The notes beneath the pieces are model-generated. The model saw only the letters and a program-made list of their open reading frames with translations, was not told the DNA's origin and made no database searches. A stretch of DNA of 64,000 nt from Blastococcus sp. CCUG 61487. GTDB taxonomy: Bacteria; Actinomycetota; Actinomycetes; Mycobacteriales; Geodermatophilaceae. Made by a program: the position numbers and the translations under genes. The stretch is taken from the NCBI RefSeq assembly GCF_005222955.1, contig NZ_LWUA01000223.1:1-64000 (forward strand). Direction: 5' to 3'. The stretch's first letter is position 1; each line of letters starts with the position of its first letter. Of the stretch, positions 1-64,000 are shown one piece after another.

Positions 1-456
1 GTCTCTGGGCAGTACATCTAGTGCAAGCAGTCGTTCTCGCCCGACAGCCGCTTGATTCACCCATTGCCTGCTGAGGCCGCGGAACACTCCGCGGCTGAAC
101 TGGTGCTGGAGCCAGCGGGCAAGGTAGGCAGGGTCGAGTTGTGTTGCTTCGGTCCGGAGCCGAAGGAAGTGGTTGCTGTAAACCGCCGGCTCGCCCAGGT
201 CGTTCACGAGGGCGGTCTTGCCTACGAGATCTGGACTGTTCGTCGCGTTGAAGAGCACATCGCCCGGCCGCAAGGCGAACGCGGCCCCACCGCCAACCGG
301 GGGCGGAACACGACGGCGCTTCGTCAGGTCCCAAGCCCCGCCCGCGGTGACGTTGTTCATCCGGACCTGAAAGACGCCGTCCTCCGACTGTTCTCCGGTC
401 GCGAACCCAGGCTTGGCCTCGGTAAGCAGCTCGCTAAGCCGACGAGTACGGATCAC
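1..456 (-). CDS. hsdS: Type I restriction-modification specificity subunit, 5' part (cut by window edge)
   Basis: Translating the minus strand from a GTG at 456 gives 152 uninterrupted codons to the window edge. The GTG overlaps the hsdM stop by four bases (GTGA), so translation is coupled. The product shows the N-terminal signature of a target-recognition domain: a GDVLFNATNS segment followed by VGKTALV, then YSNHFLRLR. HsdS recognises the split DNA target and docks HsdM and HsdR. The rest of the gene, and any hsdR, would lie beyond base 1. Codon use is less GC-biased than in neighbouring genes (CTT, GTT, GCA, ACA, CAA codons appear), as expected for a mobile, fast-diversifying specificity gene. 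I identify it by motif only. Confidence 0.82.
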   Translation of the reverse strand, partial: MIRTRRLSELLTEAKPGFATGEQSEDGVFQVRMNNVTAGGAWDLTKRRRVPPPVGGGAAFALRPGDVLFNATNSPDLVGKTALVNDLGEPAVYSNHFLRLRTEATQLDPAYLARWLQHQFSRGVFRGLSRQWVNQAAVGRERLLALDVLPRD

Positions 457-1973
457 TTGATCAACGTCTTGAGGTCGGCGAGGCCCTTTGTAATCTCGTC
501 CTCCAGCGTTTCCAGCTCGGCGACAATCTCCAGGGGCGGGCGGTGCTCGACCTCCTCGTGCACCACTTCCTTGTAGCGGTTCAGCGAGAGGTCGTAGCCG
601 GCCGCCGCGATGTCCGCCTTTGGTACGCAGAAGCTCTGTTCGGTGCGCTCGCGCTTCTTCTCGTCGCCGTCTCGCTCGAACCACCGGGCTAGCGCGTCGG
701 GCAGGTTGTTCTTGACGTGCTCGTCGTCCGAGAGGGGCGCCGCGGGGCGTGGGCCGAGCTTGTCGGCGTCCAGCAGCGGCGCGCGCTTGTCGTCGAGCGA
801 CCAGCCGTCGGCGGTCACCTCGTAGAACCAGACATCGTCCGTGCCACCGACGCCGGTCTTGGTGAACATCAGGATCGCCGTCGACACCCCGGCATAGGGC
901 TTGAACACCCCGCTGGGCAGCTTCACGATGCCATCGAGCTTGTGGTCCTCGACGAGGGTGCGGCGCAGCTCCTTGTGCGCCTTGCTCGACCCGAAGAGCA
1001 CACCGTCCGGAACAATCACCGCCGCCCGCCCACCGGTGCGCAGCAGCCGCAGGAACAGCGCCAGGAACAGCAGCTCGGTCTTCTTGGTCTTGACCATGCG
1101 CTGCAGGTCCTTGGCCACCGACTCGTAGTCGAGCGACCCCGCGAACGGTGGATTGGCCAAGATCAGCGAGTATTCGTCGGCCTCGTCGCGGGCGCCGTCC
1201 GAGAGCGAGTCGCGATAACGGATATCGGGCTGCTCGACCCCGTGCAGCAGCATGTTCATGCTGCCGATGCGCAGCATCACGGAGTCGAAGTCATAGCCGT
1301 GGAACATGCTGTTGTTGAAGTGCTTGTTCTGCGCGGCATCGACCATCGACCCCGGGTGCTCGCGCCGCACGTACTCGGCGGCGGCCACGAGGAAGCCGGC
1401 GGTGCCACAGGCGGGGTCGCAGATCTCGTCGGCCGGCGTCGGCGCCATCATCTCGACCATTAGCTGGATGATGTGCCGCGGTGTCCGGAACTGGCCGTTG
1501 TGCCCGGCAGTTGCGATCTTGCCGAGCATGTACTCGTACAGGTCGCCGTTGGTGTCCCGGTCGGCCATCGGGACGTCGTCGAGCAGATCCACCACACGCG
1601 CCAGCAGCGCCGGCGTCGGGATGGTGAAGCGGGCGTCCTTCATGTGGTGCGCGTACGTCGAGCCCTCGCCTCCGAGGGTGCGCAACAGCGGGAACACACC
1701 GTGGCTGACTGTCTCGAACATCGACTCAGGGCCGGTGTTCTTGAACCGCGACCAGCGCAGTTCGTCGCCGTCCCCTGCGGGGAAGAACCGCTGCGCGACG
1801 GTGGCACCGGTGCGCCGGGCCTTGTTCTCCTCGCGCGTCTGAATGTCGTCGAGCCGGCGGATGAACAGCAGGTAGGTGATCTGCTCGATCACCTCGAGCG
1901 GGTTGGCGATCCCGCCCGACCAGAAGGCGTCCCACACGCGGTCGATCTGGTTCTTGAAGGCCCCGGTCAGCAC
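453..1973 (-). CDS. hsdM: Type I restriction-modification DNA methyltransferase subunit (N6-adenine)
   Basis: 506 residues. The start is the GTG at 1971-1973, which gives the usual HsdM opening with a helical N-terminal domain (NPLEVIEQITYLLFIRRLDD). The SAM-binding motif DPACGTAGF lies near residue 190 and the catalytic NPPF near residue 273, the hallmark of gamma-type N6-adenine methylases. HsdM transfers a methyl group from SAM to adenine in the bipartite site read by HsdS and, with HsdR, forms the restriction complex. hsdS follows with a 4-bp overlap. No hsdR is visible in the window. Length and motif order are normal, so the subunit looks intact. Confidence 0.95.
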   Translation of the reverse strand: MLTGAFKNQIDRVWDAFWSGGIANPLEVIEQITYLLFIRRLDDIQTREENKARRTGATVAQRFFPAGDGDELRWSRFKNTGPESMFETVSHGVFPLLRTLGGEGSTYAHHMKDARFTIPTPALLARVVDLLDDVPMADRDTNGDLYEYMLGKIATAGHNGQFRTPRHIIQLMVEMMAPTPADEICDPACGTAGFLVAAAEYVRREHPGSMVDAAQNKHFNNSMFHGYDFDSVMLRIGSMNMLLHGVEQPDIRYRDSLSDGARDEADEYSLILANPPFAGSLDYESVAKDLQRMVKTKKTELLFLALFLRLLRTGGRAAVIVPDGVLFGSSKAHKELRRTLVEDHKLDGIVKLPSGVFKPYAGVSTAILMFTKTGVGGTDDVWFYEVTADGWSLDDKRAPLLDADKLGPRPAAPLSDDEHVKNNLPDALARWFERDGDEKKRERTEQSFCVPKADIAAAGYDLSLNRYKEVVHEEVEHRPPLEIVAELETLEDEITKGLADLKTLIK

Positions 1974-2029
1974 CCGCCGAGACTAGCCAGCAACGAAGGG
2001 AGCCCCGGCGCGCCGACGCCGCGCCGCCC

Positions 2030-2635
2030 TCAGGCGGGGCGGAGGACCGCGACCAGGAAGTCGGCGTCGTCGGTGAACGGCCGCAGGTCCCAGGTGGACA
2101 GCAGCAGGTCAGGCGTCCACCCGGCGGTCCGCGCATCGGCCAGGAACTCGTCGAACTCGTAGCCCCGGCCCGCCCCGAACCCGATCACCGCGCGGCCGTC
2201 GGCGGCGATGTGCGCCCGCAGCCGGCGCAGCACCTCGATGCGGGTCGACGGCGCCAGGAAGGTCACCACGTTGCCGGCGCACATGATCAGGTCGAACGGC
2301 TCGGGGACCCCTGCCGCCGGCAGGTCGAGCTCGGCCAGGTCGCTGGCCAAGTACCGGGGTCCCGGGTTCTCCGTGGGAGCGGCGGCGACGAGCACCGGGT
2401 CGCCGTCGACACCCACCACCTCGTGCCCGGCGGCGGCCAGGTAGCCGGCGTGCCGCCCGGTGCCGGAGCCGGCGTCGAGCACGCGGGAGCCGCGGGGCAG
2501 CATCGCGTCCACCAGGCGCGCCTCCCCCACCAGGTCGTGGCCGGCGGCGGCGAGATCCCTGAAGCGCTGGATGTAGGCGATCGAGTGCTCCGGGTTCTCC
2601 TCCGTCAGCCGGGTCCACGCGCTCTGCTCGGTCAC
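2030..2635 (-). CDS. Class I SAM-dependent methyltransferase
   Basis: 201 residues from a GTG at 2635. The Rossmann motif I (VLDAGSGTGRHAGYL) sits near residues 51-65, followed by an acidic residue ending strand 2 (VVGVDGDP) and a motif-IV-like MCAGNVVTF. The fold is a small Methyltransf_25-type domain; the substrate cannot be read from sequence. The start lies only 10 bases after the stop of the FAD oxidase gene upstream on the same strand, so it is probably the last gene of a dinB-oxidase-methyltransferase transcript. Function beyond methyl transfer is unknown. Confidence 0.8.
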   Translation of the reverse strand: MTEQSAWTRLTEENPEHSIAYIQRFRDLAAAGHDLVGEARLVDAMLPRGSRVLDAGSGTGRHAGYLAAAGHEVVGVDGDPVLVAAAPTENPGPRYLASDLAELDLPAAGVPEPFDLIMCAGNVVTFLAPSTRIEVLRRLRAHIAADGRAVIGFGAGRGYEFDEFLADARTAGWTPDLLLSTWDLRPFTDDADFLVAVLRPA

Positions 2636-2645
2636 GTCCGCAGTT

Positions 2646-4205
2646 CTACACGGGATCGACGAGCACGCCCGGGTTGAGGACGCCGGCCGGGTCGAGCGCT
2701 CGCTTGACCGCGCGCAGCCCGGTGGCGAAGGGCTCCGGGCGCTGGCGGTCGTAGCCGGGCCGGTGGTCGCGGCCGACGGCGTGGTGGTGGGTGACGGTTC
2801 CGCCCAGGCGGCCCAGCACCTCCATCGCCGCCGTCTTCACGTCGTCCCACATGGCCACCTCGGAGCCGGGCCGCCCGACGCCGACCACCGTGAAGTACGG
2901 CGCCGGGCCGTCGGGGTAGACGTGCGTGAGCCGGCAGTTGACCAGTCCGGGGGCGCCGGTCACCTCCCGGACCGCGGTACCCACCTCCTCGCGCACCGTC
3001 GCGTACAGCTCGTCGACGCGGTCCCAGGTGCAGGCGGTCTCGAAGGTCTCGACGACGGCGCTCATCCGCGCCAGCCCGTCGCGGCCGTACGGCGCGCGGA
3101 GGAACGAGGACCGCCACGCGTCGGCGGCGGCGTCCCGCGGGCCCTCGGCGCGTTCGGCCACCACTCCGCCGGCGTCGCGGGCCAGGTCGGTGAGCTCGGC
3201 CAGCCGCGCCTCCACCGGGTGCACCGCGGACTCGACGCCCAGCACGAGGACGCAGTCGCCGGACGTCGAGGCGCCCGAGGTGGCCGCCTCACCGGCGTCG
3301 AGCAGCCGGCAGTTGGCCGGGTGCAGCCCCGCCTGCGCGATGGTGCGGACGGCGGCGAGTGCACTGGTCATGTCCGGGAACGACGCCGACGCCGACGCCT
3401 TGAAGCGCGGGCGGTCCTGCAACCGCATCCACGCCTCGGTGATGACGCCGAGCGTGCCCTCCGAGCCGAGGAACATCCGGTCGGGCGAGGGGCCGGCGCC
3501 CGAGCCCGGCAGCCGCCACGACTCGCTCACGCCCACCGGCGTGACCACCCGCATCGACTCGACCAGGTCGTCGATGTGGGTGTACAGCGTCGCGAAGTGC
3601 CCACCGGCGCGGGTGGCCAGCCAGCCGCCGAGCGTGGAGAACTCGAAGCTCTGCGGGAAGTGCCGCAGCGTGAGGCCGTGCGGGCGCAACTGCTCCTCCA
3701 GCACCGGCCCCAGCGCGCCGCCCTGGATTCGCGCGGCCCGGCTCACCGGGTCGATCTCCAACACCCGGTCGAGGGCGGTGAGGTCCATCGACATCCACGG
3801 CCGGTCCCCGCGGTACTCGACACCGCCCACCACCGAGCTGCCACCGCCGAACGGCACGACGACCACACCGGCCGACGACGCCCAGTCCAGCAGCCGGACG
3901 ACGTCGTCCTCGTCGGCAGGTCGGGCCACCGCGTCCGGAGCTCCGGACAGGTCCCCGGACAGCGCCCGTACGACGTCGCGGTAGGCCTTGCCGAACGTGT
4001 GGGCGGCGCGGTCCGCCGGATCGCTGGTGACCGGCAGGCCGGGTGGCGGGGCGACGCGGGAGCTCGGCAGCTCCAGGTCGGCGAGCCGCGGCACCGGTCG
4101 TGGTCGCTCCGGCAGACCTGGGATCGCCGCCGCCCGGGCGATGCACTCCTCGTCGGTCAGCGCCTTGTCGGTCGTACCCCAGCCCCACCAGGAACGGTTC
4201 GTCAT
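2646..4205 (-). CDS. FAD-binding oxidase, alkyldihydroxyacetonephosphate synthase-like
   Basis: 519 residues from the ATG at 4205; the frame stays open far upstream, but that part is the shadow of dinB. The FAD-binding type 4 domain shows VVVPFGGGSSVVGG near residues 120-133 and PQSFEFSTLGGW further on. A C-terminal THHHAVGRDHR motif is characteristic of the AGPS branch, where the histidines sit at the active site for exchanging an acyl for an alkyl group on DHAP. In actinobacteria such proteins are usually annotated as FAD-linked oxidases, and ether-lipid synthesis is not proven. It lies 26 bases after dinB and 10 bases before a methyltransferase, suggesting one transcript. Confidence 0.85.
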   Translation of the reverse strand: MTNRSWWGWGTTDKALTDEECIARAAAIPGLPERPRPVPRLADLELPSSRVAPPPGLPVTSDPADRAAHTFGKAYRDVVRALSGDLSGAPDAVARPADEDDVVRLLDWASSAGVVVVPFGGGSSVVGGVEYRGDRPWMSMDLTALDRVLEIDPVSRAARIQGGALGPVLEEQLRPHGLTLRHFPQSFEFSTLGGWLATRAGGHFATLYTHIDDLVESMRVVTPVGVSESWRLPGSGAGPSPDRMFLGSEGTLGVITEAWMRLQDRPRFKASASASFPDMTSALAAVRTIAQAGLHPANCRLLDAGEAATSGASTSGDCVLVLGVESAVHPVEARLAELTDLARDAGGVVAERAEGPRDAAADAWRSSFLRAPYGRDGLARMSAVVETFETACTWDRVDELYATVREEVGTAVREVTGAPGLVNCRLTHVYPDGPAPYFTVVGVGRPGSEVAMWDDVKTAAMEVLGRLGGTVTHHHAVGRDHRPGYDRQRPEPFATGLRAVKRALDPAGVLNPGVLVDPV

Positions 4206-4231
4206 CCGGCGCAGTCTGCCCCACGGGCCGC

Positions 4232-5551
4232 TCACCAGTCGGGTGGGTCGGCCAGCTGGAGCAGCGGGTCGTCGGCGGCGAGCGTGCGCACCGGCCCGGG
4301 CGCGGTCCGCGGACCCTCGAAGCGCACCGTGACCCGGCCGAGGCCCCGGCCCCACACCCAGCCGGCACCGAACTCCTCGTGTCGCACGTCCTGCCCGGGC
4401 CACCAGAGGCGCTCGGTCGGCGGCGGCTCGGCGAGCACGGCCGGCTCCGCGTCGGCCGGCTCGTCGGCGGACGGCTCCCCCTCTCCGGCGAGGATGTCCT
4501 CGGCGAACAGGTCGCCCTGGGCGAAGACCGACAGTCCGGACACCCCGACGCCGAGCAGCCGGAGCCCGCCCTGCGTCCCGGCCTCGGCGAGCAGCCGCCG
4601 CGCCGTCGCCGCGATCAGCCGGGGGTCGTCGGTCGGCTGCGCCAGCGTCTGCGAGCGGGTCATCGTCGTGAAGTCGTACCGGCGCAGTTTGAGGGTGACC
4701 GTGCGCCCGGAGACCGCCGTCCTCCGCAGCCGCTCCCCCACCCGGCCGGCCATCGAGTCGATCTCGCGGTTCAGGACGTCGAGGTCGGTGAGGTCGCGCT
4801 CGAAGGTCTCCTCGTGCGACACCGACTTCGCCTCGCGGTCGGGCACCACCGCCCGGTCGTCCTCCGCGCGCGCCAGGGCGTAGAGCCCGGCTCCGTGCGC
4901 CTTCCCGGCCAGCGCCACCAGGTCGGCCAGCGACTTGGCGGCGAGGTCGCCGACCGTCTTCACGCCGACCTGGTGCAGCCGGGCGGCGGTCGCCGGCCCC
5001 ACGCCGCCCAGCCGGGTCACCGGCAGCGGGTGCAGGACCTCCAGCTCCGAGCCCGGTGGGACGACGACCAGGCCGTCCGGCTTCTGCAGGTCCGAACCGA
5101 TCTTCGCCATGAGCTTCGACGAGCCGATGCCGACCGAGCCGGTCACTCCCCCGGTCGCCTCGGCGATGCGGGCCTTGAGGCCTCGGGCCAGCTCGGTGAC
5201 GCCGTCGACGGACAGGTCGTGCCCGCCGGCGGCGAGGTCGACGTAGGCCTCGTCGATCGACACCGGCTCGACCAGCGGGGACAGGTCGCGCAGCAGCGCC
5301 ATGACGACGTCGGAGGTACGCCGGTAGGCGGCGAACCGGCCGCCGAGGAACGCCGTCCCCGGGGGACAGCGCTTGCGGGCCTCGGCCGTGGACATGGCCG
5401 ACCGCGCACCGTAGGCGCGCGCCTCGTACGACGCCGTGGCGACGACGCCGCGCCCACCCACGCCGCCCACGACGACCGGCCGCCCGCGCAACGAGGGCTT
5501 GTCGCGCTGCTCGACCGCGGCGAAGAAGGCGTCGAGGTCGAGGTGCAGCAC
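4232..5551 (-). CDS. dinB: DNA polymerase IV (Y-family translesion polymerase)
   Basis: 439 residues using the GTG at 5551, which has GGGAGG just upstream and begins directly with the conserved LHLDLDAFFAAVEQ palm motif. A longer reading frame to 5785 exists but covers the riboswitch region and is not credible. Further landmarks are SIDEAYVDLA (catalytic carboxylates), GIGSSKLMAKIGSDL, and a helix-hairpin-helix region (PVTRLGGVGPATAARL). Pol IV copies past damaged bases without proofreading. The C-terminus extends past the little-finger domain with a roughly 90-residue acidic, proline-rich stretch ending in a short beta-rich segment (GWVWGRGLGRVTVRFEG). No beta-clamp motif was assigned. It leads the minus-strand group with the FAD oxidase. 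Confidence 0.93.
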   Translation of the reverse strand: MLHLDLDAFFAAVEQRDKPSLRGRPVVVGGVGGRGVVATASYEARAYGARSAMSTAEARKRCPPGTAFLGGRFAAYRRTSDVVMALLRDLSPLVEPVSIDEAYVDLAAGGHDLSVDGVTELARGLKARIAEATGGVTGSVGIGSSKLMAKIGSDLQKPDGLVVVPPGSELEVLHPLPVTRLGGVGPATAARLHQVGVKTVGDLAAKSLADLVALAGKAHGAGLYALARAEDDRAVVPDREAKSVSHEETFERDLTDLDVLNREIDSMAGRVGERLRRTAVSGRTVTLKLRRYDFTTMTRSQTLAQPTDDPRLIAATARRLLAEAGTQGGLRLLGVGVSGLSVFAQGDLFAEDILAGEGEPSADEPADAEPAVLAEPPPTERLWWPGQDVRHEEFGAGWVWGRGLGRVTVRFEGPRTAPGPVRTLAADDPLLQLADPPDW

Positions 5552-5645
5552 ACTCGCCTCCCGCCTCACTCGTCCATTGTCGACCAGGAGCGCTCCGCAT
5601 CGGCCGAGCCGGGTGGAGCCGCTCGTTGCCCGCCAGCTAGCGTGT

Positions 5646-5741
5646 GCGCCGTACCGCGGGAGCCCATCGCAATGGGCTGAGAGGACGGCTGCGGCCGCCG
5701 ACCGTTCGAACCTGTCCGGGTCATGCCGGCGTAGGGAGGCA
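5646..5741 (+). promoter_or_regulatory. TPP (thiamine pyrophosphate) riboswitch
   Basis: The sequence carries both THI-box halves: a P2 hairpin ending in GGGCTGAGAGGA (5674-5685) and the pyrophosphate-side block with TTCGAACCTGTCCGGGTCAT (5705-5724) followed by GCCGGCGTAGGGAGG. A GC-rich optional P3 arm lies between them. The 3' conserved GTAGGGAGG also serves as the Shine-Dalgarno of the gene starting at 5749 (9-base spacer), so ligand binding would most simply block translation. The element lies in the divergent region between dinB and the dehydrogenase and points toward the dehydrogenase. The 5' boundary is approximate. Confidence 0.93.
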
Positions 5742-5748
5742 GTAGAAG

Positions 5749-6780
5749 ATGCGTGCGGTCCGATTCCACGGGCAGGGCGAGCCACTGGTCGTCGACGAGG
5801 TCGAGGAGCCGCGTCCCGGGCCCGGTCACGTCCTCATCGACGTGGCGGCGGCAGGTGTGTGCGGGACCGAGCTGCATTTCCTCGACGGGCTGCTGACCCC
5901 TGCCAGCACGCCGCTCACGCTGGGCCACGAGGTCGCGGGAGTGGTCGCGGAGACGGGCGCCGAGGTGGAGGGCGTGGCGGTGGGGGACCGCGTCGCCGTG
6001 CACTACCTGCACGCCTGCCACCGCTGCCGCTGGTGCCTGGCCGGCGACGACCACCTGTGCGATGCGCCGCTGGGCTTCCTCGCCTTCGTCACCGATGGCG
6101 GTTTCGCCGATCGGATCGTCGTGCCGGCGTCCGCCGTCGTGCCGGTGCCCGAGGGACTGGACCTCTCGGTCGCTGCCGTCCTGTGCTGCAGCGCCACGAC
6201 CGCGCTGCACGCGGTCGACGTGTCCGGCGTGCGGCCGGGGGACTCCGCGGTCGTCTACGGCACCGGCGGAGTCGGCCTGGCGATGGTGCAGGTGCTGCGG
6301 GAGGCCGGAGCCCGGCCGATCGCCGTGGCTCGCAACCCCGAGCGCCTGGCGCTGGCGCGCGAGCTCGGGGCGGTGGCGACGGTGGACGCCTCGAAGGAGG
6401 ACGTCGCGGTCCAGATCCGGCAGGTCACCGACGGGGCCGGCGCCGACGTGGTATTCGAGCTGGTGGGCACCCGGGAGACGGGCGCCGCCGCGCTGGCCGC
6501 TCTCGGCAAGCGCGGAACGCTGGTGTACGTGGGCTACAGCTTCGACACCGTGGAGATCACGCCGCTGTCCCTCGTCGTGCCCGAGCAGCGGATCGTCACC
6601 TCGGTCGGCAACCGGCGTTCGGAACTGGTCGCGGCGCTGGACCTGGCGGCGCGCGGCCGGTTGCGCACGACGGTCGTCGAGTACCCGCTCGAGGAGGCCG
6701 GCACGGCGCTCGAGGACCTGCGGGCCGGTCGGGTGCTGGGCCGGGCGGCGCTCCTGCCGGGAGGCGTCAGCGCCCGCTGA
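5749..6780 (+). CDS. Zinc-dependent alcohol dehydrogenase (MDR superfamily) under TPP riboswitch control
   Basis: 343 residues, a normal length for a zinc-containing medium-chain dehydrogenase. The catalytic zinc ligands are visible as Cys38, His60 and Glu61 (LGHEVAGVV). The structural zinc loop is Cys90, Cys93, Cys96 and Cys104 (CHRCRWC then HLC). The cofactor Rossmann motif is YGTGGVGLAMVQVL. The substrate is unknown. The gene stands alone downstream of a clear TPP riboswitch, which is unexpected because such switches normally govern thiamine synthesis or uptake genes. The ATG at 5749 is set by the riboswitch-embedded ribosome site. It could act on a thiamine precursor or breakdown alcohol, but this is inference. 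Confidence 0.9.
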   Translation: MRAVRFHGQGEPLVVDEVEEPRPGPGHVLIDVAAAGVCGTELHFLDGLLTPASTPLTLGHEVAGVVAETGAEVEGVAVGDRVAVHYLHACHRCRWCLAGDDHLCDAPLGFLAFVTDGGFADRIVVPASAVVPVPEGLDLSVAAVLCCSATTALHAVDVSGVRPGDSAVVYGTGGVGLAMVQVLREAGARPIAVARNPERLALARELGAVATVDASKEDVAVQIRQVTDGAGADVVFELVGTRETGAAALAALGKRGTLVYVGYSFDTVEITPLSLVVPEQRIVTSVGNRRSELVAALDLAARGRLRTTVVEYPLEEAGTALEDLRAGRVLGRAALLPGGVSAR

Positions 6781-6860
6781 GCGCCGTCCCGAGCGGTGCC
6801 CACGGGTCCGTCGACCGGGTCGCGCCGCAGATGGTGTCGAGCGCCCTGGCGACGGGCGGC

Positions 6861-8591
6861 TCAGGCCTCGACGAGGGCCGTGCCGGGCAGCCAGTCGGCG
6901 TCGAGGAGTTCGGCGATCTCCCGCAGCGCCGAGGTGTCGGCGCCCGCGGTCGAGCCGCTCACCGCCAGCCGCTCCACCATCACCTTCGCGACCTGCTCCT
7001 CCACGGTGTCGGCGGCGAACGCGATCCGCCACGGCGAGGTCTTCCCGTCGCGGTGCGTCCGACCCGTCACCTGCCGGGCCTGGATGCCGGAGAACCGCGG
7101 CTGGTGGAACAGCCCCACCCGGGGCAGCTCCGAGGCGTGCGAGCCGTCGGGCAGCAGCTCGCCGGCGTGCAGGCTGATCGACGCGGTCACGGTGAACACG
7201 CAGACCATCGCCTCGCCCCGCTGGAAGCGCAGCCGCTCGGCCTCGACGTCGAACCTGTCGCGGCCGTAGATGCCGGTGACCGGGATGCCGGCCTCCAGTA
7301 GGGCCTCGCGGATCGGGTCGGCGGCGGTCTCCACGAACTCGACCGACACCGCGACCTGCCGCTCCGCCTCGACCTGCGCCTTGATCCAGTCGACCGTGGC
7401 CTGCACCCGGATGAGCCCGGCCTTCTGCCGGAACCGGAGTAGCGCCGCCCGGCCGCGCGCGGTCTGCCGACCCCGCCGGGCGAGCTGCATCTCCGCCCGG
7501 AACTCCGACCACTCGGCTTCGTAGGACGCTCGCTCCGTCGGCGACAGCAGGACCGGTGTCCCCGTCACCGAGACCGGCCCCCACGGCGCCGGCCGGTGCA
7601 GCGTCGCCGGCGGATCGGCGTCGGCCAGCCACGACTGCAGCCTGGCCAGGTCGGCGCGGCGGGCGTCGGGGTCCTCGGTCCACTGCCAGCCGTAGCGCCC
7701 TCGTTCCACGTGGAACCCGTGCCGCTCCAGCGCCTTGGGCAGGTCGGCCCACTCCCTGATCGACTCCCCGTGCTGGGAGGCGAACTCCGGCGCCAGGTAC
7801 GGCAGCTCCAGCGGGGTGTGCGCGGGCGTCGCCGTTGCCGCGAGCACATACGGCGCGTCCTTCACCCGCGCGGCGCCGGAGACCGCCTTCCAGTGCTTCC
7901 AGCGCTGCGTCGTCGTGTGCCGGACCATGTGCGCCTCGTCGGCGACGACGACGTCGAAGCGCAGCGCGGCGATCTTGCCGAGCCGGTCCCACGTGGTGAC
8001 GCACCAGCGCAGGCCGCTGTCACCGAACCCGGCGATGGACCGTGCCCAGTGCGGGATGGTGATCGCGGCCGGCCGGTCGGCGATGACCAGCACGGTGCGA
8101 ACCGGCCGATGTGCGGCGATCTCGTGCACCGCGAGGATCGCCGTCCCCGTCTTGCCGACGCCGGGATCGTCACCCAGCAGGAACACCCGCCCGCCGGCCG
8201 AGGCGTGTGCCGCCACCGTGCCGGCGCCGGTCTCCTGCAGCTCGCGCGGCACCAGCGCCGGGGTGACGGGCAGCGGCCGCGGCGTCTCGTTCAGCTCGTC
8301 CTCGAGGAACCGCTCCAGGCTGTAGGCGGGCGGGTCGTAGGGAGCCAGCTCGGCCGGCAGCTCGCGGCCGACCCACACGTGCGCCTGCAGGGCGGGATGC
8401 CACACCGCACCCGGCGCAGGGGCCCGGAACGGCACGGCCAGCACCCACACCCGCTCACCCGGTCCGGCCACCGGCAGCTCGGGGGTCGCCTTGCTCGGTC
8501 GGGCGGACGCCCGCTTCCGCGGTGTCGCGGTAGGCGTGCGCGTCGTCGTGCTGCGGCCGCCCGTCGCGCTGCGCCGGCGTCGTCCTGGCAT
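6861..8591 (-). CDS. SNF2/DEAH-type helicase-like protein
   Basis: 576 residues from the ATG at 8591, which has GGGGAG 9 bases upstream. An upstream in-frame ATG at 8621 lacks this. After a basic, Thr/Arg-rich 40-residue leader comes a segment around residues 45-75 with AVPFRAPAPGAVWHP and HVWVG. It resembles the small domain that precedes helicases in some phage and plasmid proteins. The motor follows: Walker A GDDPGVGKTGTA (near 140), DEAH box VVADEAHMVRH, motif III TATPAHTP, and motif VI QARQVTGRTHRDGK. It should translocate on double-stranded DNA using ATP. It is a single gene with no recognisable nuclease or methylase partner, so its role is unknown. Confidence 0.83.
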   Translation of the reverse strand: MPGRRRRSATGGRSTTTRTPTATPRKRASARPSKATPELPVAGPGERVWVLAVPFRAPAPGAVWHPALQAHVWVGRELPAELAPYDPPAYSLERFLEDELNETPRPLPVTPALVPRELQETGAGTVAAHASAGGRVFLLGDDPGVGKTGTAILAVHEIAAHRPVRTVLVIADRPAAITIPHWARSIAGFGDSGLRWCVTTWDRLGKIAALRFDVVVADEAHMVRHTTTQRWKHWKAVSGAARVKDAPYVLAATATPAHTPLELPYLAPEFASQHGESIREWADLPKALERHGFHVERGRYGWQWTEDPDARRADLARLQSWLADADPPATLHRPAPWGPVSVTGTPVLLSPTERASYEAEWSEFRAEMQLARRGRQTARGRAALLRFRQKAGLIRVQATVDWIKAQVEAERQVAVSVEFVETAADPIREALLEAGIPVTGIYGRDRFDVEAERLRFQRGEAMVCVFTVTASISLHAGELLPDGSHASELPRVGLFHQPRFSGIQARQVTGRTHRDGKTSPWRIAFAADTVEEQVAKVMVERLAVSGSTAGADTSALREIAELLDADWLPGTALVEA

Positions 8592-8716
8592 GCGTGTGTT
8601 CTCCCCTTCGTCCCCGGGCACGGTAGGCGGCGCCGCCGACGTTCCCGGGGCACGCCGACCGGATGTCGCGGACGGTCCGAGCAGCCGGCGCGGCGCCGGG
8701 CTGGTGGGATGGGCGG

Positions 8717-9553
8717 GTGGACGACGTCGAGCTGCACGGTCGCACCCTGGGCGAGAGCGGCCCGCGGGTGGTGTTCCTGCACGGCCTCTTCGGTCAGGGC
8801 AAGAACTGGACGTCCGCGGCCAAGGGGCTGGCCGACAGGTACCGGGTCACCCTGCTGGACCTGCCCAACCACGGCAGCTCGCCGTGGACCGACCGGGTCG
8901 ACTACGTGGACATGGCGGAGGTCGTGGCCGCCGAGCTCACCGGGCTCGGCGAGCCGGTGACGCTGGTCGGCCACTCGATGGGGGGCAAGGTGGCGATGAC
9001 GCTGGCGCTGCGCCGCCCGGAGCTGCTGCGCGCCCTGGTCGTCGTCGACATCGCTCCGGTGGAGTACCCGGTCGAGGGCGGCCGGACCGACGACGCCGAC
9101 GAGGAGGCCTCGCCCTTCGGCGCCTTCATCGCGGCGATGAAGGCGATGGACCTCGACGCGCTGGAGACCCGCCAGGACGCGGACGACGCGCTGAAGCCCG
9201 CCGTCCCGAGCCGGATGGTGCGCAGCTTCCTGCTGCAGAGCCTGGTGCGCGAGGGCTCGGGCAGCGACGCCCGATGGCGCTGGCGGCTGAACCTCGACGT
9301 GCTCGGCCGGGACCTGGAGGAGCTGCGCGGCTTCCCCGAGCCCCCGCCGGGCGCCACCTTCGACGGGCCCGTGCTGTGGATCGCCGGCGCGAACTCCCAC
9401 TACGTGCTCCCCGAGGACCGGTCGCGGATGGACGAGCTCTTCCCGGCCACGCGGCTGGTGCGGGTCAAGGACGCCGGGCACTGGGTGCACTCCGAGCAGC
9501 CGGAGGTCTTCCTCCGGACAGTGCGCTGGTTCCTCTCCCAGGCGGTGGCCTGA
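8717..9553 (+). CDS. Alpha/beta hydrolase, YbfF-like esterase
   Basis: 278 residues from a GTG at 8717; an in-frame ATG at 8663 would add 18 unconserved residues. The oxyanion region is LHGLFGQGKNW, followed by LLDLPNHGSS (typical of the YbfF group). The nucleophile elbow is GHSMGG with Ser87, and the general base is in DAGHWVHSEQPE. It hydrolyses an ester or thioester; the natural substrate is unknown. It runs divergently from the helicase gene. The intervening 125 bases hold no obvious regulatory repeat. There is no signal peptide, so it should be cytoplasmic. Confidence 0.88.
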   Translation: MDDVELHGRTLGESGPRVVFLHGLFGQGKNWTSAAKGLADRYRVTLLDLPNHGSSPWTDRVDYVDMAEVVAAELTGLGEPVTLVGHSMGGKVAMTLALRRPELLRALVVVDIAPVEYPVEGGRTDDADEEASPFGAFIAAMKAMDLDALETRQDADDALKPAVPSRMVRSFLLQSLVREGSGSDARWRWRLNLDVLGRDLEELRGFPEPPPGATFDGPVLWIAGANSHYVLPEDRSRMDELFPATRLVRVKDAGHWVHSEQPEVFLRTVRWFLSQAVA

Positions 9554-9686
9554 CCCGCGCGTCGCAGCTGCCCCGTCCGGGTAGTGGCGCAGCGCGTCGG
9601 ACCGGTACCGCGGCGGCGGGCCGTCAGGATGGGCGCGACCACCGACGACGTCCCGCGCGAGCCGCGCAGCGAGCAGGAGCGACCCG

Positions 9687-10130
9687 ATGACCCAGCCCGG
9701 TCCGCACGAGCCCGGCAACGGCGACCCCTACCGCCAGCCGGGCGGATACGGCCAGCCGGGTGGCTACGGCCAGGCACCCGGCCAGGCACCCGACCAGCTG
9801 CCCGGCCAGCCGGGCCCCTACGGCCCGCCCGCGGGATACCCGCAGGGCTACGGGCAGCCCTACGGCGGTTATCCGTACGGCTACCTCCCGCCGCAGCGCA
9901 CGAACGGCATGGCGATCGCCTCGCTGGTGCTCGGCATCCTGTGGCTCTACTGGATCGGCAGCATCCTGGCGCTGATCTTCGGCTACATCGCCAAGCGGCA
10001 GATCCAGGAGCGGAACGAGACCGGCGGCGGCATGGCCACGGCGGGCATCGTGCTCGGCTGGATCGGCATCGGCTTCCTGGTGCTGTTCATCGTGCTCGGG
10101 ATCGCCTCGGCGTCGTCCACCGGGTGGTGA
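9687..10130 (+). CDS. DUF4190 membrane protein with Gly/Pro/Tyr-rich N-terminus
   Basis: 147 residues, with an AGGAG ribosome site ahead of the ATG. The first 70 residues are a low-complexity cytoplasmic tail rich in Gln-Pro-Gly-Tyr. Two membrane segments follow (MAIASLVLGILWLYWIGSILAL and the helix around GIGFLVLFIVLGIA), linked by FGYIAKRQI, the DUF4190 signature. Such proteins are common in actinobacteria with no settled function. The Pro/Gly/Tyr tail may act as a disordered scaffold; this is inference. It sits 51 bases before the AraC gene. Confidence 0.82.
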   Translation: MTQPGPHEPGNGDPYRQPGGYGQPGGYGQAPGQAPDQLPGQPGPYGPPAGYPQGYGQPYGGYPYGYLPPQRTNGMAIASLVLGILWLYWIGSILALIFGYIAKRQIQERNETGGGMATAGIVLGWIGIGFLVLFIVLGIASASSTGW

Positions 10131-10181
10131 ACCCGCCGTCCGCCCCGTGACACGGCCGCGCGGGGCTGTGACGATGCCGGC

Positions 10182-11033
10182 ATGCGGCAGGAGTCGGTGG
10201 TGCACCGGGTCCACCCGGCCCTGCGCCCGTACGTCGCCGCGGCGGTCGGCTACCGGCACGAGGGGCTGCCGCCCGGCGAGCACCTGGGCCTGCCCTCGCC
10301 GTTCCTGACCGTCGTCGTCCCGCTCGACGAGCCCATCGAACTGGCCGCGCACCCCGATCCCGACCAGGCGCCGGGGCGCTACGACGCGCTGGTCGGTGGC
10401 CTGCACACCCGGCCGGCGCGGATCGTCCACCCGGGGCGGCAGGTCGGGGTCCAGCTCTCGCTGACCCCGGCCGGCGCCCGCGCGCTGCTGGGCTGCCCCG
10501 CGGGCGCGCTGGCCTCGCTCGACGCGCCGCTGGACGACGTCCTCGGGCAGGCGGCCCGTGACCTGGTCGACCGGGTCCGGGCGGCACCCGACTGGCCGGC
10601 GCGCTTCGCCGCGCTCGAGCAGGTGCTGCTCCGCCGGGCGGGGGACGACGGCCTGCGTCCCGAGGTGGCGGAGGCCTGGCGGTTGACGACGGCGGCCCAC
10701 GGCCGGCTCCGCGTCGCCGACGTCGCCCGCCGCGTGGGCTGGTCGCCGCGGCACCTCGAGCAGCGGTTCCGCAGCGAGACCGGGCTGAGCCCCAAGGAGG
10801 CGGCGCGGGTGGCCCGGTTCGACGTCGCCCGCCGGGCGCTGGCCCGCCGGGTCGCGAGCGGCCGCTCGCCCGACCTGGCCGGTCTCGCCGCCGGTGGCGG
10901 CTTCACCGACCAGGCCCACCTGACCCGCGAGTGGCGCTCGTTCACCGGCCTGCCGCCCACGCGCTGGCTCGCCGCGGAGTTCGGATTCGTCCAAGACACC
11001 CGCGCACTCGACGCGGCACTCTCCGAGCCATGA
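10182..11033 (+). CDS. AraC-family transcriptional regulator
   Basis: 283 residues. The C-terminal third carries the paired helix-turn-helix region: RLRVADVARRVGWSPRHLEQ followed by FRSETGLSPKEAARV, and a second helix pair at LAAGGGFTDQAHLTREW. The N-terminal 170 residues match the style of the DUF6597-type cupin-like domain found in many actinobacterial AraC proteins. Its stop overlaps the next start (ATGA at 11030-11033), so it is translationally coupled to a VOC protein. It may sense a small molecule handled by that protein. The inducer is unknown. Confidence 0.88.
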   Translation: MRQESVVHRVHPALRPYVAAAVGYRHEGLPPGEHLGLPSPFLTVVVPLDEPIELAAHPDPDQAPGRYDALVGGLHTRPARIVHPGRQVGVQLSLTPAGARALLGCPAGALASLDAPLDDVLGQAARDLVDRVRAAPDWPARFAALEQVLLRRAGDDGLRPEVAEAWRLTTAAHGRLRVADVARRVGWSPRHLEQRFRSETGLSPKEAARVARFDVARRALARRVASGRSPDLAGLAAGGGFTDQAHLTREWRSFTGLPPTRWLAAEFGFVQDTRALDAALSEP

Positions 11034-11437
11034 CGACACCATCGCCCCAGGTCTGGCCCGCCTTCCGCGCGCGGGATGCCCGCGCCCTCATCCGCTTCCT
11101 GGTCGACGCCTTCGGCTTCGAGGAGACGGTCGTGTACGGCGACGGCGACCGGGTCGACCACGCCCAGCTCGACTGGCCCGAGGGCGGCGGGGTGATGCTC
11201 GGCTCGGTCAGGGACGACCCGGACGACGCGTGGCCGGCCACCCCGGGCACCGCGGCCATCTACGTGGTCACCGCCGACCCGGCCGCCGTCCACGCGCGAG
11301 CCGTCGCTGCCGGTGCGTCGGTGGTTCGGGGCCTGAGCACCACCGACTACGGCTCGCAGGAGTTCGCGGCCCGCGACCCCGAGGGCAACCGCTGGTCGTT
11401 CGGCACCTACGCGGGGGAGCCGCGCCGGCCGCGGTGA
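11030..11437 (+). CDS. VOC-family (glyoxalase/bleomycin-resistance fold) protein
   Basis: 135 residues from the ATG that overlaps the AraC stop by 4 bases; longer reading of the frame only covers the AraC gene. The fold shows the paired beta-alpha-beta-beta-beta halves: [20 protein letters not shown], then a second half ending [15 protein letters not shown]. That pattern is typical of PhnB-like VOC proteins. Such proteins bind metals or sequester small toxic ligands. Metal residues cannot be fixed with confidence here. Coupling to the AraC regulator suggests a self-contained sensing and detoxification pair, which is inference. Confidence 0.83.
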
Positions 11438-11456
11438 GCGGCTCTACGGTCCGGGC

Positions 11457-11792
11457 GTGACAGTCTCGCGCTCGATCGTCCTGTTCGTCCTCGCCGCGCT
11501 GGCCGAGATCGGTGGCGCCTGGCTGATCTGGCAGGGCGTGCGCGAAGCCCGCGGCTGGCTGTGGATCGGTGCCGGCGTGCTCGCCCTCGGGGCGTACGGA
11601 TTCGTCGCCACGCTCCAGCCCGATGCCCACTTCGGTCGGATCCTCGCGGCGTACGGCGGGGTCTTCGTCGCGGGCTCGCTGCTCTGGGGCATGGCCGTCG
11701 ACGGCTTCCGGCCGGACCGGTACGACGTGGCCGGTGCGCTGCTGTGCCTGGTCGGCGTCGCGGTGATCATGTACGCGCCCCGCGCCGGCTGA
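11457..11792 (+). CDS. YnfA family (UPF0060) small membrane protein
   Basis: 111 residues from a GTG at 11457, 19 bases after the VOC gene. The protein is four closely spaced hydrophobic helices: [19 protein letters not shown], then [32 protein letters not shown] and [16 protein letters not shown]. The AEIGG and AYGG motifs are those of the UPF0060/YnfA family, which resembles small multidrug resistance transporters. Function in actinobacteria is not settled. A perfect palindrome begins six bases after its stop and may terminate transcription. Confidence 0.9.
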
Positions 11793-11797
11793 CCCCC

Positions 11798-11825
11798 AGG
11801 GGCAGAAATGGCCATTTCTGCCCCT
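11798..11825. repeat. Perfect 28-bp palindrome, copy 1
   Basis: Arms AGGGGCAGAAATGG and CCATTTCTGCCCCT meet with no spacer, so it is a true two-fold palindrome. It lies between the stops of the convergent genes ynfA-like and the DUF559 gene, whose TAG stop overlaps its edge. A second copy with a 26-bp core occurs at 12730-12755, just outside the 5' end of the same DUF559 gene. It could be a bidirectional terminator or a repeat element. Confidence 0.85.
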
Positions 11826-12681
11826 AGGCGAGAGCGGCTCGGATGCGGGCGACGACGGCATCGAGGTCCCGGAGGTCCGCCGCGCTCAGCCGGATCACCG
11901 TCCATCCGGCCCTCCGCAGCCGCGCATACCGCGCATCGTCACGGACGATCTGGTCCTCCTCGAAGTGGTAGGCCCCCTCGTACTCCACGGCGAGGCGTGC
12001 CTCGGGGAACGCCAGATCGACGTGCACCAGACCCTCGTGCGTCTCGATCTCGTACTGGAGAACAGGCTGGAGCCCGGCCATGACCAAGGCCACCCGGACG
12101 CGTGATTCGGGCGGTGACGCGGCACGAGGATCGATGAGGCCGACGGCGCGTCGCACGCGGGTCACGCCCCACCGTCCTGCTCCCGACCGCACCATCGAGT
12201 CGAGGGCGGCCTGGTCCACGGAACCGGCACGGACCATGGCGTCCAGCGCGCTCACCGCGGTTCCCAGCGATTCCAGCGCGGCCACGTCCCACGCCGTCCG
12301 CAGCGCAGAGGTCACCGGCACGCCGTCGGCATCGCGAACCACCGGCACTGGAGTCCGGCTGCGGTGGACCCGGACGCCCCGGGGCCTTTTCCACTCGACG
12401 TCGGGCGGGCGCACGCCCGTGACCGGGTCGCTCGCCGCGGCGAAGGGGGCGCCGTACCAAGCGGCCGCCGAGTAACCGCCGATAGCCAGGCCGGCGGGCA
12501 GGAGGAGGGCGACGCCGCGGCACCGGAGGCGGTGATCGAACGGGAGGCCGGGATCGGCGTAGACCCCTTGCACGAGGCGGCGATAACTGCGTCTGCGCAG
12601 TTGCTTCTCGGTCAGCGCCCCAGCGGCGATGGCGTGGCTTCCGACGAAGACCCCGGGGAGGAGGCGAAGGCGCTCAGGCAC
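11824..12681 (-). CDS. AbiEi-like winged-helix protein with C-terminal DUF559 nuclease-like domain
   Basis: 285 residues using the GTG at 12681; the frame is open to 12810, but that part only covers the upstream palindrome. The N-terminus (ALTEKQLRRRSYRRLVQGVYADP) has the wing and turn typical of AbiEi-type antitoxin or regulator domains. The C-terminus (HVDLAFPEARLAVEYEG, then DDARYARLRRAGWTVIRLS) follows the Vsr/DUF559 PD-(D/E)XK-like pattern with Asp, Glu and a downstream Arg/Trp motif. No AbiEii toxin gene is adjacent. Such solitary genes are abundant in actinobacteria and unexplained. Two copies of a near-identical palindrome bracket this gene. Start confidence is moderate because no clear ribosome site is present. 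Confidence 0.75.
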   Translation of the reverse strand: MPERLRLLPGVFVGSHAIAAGALTEKQLRRRSYRRLVQGVYADPGLPFDHRLRCRGVALLLPAGLAIGGYSAAAWYGAPFAAASDPVTGVRPPDVEWKRPRGVRVHRSRTPVPVVRDADGVPVTSALRTAWDVAALESLGTAVSALDAMVRAGSVDQAALDSMVRSGAGRWGVTRVRRAVGLIDPRAASPPESRVRVALVMAGLQPVLQYEIETHEGLVHVDLAFPEARLAVEYEGAYHFEEDQIVRDDARYARLRRAGWTVIRLSAADLRDLDAVVARIRAALA

Positions 12682-12729
12682 GGTCCGAGCTTGGTGGACT
12701 CGGCGCGGGTGGCGTGTGCGTCGTCCACA

Positions 12730-12755
12730 GGGGCAGAAATGGCCATTTCTGCCCC
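12730..12755. repeat. Perfect 26-bp palindrome, copy 2
   Basis: Arms GGGGCAGAAATGG and CCATTTCTGCCCC, identical to the core of the element at 11798-11825. It lies in the divergent region between the DUF559 gene and the TetR gene, so here it cannot be a simple shared terminator. The two copies are 930 bp apart and flank one gene. Confidence 0.85.
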
Positions 12756-12784
12756 CGGGAGGTTCGCCACATCCGGTACATCCG

Positions 12785-12813
12785 TGTATCCGATGCACCG
12801 CCGTATCCAATAC
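12785..12813. promoter_or_regulatory. Candidate TetR operator/promoter region
   Basis: Just ahead of the TetR start lie two direct GTATCC repeats and an inverted TGTAT...ATACA pair in a locally AT-richer stretch. Autoregulation by the adjacent TetR protein is typical of TetR-transporter pairs. The assignment rests on position and weak symmetry only. Confidence 0.3.
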
Positions 12814-12824
12814 AGTGCTGCATC

Positions 12825-13454
12825 GTGAGCACGGACGCCCTGGAGGCCCGCCCCAAGCGGCGCCGCGCCGAGACCGTCGAGCGGCTGCTCGACGCGGCCC
12901 TGGAGACGTTCGCCGAGCTGGGGTTCGCCGCCGCCAGCGTCGAGGACATCTGCCGCCGCGGCGGCTTCACCCGCGGCGCGTTCTACTCGAGCTTCCGCAC
13001 CAAGGACGAGCTGTTCGCCGCCCTGTTCGCGCGGGAGACCGGCCGCGAGCTGGCGCTCGCCGAGCAGCAGCTGGTCGGCGTCGAGCACGAGGACGACCCG
13101 GTCACCGCCGCCGTCGAGCGCTGCCTGATCGTGTACCGCTCCGACCGCCTCTGGATCCTGGCCCGCGCCGAGTTCGCCCTGCACGCCGCCCGGCACCCCG
13201 AGGCGGCGGTCGCGCTGCGCGAGCACGAGGACGCCCTGCTCGACCGGACGGTGGCGCTGATCGAGAACACCCTCGCGCGCACCGGGTTGCGACTCACCCT
13301 CCCGGCCCGCGAGCTCGCCAGCATCCTGGTCGCGCTGCACGACGGCCTTGCGTTCCGCGATGTCGTCCGCACCTCCGACGGGCGCACCGAGCCCTCCACC
13401 GACCTCGTCCGCACCGCCCTGCTGCGCGTCCTGCGCGCGGTCACCACCGGCTGA
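12825..13454 (+). CDS. TetR-family transcriptional regulator
   Basis: 209 residues from the GTG at 12825, directly before the Arg/Lys-rich leader RPKRRRAETVERLLDAAL. The helix-turn-helix is DICRRGGFTRGAFYSSFRTK near residues 40-60, a clear TetR_N signature. The C-terminal ligand domain is helical and unassigned. The MMPL transporter gene follows 21 bases later on the same strand, so this protein most likely represses an operon that includes its own gene and the exporter. The inducer is probably a lipophilic transporter substrate; this is inference. Confidence 0.9.
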   Translation: MSTDALEARPKRRRAETVERLLDAALETFAELGFAAASVEDICRRGGFTRGAFYSSFRTKDELFAALFARETGRELALAEQQLVGVEHEDDPVTAAVERCLIVYRSDRLWILARAEFALHAARHPEAAVALREHEDALLDRTVALIENTLARTGLRLTLPARELASILVALHDGLAFRDVVRTSDGRTEPSTDLVRTALLRVLRAVTTG

Positions 13455-13475
13455 TCCGAGAGAAGACCGCACCCC

Positions 13476-15725
13476 ATGGCACACCTGCTGGCCCGGCTGG
13501 GCCGCGCCTCCTTCCGCCGCCGTCGCCTCGTGACGGCGGTGTGGGCGGGCCTGCTCGCCGTCGTCATCGCCCTGCTGGCCACCGTGGGTGGGGCGTTCGA
13601 CGACGAGTTCACGATCCCCGGCTCGCCGTCGCAGGACGCCCTGGACCGGCTCGAGGAGCTGTCGCCGGAGGCCGCCGGCGCCGGCGCCCAGCTGGTGTTC
13701 GTCGCCCCCGAGGGGCAGACGGTGCTCGAGCCGGAGTTCGCGACGGCCATCGAGGAGTCGGTGGCCGAGGCCGCCGAGGCGCCGCAGGTCGGCAGCGTGG
13801 CCAGCCCGTTCGACACGCTGACGATCAGCGAGGACGGGCGGGCCGCCCTCGCCCAGGTGCAGTACGACGTCAGCCTCGAGTTCCTCGAGGAGGGCTCGAT
13901 CGACGCGCTGATCGGGACGACGGCCCCGGCCGAGGACGCCGGCCTCGAGACCGCCGTCGGGGGCGACGCGTTCGGCATGACCGGCGTCGCGGTGGGCCCG
14001 CTGGAGTTCATCGGCGTCGCCGTCGCCGTCCTCGTCCTCGTGCTGACCTTCGGCTCGCTGCTGGCGGCCGGCATGAACCTGCTCATCGCGCTGATCGGCA
14101 TCGCCGTCGGCATCGGCGGGCTGCTGCTGGTGTCCAACGTGATCACGCTGTCGTCGACGGCGCCGACGCTGGCGCTGATGATCGGCCTGGCCGTCGGCAT
14201 CGACTACACGCTGTTCATCCTGTCGCGGCACCGCACCCAGCTGGCCGCGGGCATGGACCCCGAGGAGTCGGCCGGCCGGGCGGTCGGCACCGCGGGCTCG
14301 GCGGTGGTGTTCGCCGGGCTGACGGTGATCGTCGCGCTGTCGGGTCTGGCCGTCGTCGGCATCCCCTTCCTCACCGTCATGGGCATCGGCGCGGCCGGGA
14401 CCGTGCTGGTCGCCGTCCTGGTGGCGCTCACCCTGCTGCCCGCGCTGCTCGGCTTCGCCGGAGCCCGGCTGGCGCCGAAGCCCGGCTCGCGCGCCGCCCG
14501 GCGCGAGGAGGCCACGGCGCGGGAGGACGGCGCCGGGGGCTCGCTGGGCGCCCGGTGGGCGGCGCTGATCACCCGGCGGCCGCTGGTGACGGTGCTGGCG
14601 GCGCTGGCCGCCCTCCTCGTCCTCGCGCTGCCCGCCCCCCAGCTCGAGCTCGCCCTGCCGGACAACTCCGCGGCGGCCGAGGACACCCCGCAGCGACAGG
14701 CCTACGACCTGGTCAGCGAGTACTTCGGCCCGGGCCTCAACGGGCCGCTCGTCGTGCTGGTGGAGGGCATGGACCCCGCGACCGCCGAGCAGGCGCTGGG
14801 CGAGATCGCGGTCGCGATCGGCGGCGAGCCCACCGACACCCTCGGTGAGTTCGAGGGCGGTGTGGACGGCGTCCGCTTCGCCCAGCCCACCCCGCTGCCC
14901 GACGGCTCCTCGGCGCTGGTCAGCGTGATCCCGGAGACCGGCCCGCAGGACGAGGCGACCCACGACGTGGTCACCGACCTGCGTGCCGTGGCCGCCGACC
15001 TGGAGGCCGCCACCGGCACGGAGCTGGCGGTGACCGGCCAGACGGCCATCGCGATCGACATCTCCGACCGGCTGGCCGACGCGCTGCTGCCGTTCGCGCT
15101 CGTCGTCGTCGGGCTCGCGCTGGTCCTCCTGCTGCTGGTCTTCCGCTCGGTGCTGGTGCCGATCAAGGCCGCCGTCGGGTTCCTGCTCTCGGTCGCCGCC
15201 TCGTTCGGCGCGGTGGTGGCGGTCTTCCAGTGGGGCTGGCTGTCCGACGTGCTCGGCGTCCCGGCCACCGGCCCGGTGATCAGCTTCCTGCCGATCATGC
15301 TGATGGCGATCCTCTTCGGCCTGGCGATGGACTACGAGGTCTTCCTGGTCTCGCGGATGCGCGAGGCGTACGTGCACGGTGCCGAGCCGCGCGAGGCGGT
15401 GGTCACCGGCGCCCGGCACACCTCCCGGGTGGTCGTCGCGGCGGCGCTGATCATGTTCTCGGTGTTCGCGAGCTTCGTGAGCATCGAGGACGTCACGGTC
15501 AAGGCGGTCGCCTTCGGGCTCGCGATCGGCGTCCTGGTCGACGCGTTCCTGGTCCGGATGACGCTGGTGCCCGCCGTCCTCGCTCTGCTCGGCCACTCGG
15601 CCTGGTGGCTGCCGCGGTGGCTGGACCGGGTGCTGCCGGACCTCGACGTCGAGGGCGCGCGGCTCGGCCCGGTCGAGCCGGATCGGCCCACGACGCGCGA
15701 GCCGGTCGGCGCGCCCACCGGCTGA
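13476..15725 (+). CDS. MMPL-family RND transporter
   Basis: 749 residues with the two-fold RND layout: a first transmembrane helix, an extracytoplasmic domain, five or six helices, then a repeat of the same. Proton-relay Asp-Tyr pairs are visible in both halves (GLAVGIDYTLFILSRHR and GLAMDYEVFLVSRMRE), as in MmpL3. The length is short for mycobacterial MmpL but normal for the compact actinobacterial type. It exports lipids or hydrophobic compounds using the proton gradient. It follows a TetR gene by 21 bases and probably shares its control. The C-terminal tail after the last helix is about 45 residues and unremarkable. Confidence 0.92.
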   Translation: MAHLLARLGRASFRRRRLVTAVWAGLLAVVIALLATVGGAFDDEFTIPGSPSQDALDRLEELSPEAAGAGAQLVFVAPEGQTVLEPEFATAIEESVAEAAEAPQVGSVASPFDTLTISEDGRAALAQVQYDVSLEFLEEGSIDALIGTTAPAEDAGLETAVGGDAFGMTGVAVGPLEFIGVAVAVLVLVLTFGSLLAAGMNLLIALIGIAVGIGGLLLVSNVITLSSTAPTLALMIGLAVGIDYTLFILSRHRTQLAAGMDPEESAGRAVGTAGSAVVFAGLTVIVALSGLAVVGIPFLTVMGIGAAGTVLVAVLVALTLLPALLGFAGARLAPKPGSRAARREEATAREDGAGGSLGARWAALITRRPLVTVLAALAALLVLALPAPQLELALPDNSAAAEDTPQRQAYDLVSEYFGPGLNGPLVVLVEGMDPATAEQALGEIAVAIGGEPTDTLGEFEGGVDGVRFAQPTPLPDGSSALVSVIPETGPQDEATHDVVTDLRAVAADLEAATGTELAVTGQTAIAIDISDRLADALLPFALVVVGLALVLLLLVFRSVLVPIKAAVGFLLSVAASFGAVVAVFQWGWLSDVLGVPATGPVISFLPIMLMAILFGLAMDYEVFLVSRMREAYVHGAEPREAVVTGARHTSRVVVAAALIMFSVFASFVSIEDVTVKAVAFGLAIGVLVDAFLVRMTLVPAVLALLGHSAWWLPRWLDRVLPDLDVEGARLGPVEPDRPTTREPVGAPTG

Positions 15726-15748
15726 GCGACACCCGGCAGACTGAGGTC

Positions 15749-16438
15749 GTGAACGGCAGCTCGCACGAGGAACCCGGCTACGAGGGCCCGCCGCCTTCCG
15801 GACCGCCGCCCGCCGGTCCACCGCCCGGTTACGGCCCTCCCCCGGGCTACGGGCCACAGCCCGGTTACGGCCCGCCGCCGGGTTACGGGCCGCCGCCCGG
15901 CTACGGCCCTCCCCCGGGCTACGGCCCGCCGCCCGGCTATGGTCCAGCGTCCGGTTACGGCCCGCCGCCCGGCTACGGCGCGCCGTACGGCTACCAGCCG
16001 GGCCCGGCCACCTGGCCGCACGGTCCGGGGCGGCCCGGGTCGGCGACCACCGCCGCCGTCCTGGGCTTCGTGACCGGCGGTCTCACCGCCTTTGTGGCGC
16101 TCGGCGCGCTGCTGGTCATGCTCGCCGACGGGGCCGGGGAGGTGTCGATGCTGCTGTTCCTCACCGGGGCCTTCAGCGCCACCGGGCTGATCCTCGGCGG
16201 GTTGCGGCTGCTGCGCCGCCAGGGCGTCGACCTGCTGTTCGTCTCGGCCCTCGTGGCCGTCGCTTCGCTGCTGATCATCCTGGTGGTGGGCAGCGGCGCG
16301 CTCTACGGCGAGGACGTCGACGTCCTCCGCGGCTTCGTGATCATGGGGCTGCCGCTGCCGGCGCTCACCGCCGTCTTCGCCAGGTCCCGTCCGACCGTCG
16401 GCTGGAGCACGGCCGGACAGGGTCCCGGACCGGCTTAG
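15749..16438 (+). CDS. Membrane protein with tandem GYGPPP-repeat tail
   Basis: 229 residues from the GTG at 15749; the frame is open into the MMPL gene, but that part is shadow. The first 90 residues are a near-perfect Pro-Gly-Tyr tandem repeat (unit PPPGYG). Four hydrophobic helices follow, around TTAAVLGFVTGGLTAFVALG, MLLFLTGAFSATGLILGG, LLFVSALVAVASLLIILVV and FVIMGLPLPALTAVF. It resembles other actinobacterial repeat-tailed membrane proteins, including the DUF4190 protein at 9.7 kb. Its function is unknown. It is convergent with the GGDEF gene, the stops overlapping by four bases (16435-16438). Confidence 0.8.
   Translation: MNGSSHEEPGYEGPPPSGPPPAGPPPGYGPPPGYGPQPGYGPPPGYGPPPGYGPPPGYGPPPGYGPASGYGPPPGYGAPYGYQPGPATWPHGPGRPGSATTAAVLGFVTGGLTAFVALGALLVMLADGAGEVSMLLFLTGAFSATGLILGGLRLLRRQGVDLLFVSALVAVASLLIILVVGSGALYGEDVDVLRGFVIMGLPLPALTAVFARSRPTVGWSTAGQGPGPA
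15826..15990 (+). repeat. In-frame 18-bp tandem repeats encoding GYGPPP
   Basis: About nine units of a roughly 18-bp sequence (GGCTACGGGCCGCCGCCC and variants) lie in tandem inside the membrane-protein gene. Units differ at synonymous positions and a few codons (PQP, PAS), so copy number may vary between strains by slippage or recombination. Confidence 0.85.
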
Positions 16439-17355
16439 CGGCTGGGACGCCGCCGGCTCTTGTCGGCGTACATGGCGTCGTCGGCCGCCCGCACGACCCG
16501 CTCGTGCACGTCGCCCGGGTCCTCGCCGCCCGGCGCCGAGCCGATGCCGATGCTGATGCCGATCGACACGTGCTGCCCGCTGAGCTCGAGGGGTTGGGAC
16601 ACGGCGGCCCGCACCCGGTCGGCCAGCACCTCGGCGTCGGCCGGCTCGGTGTTCTCGCAGACGATGCTGAACTCGTCGCCGCCGAGCCGCGCCGCGGTGT
16701 CGCTCGCCCGCAGCACCGAGCGGAGCCGGTCGGCGAAGGCGACCAGCACCAGGTCGCCCATCGGGTGCCCGAGCTCGTCGTTGATCGCCTTGAAGCCGTC
16801 GAGGTCCATGATCAGGACGCAGGTGGGCGTGCGCTCGCGGTGACCGCGCTCGAGGGCGTGCCACAGCCGGTCCTGGAACAGCAGCCGGTTGGGCAGCCCG
16901 GTGAGGGGGTCGTGCAGCGAGCGGTGCACCAGCTGCGCCTCGAGCGCCTTCCGCTCGGTGATGTCCTCGAGGATGATCACCAGGTGGGCCGCCTGCCCCT
17001 CGGGCGTCTCCTCCACCCACGAGGCGGTCAGCTGCACCGGGACCACCGTGGAGTCCGCGCGCACCAGCCGGGTCTCGTGCCGCATCGGCCGGCTGTGGTC
17101 GGCGAGGAGCTCGGCATGCGCCTCCCGCGCGGCGGAGGCGACGTCGTGGTGGATCAGGTCGTGCACCGAGATGCCGTGGAGCTCCTCGGAGGTGCGGCCC
17201 AGCAGCTCGCACAGGGCAGGGTTGACGTCGACCAGCACCCCGTCCGGCGTCGTCAGCGCGACCCCCATGGGGGCGTTCGAGAAGGCGCTGCGCCGGTCAG
17301 CAGGGGGATGCACGTCCACCACCTCGTTCTCATCCCCCGCCTCGGTCACGTGCAC
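16435..17355 (-). CDS. PAS-GGDEF diguanylate cyclase
   Basis: 306 residues from a GTG at 17355. A PAS domain (residues 25-140; NAPMGVALTTPDGVLVDVNP) is followed by the linker DITERKALEAQL and a GGDEF domain with the intact active site ARLGGDEFSIV. The RxxD inhibitory site is present as RASD, five residues before GGDEF, so product feedback by c-di-GMP is expected. It makes c-di-GMP from two GTP. No membrane segment is seen, so the PAS domain should sense a cytoplasmic cue. No EAL domain is attached. It lies alone and is convergent with the repeat-tailed membrane protein. Confidence 0.93.
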   Translation of the reverse strand: MHVTEAGDENEVVDVHPPADRRSAFSNAPMGVALTTPDGVLVDVNPALCELLGRTSEELHGISVHDLIHHDVASAAREAHAELLADHSRPMRHETRLVRADSTVVPVQLTASWVEETPEGQAAHLVIILEDITERKALEAQLVHRSLHDPLTGLPNRLLFQDRLWHALERGHRERTPTCVLIMDLDGFKAINDELGHPMGDLVLVAFADRLRSVLRASDTAARLGGDEFSIVCENTEPADAEVLADRVRAAVSQPLELSGQHVSIGISIGIGSAPGGEDPGDVHERVVRAADDAMYADKSRRRPSR

Positions 17356-17475
17356 CCATCTTGCGCGACGGTGGTGACGAACGGTGCACCAGACGTCACG
17401 GAACCGTTCCGGGTCGCCTCATCGGGGGACCCCTGACCGGTGGAGGATGCTGGGGACGTGAGCTCAGGAGGCCCC

Positions 17476-18411
17476 ATGAACGAGTTCGACCTGGTCCTGC
17501 CCGCGGAGATCGACGTCCGCGAGGTGGGCATGCGCGACGGGCTGCAGCTGGAGGCCCCGGTCCCGCTCGACGCCAAGCTCGAGATGCTCGAGGCGCTCGT
17601 CGCCACCGGCGTCCGGCGGATCGAGGCGACCTCCTTCGTCTCGCCGAAGGCCGTGCCGGCCCTGGCCGACGCCGACCAGGTCGCCGCCGAGCTGGGGCGC
17701 TGGCCCGAGGTGCACTGGTCGGCCCTGGTGGCCAACCCCCGGGGCGCGGTGCGCGCGGTCGACGCCGGCGTGGCCGACCTGGAGTACGTCGTCTCGGCCT
17801 CCGACGGCCACAGCCGCGCCAACGCCGGGTGCACCACCGCCGAGGCGGTCGGCCGGGTCGGGGAGATCGCCGGCCTGGCGCACGGCGCCGGCGGCTCGCT
17901 GGAGGTCATCATCGCGACCGCCTGGGACTGCCCCTTCGACGGCCGGACCCCGATCACCCGGACCGTCGACGTCGCCCGGGCGGCGGTCACCGCCGGTGCC
18001 GACCAGCTGTGCCTCGGCGACACGATCGGGACGACGACCCCGCTGCGCGTCGTGCAGTTGCTCGACGCCGTCCGCCGCGCGTGTCCCGGCATCCCGGTGG
18101 GCGTGCACTTCCACGACACCAGGGGGACCGGGCAGGCGAACGCCCTCGCCGCGATCCAGGCCGGCGTGACCCAGCTCGACGCGTCGATCGGCGGCCTGGG
18201 CGGCTGCCCGTTCGCGCCCGGTGCCAGCGGCAACATCGCGACCGAGGAGCTGGTCTACATGCTCGAGGAGTCGGGCGTGCGCACCGGGCTGGACCTCGAC
18301 GCCGTCCTCGCGGCCGCCCGCGTCACCGAGCGGGCCGTCGGCCACCAGCTGCCGAGCTCCCTCTACCGGGCCGGTGGCCGCTCGGTCCCGCGGGCTCTGG
18401 AGACCCGGTGA
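17476..18411 (+). CDS. Hydroxymethylglutaryl-CoA lyase family protein
   Basis: 311 residues from the ATG at 17476, which has AGGAG five bases upstream and is preferred over the ATG at 17440. The TIM-barrel lyase shows IDVREVGMRDGLQ (substrate and metal Asp/Arg), VSASDGHSRANAGC, GDTIGTTTP, and the metal-binding HFHDTRGTG. It also has GGLGGCPFAPGASGN containing the active-site Cys. HMG-CoA lyase cleaves HMG-CoA to acetyl-CoA and acetoacetate, as in leucine breakdown. A flavin reductase is coupled by a GTGA overlap. No other leucine-catabolic genes are adjacent. A related aldolase with a different acyl-CoA substrate is possible. Confidence 0.9.
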   Translation: MNEFDLVLPAEIDVREVGMRDGLQLEAPVPLDAKLEMLEALVATGVRRIEATSFVSPKAVPALADADQVAAELGRWPEVHWSALVANPRGAVRAVDAGVADLEYVVSASDGHSRANAGCTTAEAVGRVGEIAGLAHGAGGSLEVIIATAWDCPFDGRTPITRTVDVARAAVTAGADQLCLGDTIGTTTPLRVVQLLDAVRRACPGIPVGVHFHDTRGTGQANALAAIQAGVTQLDASIGGLGGCPFAPGASGNIATEELVYMLEESGVRTGLDLDAVLAAARVTERAVGHQLPSSLYRAGGRSVPRALETR

Positions 18412-18917
18412 GCCGGTCCGCGGAGGACGCCCCCCGCATCGTCGACCCCCGGCTCATGCGGGACGTCCTGGGGCACTTCGCGTCCGGGGTCACCGTGATC
18501 ACCGCCGTCACCGACGAGGGCCCGATCGGCTTCACCTGCCAGTCGTTCCACTCGCTGTCGCTGGACCCGCCGCTGATCGCCTTCGCGCCGGCCCGCACCT
18601 CCCGCACCTGGGCGCGACTGCGCGAGCTCGGCAGGTTCTGCGTCAACGTGCTCGCCGAAGGACAGGACGACGTCTCGCAGAACTTCGCGCGGTCCGGCGA
18701 GGACAAGTTCGCCGGCGTCCCGTGGACGCCGAGCCCGCACGGCGCGCCCGTGCTGGACGACGTCGTCGCCTGGATCGACGGCGAGCTGTGGGCCGAGTAC
18801 GACGGGGGCGACCACACGATCGCGGTCGCCCGGGTGCTCGACCTGGGCGCCTCGGCGGAGCGGCGGCCGCTGCTGTTCCACCGGGGCTCCTACGGGCTGC
18901 TCCGCACGGAGGTCTGA
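18408..18917 (+). CDS. Flavin reductase family protein
   Basis: 169 residues from a GTG overlapping the lyase stop by four bases. The flavin_Reduct fold shows LGHFASGVTVITAVTDEGPIGFTCQSF near residues 18-45 and SFHSLSLDPPLIAF. A C-terminal DHTIAVARVLDLG motif is typical of HpaC/ActVB-like reductases that pass reduced FMN or FAD to a monooxygenase. No monooxygenase is adjacent, so its partner must be elsewhere, or it acts on its own substrate. Coupling to an HMG-CoA-lyase-type gene hints at one catabolic function. Confidence 0.88.
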   Translation: MSRSAEDAPRIVDPRLMRDVLGHFASGVTVITAVTDEGPIGFTCQSFHSLSLDPPLIAFAPARTSRTWARLRELGRFCVNVLAEGQDDVSQNFARSGEDKFAGVPWTPSPHGAPVLDDVVAWIDGELWAEYDGGDHTIAVARVLDLGASAERRPLLFHRGSYGLLRTEV

Positions 18918-18930
18918 GGGTCCGCCGGGG

Positions 18931-19359
18931 TCAGCGGTCGGCGGGCCCGCTGCGGCGGAGCACGAACAGCCCCAGCAGCGGCAGCACGAGCGGGATGTAC
19001 AGGTAGCCGCGGCCGAAACCCGACCAGACGGTCTCGTCCGGGAAGGCATCCGGCATGGCCAGGGACACCGCGCCGATGACCAGCACGCCCACCAGTTCGA
19101 AGCAGATCGCCGCCAGCGCCGTCCGCCGTCCCGCCCGACCGCCGCGGACCAGCGCGATCGTCGCGACCAGGTAGACCGCTGCGGCCAGGGCCGAGAGCAG
19201 GTACGCCACCGGCGCCTCGTCGAAGCGCGTGCCGATCTGCACGCCGGCCCGGGCTCCTGCCGCCAGCGCGAAGATCGCGTAGAGCGCCACCAGCAGCCGC
19301 CGGGCGCCCGTTCCGGTGCCGGGTGCGGCGGGCGCCCCGACGAGCCGGTCGTCAGGCAC
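18931..19359 (-). CDS. Conserved actinobacterial four-helix membrane protein
   Basis: 142 residues with four predicted helices: LLVALYAIFALAAGARAGV, VAYLLSALAAAVYLVATIAL, ALAAICFELVGVLVIGAV and YLYIPLVLPLLGLFVL. This pattern is widespread in actinobacteria as an uncharacterised integral membrane protein. Its start overlaps the stop of the upstream membrane gene by 8 bases, so the two are one operon. They run divergently from the siderophore importer. Nothing in the sequence indicates a substrate. Confidence 0.72.
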   Translation of the reverse strand: MPDDRLVGAPAAPGTGTGARRLLVALYAIFALAAGARAGVQIGTRFDEAPVAYLLSALAAAVYLVATIALVRGGRAGRRTALAAICFELVGVLVIGAVSLAMPDAFPDETVWSGFGRGYLYIPLVLPLLGLFVLRRSGPADR

Positions 19360-19714
19360 CGGTGGCCTCCCAGAGCTCGAGCAGCCGCCACACCATGACC
19401 CCGGTCGCGGCGCCCGCCACGGCCAGGACCGTGCCGGCCCAGCGGGTGAGCTCGGTCCGCGCCCACAGCACGCCCGCCACCGGGATCAGCACGACCCCGG
19501 ACAGGTAGCCGAGGAAGGTGGGGGTGTCCGCCGGGGTGTCGTCGTCCATGGCCACGAGGGCGAGCACCGCCTGCACCAGCAGAAGCACCTCGAGGACGGC
19601 GGCCGCGGCCAGGTGCACCAGGCCGATCCGCCGCCGGGCCAGCGTCGAGGCCAGCCCCACCACGACGACGAAGGCCGCGACCACGGTGATGGCCACGACG
19701 AGCGGGGTCTGCAC
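19352..19714 (-). CDS. Small membrane protein, function unknown
   Basis: 120 residues from the GTG at 19714, which has GGAGG 8 bases upstream; a longer reading to 19780 adds a non-conserved leader. Four hydrophobic stretches are visible (LVVAITVVAAFVVVVGLAST, LVHLAAAAVLEVLLLVQAVL, FLGYLSGVVLIPVAGVLW and AGTVLAVAGAATGVMVW). It overlaps the next membrane gene and is probably its operon partner. It lies just across an iron-box-like site from the siderophore importer, so shared iron control is possible but unproven. Confidence 0.7.
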   Translation of the reverse strand: MQTPLVVAITVVAAFVVVVGLASTLARRRIGLVHLAAAAVLEVLLLVQAVLALVAMDDDTPADTPTFLGYLSGVVLIPVAGVLWARTELTRWAGTVLAVAGAATGVMVWRLLELWEATGA

Positions 19715-19794
19715 GGGGTCATCCTCCCGCGTCGCTGCAGGCCCCCGCGCCAGGGGGGCTCGGAGACCCCCTTCCGGCAACCGGAACCGGTATG

Positions 19795-19813
19795 GCAGGT
19801 TAGGCGATACTTA
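19795..19813. promoter_or_regulatory. Candidate iron box (IdeR/DmdR type)
   Basis: The 19 bases contain AGGTTAGGC and match the consensus TTAGGTTAGGCTAACCTAA at about 13 positions. The left half is nearly perfect and the right half degenerate. A second TTAGTTAGGGAACCC stretch overlaps its right end. The site is 38 bases before the lipoprotein gene, a fitting place for iron-dependent repression of siderophore uptake. Confidence 0.5.
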
Positions 19814-19850
19814 GTTAGGGAACCCTTCCCTCAGTTCGACGAGGAGCACC

Positions 19851-20864
19851 ATGCACGCAGCCCGGCCCCTGTCGGCCATCGCCCTCCCCCTGGCCGCAGT
19901 GCTGGCCCTGTCCGCGTGCGGTGGCGACGCGGAAGCCGACTCCGGGAGCGGGAACGGCGAGACCGTCGCCTTCACCTGGGACCGCAACCTCAACGCCGCC
20001 GAGGAGGACGCCGAGCCCGAGCTCGAGGCGACCACCGTCGAGGTGCCGAAGAACCCCGAGAACATCGTGGTCTTCGACATGGCGAGCCTGGACACCATCG
20101 GTGCGCTCGGTGGCGAGGTCTCCGGTGCGCCGTTGGAGTCGGTCCCGGACTACCTCGAGAAGTACCTGGCCGACGACGCCTACAACGTCGGCACCCTGTT
20201 CGAGGCCGATCTGGTCAGGATCGAGGCGCAGCAGCCGGACCTCATCGTGATCGCCGGCCGGTCCTCGGCGCTCTACGAGGACCTCAGCGACATCGCCCCG
20301 ACCGTGGACCTCAGCCTCCGCGGCACCTACCTGGAGAACCTCGAGCGCAACGTGACCTTCCTCGGCGAGGTCCTCGGCGCCGAGGACGCGGCCGAGGCCG
20401 CGATCGCCGAGATCACCGAGGGCATCGAGGAGGCCCGCAGCGTCACCGCCGAGGCCGGCACCGGCCTGGGCATCATGGTCTCCGGCGGCCAGTTGAGCGC
20501 CATGGCGCCCGCCGGTGAGGGCACCGATGCCCGTGGTGCCCGGGGTGGGCTCATCTACGACGCGTTCGGCGTCGAGCCGGTCGTCGACGACATCAAGGCC
20601 GCCACCCACGGCGAGCCGGTCTCCTTCGAGTTCCTGCTCGAGACCGACCCGGACTACCTGTGGGTCGTCGACCGCGACGCCGCCACCGGCGAGAGCGGCG
20701 CGCAGGCGGCGGAGGCGGTCCTGGACAACGGGATCGTGCGCCAGACCAAGGCGGCCCGGGACGGCAACATCGTGTACCTGGACCCGGTCGCCTGGTACAT
20801 CGTCTTCGGTGGCATCGACACCACCAAGATCATGATCGACGACGTCCTGCAGATCGCCGGATGA
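19851..20864 (+). CDS. Siderophore ABC transporter substrate-binding lipoprotein (YclQ/CeuA-like)
   Basis: 337 residues. The N-terminus is a lipoprotein signal with lipobox LSAC (Cys23) and a Ser/Gly/Asp-rich spacer. The body matches class III periplasmic binding proteins for catecholate siderophores: NPENIVVFDMASLDTIGALG, then PDLIVIAGRSSALYEDLS, and a C-terminal MIDDVLQIAG. It would be anchored outside the membrane and deliver ferric siderophore to the permeases that follow. It is first of four genes (binding protein, two permeases, ATPase), the same order as yclNOPQ-type systems. An iron box precedes it. No siderophore synthesis genes are in view. Confidence 0.92.
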   Translation: MHAARPLSAIALPLAAVLALSACGGDAEADSGSGNGETVAFTWDRNLNAAEEDAEPELEATTVEVPKNPENIVVFDMASLDTIGALGGEVSGAPLESVPDYLEKYLADDAYNVGTLFEADLVRIEAQQPDLIVIAGRSSALYEDLSDIAPTVDLSLRGTYLENLERNVTFLGEVLGAEDAAEAAIAEITEGIEEARSVTAEAGTGLGIMVSGGQLSAMAPAGEGTDARGARGGLIYDAFGVEPVVDDIKAATHGEPVSFEFLLETDPDYLWVVDRDAATGESGAQAAEAVLDNGIVRQTKAARDGNIVYLDPVAWYIVFGGIDTTKIMIDDVLQIAG

Positions 20865-20901
20865 GGCGTACCGCCCCGGCGGAGCGTCGTCACTGACCGT
20901 C

Positions 20902-21921
20902 GTGACCGCGCTCGACCGACCCCTGACGAGCACCCTCCCCCGCCTGCGGCCCAGCCGCGCGTGGGTGGGGGTGCTCGTCGGCGTGCTGCTGGCCGTCCTC
21001 GCCGTCGCCAGCCTGTTCGTCGGCGTCTCCGACGTCACCCCGGCCTCGCTGCTCGCCGGTGGCGGGGAGAGCGACGCGGCGTTCCTGCTCGTCGCCAGCC
21101 GCATCCCCCGCACGATCGCGGTGGTTCTCGTCGGCGCCTCGCTGGGCATCGCGGGCCTCATCCTGCAGATGCTCGTGCGCAACAAGTTCGTCGAGCCCAG
21201 CACCACCGGCGTGACCGAGTTCGCGATGCTGGGCGCGCTCGTCACGATGATCTTCTTCCCGGGGATGGCGGTCGTCGGGAAGATGGGCGTGGCCGCCGCC
21301 TTCGGCCTGCTCGGCACGTGGATCTTCCTGCGCGTGGTCCGGTTCGTGCCGGTTCGCCAGCTGGTGCTCGTACCGCTCGTCGGGATCATGCTCGGCGGCG
21401 TCGTCGCCGCCGTGACGACCTTCTTCGCCTACCGCCTCGACCTGCTGCAGTCGCTCCAGCAGTGGTCGCAGGGCAGCTTCGCCAGCGTCATGCAGGGCCG
21501 CTACGAGCTGGTCTGGATCGCCGCGGCCATGGTCGTCGTCGCCTGGATCGCCGCGGACAGGTTCAGCGTCATCGGCATGGGCGAGGAGTTCGCGACCAAC
21601 CTCGGGCTGGACTACCGGCGCGTGGTGGCCATCGGGATGGTGATCGTCGCGGTGATCACCGCCGCGGTGCTCGTCACCGCGGGCATCATCCCGTTCCTCG
21701 GCCTCGTCGTCCCCAACGTCGTCAGCCTGATCATCGGGGACAACGTGCGACGGGCGATCCCCTGGGTGGCGGGTCTGGGTGCTGTCTTCGTCGTCGCCTG
21801 CGACATCCTGGCGCGGGTGCTGCGCTACCCCTACGAGATCCCGCTCTCGGTCATCGTCGGGGTCGTCGGCGCCGCGCTGTTCCTGTGGCTGCTCCTGCGC
21901 AGGGGGAGCCGTGCTCGCTGA
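20902..21921 (+). CDS. Iron-siderophore ABC transporter permease (FecCD family), first subunit
   Basis: 339 residues from a GTG at 20902, 37 bases after the binding protein gene. It has nine or ten hydrophobic helices and the FecCD motif RIPRTIAVVLVGASLGIAGL near residues 67-86. The late VTAGIIPFLGLVVPNVV loop contacts the ATPase. It forms the membrane channel as a heterodimer with the next permease, whose start lies 11 bases inside this gene's end. The sequence is closest in style to YclN/FatD. Confidence 0.93.
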   Translation: MTALDRPLTSTLPRLRPSRAWVGVLVGVLLAVLAVASLFVGVSDVTPASLLAGGGESDAAFLLVASRIPRTIAVVLVGASLGIAGLILQMLVRNKFVEPSTTGVTEFAMLGALVTMIFFPGMAVVGKMGVAAAFGLLGTWIFLRVVRFVPVRQLVLVPLVGIMLGGVVAAVTTFFAYRLDLLQSLQQWSQGSFASVMQGRYELVWIAAAMVVVAWIAADRFSVIGMGEEFATNLGLDYRRVVAIGMVIVAVITAAVLVTAGIIPFLGLVVPNVVSLIIGDNVRRAIPWVAGLGAVFVVACDILARVLRYPYEIPLSVIVGVVGAALFLWLLLRRGSRAR

Positions 21922-22924
21922 ACCCGCCGCGCCGTCCCGCGCCGCCGAGCCCCCGCTCCGGAACCGGGTCACCTGGTCCGAGCCCTGGCTGCGGCTGGCC
22001 GCACTGGCCGCCGCCGTCGTCGCGCTGATCGCGGTCTTCCTCTTCACCGACGTGCCCGGCTCGCTCTCCTTCGCGCTGGAGATCCGCAGCCGCACGGTGG
22101 CCGCCATGCTGGTGGTCTCGACGGCGGTCGGCGTCTCCACCGTCGTCTTCCACACGATCACCCAGAACCGCATCCTGACCCCGTCGATCATGGGGTTCGA
22201 CGCGTTCTACCTGCTCATCTCCACGGTGATCGTGTTCTTCTCGGGGTCGGCCGCGTTCCTCGCGTTCGACGAGGTCACCCTCTGGCTGGTCCAGGTCGCC
22301 GTGATGGTCGCGTTCAGCGTGCTGCTGTTCACCTGGCTGTTCGGTGGCAAGCGGCGCTCGATCCACCTCATGCTCCTGGTCGGGATCGTGCTGGGCACGT
22401 TCTTCCGCGCCCTCACCGAGTGGATGCAGCGGATGCTCGACCCGCTGGACTTCCAGATCCTCTCGGACGCGATGTTCGCGACGCTGACCCGGCCGGACGA
22501 GACGCTGCTGGTCCTGACCGGCGGGCTCGTCCTGCTCGGCACGGCGATCGTCGTGCCGCTGCGGCGGACGCTGGACGTCCTCTCGCTCGGCGAACCGACC
22601 GCCGTCGGGCTCGGGGTGAACCACCGGCGCACCGTGATGCTGTTGTTCGCCGCCGTCTCGATCATGGTCGCGGCGTCGACCGCGCTGGTCGGCCCGATCC
22701 TCTTCTTCGGCCTCATCGTGGCCAACCTCGCCTACACGTACGCCGGCTCGTTCCGCCACGTGTGGACGCTGCCGACCGCCGTGCTGCTCGGCATGGTCTG
22801 CCTGCTGGGCGGCCAGCTCGTCCTCGAGCGGGTGTTCGGCTACGGCGGCACGCTGTCGACGATCATCGAGTTCGCCGGCGGGCTCTTCTTCCTCTACCTG
22901 GTGCTCCGGAAGGGGGCGCGGTGA
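21911..22924 (+). CDS. Iron-siderophore ABC transporter permease (FecCD family), second subunit
   Basis: 337 residues from a GTG at 21911, with AGGGGGAG two bases upstream; it overlaps the preceding gene by 11 bases. Helices include SLSFALEIRSRTVAAMLVVS and TALVGPILFFGLIVANLAYT, the conserved late loop. The RSRTVAAML segment replaces the usual RxPR motif seen in the first permease, as in YclO/FatC-type partners. Together they import ferric siderophore. It is coupled to the ATPase gene by a GTGA overlap. Confidence 0.93.
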   Translation: MLAEPAAPSRAAEPPLRNRVTWSEPWLRLAALAAAVVALIAVFLFTDVPGSLSFALEIRSRTVAAMLVVSTAVGVSTVVFHTITQNRILTPSIMGFDAFYLLISTVIVFFSGSAAFLAFDEVTLWLVQVAVMVAFSVLLFTWLFGGKRRSIHLMLLVGIVLGTFFRALTEWMQRMLDPLDFQILSDAMFATLTRPDETLLVLTGGLVLLGTAIVVPLRRTLDVLSLGEPTAVGLGVNHRRTVMLLFAAVSIMVAASTALVGPILFFGLIVANLAYTYAGSFRHVWTLPTAVLLGMVCLLGGQLVLERVFGYGGTLSTIIEFAGGLFFLYLVLRKGAR

Positions 22925-23679
22925 TCGCGCTCGAGAACGTCAGCAAGCGCTACGGCAGCACGACCGTCGTCGACGACGTCTCCCTCACGTTCGGCGGGGA
23001 GGGCGTCACCGCGCTCATCGGCCCCAACGGTGCGGGCAAGACGACGCTGTTCAGCCTGGTCGGCCGGCTGCTCAAGCCCGACGCCGGCCGGGTGACCATC
23101 GGCGGCCTGGACATCACGCGGACGCCGTCGGGCGAGCTGGCCAAGAGCCTCGCCGTCCTGCGCCAGGACAACCACATCACCGCCCGGCTGACGGTGCAGG
23201 ACCTCGTGGAGTTCGGCCGCTTCCCGCACTCGAAGGGCCGGCTCACCGTCGAGGACCGCGAGCACATCGAGCGCGCGATCGGCTACCTCGACCTCGGCAC
23301 CTACCGGAACCGCTTCCTCGACGAGCTCTCCGGCGGGCAGCGCCAGCGGGCGTTCATCGCGATGGTGCTGGCGCAGGACACCCGGTACGTGCTGCTGGAC
23401 GAGCCGCTCAACAACCTCGACCTGCGGCACATGACCGAGATCATGCGGCTGATCCGGCGGATGGCCGACGAGCTGGGCAAGCGGATCGTGATCGTGCTGC
23501 ACGACATCAACTTCGCGGCGACGTGGTCCGACCGGATCGTGGCGATGCGCGACGGCGTCGTGGTCGCCGACGCCCCGGCGCGGGAGATCATGCGGCCCGA
23601 GGTGCTGGGCGCGGTCTACGACACCCCCGTCGACGTCCGCGAGATCGACGGCCGCCCGGTGGCCCTCTACTACTCCTGA
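22921..23679 (+). CDS. Iron-siderophore ABC transporter ATP-binding protein
   Basis: 252 residues from a GTG overlapping the permease stop. All ABC motifs are intact: Walker A GPNGAGKTT (near 35), Q-loop VLRQDNHIT, signature LSGGQRQR, Walker B YVLLDEPLNNLD and the switch His in VLHDINFAA. It powers import through the two FecCD permeases. It closes the operon. The downstream 110 bases before the protease gene show no strong terminator. Confidence 0.95.
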   Translation: MIALENVSKRYGSTTVVDDVSLTFGGEGVTALIGPNGAGKTTLFSLVGRLLKPDAGRVTIGGLDITRTPSGELAKSLAVLRQDNHITARLTVQDLVEFGRFPHSKGRLTVEDREHIERAIGYLDLGTYRNRFLDELSGGQRQRAFIAMVLAQDTRYVLLDEPLNNLDLRHMTEIMRLIRRMADELGKRIVIVLHDINFAATWSDRIVAMRDGVVVADAPAREIMRPEVLGAVYDTPVDVREIDGRPVALYYS

Positions 23680-23789
23680 CGTCGCCGTTGCGAGCCGGGA
23701 GCACCGAAGTGTCCGTACCTCCCGGTAACCCTCTCGGGCGACGGTCGTTGGAGCAGGGCACACATCGTCGTGTCCTGCTTGGAGGGCCC

Positions 23790-25256
23790 ATGCGCCGCTC
23801 GTCCCGTCGACTCCTCGGTGCCGTGAGCGGAGCGGTCGTCGTCGCCGCTCTCGCCGCCACCCCCGCGTCCGCCGAGCCGGCCGGGCCGCTGGCCCCGGTG
23901 CAGGACTTCCTGGCCGATCAGCTCGGCGCCCTGACCGGCTCCACCACGGTGCTGGTCCACGGCACCGACGCCGCGGCGGCCCGCGCCGCAGTCGCCGCCA
24001 CCGGCATGCGCACCGTGACCGAGTTCGAGCGGATCGGCGTGGTCGTCGCGTCCGGGACCGCCGATCAGATCGAGGCGGCCCGCACCCAGCCCGGCGTGAC
24101 CTACCTCGAGGGCAACACCCCGATCGAGTTCGCGCAGGAGACCTCCAACACCGCGACGCGGGGCGCCGAGGCCGTCGCCACGCTCACCGGCGCGAACGGC
24201 GAGGCGCTGGACGGCAGCGGGGTATCGGTGGCGGTCATCGACTCCGGCATCGACCCCAACCACCCGTACTTCCGCAACCCCGACGGCAGCAGCGCCGTCG
24301 TCGCCAACCTCAAGAGCGTGTGCCTGGTCGAGGTGACGACGACGACGGACTGCGTCGTCCCGGTCCCCGCCTTCGTCGACACCGACACCCTGTCGGTCGG
24401 CGGGCACGGCACGCACGTGAGCGGCATCGTGGGCGGCCGGCCGACGACGCTCTCCGACGGCGGCTCGTTCCAGGGCGCCGCGCCCGGCGCCAGCCTGGTC
24501 TCGATCTCCACCGGGGCCGTGCTGCTCATCGTGGGAGCGGACTCCGCGCTCAACTGGGTGCTGGAGAACCACGAGGCGCCGTGCGGCGAGGGCGTCCCGG
24601 CCGACGTCTGCCCGCCGATCAAGGTCACGAACAACAGCTACGGGCCCAGCGGCGGCGGCGAGTTCGACCCGAACTCCGCGACGGTCAAGCTGCAGCGCGC
24701 GCTGGCGGCCGAGGGCGTGGTGACTGTCTGGGCGGCCGGCAACGACGGCGGCGACGGCAGCACCTCGCTCACCAACCCGCCCGGCCAGGACCCGACCGGC
24801 GGCATCCTGTCGGTGGCCAGCTACTTCGACCAGGACACCGGAACCCGGGACGGCGTGGTCAGCGAGTACTCCTCCCGCGGGGCCCAGGGCGATCCCTCGA
24901 CGTGGCCGGACCTGTCCGCGCCGGGCGAGAACATCACCTCGGCCTGCCGGCCCTACCTGCCGATCTGCGCGACCGGGCTGGACTTCCGCAACGGGCCCGG
25001 CCTGCTCGACCTCGGCACGTTCAACACGATCAGCGGGACGTCGATGGCCGCTCCGCACGTGGCCGGCATCGTCGCCCAGCTGTTCCAGGCCGACCCCACG
25101 GCCACCCCGGCCGAGATCGAGGCGGCGCTGAAGAGCACCACGCACAAGTACACCGACGGTGCCCCGTACACGACCGCGGGCGGTTACTCCACCTCGTACG
25201 ACAAGGGGACCGGCCTCGTCGACGTCGTCGCGGCGGTGGCCCGGCTGCGCGGCTGA
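23790..25256 (+). CDS. Secreted subtilisin-like serine protease (S8 family)
   Basis: 488 residues from the ATG at 23790, with GGAGGG just upstream. A Sec signal peptide (MRRSSRRLLGAVSGAVVVAA, cleavage near AEP) is followed by an inhibitor-I9-like prodomain of about 90 residues. The catalytic domain carries Asp in VAVIDSGIDPNH, His in GGHGTHVSGI and Ser in ISGTSMAAPHVAGI. The oxyanion Asn is in AAGNDGG. No C-terminal anchor or sorting signal is seen, so it should be released. It probably serves peptide scavenging. A strong terminator follows seven bases after its stop. Confidence 0.93.
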   Translation: MRRSSRRLLGAVSGAVVVAALAATPASAEPAGPLAPVQDFLADQLGALTGSTTVLVHGTDAAAARAAVAATGMRTVTEFERIGVVVASGTADQIEAARTQPGVTYLEGNTPIEFAQETSNTATRGAEAVATLTGANGEALDGSGVSVAVIDSGIDPNHPYFRNPDGSSAVVANLKSVCLVEVTTTTDCVVPVPAFVDTDTLSVGGHGTHVSGIVGGRPTTLSDGGSFQGAAPGASLVSISTGAVLLIVGADSALNWVLENHEAPCGEGVPADVCPPIKVTNNSYGPSGGGEFDPNSATVKLQRALAAEGVVTVWAAGNDGGDGSTSLTNPPGQDPTGGILSVASYFDQDTGTRDGVVSEYSSRGAQGDPSTWPDLSAPGENITSACRPYLPICATGLDFRNGPGLLDLGTFNTISGTSMAAPHVAGIVAQLFQADPTATPAEIEAALKSTTHKYTDGAPYTTAGGYSTSYDKGTGLVDVVAAVARLRG

Positions 25257-25262
25257 CCGGAC

Positions 25263-25298
25263 GTCGGCACCGGCCCGTTCCGGCGGGCCGGTGCCGAC
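25263..25298 (+). terminator. Strong hairpin terminator after the subtilase gene
   Basis: A 15-bp perfect stem (GTCGGCACCGGCCCG and its complement) closes a 6-base loop (TTCCGG). It lies immediately downstream of the protease stop. There is no long T run, as is usual in high-GC actinobacteria. Confidence 0.8.
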
Positions 25299-25387
25299 GG
25301 TTCCACGTGGAACTCCCGCATGACGATCGTGTGTGATCTCGCTCGCGGACAGGCGTGCCACGGCCTCAGCGGGTTAGATCGATGGGC

Positions 25388-27172
25388 ATGTGCGGCCTGT
25401 GCGGCGAGATCACGTTCGACGGCTCGACGGCTGACACGACGGCCGTCGCGCGGATGGTGGAGGCCCTGGTCCCCCGCGGGCCCGACGGCCAGGGGTCGTG
25501 GAGCAACGGCCGGGTGGCCTTCGGGCACCGCCGGCTCTCGGTCATCGACCTCTCCACCTGCGGCTCCCAGCCGATGGTGGACAACGAGCTCGGGCTGACC
25601 GCCGTCTACAACGGCTGCATCTACGACTACAAGGAGCTGCGCGCCGAGCTCGAGGGCCACGGCTACCGCTTCTTCTCGCACAGCGACACCGAGGTGATCC
25701 TCAAGGGCTACCACCACTGGGGCACCGACGTCGTCTCGCACCTGCACGGCATGTTCGCCTTCGTCATCGCCGAGCGGGACACCGGCCGCGTGGTGATGGC
25801 CCGGGACCGGCTCGGCATCAAGCCGCTGTACCTCGCCGAGACGCCGGGGAAGCGGCTGCGCTTCGCCTCGACGCTGCCGGCGCTGCTCAAGGCCGGGGAG
25901 GTCGACACCTCCATCGACCCCGTGGCGCTGCACCACTACCTCTCCTGGCACGCCGTCGTCCCGGCGCCCCGGACGATCCTGAACGGCGTCCGGAAGCTGC
26001 CGCCGGCCACGGTGCGGGTCATCGAACCCGACGGCGCCAGCCGGGAGCACCGCTACTGGAACGCCACCTACGAGCGCCGCGCCGAGCACGCGGGCTGGAC
26101 CCCCCGCGACTGGGAGGACGCGATCGAGGAGGCGCTCCGCGTCGCCGTGCGCCGTCGGCTGGTCGCCGACACCCCCGTGGGCGTGCTGCTCTCCGGCGGG
26201 CTGGACTCCTCGCTGATCGTCGGGCTGCTCGCGCAGGAGGGGCAGACCGGCCTGGCGACCTACTCGATCGGCTTCGAGGCGGCCGGCGGCCGGGAGGGCG
26301 ACGAGTTCCAGTACTCCGACGTCATCGCCCGGCACTTCGCCACCGACCACCACCGCATCCGGGTCGGGTCCGACGAGCTCGCCGGCGCGCTCGGCCACGC
26401 GATCGACGCCATGGCCGAGCCGATGGTCAGCCACGACGTCGTCGCCTTCGACCTGCTCAGCGAGCGGGTCTCGCAGACGATCAAGGTCGTCCAGTCCGGC
26501 CAGGGCGCCGACGAGGTCTTCGCCGGCTACCACTGGTACCCGCCGCTGGCCGGCGTCGACCGCGAGCAGGCGGTGCGCACCTACGCGCAGGCCTTCTTCG
26601 ACCGGGACCACGCGCAGATGCGCCAGGTGGTGTCGGGGCGGTACATGCTCGACCAGGACCCGAGCCTGGCGTTCGTGCACGACCACATGTCCGCGCCGGG
26701 CGCGGAGACGGCGGTCGACGCCGCGCTGCGCCTGGACAGCGAGATCATGCTCGTCGACGACCCGGTCAAGCGCGTGGACAACATGTCCATGGCGTGGGGG
26801 CTCGAGGCGCGGGTCCCCTTCCTCGACCACGACCTGGTCGAGCTGGCCGCGATGTGCCCGCCGGAGCTCAAGCTGGCCGACGGTGGCAAGGGCGTGCTCA
26901 AGGCGATCGGCCGGCGGATCATCCCGCCGGAGGTCATCGACCGGCCGAAGGGCTACTTCCCGGTGCCGGCGATCACCCATCTGGAGGGCAAGGTCCTCGA
27001 CCTGGTGCGCGACGCGCTCACCGACGACGCCGCGCGCGACCGGGCGCTGTTCCGCCCCGAGTACGTCCAGGAACTGCTCGCCGACCCGAACGGCGAGCTG
27101 ACTCCCCTGCGCGGCAACAAGCTCTGGCAGCTCGGGCTGCTGGAGCTGTGGTTGCAGACGCATGGTGTCTGA
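25388..27172 (+). CDS. asnO: N-acetylglutaminylglutamine amidotransferase (AsnB-like)
   Basis: 594 residues; the ATG at 25388 is chosen because it puts Cys at position 2 (MCGLCGEITFDG), the N-terminal nucleophile of class II glutamine amidotransferases. Longer starts would bury it. The glutaminase domain spans about 1-210 and the ATP-pyrophosphatase synthetase domain follows with LLSGGLDSSLIVGLL. This architecture with the partner gene directly after it matches the osmolyte N-acetylglutaminylglutamine amide (NAGGN) system: this enzyme amidates the dipeptide made by the next gene. By itself the sequence could be called asparagine synthase; the neighbour decides it. The ribosome site is poor. 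Confidence 0.88.
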   Translation: MCGLCGEITFDGSTADTTAVARMVEALVPRGPDGQGSWSNGRVAFGHRRLSVIDLSTCGSQPMVDNELGLTAVYNGCIYDYKELRAELEGHGYRFFSHSDTEVILKGYHHWGTDVVSHLHGMFAFVIAERDTGRVVMARDRLGIKPLYLAETPGKRLRFASTLPALLKAGEVDTSIDPVALHHYLSWHAVVPAPRTILNGVRKLPPATVRVIEPDGASREHRYWNATYERRAEHAGWTPRDWEDAIEEALRVAVRRRLVADTPVGVLLSGGLDSSLIVGLLAQEGQTGLATYSIGFEAAGGREGDEFQYSDVIARHFATDHHRIRVGSDELAGALGHAIDAMAEPMVSHDVVAFDLLSERVSQTIKVVQSGQGADEVFAGYHWYPPLAGVDREQAVRTYAQAFFDRDHAQMRQVVSGRYMLDQDPSLAFVHDHMSAPGAETAVDAALRLDSEIMLVDDPVKRVDNMSMAWGLEARVPFLDHDLVELAAMCPPELKLADGGKGVLKAIGRRIIPPEVIDRPKGYFPVPAITHLEGKVLDLVRDALTDDAARDRALFRPEYVQELLADPNGELTPLRGNKLWQLGLLELWLQTHGV

Positions 27173-27182
27173 GGCGGTGGCC

Positions 27183-28940
27183 ATGACACCCCGGCTGGCA
27201 GGGCATCGCCGGCGGAGGGCCGTGGCGTCGACGCCCGAGCTGACCAGCAGGTCCTGGCACGAGCCGTCGGCGCACGAGATCGAGGGGATGGCGGCCGACG
27301 TCGTCCTGGACCTGGGCTGGGGCAACCTGGTCTTCGGGCAGACCTTCCGCGACCTGCGCGGGATCGTCGACGTGCTGCGCGCCGAGGAGACCGGCAAGCG
27401 CGACATCTGCGTCTACCCCCGCGACCCGCAGGTGCTGGTCGGCATGGCGCCCGACGAGCTGTTCATCGACCCGTCGCTGACCTACCGGCTCGACCTGCAC
27501 CGCTACCGGCCGCGCCCCGACGTCATCCGCGACGTCTTCGTGCGCACGGTGACCTCGCGCGCGGAGATGGACGTCATCAACGACCTCTACTCGCGCAACG
27601 GCATGGTTCCGGCCGACCCCGTGACCATGTGGGCCAACCACCGCACGCGCACCTTCACGTACCTGGTCGCCGAGGACACCCGCACCGGGAAGATCGTCGG
27701 CACGGTGACCGGCGTCGACCACACCCTCGCCTTCGACGACCCGGAGGGCGGGACCAGCCTGTGGTGCCTGGTCGCCGACAAGCAGGACGCCCCGACCGGC
27801 ACCGGCGAGGCGCTGGTGCGGGTGCTGGCCGAGCGCTACGTCGCCCGTGCCCGCGCCTACCTCGACCTCTCGGTCATGCACGACAACACCCCGGCGATCA
27901 CGCTGTACCGGAAGCTCGGCTTCGTCCGGGTGCCCGCGGTCTGCGTGAAGCGGAAGAACCCGATCAACACCCCGCTGTTCGCCGCCCGCCCGCCCGGGCT
28001 GGAGAAGCTCAACCCCTACGCGCTGATCATCGCCGAGGAGGCGCTGCACCGCGGGATCCGCGTAGAGGTCACCGACGCCGACTGGGGTGAGATGCGGCTG
28101 ACCCTGGGCGGGCGCTCGGTCCTCACCCGGGAGTCGCTGTCGGAGTTCACGACTGCGGTCGCCCTGAGCCGGTGCGACGACAAGCGGGTGACCCGCCGGA
28201 TCATGCGGCGGGCCGGCGTCCGGGTGGCGCAGGGCGCGCTGGCCTGCGAGGGCGACCTGGACGACGCGCGGGCGCTGATGCACGGGGTCGGGGAGGTCGT
28301 GGTGAAGCCCGCCCGCGGCGAGCAGGGCCGCGGGATCACGGTGGGGGTGACCGACGACGAGGGGCTGGAACGGGCGGTCGCGTACGCGCTCCAGTTCTGC
28401 CCCGACATCCTGGTCGAGGAGCTCGTGCCGGGCGACGACCTGCGCGTCGTCGTGATCGACCACGAGGTCGTCGCGGCCGCCGTCCGCCGGCCGGCGCAGA
28501 TCGTGGGCGACGGCGAGCGGACGGTCGAGCAGCTGGTGCGCAGCACGAGCCGGCGGCGCGAGCGGGCGACGGGCGGCGAGTCGCGGATCCCCCTCGACGA
28601 CACCACCGCCGAGGTGGTCGCCGAGGCCGGCTACTCGATGGACGACGTGCCGCCCAGGGGCGAGGACGTGCCGGTGCGGCGGACCGCGAACCTGCACACC
28701 GGCGGGACGATCGAGGACGTCACCGACGAGCTGCACCCGGTGATCGCGGAGGCGGCCGTCCGGGCGGCGGACGCGCTGGGCATCCCGGTCACCGGCATCG
28801 ACTTCCTCGTCCCCGCGGTGGACGGCCCCGACTACGTGTTCATCGAGGCCAACGAGCGGCCCGGGCTGGCCAACCACGAGCCGCGGCCCACCGCGGAGCG
28901 CTTCGTCGACCTGCTGTTCCCGGAGACCCGCCGCCGCTGA
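27183..28940 (+). CDS. ngg: N-acetylglutaminylglutamine synthetase (GNAT plus ATP-grasp)
   Basis: 585 residues from the ATG at 27183, preceded by GAGG; an ATG at 27162 overlapping the previous stop is an alternative. The N-terminal half is a GNAT acetyltransferase (SLWCLVADKQDAPTGTGEAL, then YLDLSVMHDNTPAITLYRKL). The C-terminal half is an ATP-grasp ligase with VVVKPARGEQGRGITVGV, an EELVPGDDLRVVVI core and the metal-binding IEANERPG. The fusion acetylates glutamine and joins a second glutamine to make N-acetylglutaminylglutamine. It is the signature enzyme of NAGGN osmoprotectant synthesis and supports the naming of the upstream gene. A bidirectional terminator follows. Confidence 0.9.
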   Translation: MTPRLAGHRRRRAVASTPELTSRSWHEPSAHEIEGMAADVVLDLGWGNLVFGQTFRDLRGIVDVLRAEETGKRDICVYPRDPQVLVGMAPDELFIDPSLTYRLDLHRYRPRPDVIRDVFVRTVTSRAEMDVINDLYSRNGMVPADPVTMWANHRTRTFTYLVAEDTRTGKIVGTVTGVDHTLAFDDPEGGTSLWCLVADKQDAPTGTGEALVRVLAERYVARARAYLDLSVMHDNTPAITLYRKLGFVRVPAVCVKRKNPINTPLFAARPPGLEKLNPYALIIAEEALHRGIRVEVTDADWGEMRLTLGGRSVLTRESLSEFTTAVALSRCDDKRVTRRIMRRAGVRVAQGALACEGDLDDARALMHGVGEVVVKPARGEQGRGITVGVTDDEGLERAVAYALQFCPDILVEELVPGDDLRVVVIDHEVVAAAVRRPAQIVGDGERTVEQLVRSTSRRRERATGGESRIPLDDTTAEVVAEAGYSMDDVPPRGEDVPVRRTANLHTGGTIEDVTDELHPVIAEAAVRAADALGIPVTGIDFLVPAVDGPDYVFIEANERPGLANHEPRPTAERFVDLLFPETRRR

Positions 28941-28968
28941 GGGGCCAGAAGCGTGCTTTTGGCCCCTT
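28939..28968. terminator. Bidirectional hairpin terminator
   Basis: GGGGCCAGAAG and CTTTTGGCCCC form an 11-bp stem with one G-U pair around a CGTG loop, flanked by A and T runs on the two sides. It separates the convergent NAGGN synthetase and racemase genes, and the synthetase stop codon lies in its left foot. Confidence 0.8.
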
Positions 28969-28972
28969 CAGG

Positions 28973-30064
28973 TCACAGGCCGAGTTCGGCGCGGATCTCG
29001 TCGCCGTGCTGGCCGGCCTGCGGCACCGTGCCCACCGAGCCCGGTGTCGCGGAGAACCGTGGGGCGACGGCGGGCTGCACGGTCCCGTCGACCTCCACGA
29101 AGACGCCCCGCTCCCGGTTGTGCTCGTCCTGCGTCGCCTCCACCAGCGACCACACCGGTGCGACGCAGGCGTCGGTGCCGGCGAACACCTTCCACCACTC
29201 GTCGCGGGTCCTGCCGGCGAACAGCTCGGTGAACCGCTCGCGCAGCGCCGGCCACTGCTCCGGCTGGTAGCGGTCGGGGAACGACTCGTCCCCGGCGACG
29301 CCCAGCCCCTCCAGCAGGGCGGCGTAGAACTGCGGCTCCAGCGCACCGACCGCGAGGAACTGCCCGTCGGCGCAGCGGTAGACGTCGTAGAACGGGGCGC
29401 CGGTGTCGAGCAGGTTGACCCCGCGCTCGTCCTGCCAGGCCCCGGTGGACAGCATCCCGTGGATCATCGTGGTGAGGACGGCGGTGCCGTCGACGATCGC
29501 GGCGTCGACCACCTGGCCCTGCCCCGTCGCGCGCGCGTGCAGCAGCGCGGCCACGGCGCCCAGCGCGAGGAACACTCCTCCGCCGCCGAAGTCGCCGAGC
29601 AGGTTGATCGGCGGCGCCGGCCGCTCGTCCGGGCGCCCGCTCGCGCCCAGCGCGCCGGTCAGCGCGATGTAACCGATGTCGTGCCCGGCCGTCGGCGACA
29701 GCGGGCCGGTCTGCCCCCAGCCGGTCATCCGGCCGTACACCAGCGCCGGGTTGTCCTCCAGCAGCACGTCGGGCCCGAGGCCGAGCCGCTCCATGACACC
29801 GGGCCGGAACCCCTCGAGCAGCACGTCCGCTCGGCGCACCAGGGCGCGGACCACCTCGAGGTCCGCCGGGTCCTTCAGGTCGAGGGCGATCGAGCGCTTC
29901 CCGCGGTCCAGCAGCGAGGTCGCGCCCAGGCCGCCCCCTCCCCCGCGACGGTCGATGCGGACGACGTCGGCGCCCAGGTCGGCCAGGAGCATGCCGCAGA
30001 ACGGCCCCGGCCCCAGCCCCGCGAACTCCACCACACGCACACCCGAGAGCGGCCCCACGCCCAT
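28973..30064 (-). CDS. Alpha-methylacyl-CoA racemase-like CoA-transferase family III protein
   Basis: 363 residues. The opening GPLSGVRVVEFAGLGPGPFCGMLLADLGADVVRID is typical of the CaiB/BaiF family. The racemase pair is visible as His in AGHDIGYIALTG and Asp in NLLGDFGGGG, and KRSIALDLKDP binds CoA. AMACR inverts the 2-methyl centre of branched acyl-CoAs so that they can enter beta-oxidation. The acidic pair favours racemase over CoA-transferase. It is monocistronic on the minus strand and diverges from crcB. Confidence 0.9.
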   Translation of the reverse strand: MGVGPLSGVRVVEFAGLGPGPFCGMLLADLGADVVRIDRRGGGGGLGATSLLDRGKRSIALDLKDPADLEVVRALVRRADVLLEGFRPGVMERLGLGPDVLLEDNPALVYGRMTGWGQTGPLSPTAGHDIGYIALTGALGASGRPDERPAPPINLLGDFGGGGVFLALGAVAALLHARATGQGQVVDAAIVDGTAVLTTMIHGMLSTGAWQDERGVNLLDTGAPFYDVYRCADGQFLAVGALEPQFYAALLEGLGVAGDESFPDRYQPEQWPALRERFTELFAGRTRDEWWKVFAGTDACVAPVWSLVEATQDEHNRERGVFVEVDGTVQPAVAPRFSATPGSVGTVPQAGQHGDEIRAELGL

Positions 30065-30137
30065 CTCCTCTGCACCCCGGGCCCGCGCCGTCGCACGCCC
30101 TCGTCGGTGGCATGCTGCCGGATGTCAGGAGCAGGCG

Positions 30138-30578
30138 GTGACGGGGGGCACAGTGATCGCCTACGTCGCTGCCGCTCTGGGCGGGGGGCTGGGCGCCCTG
30201 GCCCGCTGGGGCGTCGCCGCGTGGCTGCCGTGGGAACCAGCCGGCTGGCCGTGGGCCACGCTGCTGGTCAACCTCTCCGGCTGCCTGCTCCTGGGGCTGC
30301 TCCTGGCCCTCGTGTTCGCCCGCTCCGCGGATGGCTCGTGGCTGCGCCCGTTCCTGGGCACCGGCGTGCTCGGCGGCTACACCACGTACTCGGCCTTCGC
30401 CGTCGAGGTGGTGCAGCTGGCCGAGGCCGGCTCCTGGGCCACGGCCGCCGGCTACCTGGCCGCTTCCGTGCTGGGTGGGATCGTGGCGGCGGGCACGGGC
30501 CTGGCGGCCGGCCGGGCGATCGCCAGGCCGCGTCCGGACCGGGACGACATGCTGGACGCCGAGGAGTCGATCGCGTGA
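30138..30578 (+). CDS. crcB: Fluoride channel subunit CrcB (Fluc), first copy
   Basis: 146 residues from the GTG at 30138, six bases after AGGAG. Four helices are visible, with GGGLGALARWGVA, a WATLLVNLSGCLLLG helix (channel Asn), and GVLGGYTTYSAFAVE with the Phe/Ser-rich pore motif. Fluc proteins export fluoride as dual-topology dimers. A second copy is coupled by a GTGA overlap, so the pair probably forms a heterodimer with opposite orientation. No fluoride riboswitch was found upstream. Confidence 0.92.
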   Translation: MTGGTVIAYVAAALGGGLGALARWGVAAWLPWEPAGWPWATLLVNLSGCLLLGLLLALVFARSADGSWLRPFLGTGVLGGYTTYSAFAVEVVQLAEAGSWATAAGYLAASVLGGIVAAGTGLAAGRAIARPRPDRDDMLDAEESIA

Positions 30579-30934
30579 CGCCCCTGCTCGTGGTCCTCGG
30601 CGCCGTCGTCGGGGCGCCGCTGAGGCTGCTCGCCGAGCGCGTGGCGGTCGCGCGGCGCGGCCCGGGCTCCGTCGCGGGGACGGCGGTGGTCAACGTCGCC
30701 GGGAGCGCCGTCCTCGGGTTCCTGCTCGGGCTGACCGACGTCGCCGGCTGGCTCGTGGCCCTGGTCGGGACCGGGTTCTGCGGCACGCTCACGACGTTCT
30801 CCACGTTCGGAGCCGACGTCGTCCGGCTGGTCGAGCAGCGGGCGATCGGGCGGGCAGCCGCGTATCTCGCCGGCACACTGGTGCTCGGCCTGGCTGCTGC
30901 GGCGACCGCGTACGGAGCGGCCCGCCTGCTCTGA
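30575..30934 (+). CDS. crcB: Fluoride channel subunit CrcB (Fluc), second copy
   Basis: 119 residues from a GTG overlapping the first crcB stop. It has the same four-helix plan: GAPLRLLAERV, GTAVVNVAGSAVLGFLLG and GFCGTLTTFSTFGAD with the conserved Thr-Phe-Ser-Thr-Phe track. Paired crcB genes of this kind encode obligate heterodimeric channels in several Gram-positive bacteria. otsA begins 30 bases downstream and may be co-transcribed. Confidence 0.92.
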   Translation: MTPLLVVLGAVVGAPLRLLAERVAVARRGPGSVAGTAVVNVAGSAVLGFLLGLTDVAGWLVALVGTGFCGTLTTFSTFGADVVRLVEQRAIGRAAAYLAGTLVLGLAAAATAYGAARLL

Positions 30935-30964
30935 CCGGCGGGTATCGGTAGGGTTCAGTTCGGT

Positions 30965-32455
30965 ATGACCGAGCGCACAGGTGCAGAGGTGGGGGCCGAG
31001 AGCCCGGTCGTCGTCGTCGCCAACCGGCTGCCGGTCGACCAGATCACGGAGCCGGACGGGAGCACCCGCTGGCAGCGCAGCCCGGGCGGGCTGGTGACGG
31101 CGCTGGAGCCGTTCGTCGCCGGGCGCGGCGGGGCGTGGGTCGGCTGGTCGGGCTCGGCGGGCGAGGCGCCGGAGCCGTTCGAGTCGGGCGGGATGTCCCT
31201 GATCCCGATCCCGCTCTCCGAGGCGGAGGTCGACCGCTACTACGAGGGCATGTCGAACGCCTCGCTGTGGCCGCTGTACCACGACGTGGTCGAGAAGCCG
31301 GAGTACCACCGGGCCTGGTGGGACACCTACGTGCAGGTCAACAAGCGGTTCGCCGAGCGGACGGCGACGGTCGCCGCGGAGAACGCGATCGTGTGGGTGC
31401 ACGACTACCAGCTGCAGCTGGTGCCCGCGATGCTCCGCCAGATACGCCCCGACCTCACGATCGGATTCTTCCTGCACATCCCCTTCCCGCCCTACGAGCT
31501 GTTCACCCAGCTGCCGTGGCGGTCGGCGGTCGTCGAGGGGCTGCTCGGTGCGGACCTGGTCGGCTTCCAGCGCCCGGCGGCGGCCGCGAACTTCGTCCAG
31601 CTCGCCCGGCGGCTGCACGACCTGCCCGCCCGCGGCCAGGTCGTCGAGTACGACGGCCGCACCGTGGCGGCGAGGGCCTTCCCGATCTCCATCGACGTGC
31701 GCGCGTTCGACGAGCTGTCCCGCTCCCCCGAGGTGGTCGCCCGCGCCGAGGAGATCCGCGCCGAGCTGGGCAACCCGACGAAGATCATCCTGGGGGTCGA
31801 CCGGCTCGACTACACCAAGGGCATCAGCGTCCGGCTCAACGCGTTCGAGGAGCTCCTGGAGGACGGCGCGGTCGAGGCGCCGGACACCGTGCTCGTGCAG
31901 GTGGCCACGCCCAGCCGCGAGCGGGTGGAGCACTACGTGCACATGCGCGAGACGATCGAGCAGCAGGTCGGGCACATCAACGGCGTCTTCGGCTCGATCG
32001 CCGGCCCCGCCGTACACTACTTCAACCAGTCGATGCCGCGGGAGGAGCTGGCCGCGCTCTACCGCGCGGCCGACGTCATGCTCGTCACCCCGTACCGCGA
32101 CGGGATGAACCTGGTCGCGAAGGAGTACGTCGCTGCCCGCGGGGACCTCGGCGGCGCGCTGGTGCTCTCGGAGTTCGCGGGGGCCGCAGCCGAGCTCAAG
32201 CAGGCGTTCCTGGTCAACCCGCACGACATCGCCGGGGTGAAGAGCCAGCTGCTCCGCGCCCTGCGAGTGGAGCCGGCCGAGGCGGCGAAGCGGATGCGGG
32301 CGATGCGCCGGCACCTGGCCAAGAACGACCTCGACCACTGGGCCGACTCCTTCTTCACCGCGCTGCGCGACCAGGCCGCAGACCAGCCCACCGGGCGCCA
32401 GGCGGGGCGCGTCTCCGCTCCCCTGTCCACCGGACGGGGCGGGGCCCAGGGATGA
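30965..32455 (+). CDS. otsA: Trehalose-6-phosphate synthase
   Basis: 496 residues, a GT20 retaining glycosyltransferase. Landmarks are [19 protein letters not shown] (phosphate loop), [36 protein letters not shown] and [10 protein letters not shown]. It joins glucose from a nucleotide sugar to glucose-6-phosphate. otsB overlaps its end (ATGA), completing a two-step trehalose pathway. Trehalose protects against drying and salt, which fits with the nearby NAGGN osmolyte genes. Confidence 0.96.
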
Positions 32456-33192
32456 CCCTGCCGGACGGCCTGGACGCGGCCCTCTCCGCCTTCGCGGCAC
32501 GGCGGCCGCTGCTGGTCGCGAGCGACTACGACGGGGTGCTGGCGCCGCTGGTCGGCGACCCTTCGGACGCCGTCCCCGAGGCGGGTGCCGCCGAGGCGCT
32601 CGGCCGGCTGGCCGGCATCGACGGGGTCACGGTGGCGATCGTCAGCGGTCGCGGGGTGGCCGACCTGCAGGCCACGAGCGGGCTCACCGGTCCCTTCCGC
32701 TGGGTCGGCAGCCACGGCGCGGAGTTCGACGGCCCGCTGGCCGGGGACCTCGCCGCGCGCCGCGACGCGCTCGCCGAGCGGCTGGCGCCGGCGGTGTCCC
32801 GGGTTCCGGGCGCCCGCCTGGAGGTGAAGCCGGCCAGCGTGGCGGTGCACGTCCGCGAGGTCCCCGACCGGGCCGCTGCCGCCGCGCTGCTGGACGAGGC
32901 CCGGTCGCTGGCCGATTCGTCACTGACGCTCAAGCCGGGCAAGGAGGTGCTGGAGCTGGCGGTCACGGACGCCGACAAGGGCAGCGCCCTGCTCCGGCTG
33001 GCCGCCGACCTCGGGGCGGTCGCGACGCTCTACCTCGGGGACGACGTGACCGACGAGGACGCCTTCCGCGTCCTCGGGGAGGACGACGTCACCGTCAAGA
33101 TCGGCGACGGCGAGACGGCCGCCGCGCACCGGCTCCCGGACACCGCCGCCGCGGTGGGCCTCCTCGATCGCCTGGGTGCGCTCCTGTCCTGA
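32452..33192 (+). CDS. otsB: Trehalose-6-phosphate phosphatase
   Basis: 246 residues starting inside the otsA stop (ATGA). The HAD nucleophile motif is SDYDGVLAP with Asp25 and Asp27. Motif II lies at VAIVSGRG, the basic residue in KPGKEVLEL, and the acidic motif IV in [12 protein letters not shown]. It removes phosphate from trehalose-6-phosphate to give trehalose. Translational coupling to otsA keeps the intermediate low. It is the last gene before the chemotaxis island. Confidence 0.95.
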
Positions 33193-33510
33193 CCCGGGCC
33201 GGCACCGCGTCGCGGGAGCGACCCAGAGGACTTTCGTCCCGACCGTTGCGCCACCGTCCCGCCGATGTCGACATCCGTCGTCCCTTCCGACGCATCCCTG
33301 CGGAAAACGACGATGCAGAACAATTGCGGCAGCACATCGACCATTCGGCCATGTCGATACATCGCCTCGCGGAATGGCCTGACCATGGCTATGCATAACG
33401 ATGTGGCGGAAGTGCGCAGAGACACTTCTCCGGCCTGGCTGGACTCACCACACTTCCGGGCATCCACATCCCGGGCATGTGTCCCATGTCCCGTCCAGGA
33501 ACGGCTGGCC
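33193..33510 (+). other. Gene-free leader of the first receptor gene
   Basis: 318 bases with no credible gene. GC content drops between 33300 and 33420. The stretch holds a small hairpin around 33211-33224, a CCATTC element at 33341 and the promoter-like block at 33371-33398. In-frame upward extension of the receptor gene through this region (to 33265) encodes no conserved sequence. Confidence 0.6.
33371..33398 (+). promoter_or_regulatory. Candidate chemotaxis promoter block, receptor 1
   Basis: GGAATGG is followed by ACCATGG and a CATAA box 18 bases after GGAAT. The block aligns with those at 35241, 37131 and 43272, each upstream of a chemotaxis gene. The receptor 1 start lies 112 bases downstream. 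This copy has the least regular spacing. Confidence 0.4.
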
Positions 33511-35118
33511 ATGACCTCGACAGCACATCTCCCCCCTGCCGGCCGGCGTGCCGGCTGGTTTGCGAACCGACCGCTCGCGGTGAAGTTCGGTGTCCTCGTC
33601 GGCGCGGTCCTCGTGTCGCTCGCCGGGGTCGTCGCCTCGCTGCTGGTGGGCAACGCCGGCGTGCGGGACGCCGACCACCGCCTCATGGACCTCGAGCACG
33701 CGCAGGCGCTCGTCCTCCAGCTCGACACCCGGGCCAGCGAGCTCAAGGTGGACGGGTTCAAGGCCATCACCCGGCCCGACCCGGCCGCCCAGCTGCCGGA
33801 GCTCGCGGAGGACATCGCGACTCCGGAGGGTCTGCTCGAGGAGCTCGCTGCCATCGACCTGGAAGGGCCGGTGGCCGAGACGGTCGCCGACCTGCAGGCC
33901 GATTTCGGCCAGTACACCGCCGCCATCTCCGCGTTCGTGGACGCCGCGGTCGCCGACCAGGAGGGCACCCGGTTGCGCTGGGAGGAGATCCAGGCGGCCA
34001 ACGACCTCACCGACGGCGCCGTGAGCGCGGCCAAGGACGAGCTCGGGGCGGCCGCCGCGGCCGCGGAGGCGGAGCTCCTGGAGTCCATCGACCGCTCCGA
34101 GCTCACCAGCCTGGTCGTCGCGCTGGTCGGGCTGCTGGTCATCGCCGGTGTCAGCTGGGTGACCCTCAGGTCGATCACCCGCCCGGTGCAGAAGGTCAAG
34201 GAGTCGCTGGAGGCGCTCGCCCTCGGCGACCTCACCGTCGCCACCGGGGTCACGGCGCTCGACGAGGTCGGTCAGATGGCCGCCGCACTGGACACCGCCC
34301 AGGTGAAGCTCCGGGAGGTCATGGCGACAGTCGTGGGTTCCGCGGACGCGGTGGCCGCGTCGTCGGAGGAGTTGTCGGCGTCGTCGGCGCAGATCTCGGC
34401 GTCGGCGGAGGAGACCTCCGCGCAGTCGGGTGTGGTGTCCGGTGCCGCGGAGGAGGTCAGCCGCAGCGTGCAGACCGTCGCCGCGGGGGCGGAGCAGATG
34501 GGTGCCAGCATCCGGGAGATCGCGAGCAACGCGGCGGAGGCGTCGGAGGTGGCGTCTCGTGCGGTGACCGCCGCGGAGACCACCACCGCGACGGTCGCGA
34601 AGCTGGGTGAGTCGAGCGCGGAGATCGGCAACGTCGTCAAGGTCATCACGAGCATCGCGGAGCAGACGAACCTGCTGGCGCTGAACGCCACGATCGAGGC
34701 CGCACGCGCCGGGGAGGCCGGCAAGGGCTTCGCGGTCGTGGCCAACGAGGTGAAGGAGCTGGCGCAGGAGACGGCGAAGGCGACCGAGGACATCGCCCAG
34801 CGGGTGCTGGCCATCCAGGGCGACACGACCGCGGCGGTGGCGGCGATCGAGGAGATCTCGAGCATCGTCGCGCAGATCTCCGACCGGCAGACCACGATCG
34901 CCTCGGCGGTGGAGGAGCAGACGGCCACCACCAACGAGATGTCCCGTTCGGTGCAGGAGGCCGCCGGGGGCACGACGCAGATCGCGGAGAACATCACCGG
35001 GGTCTCCACCGCGGCCGACTCCACCACGCAGGCCCTGACCCAGACCCGCACCGCCGTCGACGAGTTGTCCCGGATGGCCGCGGACCTGCGCAGCACCGTC
35101 GGGAGGTTCACCTACTGA
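33511..35118 (+). CDS. Methyl-accepting chemotaxis protein 1
   Basis: 535 residues from the ATG at 33511, the start giving the basic leader [10 protein letters not shown] just before the first membrane helix. Layout: helix 1 (about 24-46), an extracellular helical sensor region of about 150 residues (four-helix-bundle type), helix 2 ([16 protein letters not shown]), HAMP, then the coiled-coil signalling domain. The hairpin tip [17 protein letters not shown] is intact. Ligand unknown. There is no C-terminal CheR-tether pentapeptide. The signalling domain is nearly identical in DNA to the next two receptor genes, whereas the sensor parts differ fully. It has its own promoter-like block and terminator. 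Confidence 0.94.
34384..34556 (+). repeat. 173-bp exact direct repeat, copy in receptor 1
   Basis: These 173 bases are identical, including all synonymous positions, to 36285-36457 in receptor 2. Receptor 3 shares a long part of it (around 38224-38305). The repeat lies in the signalling-domain codons between the HAMP exit and the first methylation helix. Base-level identity of duplicated coding DNA points to recent gene conversion or duplication. Confidence 0.9.
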
Positions 35119-35149
35119 CGGACGGCACGCGAACTCACGTTCTCCGACT

Positions 35150-35184
35150 AACGCCGGCGGCACCCCACGGGGGCCGCCGGCGTT
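35150..35184 (+). terminator. Hairpin terminator after receptor 1
   Basis: AACGCCGGCGGC and GCCGCCGGCGTT form a 12-bp perfect stem around an 11-base loop, 31 bases after the stop of receptor 1. Confidence 0.8.
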
Positions 35185-35205
35185 CTGCCGTTCCGGCACC
35201 TCAGA

Positions 35206-35264
35206 TCGAGAATGGCGAAAGGCGTCAAGTCGACTCGATCGGAATGGTCACCCGCCATTCTCGA
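35206..35264. repeat. 12-bp inverted repeat ahead of receptor 2
   Basis: TCGAGAATGGCG (35206-35217) is exactly complementary to CGCCATTCTCGA (35253-35264), separated by 35 bases. The right arm overlaps the spacer and -10-like box of the promoter block at 35241, so the repeat could be a looping operator or a leader structure. Confidence 0.7.
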
Positions 35265-35266
35265 CA
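35241..35266 (+). promoter_or_regulatory. Candidate chemotaxis promoter block, receptor 2
   Basis: GGAATGGTCACC, then CGACA exactly 16 bases after GGAAT. It shares GGAATGGTCACC with the cheB block at 43272 and the same spacing. The start codon lies 142 bases downstream. Confidence 0.5.
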
Positions 35267-35408
35267 TCACGTGCAACACGCCTCGGAGGGGAGGCGGAAC
35301 AGCAGCGGTTGCCTTCACCATCGATCGGCGCCCCTTCCATCGCGACACCACCCCTGTGCGCGGTCGGCGTGATCGAGTCCGAGTAGTGAAACCCCAGGAG
35401 CACTCCGC

Positions 35409-37019
35409 ATGTCCGTCCCGTCCCCTTCTCGCTCCGCGCGCCGCGGCAACTGGTTCGCCAGCCGGCCCATCGCCCTCAAGATCGGTGCTGCGGTCGCAGT
35501 GCTCGCTCTCGTAGCCGTCGCGATGACCGTTCTGGCGGTCTCCCGGATCAGCAACCTCAACACCGCTGCCGAGGAGATCAACGACAACGTCGTCTCCCTC
35601 GCCGACCTGGCCGACATCCAGCGCTCCTGGCAGGGCGACCGGTCGCGGTACAACACCTATCCCCTGGCGGACGCCGAGGGCCGGGCCGCGCTCGCTGCGG
35701 ACCTGACCGAGCGGCGCACCACGATCGAGGACCAGCTCGAGGCATACGCCGACGTCGCGGTGGACGTCGAGGCGTACGAGCAGTTCCGTGCGACCGTCGC
35801 GAACTACTACGTGGTCGCCGACGGCCAGCTGGTCCCGGCCGCGGATGCCGGTGACCTCGCGACCGCGGCTGCCGTGATCACCGGTCCGCTGCAGGACCTC
35901 TCCGACGTCCTCATGGACCAGTACAACCAGATCCAGGTGAACCGCGTGGGAGCCGGTCAGACCGAGACGGACGAGGCGAAGTCGATGGCCGCCACCGCCG
36001 TCGTCACGCTCTGGCTCTCCCTGGCCGTAGGCACGCTCCTGGCGGGCGGGCTCGCCTTCTACGTCGTGCGCCAGATCGTCCGCACGGTGAAGAGCGTGCA
36101 GGCCTCGGTCGAGGCGCTCGCGAAGGGCGACCTGACGGTCGCTCCCGAGATCTCCGCCGACGACGAGCTGGGCCGCATGGCCGCCGCGCTGGCCTCGGCG
36201 CAGGAGAACCTGCGCGGCGTCATGGCCCAGGTCGTCGGCTCCGCGGACGCGGTGGCGGCGTCGTCGGAGGAGCTGAGCGCCAGCTCGGCGCAGATCTCGG
36301 CGTCGGCGGAGGAGACCTCCGCGCAGTCGGGTGTGGTGTCCGGTGCCGCGGAGGAGGTCAGCCGCAGCGTGCAGACCGTCGCCGCGGGGGCGGAGCAGAT
36401 GGGTGCCAGCATCCGGGAGATCGCGAGCAACGCGGCGGAGGCGTCGGAGGTGGCGTCGCGGGCGGTGACGGCGGCGGAGACCACCACGGCCACCGTGGCG
36501 AAGCTGGGCGAGTCCAGCGCGGAGATCGGCAACGTCGTCAAGGTCATCACGAGCATCGCCGAGCAGACGAACCTGCTGGCGCTGAACGCCACGATCGAGG
36601 CCGCACGCGCCGGGGAGGCCGGCAAGGGCTTCGCGGTCGTGGCCAACGAGGTGAAGGAGCTGGCGCAGGAGACGGCGAAGGCGACCGAGGACATCGCCCA
36701 GCGGGTGCTGGCGATCCAGGGCGACACGACGGCGGCGGTGGCGGCGATCGAGGAGATCTCGGCGATCGTCGCGCAGATCTCCGACCGGCAGACCACGATC
36801 GCCTCGGCGGTGGAGGAGCAGACGGCCACCACCAACGAGATGTCCCGTTCGGTGCAGGAGGCGGCCGGCGGGACGACGCAGATCGCGGAGAACATCACCG
36901 GCGTCTCCACGGCGGCCGACTCCACCACGCAGGCCCTGACCCAGACGCGCACCGCCGTCGACGAGTTGTCCCGGATGGCCGCGGACCTGCGCACCTCGGT
37001 CGGTCAGTTCACCTACTGA
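35409..37019 (+). CDS. Methyl-accepting chemotaxis protein 2
   Basis: 536 residues. The leader [17 protein letters not shown] precedes membrane helix 1 ([18 protein letters not shown]). A helical periplasmic domain of the 4HB_MCP type (about 46-190) is followed by helix 2 ([20 protein letters not shown]), HAMP and the signalling coiled coil with the standard hairpin tip. The sensor half is unrelated to receptor 1 beyond fold, yet the signalling half shares long exact DNA runs. It is flanked by its own promoter-like block and a strong terminator, so expression can be independent of its neighbours. Confidence 0.94.
36285..36457 (+). repeat. 173-bp exact direct repeat, copy in receptor 2
   Basis: This is the second copy of the run described at 34384-34556. 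Downstream, identity to receptor 1 resumes in further blocks (for example around 36551-36712), separated by short segments differing only at third codon positions, a mosaic typical of gene conversion. Confidence 0.9.
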
Positions 37020-37026
37020 CCATTGC

Positions 37027-37064
37027 GGAGGGGCGGTGACCACATTCCACGTCACCGCCCCTCC
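37027..37064 (+). terminator. Hairpin terminator after receptor 2
   Basis: GGAGGGGCGGTGAC and GTCACCGCCCCTCC make a 14-bp perfect stem with a 10-base loop, starting seven bases after the stop codon. Confidence 0.85.
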
Positions 37065-37130
37065 ACCATTCTTCGGCGCGCGGCGGACAGTCTGAGAAGA
37101 AGTCTTGAGAGGCGCCATGTCGACAATCCC

Positions 37131-37156
37131 TGAGTGGTCACCACACTATTTAGACA
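37131..37156 (+). promoter_or_regulatory. Candidate chemotaxis promoter block, receptor 3
   Basis: TGAGTGGTCACCAC aligns with GGAATGGTCACCAC upstream of cheB, with AGACA at the -10-like position 16 bases on. It lies in the 313-base gene-free region between receptors 2 and 3, which otherwise contains only the receptor 2 terminator and an AT-richer leader. The start codon is 176 bases downstream. Confidence 0.45.
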
Positions 37157-37332
37157 CCGTGCCGCGACACGCTTATTGGTGTGACCCCAACCGAAACCCG
37201 AACGCCTAATTTCCTCGTGTGCAGCTGTTGGAGCTGCGCCTCCCGTGATCTGCCGGACGGGCATCGCGATCGCGAACGATGATTCCGTTGATCGGCACCG
37301 TGACGAGCACCGAGGAACGAGGAAGACCAGAG

Positions 37333-38964
37333 ATGACGGACAGCAGGCCGATGTGGCGACGTGGTCGTATGGGAGTACGCGGGAAGATCTTGGCGGTCGG
37401 TGCCGTCGGGATGGCAGCCGCCATCGCAGTGGGTGCGTTCGGCATTTCAGGCCTGGGCGACGCCGGTGACACTCGGGAACGGGTCGAGGACCTCAACGAA
37501 GCACTGGGCCACGCCCGGGGCATGGAGTACTACAACGCCGACGCCAGTGGCTGGCAGGTCGCCTACGCCTGGGACGCCCGGCGCATCGGCGGCGCCGCAG
37601 CCGTCTCCCCCGACAGCGGCAACCGCGCCGGCTTCCTCGAGCACATGGACAAGGTCGATGCCGCCCTACTGGCCATGCCGGTGGAGACACTCAGCGAGAG
37701 CGAGTCGGCGGTGTACGAGCAGATCATCGCGCGCTGGGATGACTTCTTCGCCATCGACGAACAGATCGCCGGCCTCTACGCGCAGGACACGCCATCGGCG
37801 ATCGACGCGGCGGACGAGATGCTTCTCGGCGAGGGCTACGGCGTCTACTACGACATCATCGATCTGACGGACGAATTGAAGGCCTCGCTGGTCGCCCGCA
37901 CCCAGGCCGCGAACGCGGACGCAGAGGCAGCCGAGAACGTGACCCGGTGGTCGATGATCGCCGCCATCGCCCTCGGCACCCTCGTCGTCCTCGGAGTGGC
38001 CATCGTCGTGGCCCGCAGGATTATCCGGCCCCTCAACGCGGTCAAGGACGTGGCCACCGCGCTCGCGACCGGCGACCTGACCCGGTCCACGGGGGTGCAG
38101 CAGGACGACGAGGTCGGGAGCACGGCTCGAGCCCTCGACGAGGCGATGGAGCGGCTCCGCGAGGTGATGGCGTCGGTCGTGACGAACGCCGACGCGGTGG
38201 CGGCGTCGTCGGAGGAGTTGTCGGCGTCGTCGGCGCAGATCTCGGCGTCGGCGGAGGAGACCTCCGCGCAGTCGGGTGTGGTGTCCGGTGCCGCGGAGGA
38301 GGTCAGTCGTAGCGTGCAGACGGTCGCGGCCGGCGCGGAGCAGATGGGGGCTTCGATCCGGGAGATCGCCAGCAATGCCGCGGAGGCGTCGGAGGTGGCG
38401 TCTCGTGCGGTGACCGCCGCGGAGACCACCACCGCGACGGTCGCGAAGCTGGGCGAGTCGAGCGCGGAGATCGGCAACGTGGTGAAGGTGATCACGAGCA
38501 TCGCGGAGCAGACGAACCTGCTGGCGCTGAACGCCACGATCGAGGCCGCCCGGGCTGGTGAGGCCGGCAAGGGCTTCGCGGTGGTGGCCAACGAGGTGAA
38601 GGAGCTGGCGCAGGAGACGGCGAAGGCCACCGAGGACATCGCCCAGCGGGTGCTGGCCATCCAGGGCGACACGACCGCGGCGGTGGCGGCGATCGAGGAG
38701 ATCTCGGCGATCGTCGCGCAGATCTCCGACCGGCAGACCACGATCGCCTCGGCGGTGGAGGAGCAGGAGGCCACCACCAACGAGATGTCGCGGTCGGTGC
38801 AGGAGGCGGCCGGCGGGACGACGCAGATCGCGGAGAACATCACCGGTGTCTCCACGGCGGCGGAGTCGACGACCCAGGCGCTGACCCAGACCCGCACCGC
38901 CGTGGACGAGCTGTCCCGGATGGCGGCTGACCTGCGCGCCACCGTGGGCCGGTTCAGCTACTGA
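37333..38964 (+). CDS. Methyl-accepting chemotaxis protein 3
   Basis: 543 residues from the ATG at 37333, preceded by a GGAAG ribosome site; an ATG at 37279 lacks one. Helix 1 is [20 protein letters not shown]. The sensor region (about 40-200) is a distinct helical bundle with several Trp and Tyr residues ([19 protein letters not shown]). Helix 2 is [21 protein letters not shown], then HAMP and the shared signalling domain. One notable change is [10 protein letters not shown], where the other two have [10 protein letters not shown], next to a likely methylation helix. cheA follows after a small hairpin. Confidence 0.94.
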
Positions 38965-38976
38965 CGGCCCGTCACT

Positions 38977-38994
38977 GGCACCCCCGCGGGTGCC
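38977..38994 (+). terminator. Small hairpin between receptor 3 and cheA
   Basis: GGCACCC and GGGTGCC form a 7-bp stem with a CCGC loop. It is weaker than the other receptor terminators and may only partly separate cheA from receptor 3 transcription. Confidence 0.55.
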
Positions 38995-39103
38995 GATAAC
39001 AGGCAGGACGGCCGGTCGGCGGCGGGCTCACCCCGAACCCGCCGCCGGCCCGCCGATGACCACGGGGCGACCGCCCTGGAGACGCAGAGAGAAGGCACCA
39101 ACG

Positions 39104-41611
39104 GTGGACGGTCTGGACGACATCGTCGAGGAGTTCCTGGTCGAGAGCCACGAGAACCTCGACCAGCTCGACTCCGACCTCGTCGCGCTCGAGCAGGACC
39201 CGAACTCCCGTGAGCGGCTCTCGAGCATCTTCCGGACGATTCACACGATCAAGGGCACCAGCGGCTTCCTCGCCTTCAACCGGCTCGAGGAGGTCACCCA
39301 CGTCGGGGAGAACATGCTCTCCCGACTCCGGGACGGCGAGCTCGCGCTCACGCCGGTGCGCACCAGCGTCCTGCTGCAGATGGTCGACACCGTCCGCGCC
39401 CTGCTGACCTCCATCGAGGCCAGCGGCGGGGAGGGCACGGTCGAGGTCGCCGGTGTCGTCGCCGCGATCAGCGCGGCCATGGAGGACACGCCGGCCGCCG
39501 CCGCGCCGTCGGTCCCCACCCCCCGCGCCGCGGAGGACTCGACGAGCACCCCGGCAGAGACGGCGACCAAGGCGCCCGCCAAGGCCGCCGCGAGGAGCCC
39601 GGCGAAGCCTGCCGCCAAGGCCCCCGCGAGGAGCACGGCCAAGGCGCCGGCGAAGAAGACGACCGCGCGCAAGACCGCAGCGCCGCGCGCGACGACGAAG
39701 GCGGCAGCCGCCGCGGAACCAGTGGAGGACACGCCGGTGGCGCCCGCTGAGGAGCCGACCGCCGTCACCACCTCCGAGCTCGAGGGAGCGAGTGCAGTCA
39801 TGCCCGAGACCACCGTCGAGGAGCTCTCCGCCGTGGAGGCGCCCCAGCCGGCCGAGCACGTCGACGGCGACCCGGCGTCGGCAGGTGACGGCCACGCCCG
39901 TCGCGGCGTGGCCGACAGCACCATCCGCGTCGACGTCGACCTGCTCGACGAGCTGATGCTGCTCGTCGGCGAGCTCGTGCTCACCCGCAACCAGATCGTC
40001 CAGTACGTCGGCCGGTCGAACGACACCGACCTGGTGCGCGCCTCGCAGCGGCTCAACCTGATCGCCAGCGAGCTGCAGGAGGGCGTCATGAAGACGCGCA
40101 TGCAGCCGATCGACCACATCTGGTCGAAGCTGCCGCGCGTGGTCCGCGACCTCGGCATGCAGCTCCAGAAGTCCATTCGCCTGGAGATGGAGGGCCGCGA
40201 GACCGAGCTGGACAAGACCCTGCTCGAGGCGGTCAAGGACCCGCTGACCCACCTGGTCCGCAACTCGGTCGACCACGGCATCGAGACGCCCGAGGCGCGC
40301 CGGGCGGCCGGCAAGCCGGCCGAGGGCGTGCTCACCCTGCGCGCCCGCCACGAGAGCGGGCAGGTCGTGGTCGAGGTCGCCGACGACGGCGCCGGCATCG
40401 ACCCGGACAAGCTGGGGGCCAAGGCCGTCCAGCGCGGCCTGCTCACCGCCGACGCGCTCTCCCGCATGAGCCCGACGGACATCTTCCAGCTCATCTTCCT
40501 GCCGGGCTTCTCGACCGCCGCCGCGGTCACCAACGTCTCCGGTCGGGGCGTCGGCATGGACGTCGTGAAGACCAACATCGAGGCGATCGGCGGCACCATC
40601 GAGGTGGAGTCCGAGGCGGGCGTCGGCACCGTCTGCCGGCTGCGCATCCCGCTGACCCTGGCGATCGTCCCGGCGCTCACCGTCGAGTGCGCCGCCGACA
40701 GGTACGCCATCCCGCAGATCAGCCTGCAGGAGCTGGTCAGCCTGGACGCGGAGAAGGCGGCCAACGCCGTCGAGGAGGTCGGCGGCGCGCAGGTCTACCG
40801 GCTGCGCGGCGAGCTGCTCCCGCTGGTGCGGCTGACCGACGTCCTCGGGCTGTCCAGCGACCGGCACGACGGGCACGTGGTCATCGCCGTGCTCCGCTCG
40901 GAGGGCCGGCGCTTCGGTCTCGTCGTCGACCGGGTGATCAACACCGAGGAGATCGTCGTCAAGGCCGTCGGCGGGCAGCTCAAGCAGATCGGGCTGTACC
41001 AGGGCGCCACCGTCCTGGGCGACGGCACCGTGGCGCTGATCCTCGACGTCCAGGCGCTGGCCCGCCGGGCGTTGCGCACCGAGAGCAGCGAGCGGAGCCA
41101 GGAGGCCGCCCGCGAGGCGGCCGCGGCCGCCGCGCACAGCGAGACCGAGCGGCAGCGGATGCTGCTGGCCGCCATCGGCGGTGGGCGCCGGGTAGCCATC
41201 CCGCTCGACACCGTCACCCGCCTCGAGCAGGTGCGCGCCGAGACCGTGGAGAAGGTCGGCAACCGCGAGGTGGTGCAGTACCGCGGCGCGATCCTCCCCA
41301 TCGTCCGGCTGGACCGGCACCTGGGCGCCTACGGCGAGACCGAGCGCGAGGTGCTGGAGGTCATCGTCTACTCCGACCACGGACGCAGCGTCGCGATCGT
41401 GGTCGAGGAGATCCTCGACATCGTCGACGGCGAGGCCGCGGTGCGCAGCGACATCGATGACCTGGGCCTGCTCGGCTCCGCCGTCCTCGGCGACAAGGTC
41501 ACCGAGCTGCTCGACGTCCGGGCGGCGATCCTCGCCGCCGACCCGGCCTTCTACTCGCCCTCCACCACCTCGACGCCGGCCGGCGTCTCCGACTCCCTGC
41601 TGGAGGTCTGA
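39104..41611 (+). CDS. cheA: Chemotaxis histidine kinase CheA with two CheW-like domains
   Basis: 835 residues from the GTG at 39104 (GAAGG 8 bases upstream), which begins at the Hpt domain. Phospho-acceptor His47 is in FRTIHTIKGTSGF. The usual P2 domain is not apparent; residues about 130-260 are instead an Ala/Pro/Lys-rich, histone-H1-like linker. Dimerisation starts near 266 (RVDVDLLDELMLLVGELVLT), the ATPase near 360-500 (LVRNSVDHGIE, GRGVGMDVVK). One CheW-like domain covers 510-655 and a second covers about 680-810. It phosphorylates the CheY and CheB proteins in response to the receptors. cheW follows one base after its stop. Confidence 0.95.
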   Translation: MDGLDDIVEEFLVESHENLDQLDSDLVALEQDPNSRERLSSIFRTIHTIKGTSGFLAFNRLEEVTHVGENMLSRLRDGELALTPVRTSVLLQMVDTVRALLTSIEASGGEGTVEVAGVVAAISAAMEDTPAAAAPSVPTPRAAEDSTSTPAETATKAPAKAAARSPAKPAAKAPARSTAKAPAKKTTARKTAAPRATTKAAAAAEPVEDTPVAPAEEPTAVTTSELEGASAVMPETTVEELSAVEAPQPAEHVDGDPASAGDGHARRGVADSTIRVDVDLLDELMLLVGELVLTRNQIVQYVGRSNDTDLVRASQRLNLIASELQEGVMKTRMQPIDHIWSKLPRVVRDLGMQLQKSIRLEMEGRETELDKTLLEAVKDPLTHLVRNSVDHGIETPEARRAAGKPAEGVLTLRARHESGQVVVEVADDGAGIDPDKLGAKAVQRGLLTADALSRMSPTDIFQLIFLPGFSTAAAVTNVSGRGVGMDVVKTNIEAIGGTIEVESEAGVGTVCRLRIPLTLAIVPALTVECAADRYAIPQISLQELVSLDAEKAANAVEEVGGAQVYRLRGELLPLVRLTDVLGLSSDRHDGHVVIAVLRSEGRRFGLVVDRVINTEEIVVKAVGGQLKQIGLYQGATVLGDGTVALILDVQALARRALRTESSERSQEAAREAAAAAAHSETERQRMLLAAIGGGRRVAIPLDTVTRLEQVRAETVEKVGNREVVQYRGAILPIVRLDRHLGAYGETEREVLEVIVYSDHGRSVAIVVEEILDIVDGEAAVRSDIDDLGLLGSAVLGDKVTELLDVRAAILAADPAFYSPSTTSTPAGVSDSLLEV

Positions 41612-41612
41612 C

Positions 41613-42062
41613 ATGACCGCCCCCACCACCGCCCCCGTCACCGGTGGGCAGCTGGCCACCTTCCGGCTGGACGGCGACCTGTACGGCATCGAGGTCGAGC
41701 ACGTGCAGGAGGTGCTGCGCAGCCAGCAGCTCACCCGCGTGCCCCTCGCCCCCGCCGCCGTCGCCGGCCTGATCAACCTGCGCGGCCAGGTGGTCACGGC
41801 CATCGAGCTGCGCGAGCGGCTCGGCCGCCCGCCCCGTCCCGAGGGCACCGACGCCGTGGTGATCGTCGTCCGGCTGCACGGTGAGGCCGTGAGCCTGCTG
41901 GTCGACTCCATCGCCGACGTGGTCGACGTCGACGCCAACGATTTCGAGGCGCCGCCGGACACCCTCGAGGGACAGGCACGCGACCTGATCCGCGGGGCCT
42001 ACAAGCTGCACGGGCAGCTCCTCCTGGCGCTCGACGTGCAGAAGGCGGTCAGCGCCCAGTAG
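41613..42062 (+). CDS. cheW: Chemotaxis coupling protein CheW
   Basis: 149 residues from the ATG at 41613, with GGAGG in the end of cheA as ribosome site. It shows the CheW fold: LATFRLDGDLYGIEVEHVQEV, VAGLINLRGQVVTAIELRERL, and VSLLVDSIADVVDVD. It bridges receptor tips to CheA. It is the only free-standing cheW in the window and ends in a strong terminator, closing the cheAW transcript. Confidence 0.95.
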   Translation: MTAPTTAPVTGGQLATFRLDGDLYGIEVEHVQEVLRSQQLTRVPLAPAAVAGLINLRGQVVTAIELRERLGRPPRPEGTDAVVIVVRLHGEAVSLLVDSIADVVDVDANDFEAPPDTLEGQARDLIRGAYKLHGQLLLALDVQKAVSAQ

Positions 42063-42094
42063 CGCTGGGCGATCGCTCTAGCACGCTCCGCCAC

Positions 42095-42148
42095 CCACAC
42101 GCGGCCCTCACGCCATCGTCCTCCCGCGATGGGGTGAGGGCCGTGTGG
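42095..42148 (+). terminator. Large hairpin terminator after cheW
   Basis: CCACACGCGGCCCTCACG... pairs with ...GTGAGGGCCGTGTGG over about 22 bp with a two-base bulge and one mismatch, closing an 8-base loop. It starts 33 bases after the cheW stop. Confidence 0.75.
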
Positions 42149-42204
42149 CGCTCCGGGGGTCGGGCCGCCAGCATGGGCGGAACCGATCCCTGGAGGCGAC
42201 TGCC

Positions 42205-43097
42205 ATGCCCTACTCGCTGGTCAGCGCCGCGACGCTGGGTTTCGACCTGGTGCGCCTCCCGGGTGGCCGGGCCGTCGCCGACGTGCTGCTCGCCGGCCTC
42301 GGCGCCGATACCGCCGCCCTCGCGGCGCTCGCCGCGGCCCACCCCTGCCGAGACCTGACCCGTGCCGAGCGCCAGCAGCACGCCGTGCGTGGACGGCGGG
42401 CCCGCGAGCTGGCGGCCTCGGTGCCGCACGTGCGCAGTGCGGCCTCGGCGGCAGCCGCGCCGCGCTGCTGGTCACGCAGCTCGAGCAGGGGACCATCGGG
42501 GACGCCCCGAACCTCGAGCGCCTGGTCCGCGACGACGTCGTCGGGCCGGAGCACGCCGCGGCCGCCGGGCTCGCCGAGGCGGAACGGGACGACGCCGTCG
42601 CCGTGCTCGCCGACGCCGCCGTCGGCTACTGGGCCGCGGGGGTGCTCCCGCCGCTGGTGCGCCGCGAACTGACCGACGCCTTCGACCGCAGCCTGGAGCG
42701 CGGCGATCTCGCCGTCCCGGCCGCGGGGGCGGACCTGGGCCCCGCAGCCGACGACCTCGCCGAGTTCCTGGCGGCGATCCGGGAGCTGGACCAGGACGGG
42801 CGTGCCGCCTGGCGGGCCGCCGTCGACGAGAGGCGCGGCCGGCACCGGCCGTGGGCCGCAGCCATGCACGAGGCGTCCTGGGCCGCGCACGTCTCCGGGC
42901 GCACCCGCGCGCTGGCCGCCGCCCAGCTGCACGCCGTCCAGGCGTTCCTCGACGGGGGCTTCGACCTGCACGACGGCGCCGCCGGTGTCTGGAACGCCGT
43001 CGCCGGCTGCGTCCAGGGTGTCGCGATGGGCGACCTGCTCGACGAGACGTCCCAGGCGGTCCTCCGCGCGCCCTGGGTGCGGGTCACCTCCGCCTGA
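42205..43097 (+). pseudogene. Unknown gene with an apparent frameshift, between cheW and cheB
   Basis: A well-placed ATG at 42205 (TGGAGG upstream) opens MPYSLVSAATLGFDLVRLPGG and runs in codon-biased frame to about 42440. Coding character then continues in another frame (GSRAALLVTQLEQG..., to the stop at 43097). The switch matches loss of one base near 42440-42450. Joined, the protein would be roughly 297 residues, helical, Ala-rich and soluble, with no family I recognise. It could be a genuine pseudogene, a sequencing error, or a programmed -1 shift; no slippery heptamer is evident. Terminators on both sides give it its own transcript inside the chemotaxis cluster. Confidence 0.6.
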
Positions 43098-43105
43098 CCG
43101 CCCCG

Positions 43106-43132
43106 GCGACGATCAGGTTCCCTGGTCGTCGC
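43106..43132 (+). terminator. Hairpin terminator after the frameshifted gene
   Basis: GCGACGATCA and TGGTCGTCGC pair over 10 bp with one G-U pair around a 7-base loop, nine bases after the stop. Confidence 0.6.
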
Positions 43133-43488
43133 GCCTCCTCCCTCGTGGTGGGCGGTGCGGGAGGACGCTGCACGGTGAGGGAGGACCGGTTCGCGGCGCC
43201 CCTGACGTGGGCACGACGGTCACCGCCCCGCAGTGTCGACTCGTCGGCCAATTGCCATTTCCACTCGGTTGGGAATGGTCACCACGGAATTGCGTAACGA
43301 GTGCGCGTCGCGCCTTTCTTTTCGCGTTGTGGCCACCGATGCTTCTGAGGCGGTTGGGACGACGGCGCCGAGCCGGAGCCATTCGCCGTGGGCACGGCCG
43401 GAGCGCTCAAGCAGTGCGATCGCCGTGCCGATCAATGCGGTGAACAGCCTGACCGGGGCTGCCCCGGTCAGCGAGCAGGAGGACACGC
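43133..43488 (+). other. Gene-free leader of the cheB operon
   Basis: 356 bases without a credible gene. Base composition becomes AT-richer from 43240 to 43330 around the promoter block. CCATTTCC (43256-43263) and GGGAATGG (43271-43278) form an imperfect inverted repeat. The remaining 185-base leader to cheB shows no motif I recognise. Confidence 0.55.
43272..43297 (+). promoter_or_regulatory. Candidate chemotaxis promoter block, cheB operon
   Basis: GGAATGGTCACCAC followed by CGTAA exactly 16 bases after GGAAT. This is the best example of the shared block and resembles an ECF-type -35/-10 pair. It would drive the six-gene cheB operon with a leader of about 185 bases. Confidence 0.5.
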
Positions 43489-44619
43489 GTGAACCCGATC
43501 CGGGTGATGGTCGTCGACGACTCCGTCGTCGTCCGCAAGATCGTGACCGACGTGCTCTCCGCCGACCCCGCCATCGAGGTGGTCGGCACCGCGGTGAACG
43601 GCAAGGTCGCCCTGGCCAAGATCGGCCAGCTCGAGCCCGACCTCGTCACGATGGACATCGAGATGCCGGAGATGAACGGCATCGAGGCGGTGCGCGGCAT
43701 CCGGGCCGGCGCGGGCGGAGCCAGGTACGGCCGCGTGCCGATCGTCATGTTCAGCACGCTGACCGACCGCGGAGCGTCGGCCACCCTGGACGCCCTGGCC
43801 GCGGGCGCCAACGACTACGTCACCAAGCCCGCCAACGTCGGCAGCGTCGCCCAGTCGATGGAGAGCGTGCGCGAGCAGCTCATCCCGAAGATCAAGGCCC
43901 TGACCGGACGCCCGGTCGCGGTCGTGCCCCCGCCGCGCGCCGCGGCGCCCCCTCCCCCGCCGGCCGCTCCGCGCACGGGGCCGCCGAAGTCGCCCGAGGT
44001 CCTCGTGATCGGCTCCTCCACCGGCGGGCCCGAGGCGCTGGCGAAGGTGCTCCCCCGGCTTCCGGCGTCGCTGCCCGTCCCGGTACTCCTCGTCCAGCAC
44101 ATGCCCCCGGTGTTCACCCGTCAGTTCGCCCAGCGGCTCGACCGCCTGTGCGCGCTGCGCGTCGTCGAGGCCTCCGACGGGACGCCGCTGCTGCCGGGCA
44201 CCGTGCACCTGGCTCCCGGCGACCACCATCTCGTCGTGCGCCCCGTCGGCGCCGGCGGGCGGGCCGGCCTGCAGACCGGTCTGCACCAGGGACCTCCCGA
44301 GAACTTCTGCCGTCCGGCGGTCGACCCCCTGTTCCGGTCCGTCGTCGAGGCCTTCGACGGCGCCGTCCTGGCCGTCGTCCTGACCGGCATGGGCTCCGAC
44401 GGCCGCAACGGCGCCGGCGAGGTCCGTGCCGCGGGCGGCCGGGTGATCGTCCAGGACCAGGCGACCTCGGTGGTCTGGGGTATGCCCGGCGCCATCAGCC
44501 AGGCCGGCTACGCCGACGAGGTGCTGCCGCTGGACCGCATCCCCGACGCCATCACCCGCCACCTGGCCGGTGCATCCGGCGTTCGCACCACCGTCACCAC
44601 AGCTGGAGTTCCCCGATGA
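43489..44619 (+). CDS. cheB: Chemotaxis methylesterase/deamidase CheB
   Basis: 376 residues from a GTG with AGGAGG at ideal spacing. The receiver domain (1-125) has acceptor Asp56 in VTMDIEMPEMNG and the conserved Lys in DYVTKPANV. A Pro-rich linker leads to the esterase domain, with the catalytic triad in IGSSTGGPEAL (Ser), LLVQHMPPVFT (His) and LTGMGSDGRNG (Asp). It removes receptor methyl groups and resets sensitivity. cheR starts inside its stop (ATGA). Confidence 0.96.
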   Translation: MNPIRVMVVDDSVVVRKIVTDVLSADPAIEVVGTAVNGKVALAKIGQLEPDLVTMDIEMPEMNGIEAVRGIRAGAGGARYGRVPIVMFSTLTDRGASATLDALAAGANDYVTKPANVGSVAQSMESVREQLIPKIKALTGRPVAVVPPPRAAAPPPPPAAPRTGPPKSPEVLVIGSSTGGPEALAKVLPRLPASLPVPVLLVQHMPPVFTRQFAQRLDRLCALRVVEASDGTPLLPGTVHLAPGDHHLVVRPVGAGGRAGLQTGLHQGPPENFCRPAVDPLFRSVVEAFDGAVLAVVLTGMGSDGRNGAGEVRAAGGRVIVQDQATSVVWGMPGAISQAGYADEVLPLDRIPDAITRHLAGASGVRTTVTTAGVPR

Positions 44620-45440
44620 CCCTCACCACGACCAGCTTCGACTGGGTGCGGGAGCTCGTGCACCGCGAGAGCGCGATCGTGCTGCAGCCGGGCAAGGAGT
44701 ACCTCGTCGAGGCACGGCTGCTGCCGATCGCCCGGCAGGCCGGCCTCAGCGACGTGTCCCAGTTCGTCGACGCGGTGCGCCGCCGCCCGGACCCGGCCGA
44801 CATGCGCCGGATCGTCGAGGCGCTCACCACCAACGAGACGTCGTGGTTCCGCGACGGCGATCCGTTCACCGGGCTCACCTCCACGGTGCTGCCGGCGCTG
44901 CTCGCCGCTCGCGGACCCAACGAGAAGCTGCAGATCTGGTCGGCGGCCTGCTCCAGCGGGCAGGAGCCGTACACGATCGCGATGCTGCTCGAGGACGCGC
45001 TGCCGAACGCCTCCAGCCGGGTCGCGATCACCGCGACCGACCTGTCCCGCGAGATGGTCGCGCGCACCGCCGCCGGCCGATTCAGCCAGCTCGAGGTGAA
45101 CCGCGGGCTGCCGGCACCCATGCTCGTCCGGCACTTCACGCGGGTCGGCACCGAGTGGGAGGTGGCCGCGCCGCTGCGCCGGATGGTCACCGCCCGCGAG
45201 TGCAACCTGGCCGCGCCGCTGCCTCGGATGGGCCCGTTCGACGTCGTGTACCTGCGCAACGTGCTCATCTACTTCGACCTGCCGACCAAGCAGTCGATCC
45301 TCCGGCGGGTGCGCGAGCTCATGCGCCCCGACGGCTGGCTCTTCCTCGGCGCCGCGGAGACCACCCTCGGCGTCGACGACCAATGGGAGCGGGTCGTCGT
45401 CGGCCGCAGCTCCGCCTACCGCCCGCTGAAGGGGGCCTGA
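44616..45440 (+). CDS. cheR: Chemotaxis receptor methyltransferase CheR
   Basis: 274 residues, coupled to cheB by a 4-base overlap. The N-terminal CheR_N helices precede the SAM domain: ALTTNETSWFRDGDPF, IWSAACSSGQEPYTIAMLL (SAM site), ITATDLSREMV and FDVVYLRNVLIYFD. It methylates receptor glutamates using SAM, opposing CheB. No tetratricopeptide extension is present. The receptors here lack the C-terminal tether pentapeptide, so recognition must be of the direct, tether-independent type. Confidence 0.96.
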   Translation: MTLTTTSFDWVRELVHRESAIVLQPGKEYLVEARLLPIARQAGLSDVSQFVDAVRRRPDPADMRRIVEALTTNETSWFRDGDPFTGLTSTVLPALLAARGPNEKLQIWSAACSSGQEPYTIAMLLEDALPNASSRVAITATDLSREMVARTAAGRFSQLEVNRGLPAPMLVRHFTRVGTEWEVAAPLRRMVTARECNLAAPLPRMGPFDVVYLRNVLIYFDLPTKQSILRRVRELMRPDGWLFLGAAETTLGVDDQWERVVVGRSSAYRPLKGA

Positions 45441-45441
45441 C

Positions 45442-45825
45442 GTGCGTGCTCTGGTGATCGACGACTCCCGCGCGATGCGCCGGATCGTCTCCGGGATCCT
45501 CACCGGTCTCGGCTACGAGGTCCGGGACGCCGGCCACGGCCGGGAGGGCCTCGACGTCCTCGACGAGGGCTGGCTCCCCGAACTGGTCTGCGTCGACTGG
45601 AACATGCCGGTGATGGACGGGCTCCAGTTCGTCTCCGCGGTCCGCTCCAACCCGGCCTGGCGGTCGATCACGATCATGATGGTGACCTCGGAGAGCGAGC
45701 ACACCCAGATCGTGCGGGCCCTGGCCGCCGGCGCCCACGAGTACGTGATCAAGCCGTTCACCGCCGACGCCATCCGCGACAAGCTCGCGCTGCTCGGCCT
45801 GCTCCCCCAGGAGGTTGCGCTGTGA
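45442..45825 (+). CDS. CheY-like single-domain response regulator (first of two)
   Basis: 127 residues from a GTG one base after cheR. It is a receiver only, with acidic pair VIDDSRAMRR, acceptor Asp52 in VCVDWNMPVMDG, Thr/Ser in VTSESE and Lys in EYVIKPF. Overlap by GTGA with a CheX-type gene suggests that its phosphate is removed by that protein. It could be the motor-binding CheY or a phosphate sink; the sequence does not tell. Confidence 0.92.
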   Translation: MRALVIDDSRAMRRIVSGILTGLGYEVRDAGHGREGLDVLDEGWLPELVCVDWNMPVMDGLQFVSAVRSNPAWRSITIMMVTSESEHTQIVRALAAGAHEYVIKPFTADAIRDKLALLGLLPQEVAL

Positions 45826-46337
45826 CAGCTCTCGACTCGGGCGAGCGCCGCCGCGCGGGTGACGCCCGCCCGGTGATCACCGACCTGATCGACGGGTCGA
45901 CCATCGAGTCCATCGCGGGCGAGGCCTGGATCGCGCTCGTCGGCGAGGACGAGGTCCTCCTGCCGGTTCCCGGCGAGCTCCCCGCCGACGCGCTGTCCAG
46001 CTGGGTCGACGTCGTCGGCCCCTGGACCGGGTCCGTCGTGCTCACCACCGGACGCGGGACGGCGGCCGAGCTCACCCGGGCACTGCTGCGCGAGTCCGCG
46101 CCGGCCGAGCTCGAGGACGAGGACGTCACCGACGCGTTCGGCGAGATCGCCAACGTCGTCGGCGGCAACGTGAAGGCGGCCCTCCCCGGGCCGTCGGCCC
46201 TGAGCCTGCCCGACGTGGGCGCCGCCCCCGTCGTGCGCAACCCGGCGGACGTGTGCCGCATCGACGTGCTGTGGCGCGGCCAGCCGGTCTCAATCTCCGT
46301 GCAGGGCGCGCTCCCGGCCCTGCCGGCCGCCCACTGA
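45822..46337 (+). CDS. CheX-type chemotaxis phosphatase candidate
   Basis: 171 residues, coupled to the preceding response regulator by GTGA. The acidic helix FGEIANVVGGNVKAAL carries the E-x-x-N pair used by CheX, CheC and FliY to strip phosphate from CheY, and lies at the family position (about residue 107-122). The remainder is beta-rich as in CheX. I infer phosphatase activity from this motif and the pairing. A second regulator/E-x-x-N pair follows immediately. Confidence 0.75.
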   Translation: MTALDSGERRRAGDARPVITDLIDGSTIESIAGEAWIALVGEDEVLLPVPGELPADALSSWVDVVGPWTGSVVLTTGRGTAAELTRALLRESAPAELEDEDVTDAFGEIANVVGGNVKAALPGPSALSLPDVGAAPVVRNPADVCRIDVLWRGQPVSISVQGALPALPAAH

Positions 46338-46373
46338 CCGCCCCTCTGACCCCCCCCAGAACGGAGTGCTCCC

Positions 46374-46736
46374 GTGAAGATCCTCGTCGCCGACGACAGC
46401 CGCGTGATGCGGCAGATCGTCATCCGAACCCTGCGACAGGCGGGCTACGACGACCACGACATCGTCGAGGCCGAGGACGGCGCTGACGCGCTGGCCAAGG
46501 TCGGCTCGGAGAAGCCGGACCTGATCCTGTCGGACTGGAACATGCCCAACATGAGCGGCATCGAGTGCCTGCAGGCGCTGCGCTCGTCCGGCTCGACGGT
46601 GCCGTTCGGCTTCGTCACCTCGGAAGGCTCCCCGGAGATGCGGTCGAAGGCCGCCGACGCCGGCGCCCTGTTCCTCATCGCCAAGCCGTTCAACGAGGAG
46701 ACCTTCCAGGAGGCGCTCAGCGGGGTGATCGCATGA
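46374..46736 (+). CDS. CheY-like single-domain response regulator (second of two)
   Basis: 120 residues from a GTG at 46374. Landmarks: LVADDSRVMRQI, acceptor Asp54 in LILSDWNMPNMSG, FVTSEGS and FLIAKPFNEE. It is closely similar in plan to the regulator at 45442 but more like classic CheY in length. It overlaps the next gene by ATGA, repeating the regulator-then-phosphatase arrangement. Confidence 0.93.
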   Translation: MKILVADDSRVMRQIVIRTLRQAGYDDHDIVEAEDGADALAKVGSEKPDLILSDWNMPNMSGIECLQALRSSGSTVPFGFVTSEGSPEMRSKAADAGALFLIAKPFNEETFQEALSGVIA

Positions 46737-47221
46737 CCACCGGCACCATCCCGCTGCCGACGCTCAAGGGCGTCCGGGACATGCTCACCGGCCTGGTCGG
46801 CAAGCCCGTCAGCGTCGAACCGGGTGACCCGGTCACGCCGGCACCCGACCGCCCGGTCGCGGTGGCCGTGTACGTCGACCCGTACAAGAACGTGAACGCC
46901 CTCTGCCTGCTGGACCTGGGTGCCGCGGCGTACACCGGCGGTGCGCTGGCCCTGCTTCCGCCCGGTGGCTGCCAGGACGCCGTCGAGGAGGACGGCGAGC
47001 TGACCAGCATGCAGGTCGAGGCGCTGCACGAGGTCGTCAACGTGTTCGCGGCCCTGTTCAACGCCGAGGGTGCACCGCACTCGAAGCTGGACTCGCTGTA
47101 CGCGCCCGGCGCCGACCTGCCCGGTGACATCGTGGGCATGCTCGCCGCCTTCAACCGCGTCGACGTCGGCATCGACGTGTCCACCTACGGAAAGGGCGCG
47201 ATCTCCTTCGTCCTGCCATGA
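46733..47221 (+). CDS. CheC/CheX-like protein candidate paired with the second regulator
   Basis: 162 residues from the ATG overlapping the regulator stop. No family is certain. A helix near residues 85-100 (VEALHEVVNVFAALFN) contains the E-x-x-N signature of CheX/CheC phosphatases, and the flanking beta-rich pattern (VAVAVYVDPYKNVNALCLLDLG) is compatible. Genomic position strongly suggests a role in dephosphorylating or binding the adjacent regulator. It ends the cheB operon; a strong terminator follows. Confidence 0.6.
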   Translation: MTTGTIPLPTLKGVRDMLTGLVGKPVSVEPGDPVTPAPDRPVAVAVYVDPYKNVNALCLLDLGAAAYTGGALALLPPGGCQDAVEEDGELTSMQVEALHEVVNVFAALFNAEGAPHSKLDSLYAPGADLPGDIVGMLAAFNRVDVGIDVSTYGKGAISFVLP

Positions 47222-47354
47222 CATTGCGGTCCTCCGGACCGCACCGCGGCCACGTGCCCTCTCCGGTCGCGTGGAGCCCCACCGTCGTCCCTGCGCGGAC
47301 CCCTCCGGGGCCCACTCGGGACGACAAGACAGAGGCTGCGACTCGGCCCCACAG

Positions 47355-47397
47355 ACGCCCCCGGACGGCGCGGGACACGTTCCCGCCGTCCGGGGCG
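47355..47397. terminator. Hairpin terminator between convergent genes
   Basis: CGCCC-CCGGACGGCG pairs with CGCCGTCCGGGGCG, with a short additional inner pairing. It separates the end of the chemotaxis operon from the minus-strand ATPase gene, whose stop is at 47406, and may serve both. Confidence 0.7.
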
Positions 47398-47405
47398 CTG
47401 TGCTC

Positions 47406-47867
47406 CTAGGCCGAGATCTGCTCCTGGCCCTCGGCCTCCGTGGGCAGGCACGCCCACACGTGCTTCGCGCCGCCCTGGACGTACCAGCCGTGCGCCACGG
47501 CCAGCCGGGCCACCATGTGCAGCCCCATGCCGCCGTGCGCGGGATCGCGGTCGACCGCCGGCGTCGGCTGCTCGTCGGGCGCGTGGTCGCAGACGGCCAG
47601 CAGCCATCCGTCGCTGACCGGGCTGACGGTCGCCACGACCGGCGGCTCCCCGTGGCGCAGCGCGTTGGAGGCCAGTTCGTCGAAGGCGAGGACCAGGCGC
47701 TCGCCGGAGTCCTCCAGCCCACCGGGCCCGATCCCCGACGCCAGCAGGCGGTTGCGCAGCGCCGAGCGCGCCGCCGGGAGTTCGGCGAGGTCGCCGAGGG
47801 TCCAGCGCCACGTCTCGCCGCGCTCGTCCGGCAGCGGCCGTACCGGCCACGACAGACGCCGACCCAT
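47406..47867 (-). CDS. Anti-sigma-factor-type ATP-binding protein (HATPase_c_2)
   Basis: 153 residues from the ATG at 47867, with AGGGGG five bases upstream; a longer frame to 48593 is the shadow of the AAA gene. The GHKL fold shows the N box VLAFDELASNALRHG and the G box DPAHGGMGLHMVARL, as in RsbW/SpoIIAB-type kinases found across actinobacteria. Such proteins bind sigma factors or act in partner switching with SpoIIE phosphatases; one such phosphatase lies at 60-62 kb. It is transcribed toward the chemotaxis operon and is likely monocistronic. Confidence 0.85.
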   Translation of the reverse strand: MGRRLSWPVRPLPDERGETWRWTLGDLAELPAARSALRNRLLASGIGPGGLEDSGERLVLAFDELASNALRHGEPPVVATVSPVSDGWLLAVCDHAPDEQPTPAVDRDPAHGGMGLHMVARLAVAHGWYVQGGAKHVWACLPTEAEGQEQISA

Positions 47868-47983
47868 GGCACCCCCTCGCACGCTCCCGTCTCCGGACGC
47901 ATGGGTTCCCCGGCGCGGCGGCGGGAAACCGGCCCGCGTGCACGACCTGCCCCCTCGGCTGAGGCATCGGTCACGAGGGGGGC

Positions 47984-49177
47984 CTAGTCGGGGTGGCGCA
48001 GGAGGTACCGGCCGAAGTGCGGCACCGTGAAGGCGATCTGGCCCCGCTCCGCGGAGTACACCAGACCCTTCTTGATCAGCGAGTCGCGCGCGGGGGAGAG
48101 CGACGCCGGCTTGCGACCGAGCGAGACCGCCACCTCCGAGGTGGCCACCGCGGCCCCGTGCGGCCCGCCCAGCTCGGCCATCGCGTGCATGTACTCGCGC
48201 TCCGCCGGGGTCGCCCGGTCGTAGCGGGAGCCGAAGAACCCGACGGCGAGCTCCGCCTCGGCCACCGGCGCGGCCATCGCGACGTCGGCGGCGGTGATGG
48301 GGGAGGAGGCGGCGACGTCCCAGGTGACCTTGCCGTAGGCCTGCACGAAGTACGGATAGCCGTCCGCCGCCTCGTAGAGGGCGTCGAGCGCGCCCTGCTC
48401 GAACTCGACGTCCTCGCGCTCCGCCGGCGCGATCAGCGCCCGGTCCGCCGCCTCGCGCTCCAGCCGGTCGATGCGCAGGTAGCGGAACAGCCGCTCCGAG
48501 TAGCTCTTCGAGGCGCTCAGCACCGCCGGCAGGTGGGGGAGCCCTGCGCCGACGACGATCAACGGCGCGCCCTGCTGCGACAGCTCGTGGCACGCGGCGC
48601 AGATCGCGGAGACGTCGTCGGGCTGCACGTCCTGCATCTCGTCGATGAACAGCGCGATGCCGCTGCCGATGTCCGCGGCGAGGCCGGCCGCGTCGCTGAG
48701 CAGCTCGACCAGGTCGATCTCCATGTCGCCGGAGTCGGCCCGGCCGACCGCCGCCGGGACGTCGATGCCCGGCTGCCAGCGGTCGCGCACCTTGGCATCG
48801 GCCGGCGCCACCCGGGAGGCGAAGGCCTTGACCACGCCCAGCACCTCGGCGACCGACTCCTGGTCGCCGTGCCGGGGGCCCAGCTCGCGCAGCGCCATGT
48901 GCAGCGCCGAGGACACCGGCCGGCGCAGCGACTGGTCGGGCCGGGCCTCGATCTTCCCGGTGCCCCAGCCCCGCGAGATCGCCGCCGACCGCAGCTGGTT
49001 GAGCAGCACCGTCTTCCCGACGCCGCGCAGCCCGGTGAGCACCAGCGAGCGCTCCGGGCGCCCGCGGGCGATGCGCTCGAGGACGACGTCGAACGCCGAC
49101 AGCTCGTCGTCCCGGCCGGCCAGCTCGGGTGGCCGCTGGCCGGCGCCCGGCGCGTAGGGGTTCCGCACGGGATCCAT
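47984..49177 (-). CDS. AAA ATPase of the ORC/STAND-like ATP-binding class
   Basis: 397 residues from the ATG at 49177. A TACGGT hexamer seven bases ahead suggests a leaderless transcript; an upstream ATG at 49219 is less likely. The opening PVRNPYAPGAGQRPPELAGRDDEL is typical of actinobacterial ATP-binding proteins. Walker A is LTGLRGVGKTVLLNQL and Walker B is GIALFIDEMQDV. Sensor-like LIVVGAGLPHL and a C-terminal winged helix (AVSLGRKPASLSPARDSLIKKG) follow. It probably binds DNA or a partner in an ATP-dependent way. No partner gene is adjacent and its function is unknown. Confidence 0.82.
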   Translation of the reverse strand: MDPVRNPYAPGAGQRPPELAGRDDELSAFDVVLERIARGRPERSLVLTGLRGVGKTVLLNQLRSAAISRGWGTGKIEARPDQSLRRPVSSALHMALRELGPRHGDQESVAEVLGVVKAFASRVAPADAKVRDRWQPGIDVPAAVGRADSGDMEIDLVELLSDAAGLAADIGSGIALFIDEMQDVQPDDVSAICAACHELSQQGAPLIVVGAGLPHLPAVLSASKSYSERLFRYLRIDRLEREAADRALIAPAEREDVEFEQGALDALYEAADGYPYFVQAYGKVTWDVAASSPITAADVAMAAPVAEAELAVGFFGSRYDRATPAEREYMHAMAELGGPHGAAVATSEVAVSLGRKPASLSPARDSLIKKGLVYSAERGQIAFTVPHFGRYLLRHPD

Positions 49178-49261
49178 GTCGAGCACCGTATGGCGTCGTC
49201 TAGCCGTTTCCGTAGACATCGGTAGAACCAGCTAGCGCGTGTCGCGAGTGACATCTGGGGC

Positions 49262-49283
49262 CGTCTAGCGGAACTGCTAGACG
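49262..49283. promoter_or_regulatory. 22-bp CTAG-containing inverted repeat in a divergent promoter region
   Basis: CGTCTAGC and GCTAGACG, exact complements, surround GGAACT. CTAG is normally rare in such genomes, yet it occurs about four times in 49199-49283. The site lies between the divergent AAA ATPase and holin-like genes and could be an operator for either. Confidence 0.5.
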
Positions 49284-49340
49284 CCGGAAGACGGCCGGAG
49301 ATCCCGCGCGCGGGCGGTGCGCGGCGCTAGCGTCGGGAGC

Positions 49341-49712
49341 GTGATCAAGTTCCTGCTGAAGGTGGTCATCCTCGGGGCGGCCTTCTACGGCCTCGCGTAC
49401 TTCGACGTGCTGCCCGGGATGGAGATCGACGCGAACCCGGACGGGCCGCTCGGCGAGTACAGCACCTACCTGTGGCTCGGCCTGCTCTTCGGGGTCGTGA
49501 ACGCGATCGTCGGCCCGGTCCTCCGGCTGCTGTCGCTGCCGTTCATCGTGCTCACCCTGGGCCTGTTCCTGCTCGTCGTGAACTCGGCGCTGCTCGGCCT
49601 GACCGCCGCGCTCTCCGACCGGCTCACGATCGACGACTGGGGCACCGCGATCCTCGGCGGGCTCATCCTCGCCGTGGCCGGCTGGGTCGCCGACCAGCTC
49701 CTCGACCGTTAG
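49341..49712 (+). CDS. Phage holin family (YvlD-like) membrane protein
   Basis: 123 residues from the GTG at 49341 with GGGAG immediately upstream. Four helices are visible: FLLKVVILGAAFYGLAYF, LWLGLLFGVVNAIVGPVLRL, FIVLTLGLFLLVVNSALLGL and ILGGLILAVAGWVADQLL. The VNAIVGPVLRLLSLPFIVLTLGL core is that of the Phage_holin_4_2 family, which is chromosomal in most bacteria and not tied to phage lysis. Its role is unknown. It precedes the glutamate dehydrogenase gene by 46 bases. Confidence 0.85.
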   Translation: MIKFLLKVVILGAAFYGLAYFDVLPGMEIDANPDGPLGEYSTYLWLGLLFGVVNAIVGPVLRLLSLPFIVLTLGLFLLVVNSALLGLTAALSDRLTIDDWGTAILGGLILAVAGWVADQLLDR

Positions 49713-49758
49713 GCCGGCCGTCCGGCCGGGGGCGGCCGGCAGCAGTAGCGTCCGGGAC

Positions 49759-52700
49759 ATGGCGAGCACCCCCGCCTCCTCGAGCGACCTGGCCGCGCTG
49801 GAGGCCGCCCGCGAGGAGAAGCGGACCCTGCTCGAGGAGGCCGCCCGGCAGGCGGTCGCCCGCCTCGACCCGGAGTCCGGCTACCCGGACGGCTGCACCG
49901 CCGACGACGTCCCGGCCCTGCTGCGGCGCTACTACTGGAGCGCACCGGCCGCCGAGGTCCGGGAACGCGCACCGGACCTGCTCGCCCAGCTCGCCCTGGG
50001 CCACATGGCCGCCGCCCGCATCCGGCCACCGGGCGCCGCGCTGGTCGACGTCGTCCACGCTCCCGACGGCGTGGCCGTGGTCCGCCTCGCGACCGACGAC
50101 ATGCCCCACCTCGTGGACTCGGTGACCGCCGAGGTCGTGCGCCAGGGCTTCGTCATCGCCCACGTCATCCACCCGGTCATCGTGGTGCGCCGCGACCTGC
50201 GCGGCCGGCTCCTGTCGTTCTGCGACGCCTCGTCGGCCGCCGACTGCGGACCGGACGCCCTGGCCGAGTCCTGGATGGCGCTGGTCCTCGACGGTCCGCT
50301 GGACGGCGAGGCGATCACCGACCTCGTCACGGGGCTGCGCACCGTGCTCGACGACGTCCGCGCCGTCGACGAGGACACCGAGCGGCTGCGCACCCGGCTG
50401 CTCGACCTCGCGGCGGCGCTGGAGGGCACCCAGGCCGCAGGGACGGCGGATGTCGCCGACCCCGCGGACGACCCGGACGAGGCGGCCGCGCTGCTGCGCT
50501 GGCTGGCCGACGGCAACTTCCTCCTGCTCGGCGCCCGGGACGTCGACCTGGAGCGGCCGGGCGGCGGTGACGGGCGGGCTCGCGCCGTGGCCGGCAGCGG
50601 CCTGGGGGTGCTGCGCAGCGACATCGACCTGAGCGCCGGCTCGCCCGCCCCCGAGGGTGCCGACGTCCGCGGCGGCCACCTGCTCACCGTCACCAAGGCC
50701 GACCTGCGCTCCTCGGTGCACCGCCGGACCTGGCTGGACCTCGTCGTGCTCACCCTGCCCCGCCCCGATGGTAGGGGCGTCCGGGAGCACCGGTTCGTCG
50801 GGCTCTTCCCCTCGACGGCCGCCAGCACCAGGGTGCTGGACGTGCCCGTCGTCCGCCGTCGCGCGGCCGGGGTCATCGCCCGGTCGGGGGTGCCGGCGGA
50901 GAGCCACACCGGCAAGGAGCTGCTGGAGATCCTGGAGACCTATCCCCGGGACGAGCTGTTCCAGGTCGGCACCGACGAGCTCCTGCCCGTGGTCGACGCC
51001 GTCCTGGAACTGCAGGAGCGCCGGCAGACCCGGCTCTTCCTCCGCCGCGACCCCACCGGCCGGTTCTGGTCGGCCGTCGTCTACCTTCCGCGCGACCGGT
51101 ACACCACCGCCGTGCGGCTGGCCATGCAGCGGCTGCTGCTGGAGCACCTGGGCGGGCGGAGCATCGAGTACACGGCGCGGTCCACGGAGTCGGTGCTGGC
51201 CCGGCTGCACTTCGTCGTGCGGCTGCAGAGCGGCCGGAACGGCCGTACGGCCCCGGCCCGCGTCGACGTCGCGGCACTGCAGGCCGAGCTCGCCGCGGCC
51301 GCCCGCAGCTGGACCGACGACCTGTCCGATGCGCTCGACGAGCGCCACGGAGCCGAGGGGGAGCGGCTGTTCGCCCGCGTCGCCGACGCGTTCCCCGCGG
51401 CCTACCAGGAGGACTTCCCGGCCGAGCGGGCCGTCGACGACCTCGCCCGGCTCGACGCGCTGGCCGACGGCGAGCTGTCGCTGCAGCTCTGGACGCCGAA
51501 GGGCGCCGCGCCCGGCGAGCGGCGGCTGACCGTCTACCGCGTCGGGGAGCGGCTGCTGCTGTCGGAGGTGCTGCCCCTGCTGCAGCACATGGGTGTCTCC
51601 GTCGTCGACGAGCGGCCCTACGAGATCGACCGGATCGGCAGCCCGCTGTCGTGGATCTACGACTTCGGCCTCACCCTCGCCCCGACGGTCCCGCAGGCCG
51701 AGCTCCCGCTGCTGCGCTCGCTGCCGGAGCGGTTCACCGACGCCCTGGACGCGGTCTGGCGCGGCGAGGCCGAGGACGACGGGCTCGGCGCGCTGGTCCT
51801 CCTGGCCGGGCTGAACTGGCGGCAGGTCGGCGTCGTCCGGGCCTACGTGCAGTGGCTGCGCCAGGCGGGCCTGCCGTTCAGCCAGGCCTACGTGGAGTCG
51901 ACCCTCGCCGACCACCCCGACGTCGTCGCCCGCATGGTCGCGCTCTTCGAGGCGCGTTTCTCGCCCCGCAGCACCGGCCGCGAGGAGCGCCAAGCGGTGC
52001 TCACCGAGTCGCTGCGGCAGTCCATCGGCGAGGTCGCCTCGCTCGACGCCGACCGCGTGCTCTCCTCCCTCCTCGCGGCGATCACTGCGACCCAGCGGAC
52101 GACGTACTACGCGATGTCCTCCCCGCCGTACCCGGCGCTGGCGCTCAAGCTCGACCCCTCCGTGGTGCCGGACCTGCCCGAGCCGCGGCCCCTCCACGAG
52201 GTGTGGGTGAGCTCCCCCCGCGTGATGGGCGTGCACCTGCGCTTCGGCAAGGTCGCCCGCGGCGGCCTGCGCTGGTCCGACCGCCGGGAGGACCTGCGCA
52301 CCGAGGTGCTCGGCCTGGTGAAGGCGCAGATGGTCAAGAACACGGTGATCGTGCCGACCGGCGCCAAGGGCGGCTTCGTGGTGAAGCAGCCGCCGGCGGA
52401 CCCCTCTCGGGAGGCCCAGCAGGCCGAGGGGCAGGCCTGCTACAAGATCTTCATCGGGGCGCTGCTCGCGCTCACCGACAACCTCGCCGACGGCGCCGTC
52501 GTCCCGGCGGAGAAGGTCGTCCGGCACGACGGGGACGACACCTACCTCGTCGTCGCCGCCGACAAGGGGACGGCGACCTTCTCCGACCTGGCGAACTCGA
52601 TCGCGCTGGAGCGGGGCTACTGGCTGGGTGATGCCTTCGCCTCGGGCGGCTCGGTCGGCTACGACCACAAGGCGATGGGCATCACCGCCCGCGGCGCCTG

Positions 52701-54711
52701 GGAGTCGGTCACCCGGCACTTCCGCGAACTGGGCGTCGACGTGCAGGCGGAAGACGTCACCGTCGTCGGCATCGGGGACATGTCCGGTGACGTGTTCGGC
52801 AACGGGATGCTGCTGTCCGAGCACATCCGGCTGGTCGCCGCCTTCGACCACCGGCACGTCTTCGTCGACCCGTCACCGGACGCGGCGTCGTCCTTCGCCG
52901 AGCGGAGGCGGCTGTTCGAGCTGCCGCGCTCGTCGTGGGCGGACTACGACCCCGCCCTGATCAGCGCCGGCGGCGGGGTGTGGGAGCGGACGGCGAAGTG
53001 GGTACCGGTGTCGGACCAGATGCGCGAGGCGCTCGGGCTGGCCGGCGAGGTGACGGCGCTGAGCCCGGAGGAGCTGATCCGGGCGATCCTGCTGGCGCCG
53101 GTCGACCTGCTGTTCAACGGGGGCATCGGCACCTACGTGAAGGCCTCGGGGGAGAGCGCCGCCGACGTAGGTGACAAGGCCAACGACGCCGTCCGCGTGG
53201 ACGGCGGGCAGCTCCGGGTCCGGGTCGTCGGCGAGGGCGGCAACCTGGGGTTCACCCAGCGCGGCCGGATCGAGTACGCGTTGACCGGCGGGAAGATCAA
53301 CACCGACGCCATCGACAACTCGGCCGGCGTGGACACCTCCGACCACGAGGTGAACATCAAGATCGCCCTCAACGCGGTGGTGGACGGCGGCGGCCTCGAC
53401 CCGGAGGGCCGGGCCGCGCTGCTGGAGGAGATGACCGACGAGGTCGCGGACGCCGTCCTCACCGACAACCACGCGCAGAACGCCACGCTGGCGGGGGAGA
53501 CGACGACCGCGCGCCAGCTCCTCGACGCGCACGAGCGGTTCATGCGCGCGCTGGAGCGCTCCGGCCGGCTGCAACGCGCGGTCGAGGCCCTGCCCGACGA
53601 GCGCCAGCTGGCCGAGCGCCGCCGCGACGGGCACGGGCTCACCGGGCCGGAGCTGTCGGTGCTGCTCGCCTACGCCAAGCTCGACACCGAGGCCGCGGTG
53701 CTGGGTTCGTCGCTGCCCGACGATCCGACCTTCGAGCCGCTGCTGCGGCAGTACTTCCCCCGGCCGCTGCAGGAGCGGTTCGCCGACGCGCTCGCCGGCC
53801 ACCCGCTGCGCCGGGAGATCGTCGCGACCGCCCTGACCAACAGGTCGGTGAACGTCGCCGGCGTGACCGGGCTGTTCCGGCTGGCGGAGGAGACCGGCGT
53901 CTCGCCGGCGACCGTCGTGCGGGCGCACGCGATCGCCCGGGCGGTCTTCGACGTCGACCGGCTGTGGGACGCCGCCCGCCCGCTGGACAACCGGGTCCCC
54001 GCGGCCGTGCAGATGGAGCTGCGTGGCGAGGCCAGCCGGCTGGCCGAGCGGGCGACGCGCTGGCTGCTCCGGCAGCAGGACGTCACGGCAGAGCCGCCGC
54101 AGCCGGTGACCAGCGTGACGGACCGGTTCGCCGCACCGGTCGCGGCGGTGCGGGCCGGGTTGCCGGACTGGCTGCTCGGCCAGGAGGCCGCGGCCTTCGC
54201 CGGACGGGCGGGCCGGCTGCGCGACGCCGGGGTGCCCGACGGGCTGGCCGCCGAGGTGGCCGCCGCGCCGCTGCTGCCCGCGGCGCTCGACCTTGCCGTC
54301 ATCACCGAGCGGACCGGCGCACCCGTCGAGCTCGCCGCGCGGGTGATGCAGTGCCTGGCCGAGCGCCTGGGCCTGGTCGGCCTGCGCGACCTCATCACCG
54401 CGCTCCCGCGCGACCGGCGCTGGCCCTCGATGGCGCGGGCCTCGCTGCGCGACGACCTCGCCCAGGAGCAGTCCTCGCTCACCGAGGACGTCCTCGGGCT
54501 GCGCAGCGCGGACACCGACGACCCGCGTGCGCTCGTCGCCGCGTGGGAGGAGGCCTGGGACGGTGCCCAGCAGCGCGCCGCCGCCCAGCTCGCCGACATC
54601 CTCGGCGGGGACCGGTACGAGCTGGCCGAGCTGCTGGTCGCCGTCCGCACGCTGCGCGGCCTGCGTCGCCGTCGCCAGGCCCGCCGCCTCCCCCGCCCCG
54701 CCGAGACGTAG
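49759..54711 (+). CDS. gdh: NAD-specific glutamate dehydrogenase, large 180-kDa type
   Basis: 1650 residues, the expected size of the L-180 class. An N-terminal regulatory half with ACT-like segments (DDMPHLVDSVTAEVVRQGF) leads to the catalytic core near 820-1150. There KVARGGLRWSDRREDLRTEV and PTGAKGGFVVKQ contain the substrate-binding and catalytic lysines, and VVGIGDMSGDVFGNGM is the NAD site. A helical C-terminal domain ends the protein. It deaminates glutamate to 2-oxoglutarate and ammonia, mainly for catabolism. The gene is monocistronic or follows the holin-like gene. A very large perfect hairpin lies ten bases after its stop. Confidence 0.96.
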   Translation: MASTPASSSDLAALEAAREEKRTLLEEAARQAVARLDPESGYPDGCTADDVPALLRRYYWSAPAAEVRERAPDLLAQLALGHMAAARIRPPGAALVDVVHAPDGVAVVRLATDDMPHLVDSVTAEVVRQGFVIAHVIHPVIVVRRDLRGRLLSFCDASSAADCGPDALAESWMALVLDGPLDGEAITDLVTGLRTVLDDVRAVDEDTERLRTRLLDLAAALEGTQAAGTADVADPADDPDEAAALLRWLADGNFLLLGARDVDLERPGGGDGRARAVAGSGLGVLRSDIDLSAGSPAPEGADVRGGHLLTVTKADLRSSVHRRTWLDLVVLTLPRPDGRGVREHRFVGLFPSTAASTRVLDVPVVRRRAAGVIARSGVPAESHTGKELLEILETYPRDELFQVGTDELLPVVDAVLELQERRQTRLFLRRDPTGRFWSAVVYLPRDRYTTAVRLAMQRLLLEHLGGRSIEYTARSTESVLARLHFVVRLQSGRNGRTAPARVDVAALQAELAAAARSWTDDLSDALDERHGAEGERLFARVADAFPAAYQEDFPAERAVDDLARLDALADGELSLQLWTPKGAAPGERRLTVYRVGERLLLSEVLPLLQHMGVSVVDERPYEIDRIGSPLSWIYDFGLTLAPTVPQAELPLLRSLPERFTDALDAVWRGEAEDDGLGALVLLAGLNWRQVGVVRAYVQWLRQAGLPFSQAYVESTLADHPDVVARMVALFEARFSPRSTGREERQAVLTESLRQSIGEVASLDADRVLSSLLAAITATQRTTYYAMSSPPYPALALKLDPSVVPDLPEPRPLHEVWVSSPRVMGVHLRFGKVARGGLRWSDRREDLRTEVLGLVKAQMVKNTVIVPTGAKGGFVVKQPPADPSREAQQAEGQACYKIFIGALLALTDNLADGAVVPAEKVVRHDGDDTYLVVAADKGTATFSDLANSIALERGYWLGDAFASGGSVGYDHKAMGITARGAWESVTRHFRELGVDVQAEDVTVVGIGDMSGDVFGNGMLLSEHIRLVAAFDHRHVFVDPSPDAASSFAERRRLFELPRSSWADYDPALISAGGGVWERTAKWVPVSDQMREALGLAGEVTALSPEELIRAILLAPVDLLFNGGIGTYVKASGESAADVGDKANDAVRVDGGQLRVRVVGEGGNLGFTQRGRIEYALTGGKINTDAIDNSAGVDTSDHEVNIKIALNAVVDGGGLDPEGRAALLEEMTDEVADAVLTDNHAQNATLAGETTTARQLLDAHERFMRALERSGRLQRAVEALPDERQLAERRRDGHGLTGPELSVLLAYAKLDTEAAVLGSSLPDDPTFEPLLRQYFPRPLQERFADALAGHPLRREIVATALTNRSVNVAGVTGLFRLAEETGVSPATVVRAHAIARAVFDVDRLWDAARPLDNRVPAAVQMELRGEASRLAERATRWLLRQQDVTAEPPQPVTSVTDRFAAPVAAVRAGLPDWLLGQEAAAFAGRAGRLRDAGVPDGLAAEVAAAPLLPAALDLAVITERTGAPVELAARVMQCLAERLGLVGLRDLITALPRDRRWPSMARASLRDDLAQEQSSLTEDVLGLRSADTDDPRALVAAWEEAWDGAQQRAAAQLADILGGDRYELAELLVAVRTLRGLRRRRQARRLPRPAET

Positions 54712-54721
54712 CCCTCCGCCT

Positions 54722-54783
54722 CACGAGATCTGCACACTCGGGGCTCTCAGCGCGTCGAGAGCCCCGAGTGTGCAGATCTCGTG
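54722..54783. repeat. Perfect 27-bp stem, 8-base loop hairpin
   Basis: The left arm begins CACGAGATCTGCACACTC and ends GGGGCTCTC; the right arm is its exact complement. The loop is AGCGCGTC. There is no mismatch in 27 pairs. It lies between co-directional gdh and the GH15 gene, 53 bases before the latter's start. It is far stronger than a normal terminator and may be a repeat-family element that also stops gdh transcription. Confidence 0.9.
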
Positions 54784-54836
54784 TGTGGGCACGTGTGGGA
54801 GGAACCCTCCTGGCCACCGACCCGAGGACCGTTGCC

Positions 54837-56690
54837 GTGCCCTTGCGCCCCATCGTCCGCACCGACGGATACCTGCCGATCGAGGACCACGGACTGATCG
54901 GGGACGGCGCGACCGCCGCGCTCGTGGGGCGGGACGGCAGCATCCCCTGGTTCTGCCTGCCCGACTTCGACAGCCGGCCGTTCGTCGCCGGCCTGCTGGA
55001 CGCCGAGCGCGGCGGCAGCCTCGACGTCACCCCCGTCGGGCTCACCGCCTCCGCCCAGCGCTACCTGCCCGACACCGGGGTGCTGGTCACCGAGCTGCAG
55101 GGCCCCGACGGCCGCCTGGAGCTGACCGACTGCCTGACGCTCCGGTCGGGAGCCGACCTGGGGGAGCAGGTGGCGGCCGGTCGCGGTGAGCTGCTGCGCA
55201 CGGCGCGGGTGGTGTCCGGGACCGTCGAGGTGGACGTGCGGCTGCGGCCGCTGGACGCCCTGCAGTACCGGCAGGAGCTGGGGGCGTGGCGGCTGCACTG
55301 GCCGGCCCAGCCCGAGCGCGAGCTGTACCTGTGGTGCTCGCACGACATCGAGCCGAGCCGCGACGGCAGCCTGGGCGGGCGGGTCACCCTGAGCCAGGGT
55401 GACCTGCTGATCCTCACGCTGCACTGGTCGGGCCAGACCCACCTGCTGGCCCGGACCGCTCCCCAGCGGCTGATCGACCAGACGGCGGCCGCCTGGCGGG
55501 ACTGGGCCGAGCACATCGACTACGACGGCCCGCAGCGCGACCTCGTCCGGCGGTCGGCGGTGACCCTCAAGCTGCTGGACCACGCGTCGACCGGGGCGGT
55601 CATGGCCGCCGCCACCTCGTCGCTGCCGGAGGAGATCGGCGGCGTCCGCAACTGGGACTACCGCTACACCTGGGTGCGCGATGCGGCCTTCACCACCTAC
55701 GCGCTGCGCCGGATCGGCATGCGCCAGGAGGCCGATTCGTTCCTCGCCTGGACGCTGCGCAACGTCGAGCGCGATGAGCGGACGAGCATCGTCTACACCC
55801 TCGACGGGCAGCGGCCCGGACTGGAGTGGCAGGACCTCGCCCTGTCGGGCTACCGCAGGTCGGGTCCGGTCCGCTGGGGCAACGGCGCCGCCCGGCAGGT
55901 CCAGCACGACGTCTACGGCGAGCTGCTGGACGTCGCCTACCAGTGGGCGCGCGGCGGAGGCCAGGTGAACGAGCCGCTCTGGCGGGCGCTGAGCGCCCTC
56001 ACCGAGCAGGCGATCGGCAACTGGCGGACGCCGGACAACGGGATCTGGGAGATCCGGGACACCGGCCGGCCCTTCACCTACTCGGTGGCGATGTGCCACG
56101 TCGCGGTGGACCGGGCGGTGCAGATCGCCGAGCTGTGCGGCCTGCCGCACCCTGCTGAGCGGTGGCGGCGGGAGGCGGACCGGATCCGGACGGCGGTGCT
56201 GGAGGAGGCCTGGGACCCCGAACGGGAGACGTTCACCGAGCACCTCACGCCACCCGGCGAGGTCGACCGCGGTGGCCTGGACGGCTCGCTGCTCACCCTG
56301 CCGCTGCGCCGGCTCGTCCGGGCCGACGACCCGCGGATGGTCGCCACCACCGAGGCGGTCCGCCGGCACCTCGACGCCGGCGACGGGCTGCTCTACCGCT
56401 ACCTGCACACCGACTCGCCGGACGGGCTGCCCGGCCAGGAGGGCGCCTTCCTGCTGTGCAGCTTCTGGCTGGTCGACAACCTCGCCGGCCAGGGCAAGCT
56501 GGACGAGGCGCACGAGCTGTACGACTCGCTGTGCGGCCGCGCGAACGACCTGGGGCTGCTCGCCGAGGAGATCGATCCGGGCACGGGCGCCTTCCTCGGC
56601 AACTTCCCGCAGGCGTTCAGCCACGTCGGGGTGGTCACCAGCGGGTGGAACCTGGCCCGGGCCGCCGCGACCAGGAAGGCAAAACGATGA
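54837..56690 (+). CDS. Glycoside hydrolase family 15 protein (trehalase/glucoamylase-like)
   Basis: 617 residues from the GTG at 54837 with GAGGA upstream; the open frame continues into gdh but only as shadow. The (alpha/alpha)6 GH15 barrel shows IEDHGLIGDGATAALVGRDG, WFCLPDFDSRPFVAGLLD, GGVRNWDYRYTWVRDAAFT and the general-base region GQEGAFLLCSFWLVDNL. This class includes the mycobacterial trehalase as well as glucoamylases and dextranases. The otsAB trehalose genes elsewhere in the window make trehalase plausible but do not prove it. There is no signal peptide, so it is cytoplasmic. Coupled by ATGA to a G6PD-like gene. Confidence 0.9.
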   Translation: MPLRPIVRTDGYLPIEDHGLIGDGATAALVGRDGSIPWFCLPDFDSRPFVAGLLDAERGGSLDVTPVGLTASAQRYLPDTGVLVTELQGPDGRLELTDCLTLRSGADLGEQVAAGRGELLRTARVVSGTVEVDVRLRPLDALQYRQELGAWRLHWPAQPERELYLWCSHDIEPSRDGSLGGRVTLSQGDLLILTLHWSGQTHLLARTAPQRLIDQTAAAWRDWAEHIDYDGPQRDLVRRSAVTLKLLDHASTGAVMAAATSSLPEEIGGVRNWDYRYTWVRDAAFTTYALRRIGMRQEADSFLAWTLRNVERDERTSIVYTLDGQRPGLEWQDLALSGYRRSGPVRWGNGAARQVQHDVYGELLDVAYQWARGGGQVNEPLWRALSALTEQAIGNWRTPDNGIWEIRDTGRPFTYSVAMCHVAVDRAVQIAELCGLPHPAERWRREADRIRTAVLEEAWDPERETFTEHLTPPGEVDRGGLDGSLLTLPLRRLVRADDPRMVATTEAVRRHLDAGDGLLYRYLHTDSPDGLPGQEGAFLLCSFWLVDNLAGQGKLDEAHELYDSLCGRANDLGLLAEEIDPGTGAFLGNFPQAFSHVGVVTSGWNLARAAATRKAKR

Positions 56691-58048
56691 CCCGCTCGCT
56701 CGTCGTCCTCGGGGGTACCGGCGACCTCGCCGGACGGCTGCTGCTCCCCGGCCTCGCGGAGCTCGAGGACGCCGGGAAGCTGCCCGACGACCTCGTCGTC
56801 GTCGCCGTCGGCACCCGCGACAGGTCCGACGAGGACTACCGCGGGTGGGCCCGGGACCGGCTGGCCGAGCACGCCGACCGGGTGCCCGAGACGGCCCGGG
56901 ACGCCCTGGTCGCGCGGCTGTCCTTCGAGCAGGGCGACGTGACGCGGCCGGAGGACCTGCGGCGCGCGCTCGACCGGGCGGGAGGCTCGCCCGTCGTCTA
57001 CCTGGCGCTGCCCAACACGATCTTCCTGCCGACCCTGGAGGCGCTCGAGGAGGCCGGGCTGCCCGACGGCACCGTCATCGCCGTCGAGAAGCCGTTCGGC
57101 CGTGATCTCGCCGACGCCCGCCGGCTCAACGAGGTGCTGCACCGGCTGGTGCCCGAGGACCGGGTGTTCCGCACCGATCACTTCCTCGCCATGCAGACCG
57201 TGCTCAACATCCTGGGGCTCCGCTTCGCCAACCGGCTGTTCGAGCCGGTGTGGAACGCCGCCCACGTCGAGCGGGTGGAGATCGTGTTCGACGAGAGCCT
57301 CGGCCTGGAGGGTCGCGCCGGCTACTACGACTCCGCGGGCGCGCTGCGCGACATGCTGCAGAACCACCTGCTGCAGCAGCTCGCCCTGATCGCGATGGAG
57401 CCACCCACGGCGATCGACGCCCGCAGCCTGTCGGCCCGGAAGGCCGACGTGCTCCGCGCCGTCCGGCCACCTGCGGACATGGCCCGCCACACGGTGCGGG
57501 CCCGGTACACCGCCGGCACCGTCGACGGGCGGGATCTCCCCGACTACGTCGACGAGGACGGCGTGCAGCCCGACCGGGGCACCGAGACCTACGCCGAGTA
57601 CACGGTCACCGTCGAGAACTGGCGCTGGGCGGGTGTGCCGTTCTGGCTGCGCACCGGCAAGGCGCTGGGCAGCGACCGGCAGGAGATCGCGATCCACTTC
57701 AAGCCGGTGCCGCACCTGCCCTTCGGGGGCAGCGAGCCGCAGCCCGACGTGCTCCGGCTGCGCTTCGACCCGGACGGCATCGCCCTCGAGCTCAACCTCA
57801 ACGGCGCCGACGACCCCTTCGAGCTCGAGCGTCGCTCCCTCGACATGGCCCTGGCCCCGCAGCGCCTGTCGGCCTACGGGCTGCTGCTGCAGGAGATGCT
57901 CACCGGCCGCGCGACCCTGTCGATCAGCGACGTCGAGGCCGAGGAGAGCTGGCGGATCGTCGAGCCGATCCTCGCTGCCTGGGCCGCCGACGACGTGCCG
58001 CTGCTCGAGTACCCGGCCGGCTCCGACGGGCCGTCTCGGCCGGTATGA
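56687..58048 (+). CDS. Glucose-6-phosphate dehydrogenase family protein, atypical active site
   Basis: 453 residues, overlapping the GH15 stop by 4 bases. The NAD(P) loop is GGTGDLAGRLLLPGL (usually GASGDL). The substrate motif, normally R-I-D-H-Y-L-G-K-E, reads RTDHFLAMQ (residues 162-170). The catalytic Asp-His pair is kept but the phosphate-binding Lys is Met169. EKPFGRD and FANRLFEPVWNAAHVERV agree with the family. It may oxidise a different sugar or sugar phosphate. Coupling to a GH15 enzyme suggests that it handles glucose released in the cytoplasm. Classic zwf partners (opcA, tal, gnd) are absent here, so this is probably a paralogue. Confidence 0.85.
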   Translation: MTRSLVVLGGTGDLAGRLLLPGLAELEDAGKLPDDLVVVAVGTRDRSDEDYRGWARDRLAEHADRVPETARDALVARLSFEQGDVTRPEDLRRALDRAGGSPVVYLALPNTIFLPTLEALEEAGLPDGTVIAVEKPFGRDLADARRLNEVLHRLVPEDRVFRTDHFLAMQTVLNILGLRFANRLFEPVWNAAHVERVEIVFDESLGLEGRAGYYDSAGALRDMLQNHLLQQLALIAMEPPTAIDARSLSARKADVLRAVRPPADMARHTVRARYTAGTVDGRDLPDYVDEDGVQPDRGTETYAEYTVTVENWRWAGVPFWLRTGKALGSDRQEIAIHFKPVPHLPFGGSEPQPDVLRLRFDPDGIALELNLNGADDPFELERRSLDMALAPQRLSAYGLLLQEMLTGRATLSISDVEAEESWRIVEPILAAWAADDVPLLEYPAGSDGPSRPV

Positions 58049-58129
58049 CGCCGTCTACCACCTGTCCTAGAGAGCCGTAGACGAGGCCAGACGCGTGGCC
58101 CGCGCCGGGGCAGGGAACGATGGACGGCG

Positions 58130-59797
58130 ATGAACGACGACCAGGACGGACCCACCTTCGACGCGCTCGGCCTCCGACCCGAGCTGCTGCACGCCCTCGG
58201 CACCCTCGGCTACGAGGAGCCCACCCCCATCCAGCTCGAGGCGATCCCCCTGCTCGTCGGGGGCGGCGACCTGCTCGGGCAGGCGGCGACGGGCACCGGC
58301 AAGACCGCCGCGTTCGCGCTGCCCGTCCTCCAGCGGCTCGAGGCGCACCGTTCCGGCGGGTCCCCCGTCGCGCTGGTGCTGGTGCCGACCCGGGAGCTGG
58401 CCGTCCAGGTGTCGGAGGCGTTCCACCGCTACGGCAAAGACCTCGGCGCGCGGGTGCTGCCGGTCTACGGCGGCGCCCCGATCGTGCGCCAGCTCCGCTC
58501 GCTCCAGGCGGGTGTCGACGTCGTCGTCGCCACGCCCGGCCGGGCGCTGGACCTGCTGAACCGCGGCAGCCTGCGGCTGGACGAGGTCGCCACCGTGGTG
58601 CTCGACGAGGCCGACGAGATGCTCGACATGGGCTTCGCCGAGGACCTCGAGGCGATCCTGGACGAGACCCCGGAGCAGCGGCAGACGGTGCTCTTCTCGG
58701 CGACGATGCCGCGGCGGCTGGACGCGCTGGCCCGCCGGCACCTGCGCGACCCGGCCCGGATCTCGATCGCCAGGGAGCAGGCGCCGGCGGGGGAGGCGCC
58801 GCGGGTGCGGCAGACCGCCTACGTCGTCCCCCGCGGGGCCAAGCCCGCGGCGCTCGGCCGGATCCTCGACATCGAGGCGCCGACGGCGGCGATCGTCTTC
58901 TGCCGCACGCGCGAGGAGGTCGACAGCCTCACCGAGACGCTCAACGGCCGGGGGTACCGGGCCGAGCCGCTGCACGGCGGGATGAGCCAGGAGCAGCGGG
59001 ACAAGGTGATGAGCCGGCTGCGCAGCGGGACGGCGGACCTTCTCGTGGCCACCGACGTCGCAGCACGCGGACTGGACATCGAGCAGCTGACCCACGTGGT
59101 CAACTACGACGTCCCGTCGGCTCCCGAGTCGTACGTGCACCGCATCGGCCGGGTGGGCCGTGCCGGCCGCGAGGGCGTGGCGATCACGCTGGCCGAGCCG
59201 CGCGAGCACCGGATGCTCAAGACGATCGAGAAGGTCGCCGGGTCGCCGATCCCGGTGCAGACGGTGCCCACCGTCGCCGATCTGCGGGCCCGCCGCCTGG
59301 ACCTCACCCGCGCCGCCCTGCGCGAGAGCCTGCTCGGGGACGAGCTGGACAGGTTCCGGGTCGTCGTGGAGACGCTGGCCGACGAGTTCGACCTCATGGA
59401 GGTCGCGCTCGCCGCGGTCAAGCTGGCGCACGAGGCCGCCGGTGGCACGGACGACGACGAGGAGATCCCGCAGGTCTCCTTCCGCCCCGACTCCGGCAAG
59501 CGGACCGACGCGCGGGGCGCCGGCCGGGAGACCGGTCGGCCGCGCAGGAGCCCCGGTGGCCCGACGGCGCGGGTGTTCGTCGGTCTCGGCCGGGAGGCCG
59601 GCGTCCGGCCGGGCGACCTGGTCGGCGCGATCACGGGGGAGACCGAGCTGCGCGGCAAGGACATCGGCTCGATCGAGATCCACCAGCGGTTCGCGCTGGT
59701 GGAGGTGCCGGAGTCCGCGGCCGACGACGTGGTCCGGTCGCTGCGGGCCACGATGATCAGGGGCCGCAAGGCGACCGTCCGCCGCGACCGCACCTGA
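58130..59797 (+). CDS. DEAD-box RNA helicase with DbpA-type RNA-binding domain
   Basis: 555 residues. Helicase motifs are complete: Q motif FDALGLRPELLHALGTLGY then PTPIQ, Walker A GQAATGTGKTAAF, DEAD in VVLDEADEMLDMGF, SAT, and motif VI YVHRIGRVGRAGREG. The C-terminus (about 478-555) holds a DbpA RNA-binding domain (VFVGLGREAGVRPGDLVGAI), as in DeaD/CsdA. It remodels RNA in ribosome assembly or cold adaptation. The 70 residues between core and RNA-binding domain are Arg/Gly-rich. A decayed transporter fragment begins directly after its stop. Confidence 0.95.
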   Translation: MNDDQDGPTFDALGLRPELLHALGTLGYEEPTPIQLEAIPLLVGGGDLLGQAATGTGKTAAFALPVLQRLEAHRSGGSPVALVLVPTRELAVQVSEAFHRYGKDLGARVLPVYGGAPIVRQLRSLQAGVDVVVATPGRALDLLNRGSLRLDEVATVVLDEADEMLDMGFAEDLEAILDETPEQRQTVLFSATMPRRLDALARRHLRDPARISIAREQAPAGEAPRVRQTAYVVPRGAKPAALGRILDIEAPTAAIVFCRTREEVDSLTETLNGRGYRAEPLHGGMSQEQRDKVMSRLRSGTADLLVATDVAARGLDIEQLTHVVNYDVPSAPESYVHRIGRVGRAGREGVAITLAEPREHRMLKTIEKVAGSPIPVQTVPTVADLRARRLDLTRAALRESLLGDELDRFRVVVETLADEFDLMEVALAAVKLAHEAAGGTDDDEEIPQVSFRPDSGKRTDARGAGRETGRPRRSPGGPTARVFVGLGREAGVRPGDLVGAITGETELRGKDIGSIEIHQRFALVEVPESAADDVVRSLRATMIRGRKATVRRDRT

Positions 59798-59798
59798 C

Positions 59799-60110
59799 GG
59801 CAGCCTGTTCGCCTGCTTCCAGGGCTCGCTGGGGCTGATCTTCGGCAGCGCGACCACCCGGGCGCTGGAGGAGGCGGGGGCGCACGCCGGCACCGGGTCG
59901 GCCTTCCTCGGCTTCCTGCAGTACCTGCTCGCCGCCCGCGTCTCGCCGCTGGTCGGCATCGCCGGTGAGCAGACCGCCGTCCCGATGGGCGTGGCCACGC
60001 TGGCCTCGGTCGTGCTGGCGGTGCTCGCCTTCACGCTGATCGGCCGGGGCACCCGGGTCCCGGAGACGGTGCCCGCGGCACCCGCTCCCGTCCTGGTCCC
60101 GGCCGGCTAG
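59799..60110 (+). pseudogene. 3' remnant of a Bcr/CflA-type multidrug MFS exporter
   Basis: Frame translation from 59799 gives 103 codons before TAG at 60108: GSLFACFQGSLGLIFGSATT, a GTGSAFLGFLQYLLAARVSP segment, then a hydrophobic helix ASVVLAVLAFTLIGRG. These match the last three helices of Bcr/CflA exporters, where the G-T-A-S-A-L-L-G-x-L-Q motif is typical. There is no start codon and no N-terminal part; the match begins one base after the helicase stop. A deletion has therefore fused the helicase gene end to the tail of an exporter gene. Its stop overlaps the stop of the opposite-strand phosphatase gene (CTAG). Confidence 0.8.
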
Positions 60111-62215
60111 CTCGGGTCGCGGCGGCGGAGCCGGACGGCGACGAGTGCGACGTCGTCGTCCGGCCGGCCCTGGACCAGGCGCTCGAGCAACTCGTCGAGG
60201 AGCTCCTCGAGCGGCAGGTCCGCCAGCTCGACCAGCGCGTCCCGCAGCCGAGCCACCCCCGCGTCGAGGTCGGCGTCGCGGCGCTCCACCAGGCCGTCGG
60301 TGTAGAGCAGCACTGTCGAGCCGTGGTCGAGGGTCACGACCGACTCCCGGCGCTGGGCGCCGGCGTCGACACCGAGCATGAGGTCGCCCACCCACGGGGC
60401 CAGCTCGGCGACGGTCCCGTCCGGGTTCAGCAGCAGCGGCGGGAGGTGCCCGGCGTTGGCCCAGCGCATCCGGCTCACGCCGCGCCGGCGCTCCTCCGCC
60501 GTCTGCTCGAACCGGGCGACGGCGGCGGTCGCCAGCGTGGCCAGCTGGAGGGTGGCCATGCTGGCGTCCAGGCCGCGCAGGACCTCCACCGGATCGCCGT
60601 TGCTGTAGGTGGCGATGCCCCGCAGCAGGCTGCGCAGCTGACCCATCGCCGCGGCGGCCTCGGTGTCGTGGCCGACGACGTCGCCGATGACCAGGATCGC
60701 GTCGCCGCTGGGCTGGAGGAACGCGTCGTACCAGTCCCCGCCCACCCGCGCGGCCTCTGCGGCCGGCAGGTACCGCACCGCGATCTCGCTGTGCTCGGGC
60801 TCGGGCGGCTCGGTCAGCAGGCTGCGCTGCAGCCCCTCGGCGAGCTGCTGCTGGGCGCTGAACAGCCGCGCGTTGTCCCAGGCCAGCCCGGCCCGGTCCG
60901 CGACGTCCTGGGCGATCGCGACGTCCTCGTCGGTCGGGGCGTGCCCCTCCGCGTAGAAGAGGGTGAGCAGGCCCACGATCCGCCCACGGGCGCGCAGCGG
61001 GAGGGCGACCTCGCTGGCCGGGGCCAACAGGCCCAGCAGGTCGCGCGCAGGTCCCGGGGGCAGCAGGTCCAGGACGTCGGTCCCCCGGAAGGTCGCCGCC
61101 TCGCCGGTGTGCAGGGCGCGGGCGACCGGCGCGGTCATCGGCATGGCGTCGAGGCGCACCTCGCGGTAGCGCTCCAGGAGCGAGCGCGCGCTGGGGTCCA
61201 CGTGCCAGCTGCCGACGTCGCGGGGGTGGCCGTCGGCGCCGATCACCGTCACCACGCAGAAGTCCGCCAGGGCCGGCACGACCAGCCGCGGCAGCCGGGC
61301 CGTGGCCACCTGGGTGTCGAGGGTGCCGGCGAGCTCCGCGGTGACCTGGGCCAGGATGGCCATCTGCCGGGCCCACCGCTCGGCCCGCTCGTCGGCGGCC
61401 CGCCGCTCGGTGACCTCGAGGAAGTAGACCGACAGGCCGTCGGGCGTCGGCCAGGCGCGCAGCTCGTACCAGCCGTCCAGCGGCGCCGGGTAGTAGGCGT
61501 CGAAGGAGATCGGCTCCCCGCTGCTGACGGCCTTGCGGTAGCTCTCCTCGAAGACGCTGTTCAGCGCGGCGGGGAAGGCATCCCAGAGCACCTTCCCCAG
61601 CAGCTCGTCGCGGCCGTACCCGAGCAGCCGCTCGGCCTCGGCGTTCACGTGGGTGAAGTGCCACTCGCGGTCGAGGGAGTAGAAGCCCGCGGGCATGGCC
61701 TCCAGAATCCGGGTGACCCGCGTCGCGGCCTCGCGCTCGCCGGTGGTGTCGTACGCGGCGCCGATCAGGTGGTCGGTGCGGCCGTCGGGGCCGGGGAGGT
61801 GGCGGCCGCGGGCGTGGATCCACCGCGTCTCGCCGTCGGGGAGCACGATCCGGTACTCGACGTCGTACTCGCCGGCGGTGTCGACGGCGGACTGCAGCGC
61901 TTCCGCGTGCCACCGCGCGTCGTCCGGGTGCACGCGGGCGTTGAACGCGTCCAGCGACTCGGTGAAGGTCGCCGGGTCGTAGCCGAACATCCGCTGCAGC
62001 TGCTCGTCCCAGAGCAGGCGTCCGGTGACCGGTTCGTAGTCGAACGTGCCGACCTGGCCGGCCTCCTTCGCCAGCTCCCAGCGCGCCCGCTCGTTCGTGT
62101 ACTGGCGCTGCAGCGCGGCCAGCCGCTCCGCGACGGAGGCGTCGCCTCCGGGACATGACTCCTCGGCCGGACGGCCGCCGGTGGCGGCGTGCGTCCGGTC
62201 AGGGGATCGATCCAC
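60107..62215 (-). CDS. PAS-PAS-GAF-SpoIIE serine phosphatase
   Basis: 702 residues from a GTG at 62215 with GAGAGGT upstream. Two PAS domains (about 45-160 and 165-280; the first with MFGYDPATFTESLDAFNARVHPDDA) precede a GAF domain (about 290-450). A C-terminal PP2C-like SpoIIE domain has RVGGDWYDAF, VIGDVVGHD and MRWANAGHLPPLLL. It dephosphorylates an anti-anti-sigma protein, releasing a stress sigma factor from its anti-sigma kinase. No STAS gene is adjacent; an HATPase of the fitting type is at 47.4 kb. There is no membrane helix, so the stimulus is probably internal. Confidence 0.93.
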   Translation of the reverse strand: MDRSPDRTHAATGGRPAEESCPGGDASVAERLAALQRQYTNERARWELAKEAGQVGTFDYEPVTGRLLWDEQLQRMFGYDPATFTESLDAFNARVHPDDARWHAEALQSAVDTAGEYDVEYRIVLPDGETRWIHARGRHLPGPDGRTDHLIGAAYDTTGEREAATRVTRILEAMPAGFYSLDREWHFTHVNAEAERLLGYGRDELLGKVLWDAFPAALNSVFEESYRKAVSSGEPISFDAYYPAPLDGWYELRAWPTPDGLSVYFLEVTERRAADERAERWARQMAILAQVTAELAGTLDTQVATARLPRLVVPALADFCVVTVIGADGHPRDVGSWHVDPSARSLLERYREVRLDAMPMTAPVARALHTGEAATFRGTDVLDLLPPGPARDLLGLLAPASEVALPLRARGRIVGLLTLFYAEGHAPTDEDVAIAQDVADRAGLAWDNARLFSAQQQLAEGLQRSLLTEPPEPEHSEIAVRYLPAAEAARVGGDWYDAFLQPSGDAILVIGDVVGHDTEAAAAMGQLRSLLRGIATYSNGDPVEVLRGLDASMATLQLATLATAAVARFEQTAEERRRGVSRMRWANAGHLPPLLLNPDGTVAELAPWVGDLMLGVDAGAQRRESVVTLDHGSTVLLYTDGLVERRDADLDAGVARLRDALVELADLPLEELLDELLERLVQGRPDDDVALVAVRLRRRDPS

Positions 62216-62340
62216 GGGTTACCTCTCGTCCAGGGCAGCCGCGCGTGGCTCGTCGCCGCGTTGTTCGGGCGCCGCCGGTACGCAGCAGTTATGTCACGGC
62301 CCGAGCGGGGGGCGCAACAGCCGGAGCAGGGAGTTCCGCG

Positions 62341-63087
62341 TCACGTCGCGGGGACGACCAGGGTGAAGGCGGTGCTGCCGTCGTGTTCCACGTGCAACCC
62401 CGCCCGTCTCAGCAGCCTCCGGAGTCGCACCGGGTCGTCGGCTTCCGCGGTCGTGGTGGCGAGCAGCCGGGCGAGCCGACCCTTGTGGGCCTTGTTGAAG
62501 TGGCTCACCACCGTGCGCGTGCCGTCCGGCCGCTCGCTGAGCACGTCCACGGTGACCGCGCCGGGCACCGGGGCGAGCGCGGCGTAGGAGCCGCTGCGCA
62601 GGTCGACGACGAGGTCGTCGACCGCGCCGAGGACGGGGGTGAGCACCGGCTTCCACAGGCTGCGCAGGGTGGGCAGCCCGGGCAGGGCGGAGGTCGCGGA
62701 GAGCCGGTAGGCCGGGATCGGGTCGCCGGCCCGCACCAGCCCGAACAGCGCCGAGCCGACGGCGAGCCGCCGCTCGGCGCGGGCACGCTGCGCGCGGGTC
62801 GTCGAGGCGACGTCCAGGGCGTCGTAGAGGACGCCGGTGTAGCGCTCGATCGCCGGCCGGGTGGGGCTGGTCCACAGCGCGGCGTTGCGGGCGATCTCGT
62901 CGTCCTGCTTCGGCGACAGCCCGAGGGCGGCCCGGGACGAGGGGACGTCGTCGGCGAGCTTCACCAGGGTCTCGACCAGCTCGGTGCGCACGCCGGTGAG
63001 CTCGGGTGCGGTGAGCGCGGTCAGGTCGAGCGGGGCGCCGTCCCCGCCCGGGGCCTTGGTCTCCGACGGCGGCAGGAGAACCAGCAC
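62341..63087 (-). CDS. yaaA: Peroxide stress protein YaaA
   Basis: 248 residues from a GTG at 63087. The opening VLLPPSETKAPGGDGAPLD and the central RYTGVLYDALDVA, followed by SALFGLVRAGDPIPAYRL and SHFNKAHKGRLARLL, are signatures of the YaaA/UPF0246 family. In E. coli YaaA limits free iron and DNA damage during hydrogen peroxide stress. It follows xthA with a 3-base gap, pairing a DNA-repair nuclease with an oxidative damage protein in one operon. Confidence 0.93.
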   Translation of the reverse strand: MLVLLPPSETKAPGGDGAPLDLTALTAPELTGVRTELVETLVKLADDVPSSRAALGLSPKQDDEIARNAALWTSPTRPAIERYTGVLYDALDVASTTRAQRARAERRLAVGSALFGLVRAGDPIPAYRLSATSALPGLPTLRSLWKPVLTPVLGAVDDLVVDLRSGSYAALAPVPGAVTVDVLSERPDGTRTVVSHFNKAHKGRLARLLATTTAEADDPVRLRRLLRRAGLHVEHDGSTAFTLVVPAT

Positions 63088-63090
63088 GGC

Positions 63091-63894
63091 CTACTCCCCG
63101 AGGTCCACGATCACGGGGGCGTGGTCGCTGGCGCCCTTGCCCTTGCGCTCCTCGCGGTCGATCCGGGCGTCGACCACCCGCCGCTGGAAGGCCGGGTTGC
63201 CGAGCACGAAGTCGATCCGCATGCCCTCGCGGCGCGGGAAGCGCAGCTGCGTGTAGTCCCAGTAGGTGTAGACGCCCGGGCCGGGGGCGTAGGGCCGGAC
63301 GACATCGGCGTACCCGGCGTCGACGACGCGTGCGAACGCCGCGCGCTCGGCCGGCGAGACGTGCGTGGAGTGGGTGAAGACCGACATGTCCCAGACGTCG
63401 TCGTCCTGTGGCGCGATGTTCCAGTCGCCGACCAGCGCCGTGGGCAGCTCGGGCCGCTCGGCCAGCCAGCGCGACGCCGCCGTCCGCAACGCGTCGAGCC
63501 ACGCCAGCTTGTAGTCCAGGTGCGGGTCGGCCAGCGCGCGGCCGTTGGGCACGTAGAGGCTCCACACCCGGACGCCGGCGCAGGTGGCTCCGATGGCCCG
63601 CGCCTCCGGCGTCGGGTCCAGCCCCTCCTTCGACGACCAGGAGGGCATGCCGTCGAAGCCGATCTCGACGTCGTCGATGCCCACCCGGGACAGGATCGCG
63701 ACGCCGTTCCACTGCGAGTGGCCGACATGCGCGACCTCGTACCCCAGGGCGCTGAAGACCATCTCCGGGAACTGGTCGTCGCGGCACTTGGTCTCCTGCA
63801 GGGCCAGCACGTCGACGTCGTGCCGCTGCAGGAAGGCGGCCACGCGGTCGGCCCGGGTACGGATCGAGTTCACGTTCCAGGTCGCCAGGCGCAT
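63091..63894 (-). CDS. xthA: Exodeoxyribonuclease III / AP endonuclease
   Basis: 267 residues. Motifs: MRLATWNVNSIRTR, LALQETKCRDDQFP (metal Glu), YVPNGRALADPHLDYKLAWL, VGDWNIAPQDDDVWD (Asp-Asn pair) and KGASDHAPVIVDL (catalytic His). It cuts DNA at abasic sites and removes 3' blocks in base-excision repair. It is immediately upstream of yaaA on the same strand. A further gene ends 15 bases before its start. Confidence 0.96.
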   Translation of the reverse strand: MRLATWNVNSIRTRADRVAAFLQRHDVDVLALQETKCRDDQFPEMVFSALGYEVAHVGHSQWNGVAILSRVGIDDVEIGFDGMPSWSSKEGLDPTPEARAIGATCAGVRVWSLYVPNGRALADPHLDYKLAWLDALRTAASRWLAERPELPTALVGDWNIAPQDDDVWDMSVFTHSTHVSPAERAAFARVVDAGYADVVRPYAPGPGVYTYWDYTQLRFPRREGMRIDFVLGNPAFQRRVVDARIDREERKGKGASDHAPVIVDLGE

Positions 63895-63909
63895 GGCGAC
63901 CGACCCTAC

Positions 63910-64000
63910 TTACAGCTGGACGGGGACCTCGCCCCTGGCGGCCATCCGGGCGCGCAGCCGCTCGCGGCTCTCCACGAACTTGGTCGCCTGCGCGTCGAGA
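63910..64000 (-). CDS. C-terminal end of an unidentified gene (cut by window edge)
   Basis: The last 29 codons are visible, ending RARMAARGEVPVQL and a TAA stop at 63910-63912. The fragment is helical and charged and too short to identify. It is upstream of xthA with a 15-base gap and may belong to the same operon. Confidence 0.55.
   Translation of the reverse strand, partial: LDAQATKFVESRERLRARMAARGEVPVQL

Follow-up and report, generated by a model that had tools for sequence, protein, structure and literature searches.

The window analysed here, a 64,000-nucleotide stretch of DNA from Blastococcus sp. CCUG 61487, holds three chemoreceptor genes (MCP1 to MCP3) followed by cheA, cheW, cheB and cheR (Table 1). 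The sole match in the window to Rfam at the gathering threshold is a TPP riboswitch. An initial annotation had described a promoter-like block shared by the three receptor genes and cheB, and the block does lie ahead of all four genes (GGAATGGCCTGACC at 33372, GGAATGGTCACC at 35241, TGAGTGGTCACC at 37131 and GGAATGGTCACC again at 43272), at distances of 139, 168, 202 and 217 bp from the start codons taken (33511, 35409, 37333 and 43489). It also stands above chance, with the exact 12-mer having just two copies in the whole 4.1-Mb genome, each of them in this window, and with 22 places in the genome matching at one mismatch or less versus 4 for the reversed pattern. A second 5-mer 16 or 18 bases downstream is present as well, but as four differing words (CATAA, CGACA, AGACA and CGTAA). 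From these sequence comparisons, we conclude that the block is non-random, with decisive support coming from a longer surrounding element that recurs ahead of MCP genes throughout the family, and that it is a fragment, the middle part, of a larger putative upstream operator.

Table 1. Genes and candidate regulatory features of the chemotaxis locus (distances in brackets are from the preceding box)
Feature	Position	Strand	Details
Divergent copy before MCP1	33352–33454	+	TGTCGATA 33352; GGAATGGCCTGACC 33372–33385; weak -10-like CACACT 33449–33454
MCP1	33511–35118	+	HAMP, MCPsignal
Composite before MCP2	35209–35323	+	R2 match 45.8 bits, E 2.5e-13; one of 67 training sequences; contains block copy 35241
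Parts of MCP2 element		+	AGTCGACT 35228–35235; GGTCACC 35246–35252 (18 bp); CAACACG 35274–35280 (28 bp); -10-like CACCAT 35316–35321 (42 bp)
MCP2	35409–37019	+	4HB_MCP_1, HAMP, MCPsignal
Composite before MCP3	37099–37212	+	R2 match 45.8 bits, E 2.6e-13; in training set; contains block copy 37131
Parts of MCP3 element		+	TGTCGACA 37118–37125; GGTCACC 37136–37142 (18 bp); CGACACG 37165–37171 (29 bp); -10-like TAATTT 37207–37212 (42 bp)
MCP3	37333–38964	+	HAMP, MCPsignal
FliA-type -10 box before cheA	38992–38999	+	GCCGATAA; kept in 20/20 regions
CheA	39104–41611	+	
CheW	41613–42062	+	
Inverted AGTCGAC / GGTGACC pair before cheB	43216–43248	-	R2 match 10.1 bits, window-wide E 0.034
Partial, rearranged copy before cheB	43234–43299	+	TGTCGACT 43234; GGAATGGTCACC 43272–43283; GGAATTG 43286–43292; CGTAACG 43293–43299
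FliA/WhiG-type promoter of cheB	43406–43433	+	CTCAAG-N15-GCCGATC; kept in 23/23 orthologous regions
CheB	43489–44619	+	
CheR	44616–45440	+	

A composite element upstream of receptor genes

Comparative alignment reveals a composite of about 125 bp ahead of MCP genes in Blastococcus and in many other Geodermatophilaceae genomes. Its first box is TGTCGACA, its second, 18 (or 25–26) bp on, is CGGTCRCCGACC-TTCTC, and its third, a further 28–30 bp on, is GCGACACGC; a (T/C)ANNNT hexamer resembling a sigmaA -10 lies 42±1 bp past this third box. Counts within the genus were made in 38 upstream regions, namely 37 of 54 regions that follow an MCP gene (the 17 leading into cheA were excluded) together with the region upstream of MCP1 in the window. 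Here TGTCGACA was present in 22 of the 38 regions against 0.36 expected and CGACACG in 24 against 4.2 expected, and EM seeded with a consensus made by eye gave a posterior of 1.00 in 31. Two models were built from such sites. R1, the Blastococcus-only model, used 26 of a first genus set of 31, and R2 used 67 elements, made up of 44 of the 49 family sites linked to an MCP gene and 23 of those 26 R1 sites. In these 67 elements the distance from TGTCGACA to GGTCACC is 18 bp in 33 and 25–26 bp in 17, and the distance from GGTCACC to CGACACG is 28–30 bp in 51 of the 55 measured.

R1 found matches in 23/23 Blastococcus genomes at E<=0.05. At E<=0.001 it found them in 78 of 112 family genomes and 9 of 12 genera, including 55 of the 89 genomes outside Blastococcus, and 34 of the 112 had no match at this threshold under stricter filters and with some poor assemblies. 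We inspected 53 sites outside Blastococcus, 13 returned by the search and 40 picked by hand, mostly the best-scoring among the matches listed; 49 of these lie upstream of an MCP gene, at an estimated distance of 141–280 bp, and three (L264, L267 and L268) had no recognised MCP or che gene nearby, both counts being among the matches listed. Some receptor genes are tightly packed in two genomes of genus g8, where the matches before three of them are only partial and weak (E 1.4e-5 to 0.003). The best E value in seven genomes outside Geodermatophilaceae was 0.0056, versus 3.4e-15 in Geodermatophilus chilensis searched alongside them. We found no description of the composite in the titles and abstract openings listed for open-licence papers.

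In the window, the regions before MCP2 and MCP3 fit the composite fully, and the copy before MCP1 looks divergent. The four copies had been taken as one set, which holds for MCP2 and MCP3, whose sequences are themselves among those used to train R2 and score with the full model, but not for the blocks at MCP1 and cheB. R2 has no match at the divergent MCP1 copy. In the nearest relative, the MCP1 orthologue is preceded by TGTCGACACAT...GGAATGCGCTGACC, to which this copy aligns with mismatches but no gaps. Before cheB, the arrangement of the inverted pair recurs, in the alignment, in the nine species of this clade, with GGTCACC exact in five of them.

The receptors are tandem paralogues, and MCP1 and MCP2 are identical at 90% of residues over their last 323, which would suit a reading in which the similarity is merely upstream DNA copied when receptor genes were duplicated in tandem. 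In the aligned elements, however, columns between the boxes are mostly near zero in information while the boxes persist across genera, and the upstream half of the composite is also carried by an unrelated gene, for an M23 peptidase, in 12/12 loci examined (loci chosen as model matches), with Pfam M23 confirmed in 4/4 proteins tested. Duplication alone, which we regard as extremely improbable, was rejected on these two grounds. The M23 copies cover roughly model positions 5–80, and the half from CGACACG to the -10 has no match there.

Several further observations concern genes other than the arrayed receptors. GTGAC repeats were seen by eye near the M23 gene start, where MtrA was considered. 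Partial elements precede a DUF3152/LGFP gene in one species (L277) and a Cache-domain MCP outside the array (L278). A weak match in the genome that contains the window (C259:558, E 3.9e-4) has no good downstream gene; the protein encoded near it presumably resembles SepX.

The -10-like hexamer and the class of promoter

The hexamer was counted in a region that was not used in finding the genus sites. YANNNT lies exactly at +42 in 16 of 31 genus EM sites and at +41 to +43 in 23, and the corresponding counts for MCP-linked sites in other genera, among the matches listed, are 26 and 36 of 49. Across 2000 circular-shift controls, by comparison, the highest count at any single offset was 5 for the genus and 6 for the other genera. 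The strict form TANNNT occurs in 13/31 genus sites and, summed over +41 to +43 and among the matches listed, in 20/49 sites of other genera. The family-level test carries selection because R1 included the -10 region, and the genus EM set is free of it. The first genus set of 31 consisted of 30 of the 31 EM sites (without L067_3) plus L059_1, added by hand with an EM posterior of 0.00, and the genus counts are identical with the exact 31 EM sites.

At a spacing of 17 bp the -35 hexamer carries 0.01–0.06 bit per column, rising to at most 0.26 bit at 18–19 bp, and TTGAC-like sequences occur in 7/67 elements versus 5.6 in shuffled ones, which is no excess. There is no conserved -35, and therefore an activator at the upstream boxes would be the likeliest driver. 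The composite most likely implicates an activator protein, not a special sigma factor.

The initial annotation had proposed an ECF-type promoter with GGAAT as -35 and CGTAA as -10. These words are present in the window copies, and pairs of them (N16–18, up to two mismatches) are enriched in the MCP elements, at 24/67 versus a shuffled mean of 5.7 and maximum of 12. Before cheB, the block is kept in altered form, as a GGAATTGCGTAACG-like sequence, in 8/23 Blastococcus by pattern and 9 by eye. Against this, the 24 pairs are spread across 12 different columns of the alignment, 23 of them have two mismatches, only one of the 67 (MCP2 of the window) has the pair at the proposed register, with 2/67 two columns off, and the composite contains three other boxes and a much better positioned -10. 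The ECF assignment fails because GGAAT and CGTAA are not conserved at their register and lie some 70 bp upstream of the conserved -10-like hexamer, and we consider it highly improbable.

FliA/WhiG-type promoters could instead drive the receptor genes, with the block being incidental. Such promoters do occur in this system: TCAAG-N14/15-GCCGAT precedes cheB in 23/23 Blastococcus, every copy at N14 or N15 although N14–18 was allowed (window copy CTCAAG-N15-GCCGAT, 43406–43432), a -10 box GCCGATA[AG] lies 112–123 bp before the start in 20/20 regions with a cheA start found (L062, none), and TCAAG-N15-GCCG was seen by eye upstream of flagellin in four genomes, where the -10 is GCCG[AT]A and not GCCGAT. 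In the MCP elements, however, the pair TCAAG-N14–16-GCCGAT (up to two mismatches) occurs in 2/67 versus a shuffled mean of 3.1, and the composite is conserved instead, so that FliA/WhiG control of the receptors appears very unlikely. Receptor control apart from FliA is supported by these comparisons. A chemotaxis regulon separate from FliA had been suggested, and this survives for the receptors, which share a non-FliA region, while cheB belongs to it only in part.

Taken together, the composite probably serves Geodermatophilaceae as an activator-dependent promoter for chemoreceptor genes, with the original block as its middle part. The (T/C)ANNNT hexamer would act as the -10 in a housekeeping-type (sigmaA/HrdB-like) promoter that lacks a working -35, and the three boxes would be occupied, on roughly one helix face, by at least one regulator that recruits RNA polymerase. 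Production of the receptors, and perhaps of the secreted M23 cell-wall peptidase, may thereby follow a signal distinct from FliA. The long leaders proposed earlier are not required, as starts predicted 6–8 nt past the hexamer, at about 35328 for MCP2 and 37219 for MCP3, would give leaders of about 80 nt and 115 nt.

Candidate regulators and known systems

A dedicated Geodermatophilaceae regulator that switches on the receptor set and the M23 peptidase through the three-box operator, apart from FliA, is a possibility that we put forward tentatively. A search beside the chemotaxis cluster, across about 80 kb in genome G007 (rough gene calls, by eye), gave no evident candidate, and no flagellar gene was recognised there. 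If it exists, such a regulator would link the supply of receptors with cell separation as the motile form arises. The composite provides an exact bait sequence for finding what regulates the motile stage, which is poorly understood in these bacteria.

The third box might alternatively be a WhiA site, with a partner on the other boxes and the receptors as WhiA targets. It contains GACAC, the motif published for Streptomyces WhiA (PMC3781837, in the portion used here), and GACAC occurs in 62/67 elements versus a shuffled mean of 14.4, although this is no independent test for WhiA because the elements were selected partly for the third box. Five bases are also easily matched by chance, and the third box extends beyond them (GCGACACGC) and keeps a constant orientation and distance, whereas that portion of the paper describes a WhiA motif without clear consistency of direction. 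We therefore judge WhiA unlikely. Another candidate was the TcrA box of Actinoplanes missouriensis, nnGCA(A/C)CCG-n4-GCA(A/C)CCGn in the part of PMC12691653 consulted, which matched 1/67 elements at three mismatches or less versus a shuffled mean of 3.2 and was rejected.

The best-studied flagellated bacteria express their receptor genes as part of the late, FliA-driven class. Here, many receptor genes of the family have their own conserved region and cheA, cheB and flagellin have FliA-type boxes, which would divide the chemotaxis regulon into two parts. FliA/WhiG promoters serve motility genes, and the same type is present at cheB, cheA and, more loosely, flagellin of Blastococcus; flagellar promoters of this type have TAAA as -35 and GCCGATAA as -10 (PMC8325347, in the part seen). 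The MCP elements differ from them in having (T/C)ANNNT as the -10 and no FliA pair above chance.

A further known system is the activator-dependent sigmaA promoter, in which an upstream operator goes with a weak -35. The MCP elements resemble it in having a -10 without a -35 and operator boxes at a fixed distance, and they differ in that their three boxes span about 55 bp and the closest box is 42 bp away from the -10. As far as the cited parts of these papers go, Streptomyces WhiA targets share GACAC with the third box (PMC3781837), but the MCP elements are unlike them in their fixed orientation and spacing, their two additional boxes and their receptor genes as targets, and the TcrA regulon is alike in that an actinobacterial activator acts on a repeat upstream of developmental genes (PMC12691653).

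Blocks in the chemotaxis cluster

The genome that holds the window (4.1 Mb in 296 contigs) carries its chemotaxis genes in the order MCP1-MCP2-MCP3-cheA-cheW-(ORF)-cheB-cheR-response regulator-cheX-response regulator, where MCP denotes a chemoreceptor gene, and in relatives whose contigs reach far enough, cheA is preceded by tandem MCP genes. The initial annotation described a block shared by the three receptor genes and cheB, and this is confirmed in part: all four blocks are present, and the second word does lie 16 or 18 bases on, but it resembles CGTAA only loosely (CGACA, AGACA, and CGTAA at 16; CATAA at 18). Exact copies of GGAATGGTCACC occur genome-wide only in the MCP2 and cheB blocks, and with up to one mismatch it is found at 22 places in the genome versus 4 for a reversed control.

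Features by position
Feature	Location	Remark
TPP riboswitch	window 5646-5754	Rfam RF00059, 60.1 bits
Block before MCP1	window 33371	
Block before MCP2	window 35241	exact GGAATGGTCACC
Block before MCP3	window 37131	
Three MCP genes	window 33511-38964	signalling halves closely alike, sensor halves divergent
ORF between cheW and cheB	window 42145-43097	two frames, 42145-42672 and 42603-43097; no Pfam match for either part
Block before cheB	window 43272	exact GGAATGGTCACC
Weak FliA/WhiG-family match	G000:C235:19208-19552	like places in G006, G007, G020, G021, G076, G078

The two frames of the ORF suggest a frameshift or a sequencing error. MCP1 and MCP2, for example, agree at 90% of their last 323 residues, with long DNA stretches that look identical by eye, as if the signalling halves had been homogenised by gene conversion.

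A composite element upstream of receptor genes

Upstream of Blastococcus MCPs, TGTCGACA is strongly enriched (22 of 38 regions vs 0.36 expected), as are CGACACG (24 vs 4.2) and GGTCACC (16 vs 2.1). An EM search seeded with the box arrangement that we read by eye returned a single 62-bp motif with a posterior of 1.00 in 31 of the 38 regions, among them those of the window's MCP2 and MCP3. The region upstream of MCP1 does not score in this search (posterior 0.02), and it looks like a divergent copy of the element because a gap-free alignment with the nearest relative's orthologue spans TGTCGA.ACAT...GGAATG..CTGACC.

A sequence-only model built from 26 Blastococcus sites matches in 23/23 Blastococcus genomes (E≤0.05) and, at E≤0.001, in 78 of 112 genomes of the family Geodermatophilaceae and 9 of 12 genera, including 55 of the 89 genomes outside Blastococcus; the match in Geodermatophilus chilensis reaches E 3.4e-15, and the best E in seven genomes outside the family is 0.0056. 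The adjoining gene was checked for part of the matches only, namely 53 other-genus sites among the matches listed. An MCP follows 49 of these at an estimated 141-280 bp, with starts extrapolated where the protein match begins internally; a fiftieth, L255, seems to precede cheA on a reading of a shifted frame; and the remaining three (L264, L267, and L268) have no recognised MCP nearby. In two genomes of g8, one genus of the family, some neighbouring receptor genes are separated by 27-126 bp, measured between their matches, and three receptor genes are preceded by weak partial matches (L332, E 1.4e-5; L312, E 0.0019; L308, E 0.0028).

Beyond the arrays, partial copies precede a receptor gene (L278) and a DUF3152/LGFP gene (L277). 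A gene whose product bears an M23 peptidase domain at the C terminus (Pfam M23 in 4/4 tested) has a TGTCGACA...CGGTCACCGACCGTTCT-like sequence upstream at 12/12 loci examined, our own genome included, these loci having been picked as model matches; the half from CGACACG to the -10 has no match there. GTGAC repeats near the start of this gene (L123-L133 near 4100; L135) recall a candidate MtrA-type site. Loci around two Flagellin_N genes in four genomes gave no element match.

Geometry of the proposed promoter

Downstream of CGACACG there is little conservation until (T/C)ANNNT at offset 42, which falls at exactly 42 in 16 of 31 genus EM sites (23 at 41-43) and in 26 of 49 sites from other genera (36 at 41-43); the best count at any offset in 2000 circular-shift controls was 5 and 6, respectively. 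Columns conserved at 90% or more in an alignment of 67 sequences include the hexamer's A and its last T. Column information in the hexamer 17 bp upstream of the -10 is 0.01-0.06 bit, reaching at most 0.26 bit with a spacing of 18-19 bp, and a TTGAC-like -35 occurs in 7/67 elements versus 5.6 in shuffles. With a conserved -10 and no -35 above chance, we therefore infer that the element would be an activator-dependent sigmaA-type promoter.

The ECF promoter of the initial annotation, with GGAAT as -35 and CGTAA as -10 driving the receptors, draws some support at first sight from the excess of GGAAT-N16-18-CGTAA at up to two mismatches (24/67 elements vs 5.7 shuffled). However, the 24 pairs are spread over 12 different columns, 11 of the 24 fall on a GGAATGG-like word that precedes TGTCGACA, and a single pair, that of the window's own MCP2, occupies the proposed register, with two more lying two columns off. 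Given this scatter, we rejected an ECF promoter as very improbable.

Within the presumed sigmaA-type element, TGTCGACA lies 18 bp from GGTCACC in 33 of the 67 elements and 25-26 bp in 17; GGTCACC-to-CGACACG spacing is 28-30 bp in 51/55 measured, and the CGACACG-to--10 distance is 41-43 bp in 45 of the same 55. In the 18-bp class, CGAC words within the three boxes recur about 21-23 bp apart, which would be close to two helical turns.

A probable cheB promoter and possible regulators

Among 23 aligned Blastococcus cheB upstream regions, the best conserved feature is TCAAG-N14/15-GCCGAT, present in 23/23 and beginning 72-83 bp before the start, whereas the block in its cheB form, GGAATTGCGTAACG, is kept in 8/23 by pattern and 9 by eye; cheB is thus not a full member of the proposed regulon. 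The cheA regions carry GCCGATA[AG] at -112 to -123 (20/20), and flagellin genes in four genomes have TCAAG-N15-GCCG[AT]A upstream by eye. The cheB feature resembles a flagellar promoter and may be likened to the FliA/WhiG consensus (-35 TAAA, -10 GCCGATAA) in the available part of PMC8325347. The initial interpretation is supported in part: receptor control separate from FliA stands; the ECF promoter with long leaders and the full membership of cheB do not.

The 14/23 species other than the nine with the block by eye (L023-L025, L027-L029, L031-L035, and L040-L042) have a different conserved cheB upstream stretch around TTCTGCGTGTCGGCTG, within which CGACACGC reads in reverse in 14/14 by eye. 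In our own genome, one sigma gene of the FliA/WhiG family passes the family cut-off, and a second, which scores under it, sits about 2 kb from the flagellin match. The weak family match of the table may be a diverged sigma-like gene. Flagellin was located in four of the genomes, and there the match is a few kb away from it; in the remaining three, the distance to the second FliA-like match is about 5-6 kb.

Some Blastococcus species are described as motile, others are not, although flagellar and chemotaxis genes are present in the genomes studied (PMC9686282, available part); since motility varies despite these genes, a condition-dependent switch would help the field. The TcrA box, as it appears in the accessible text of PMC12691653, is not above chance (1/67 elements). 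The WhiA motif GACAC, as given in the accessible text of PMC3781837, occurs inside the third box of the MCP elements, in 62/67 versus 14.4 shuffled, this box having been part of element selection, and we take the likeness as a lead to a putative link with WhiA.
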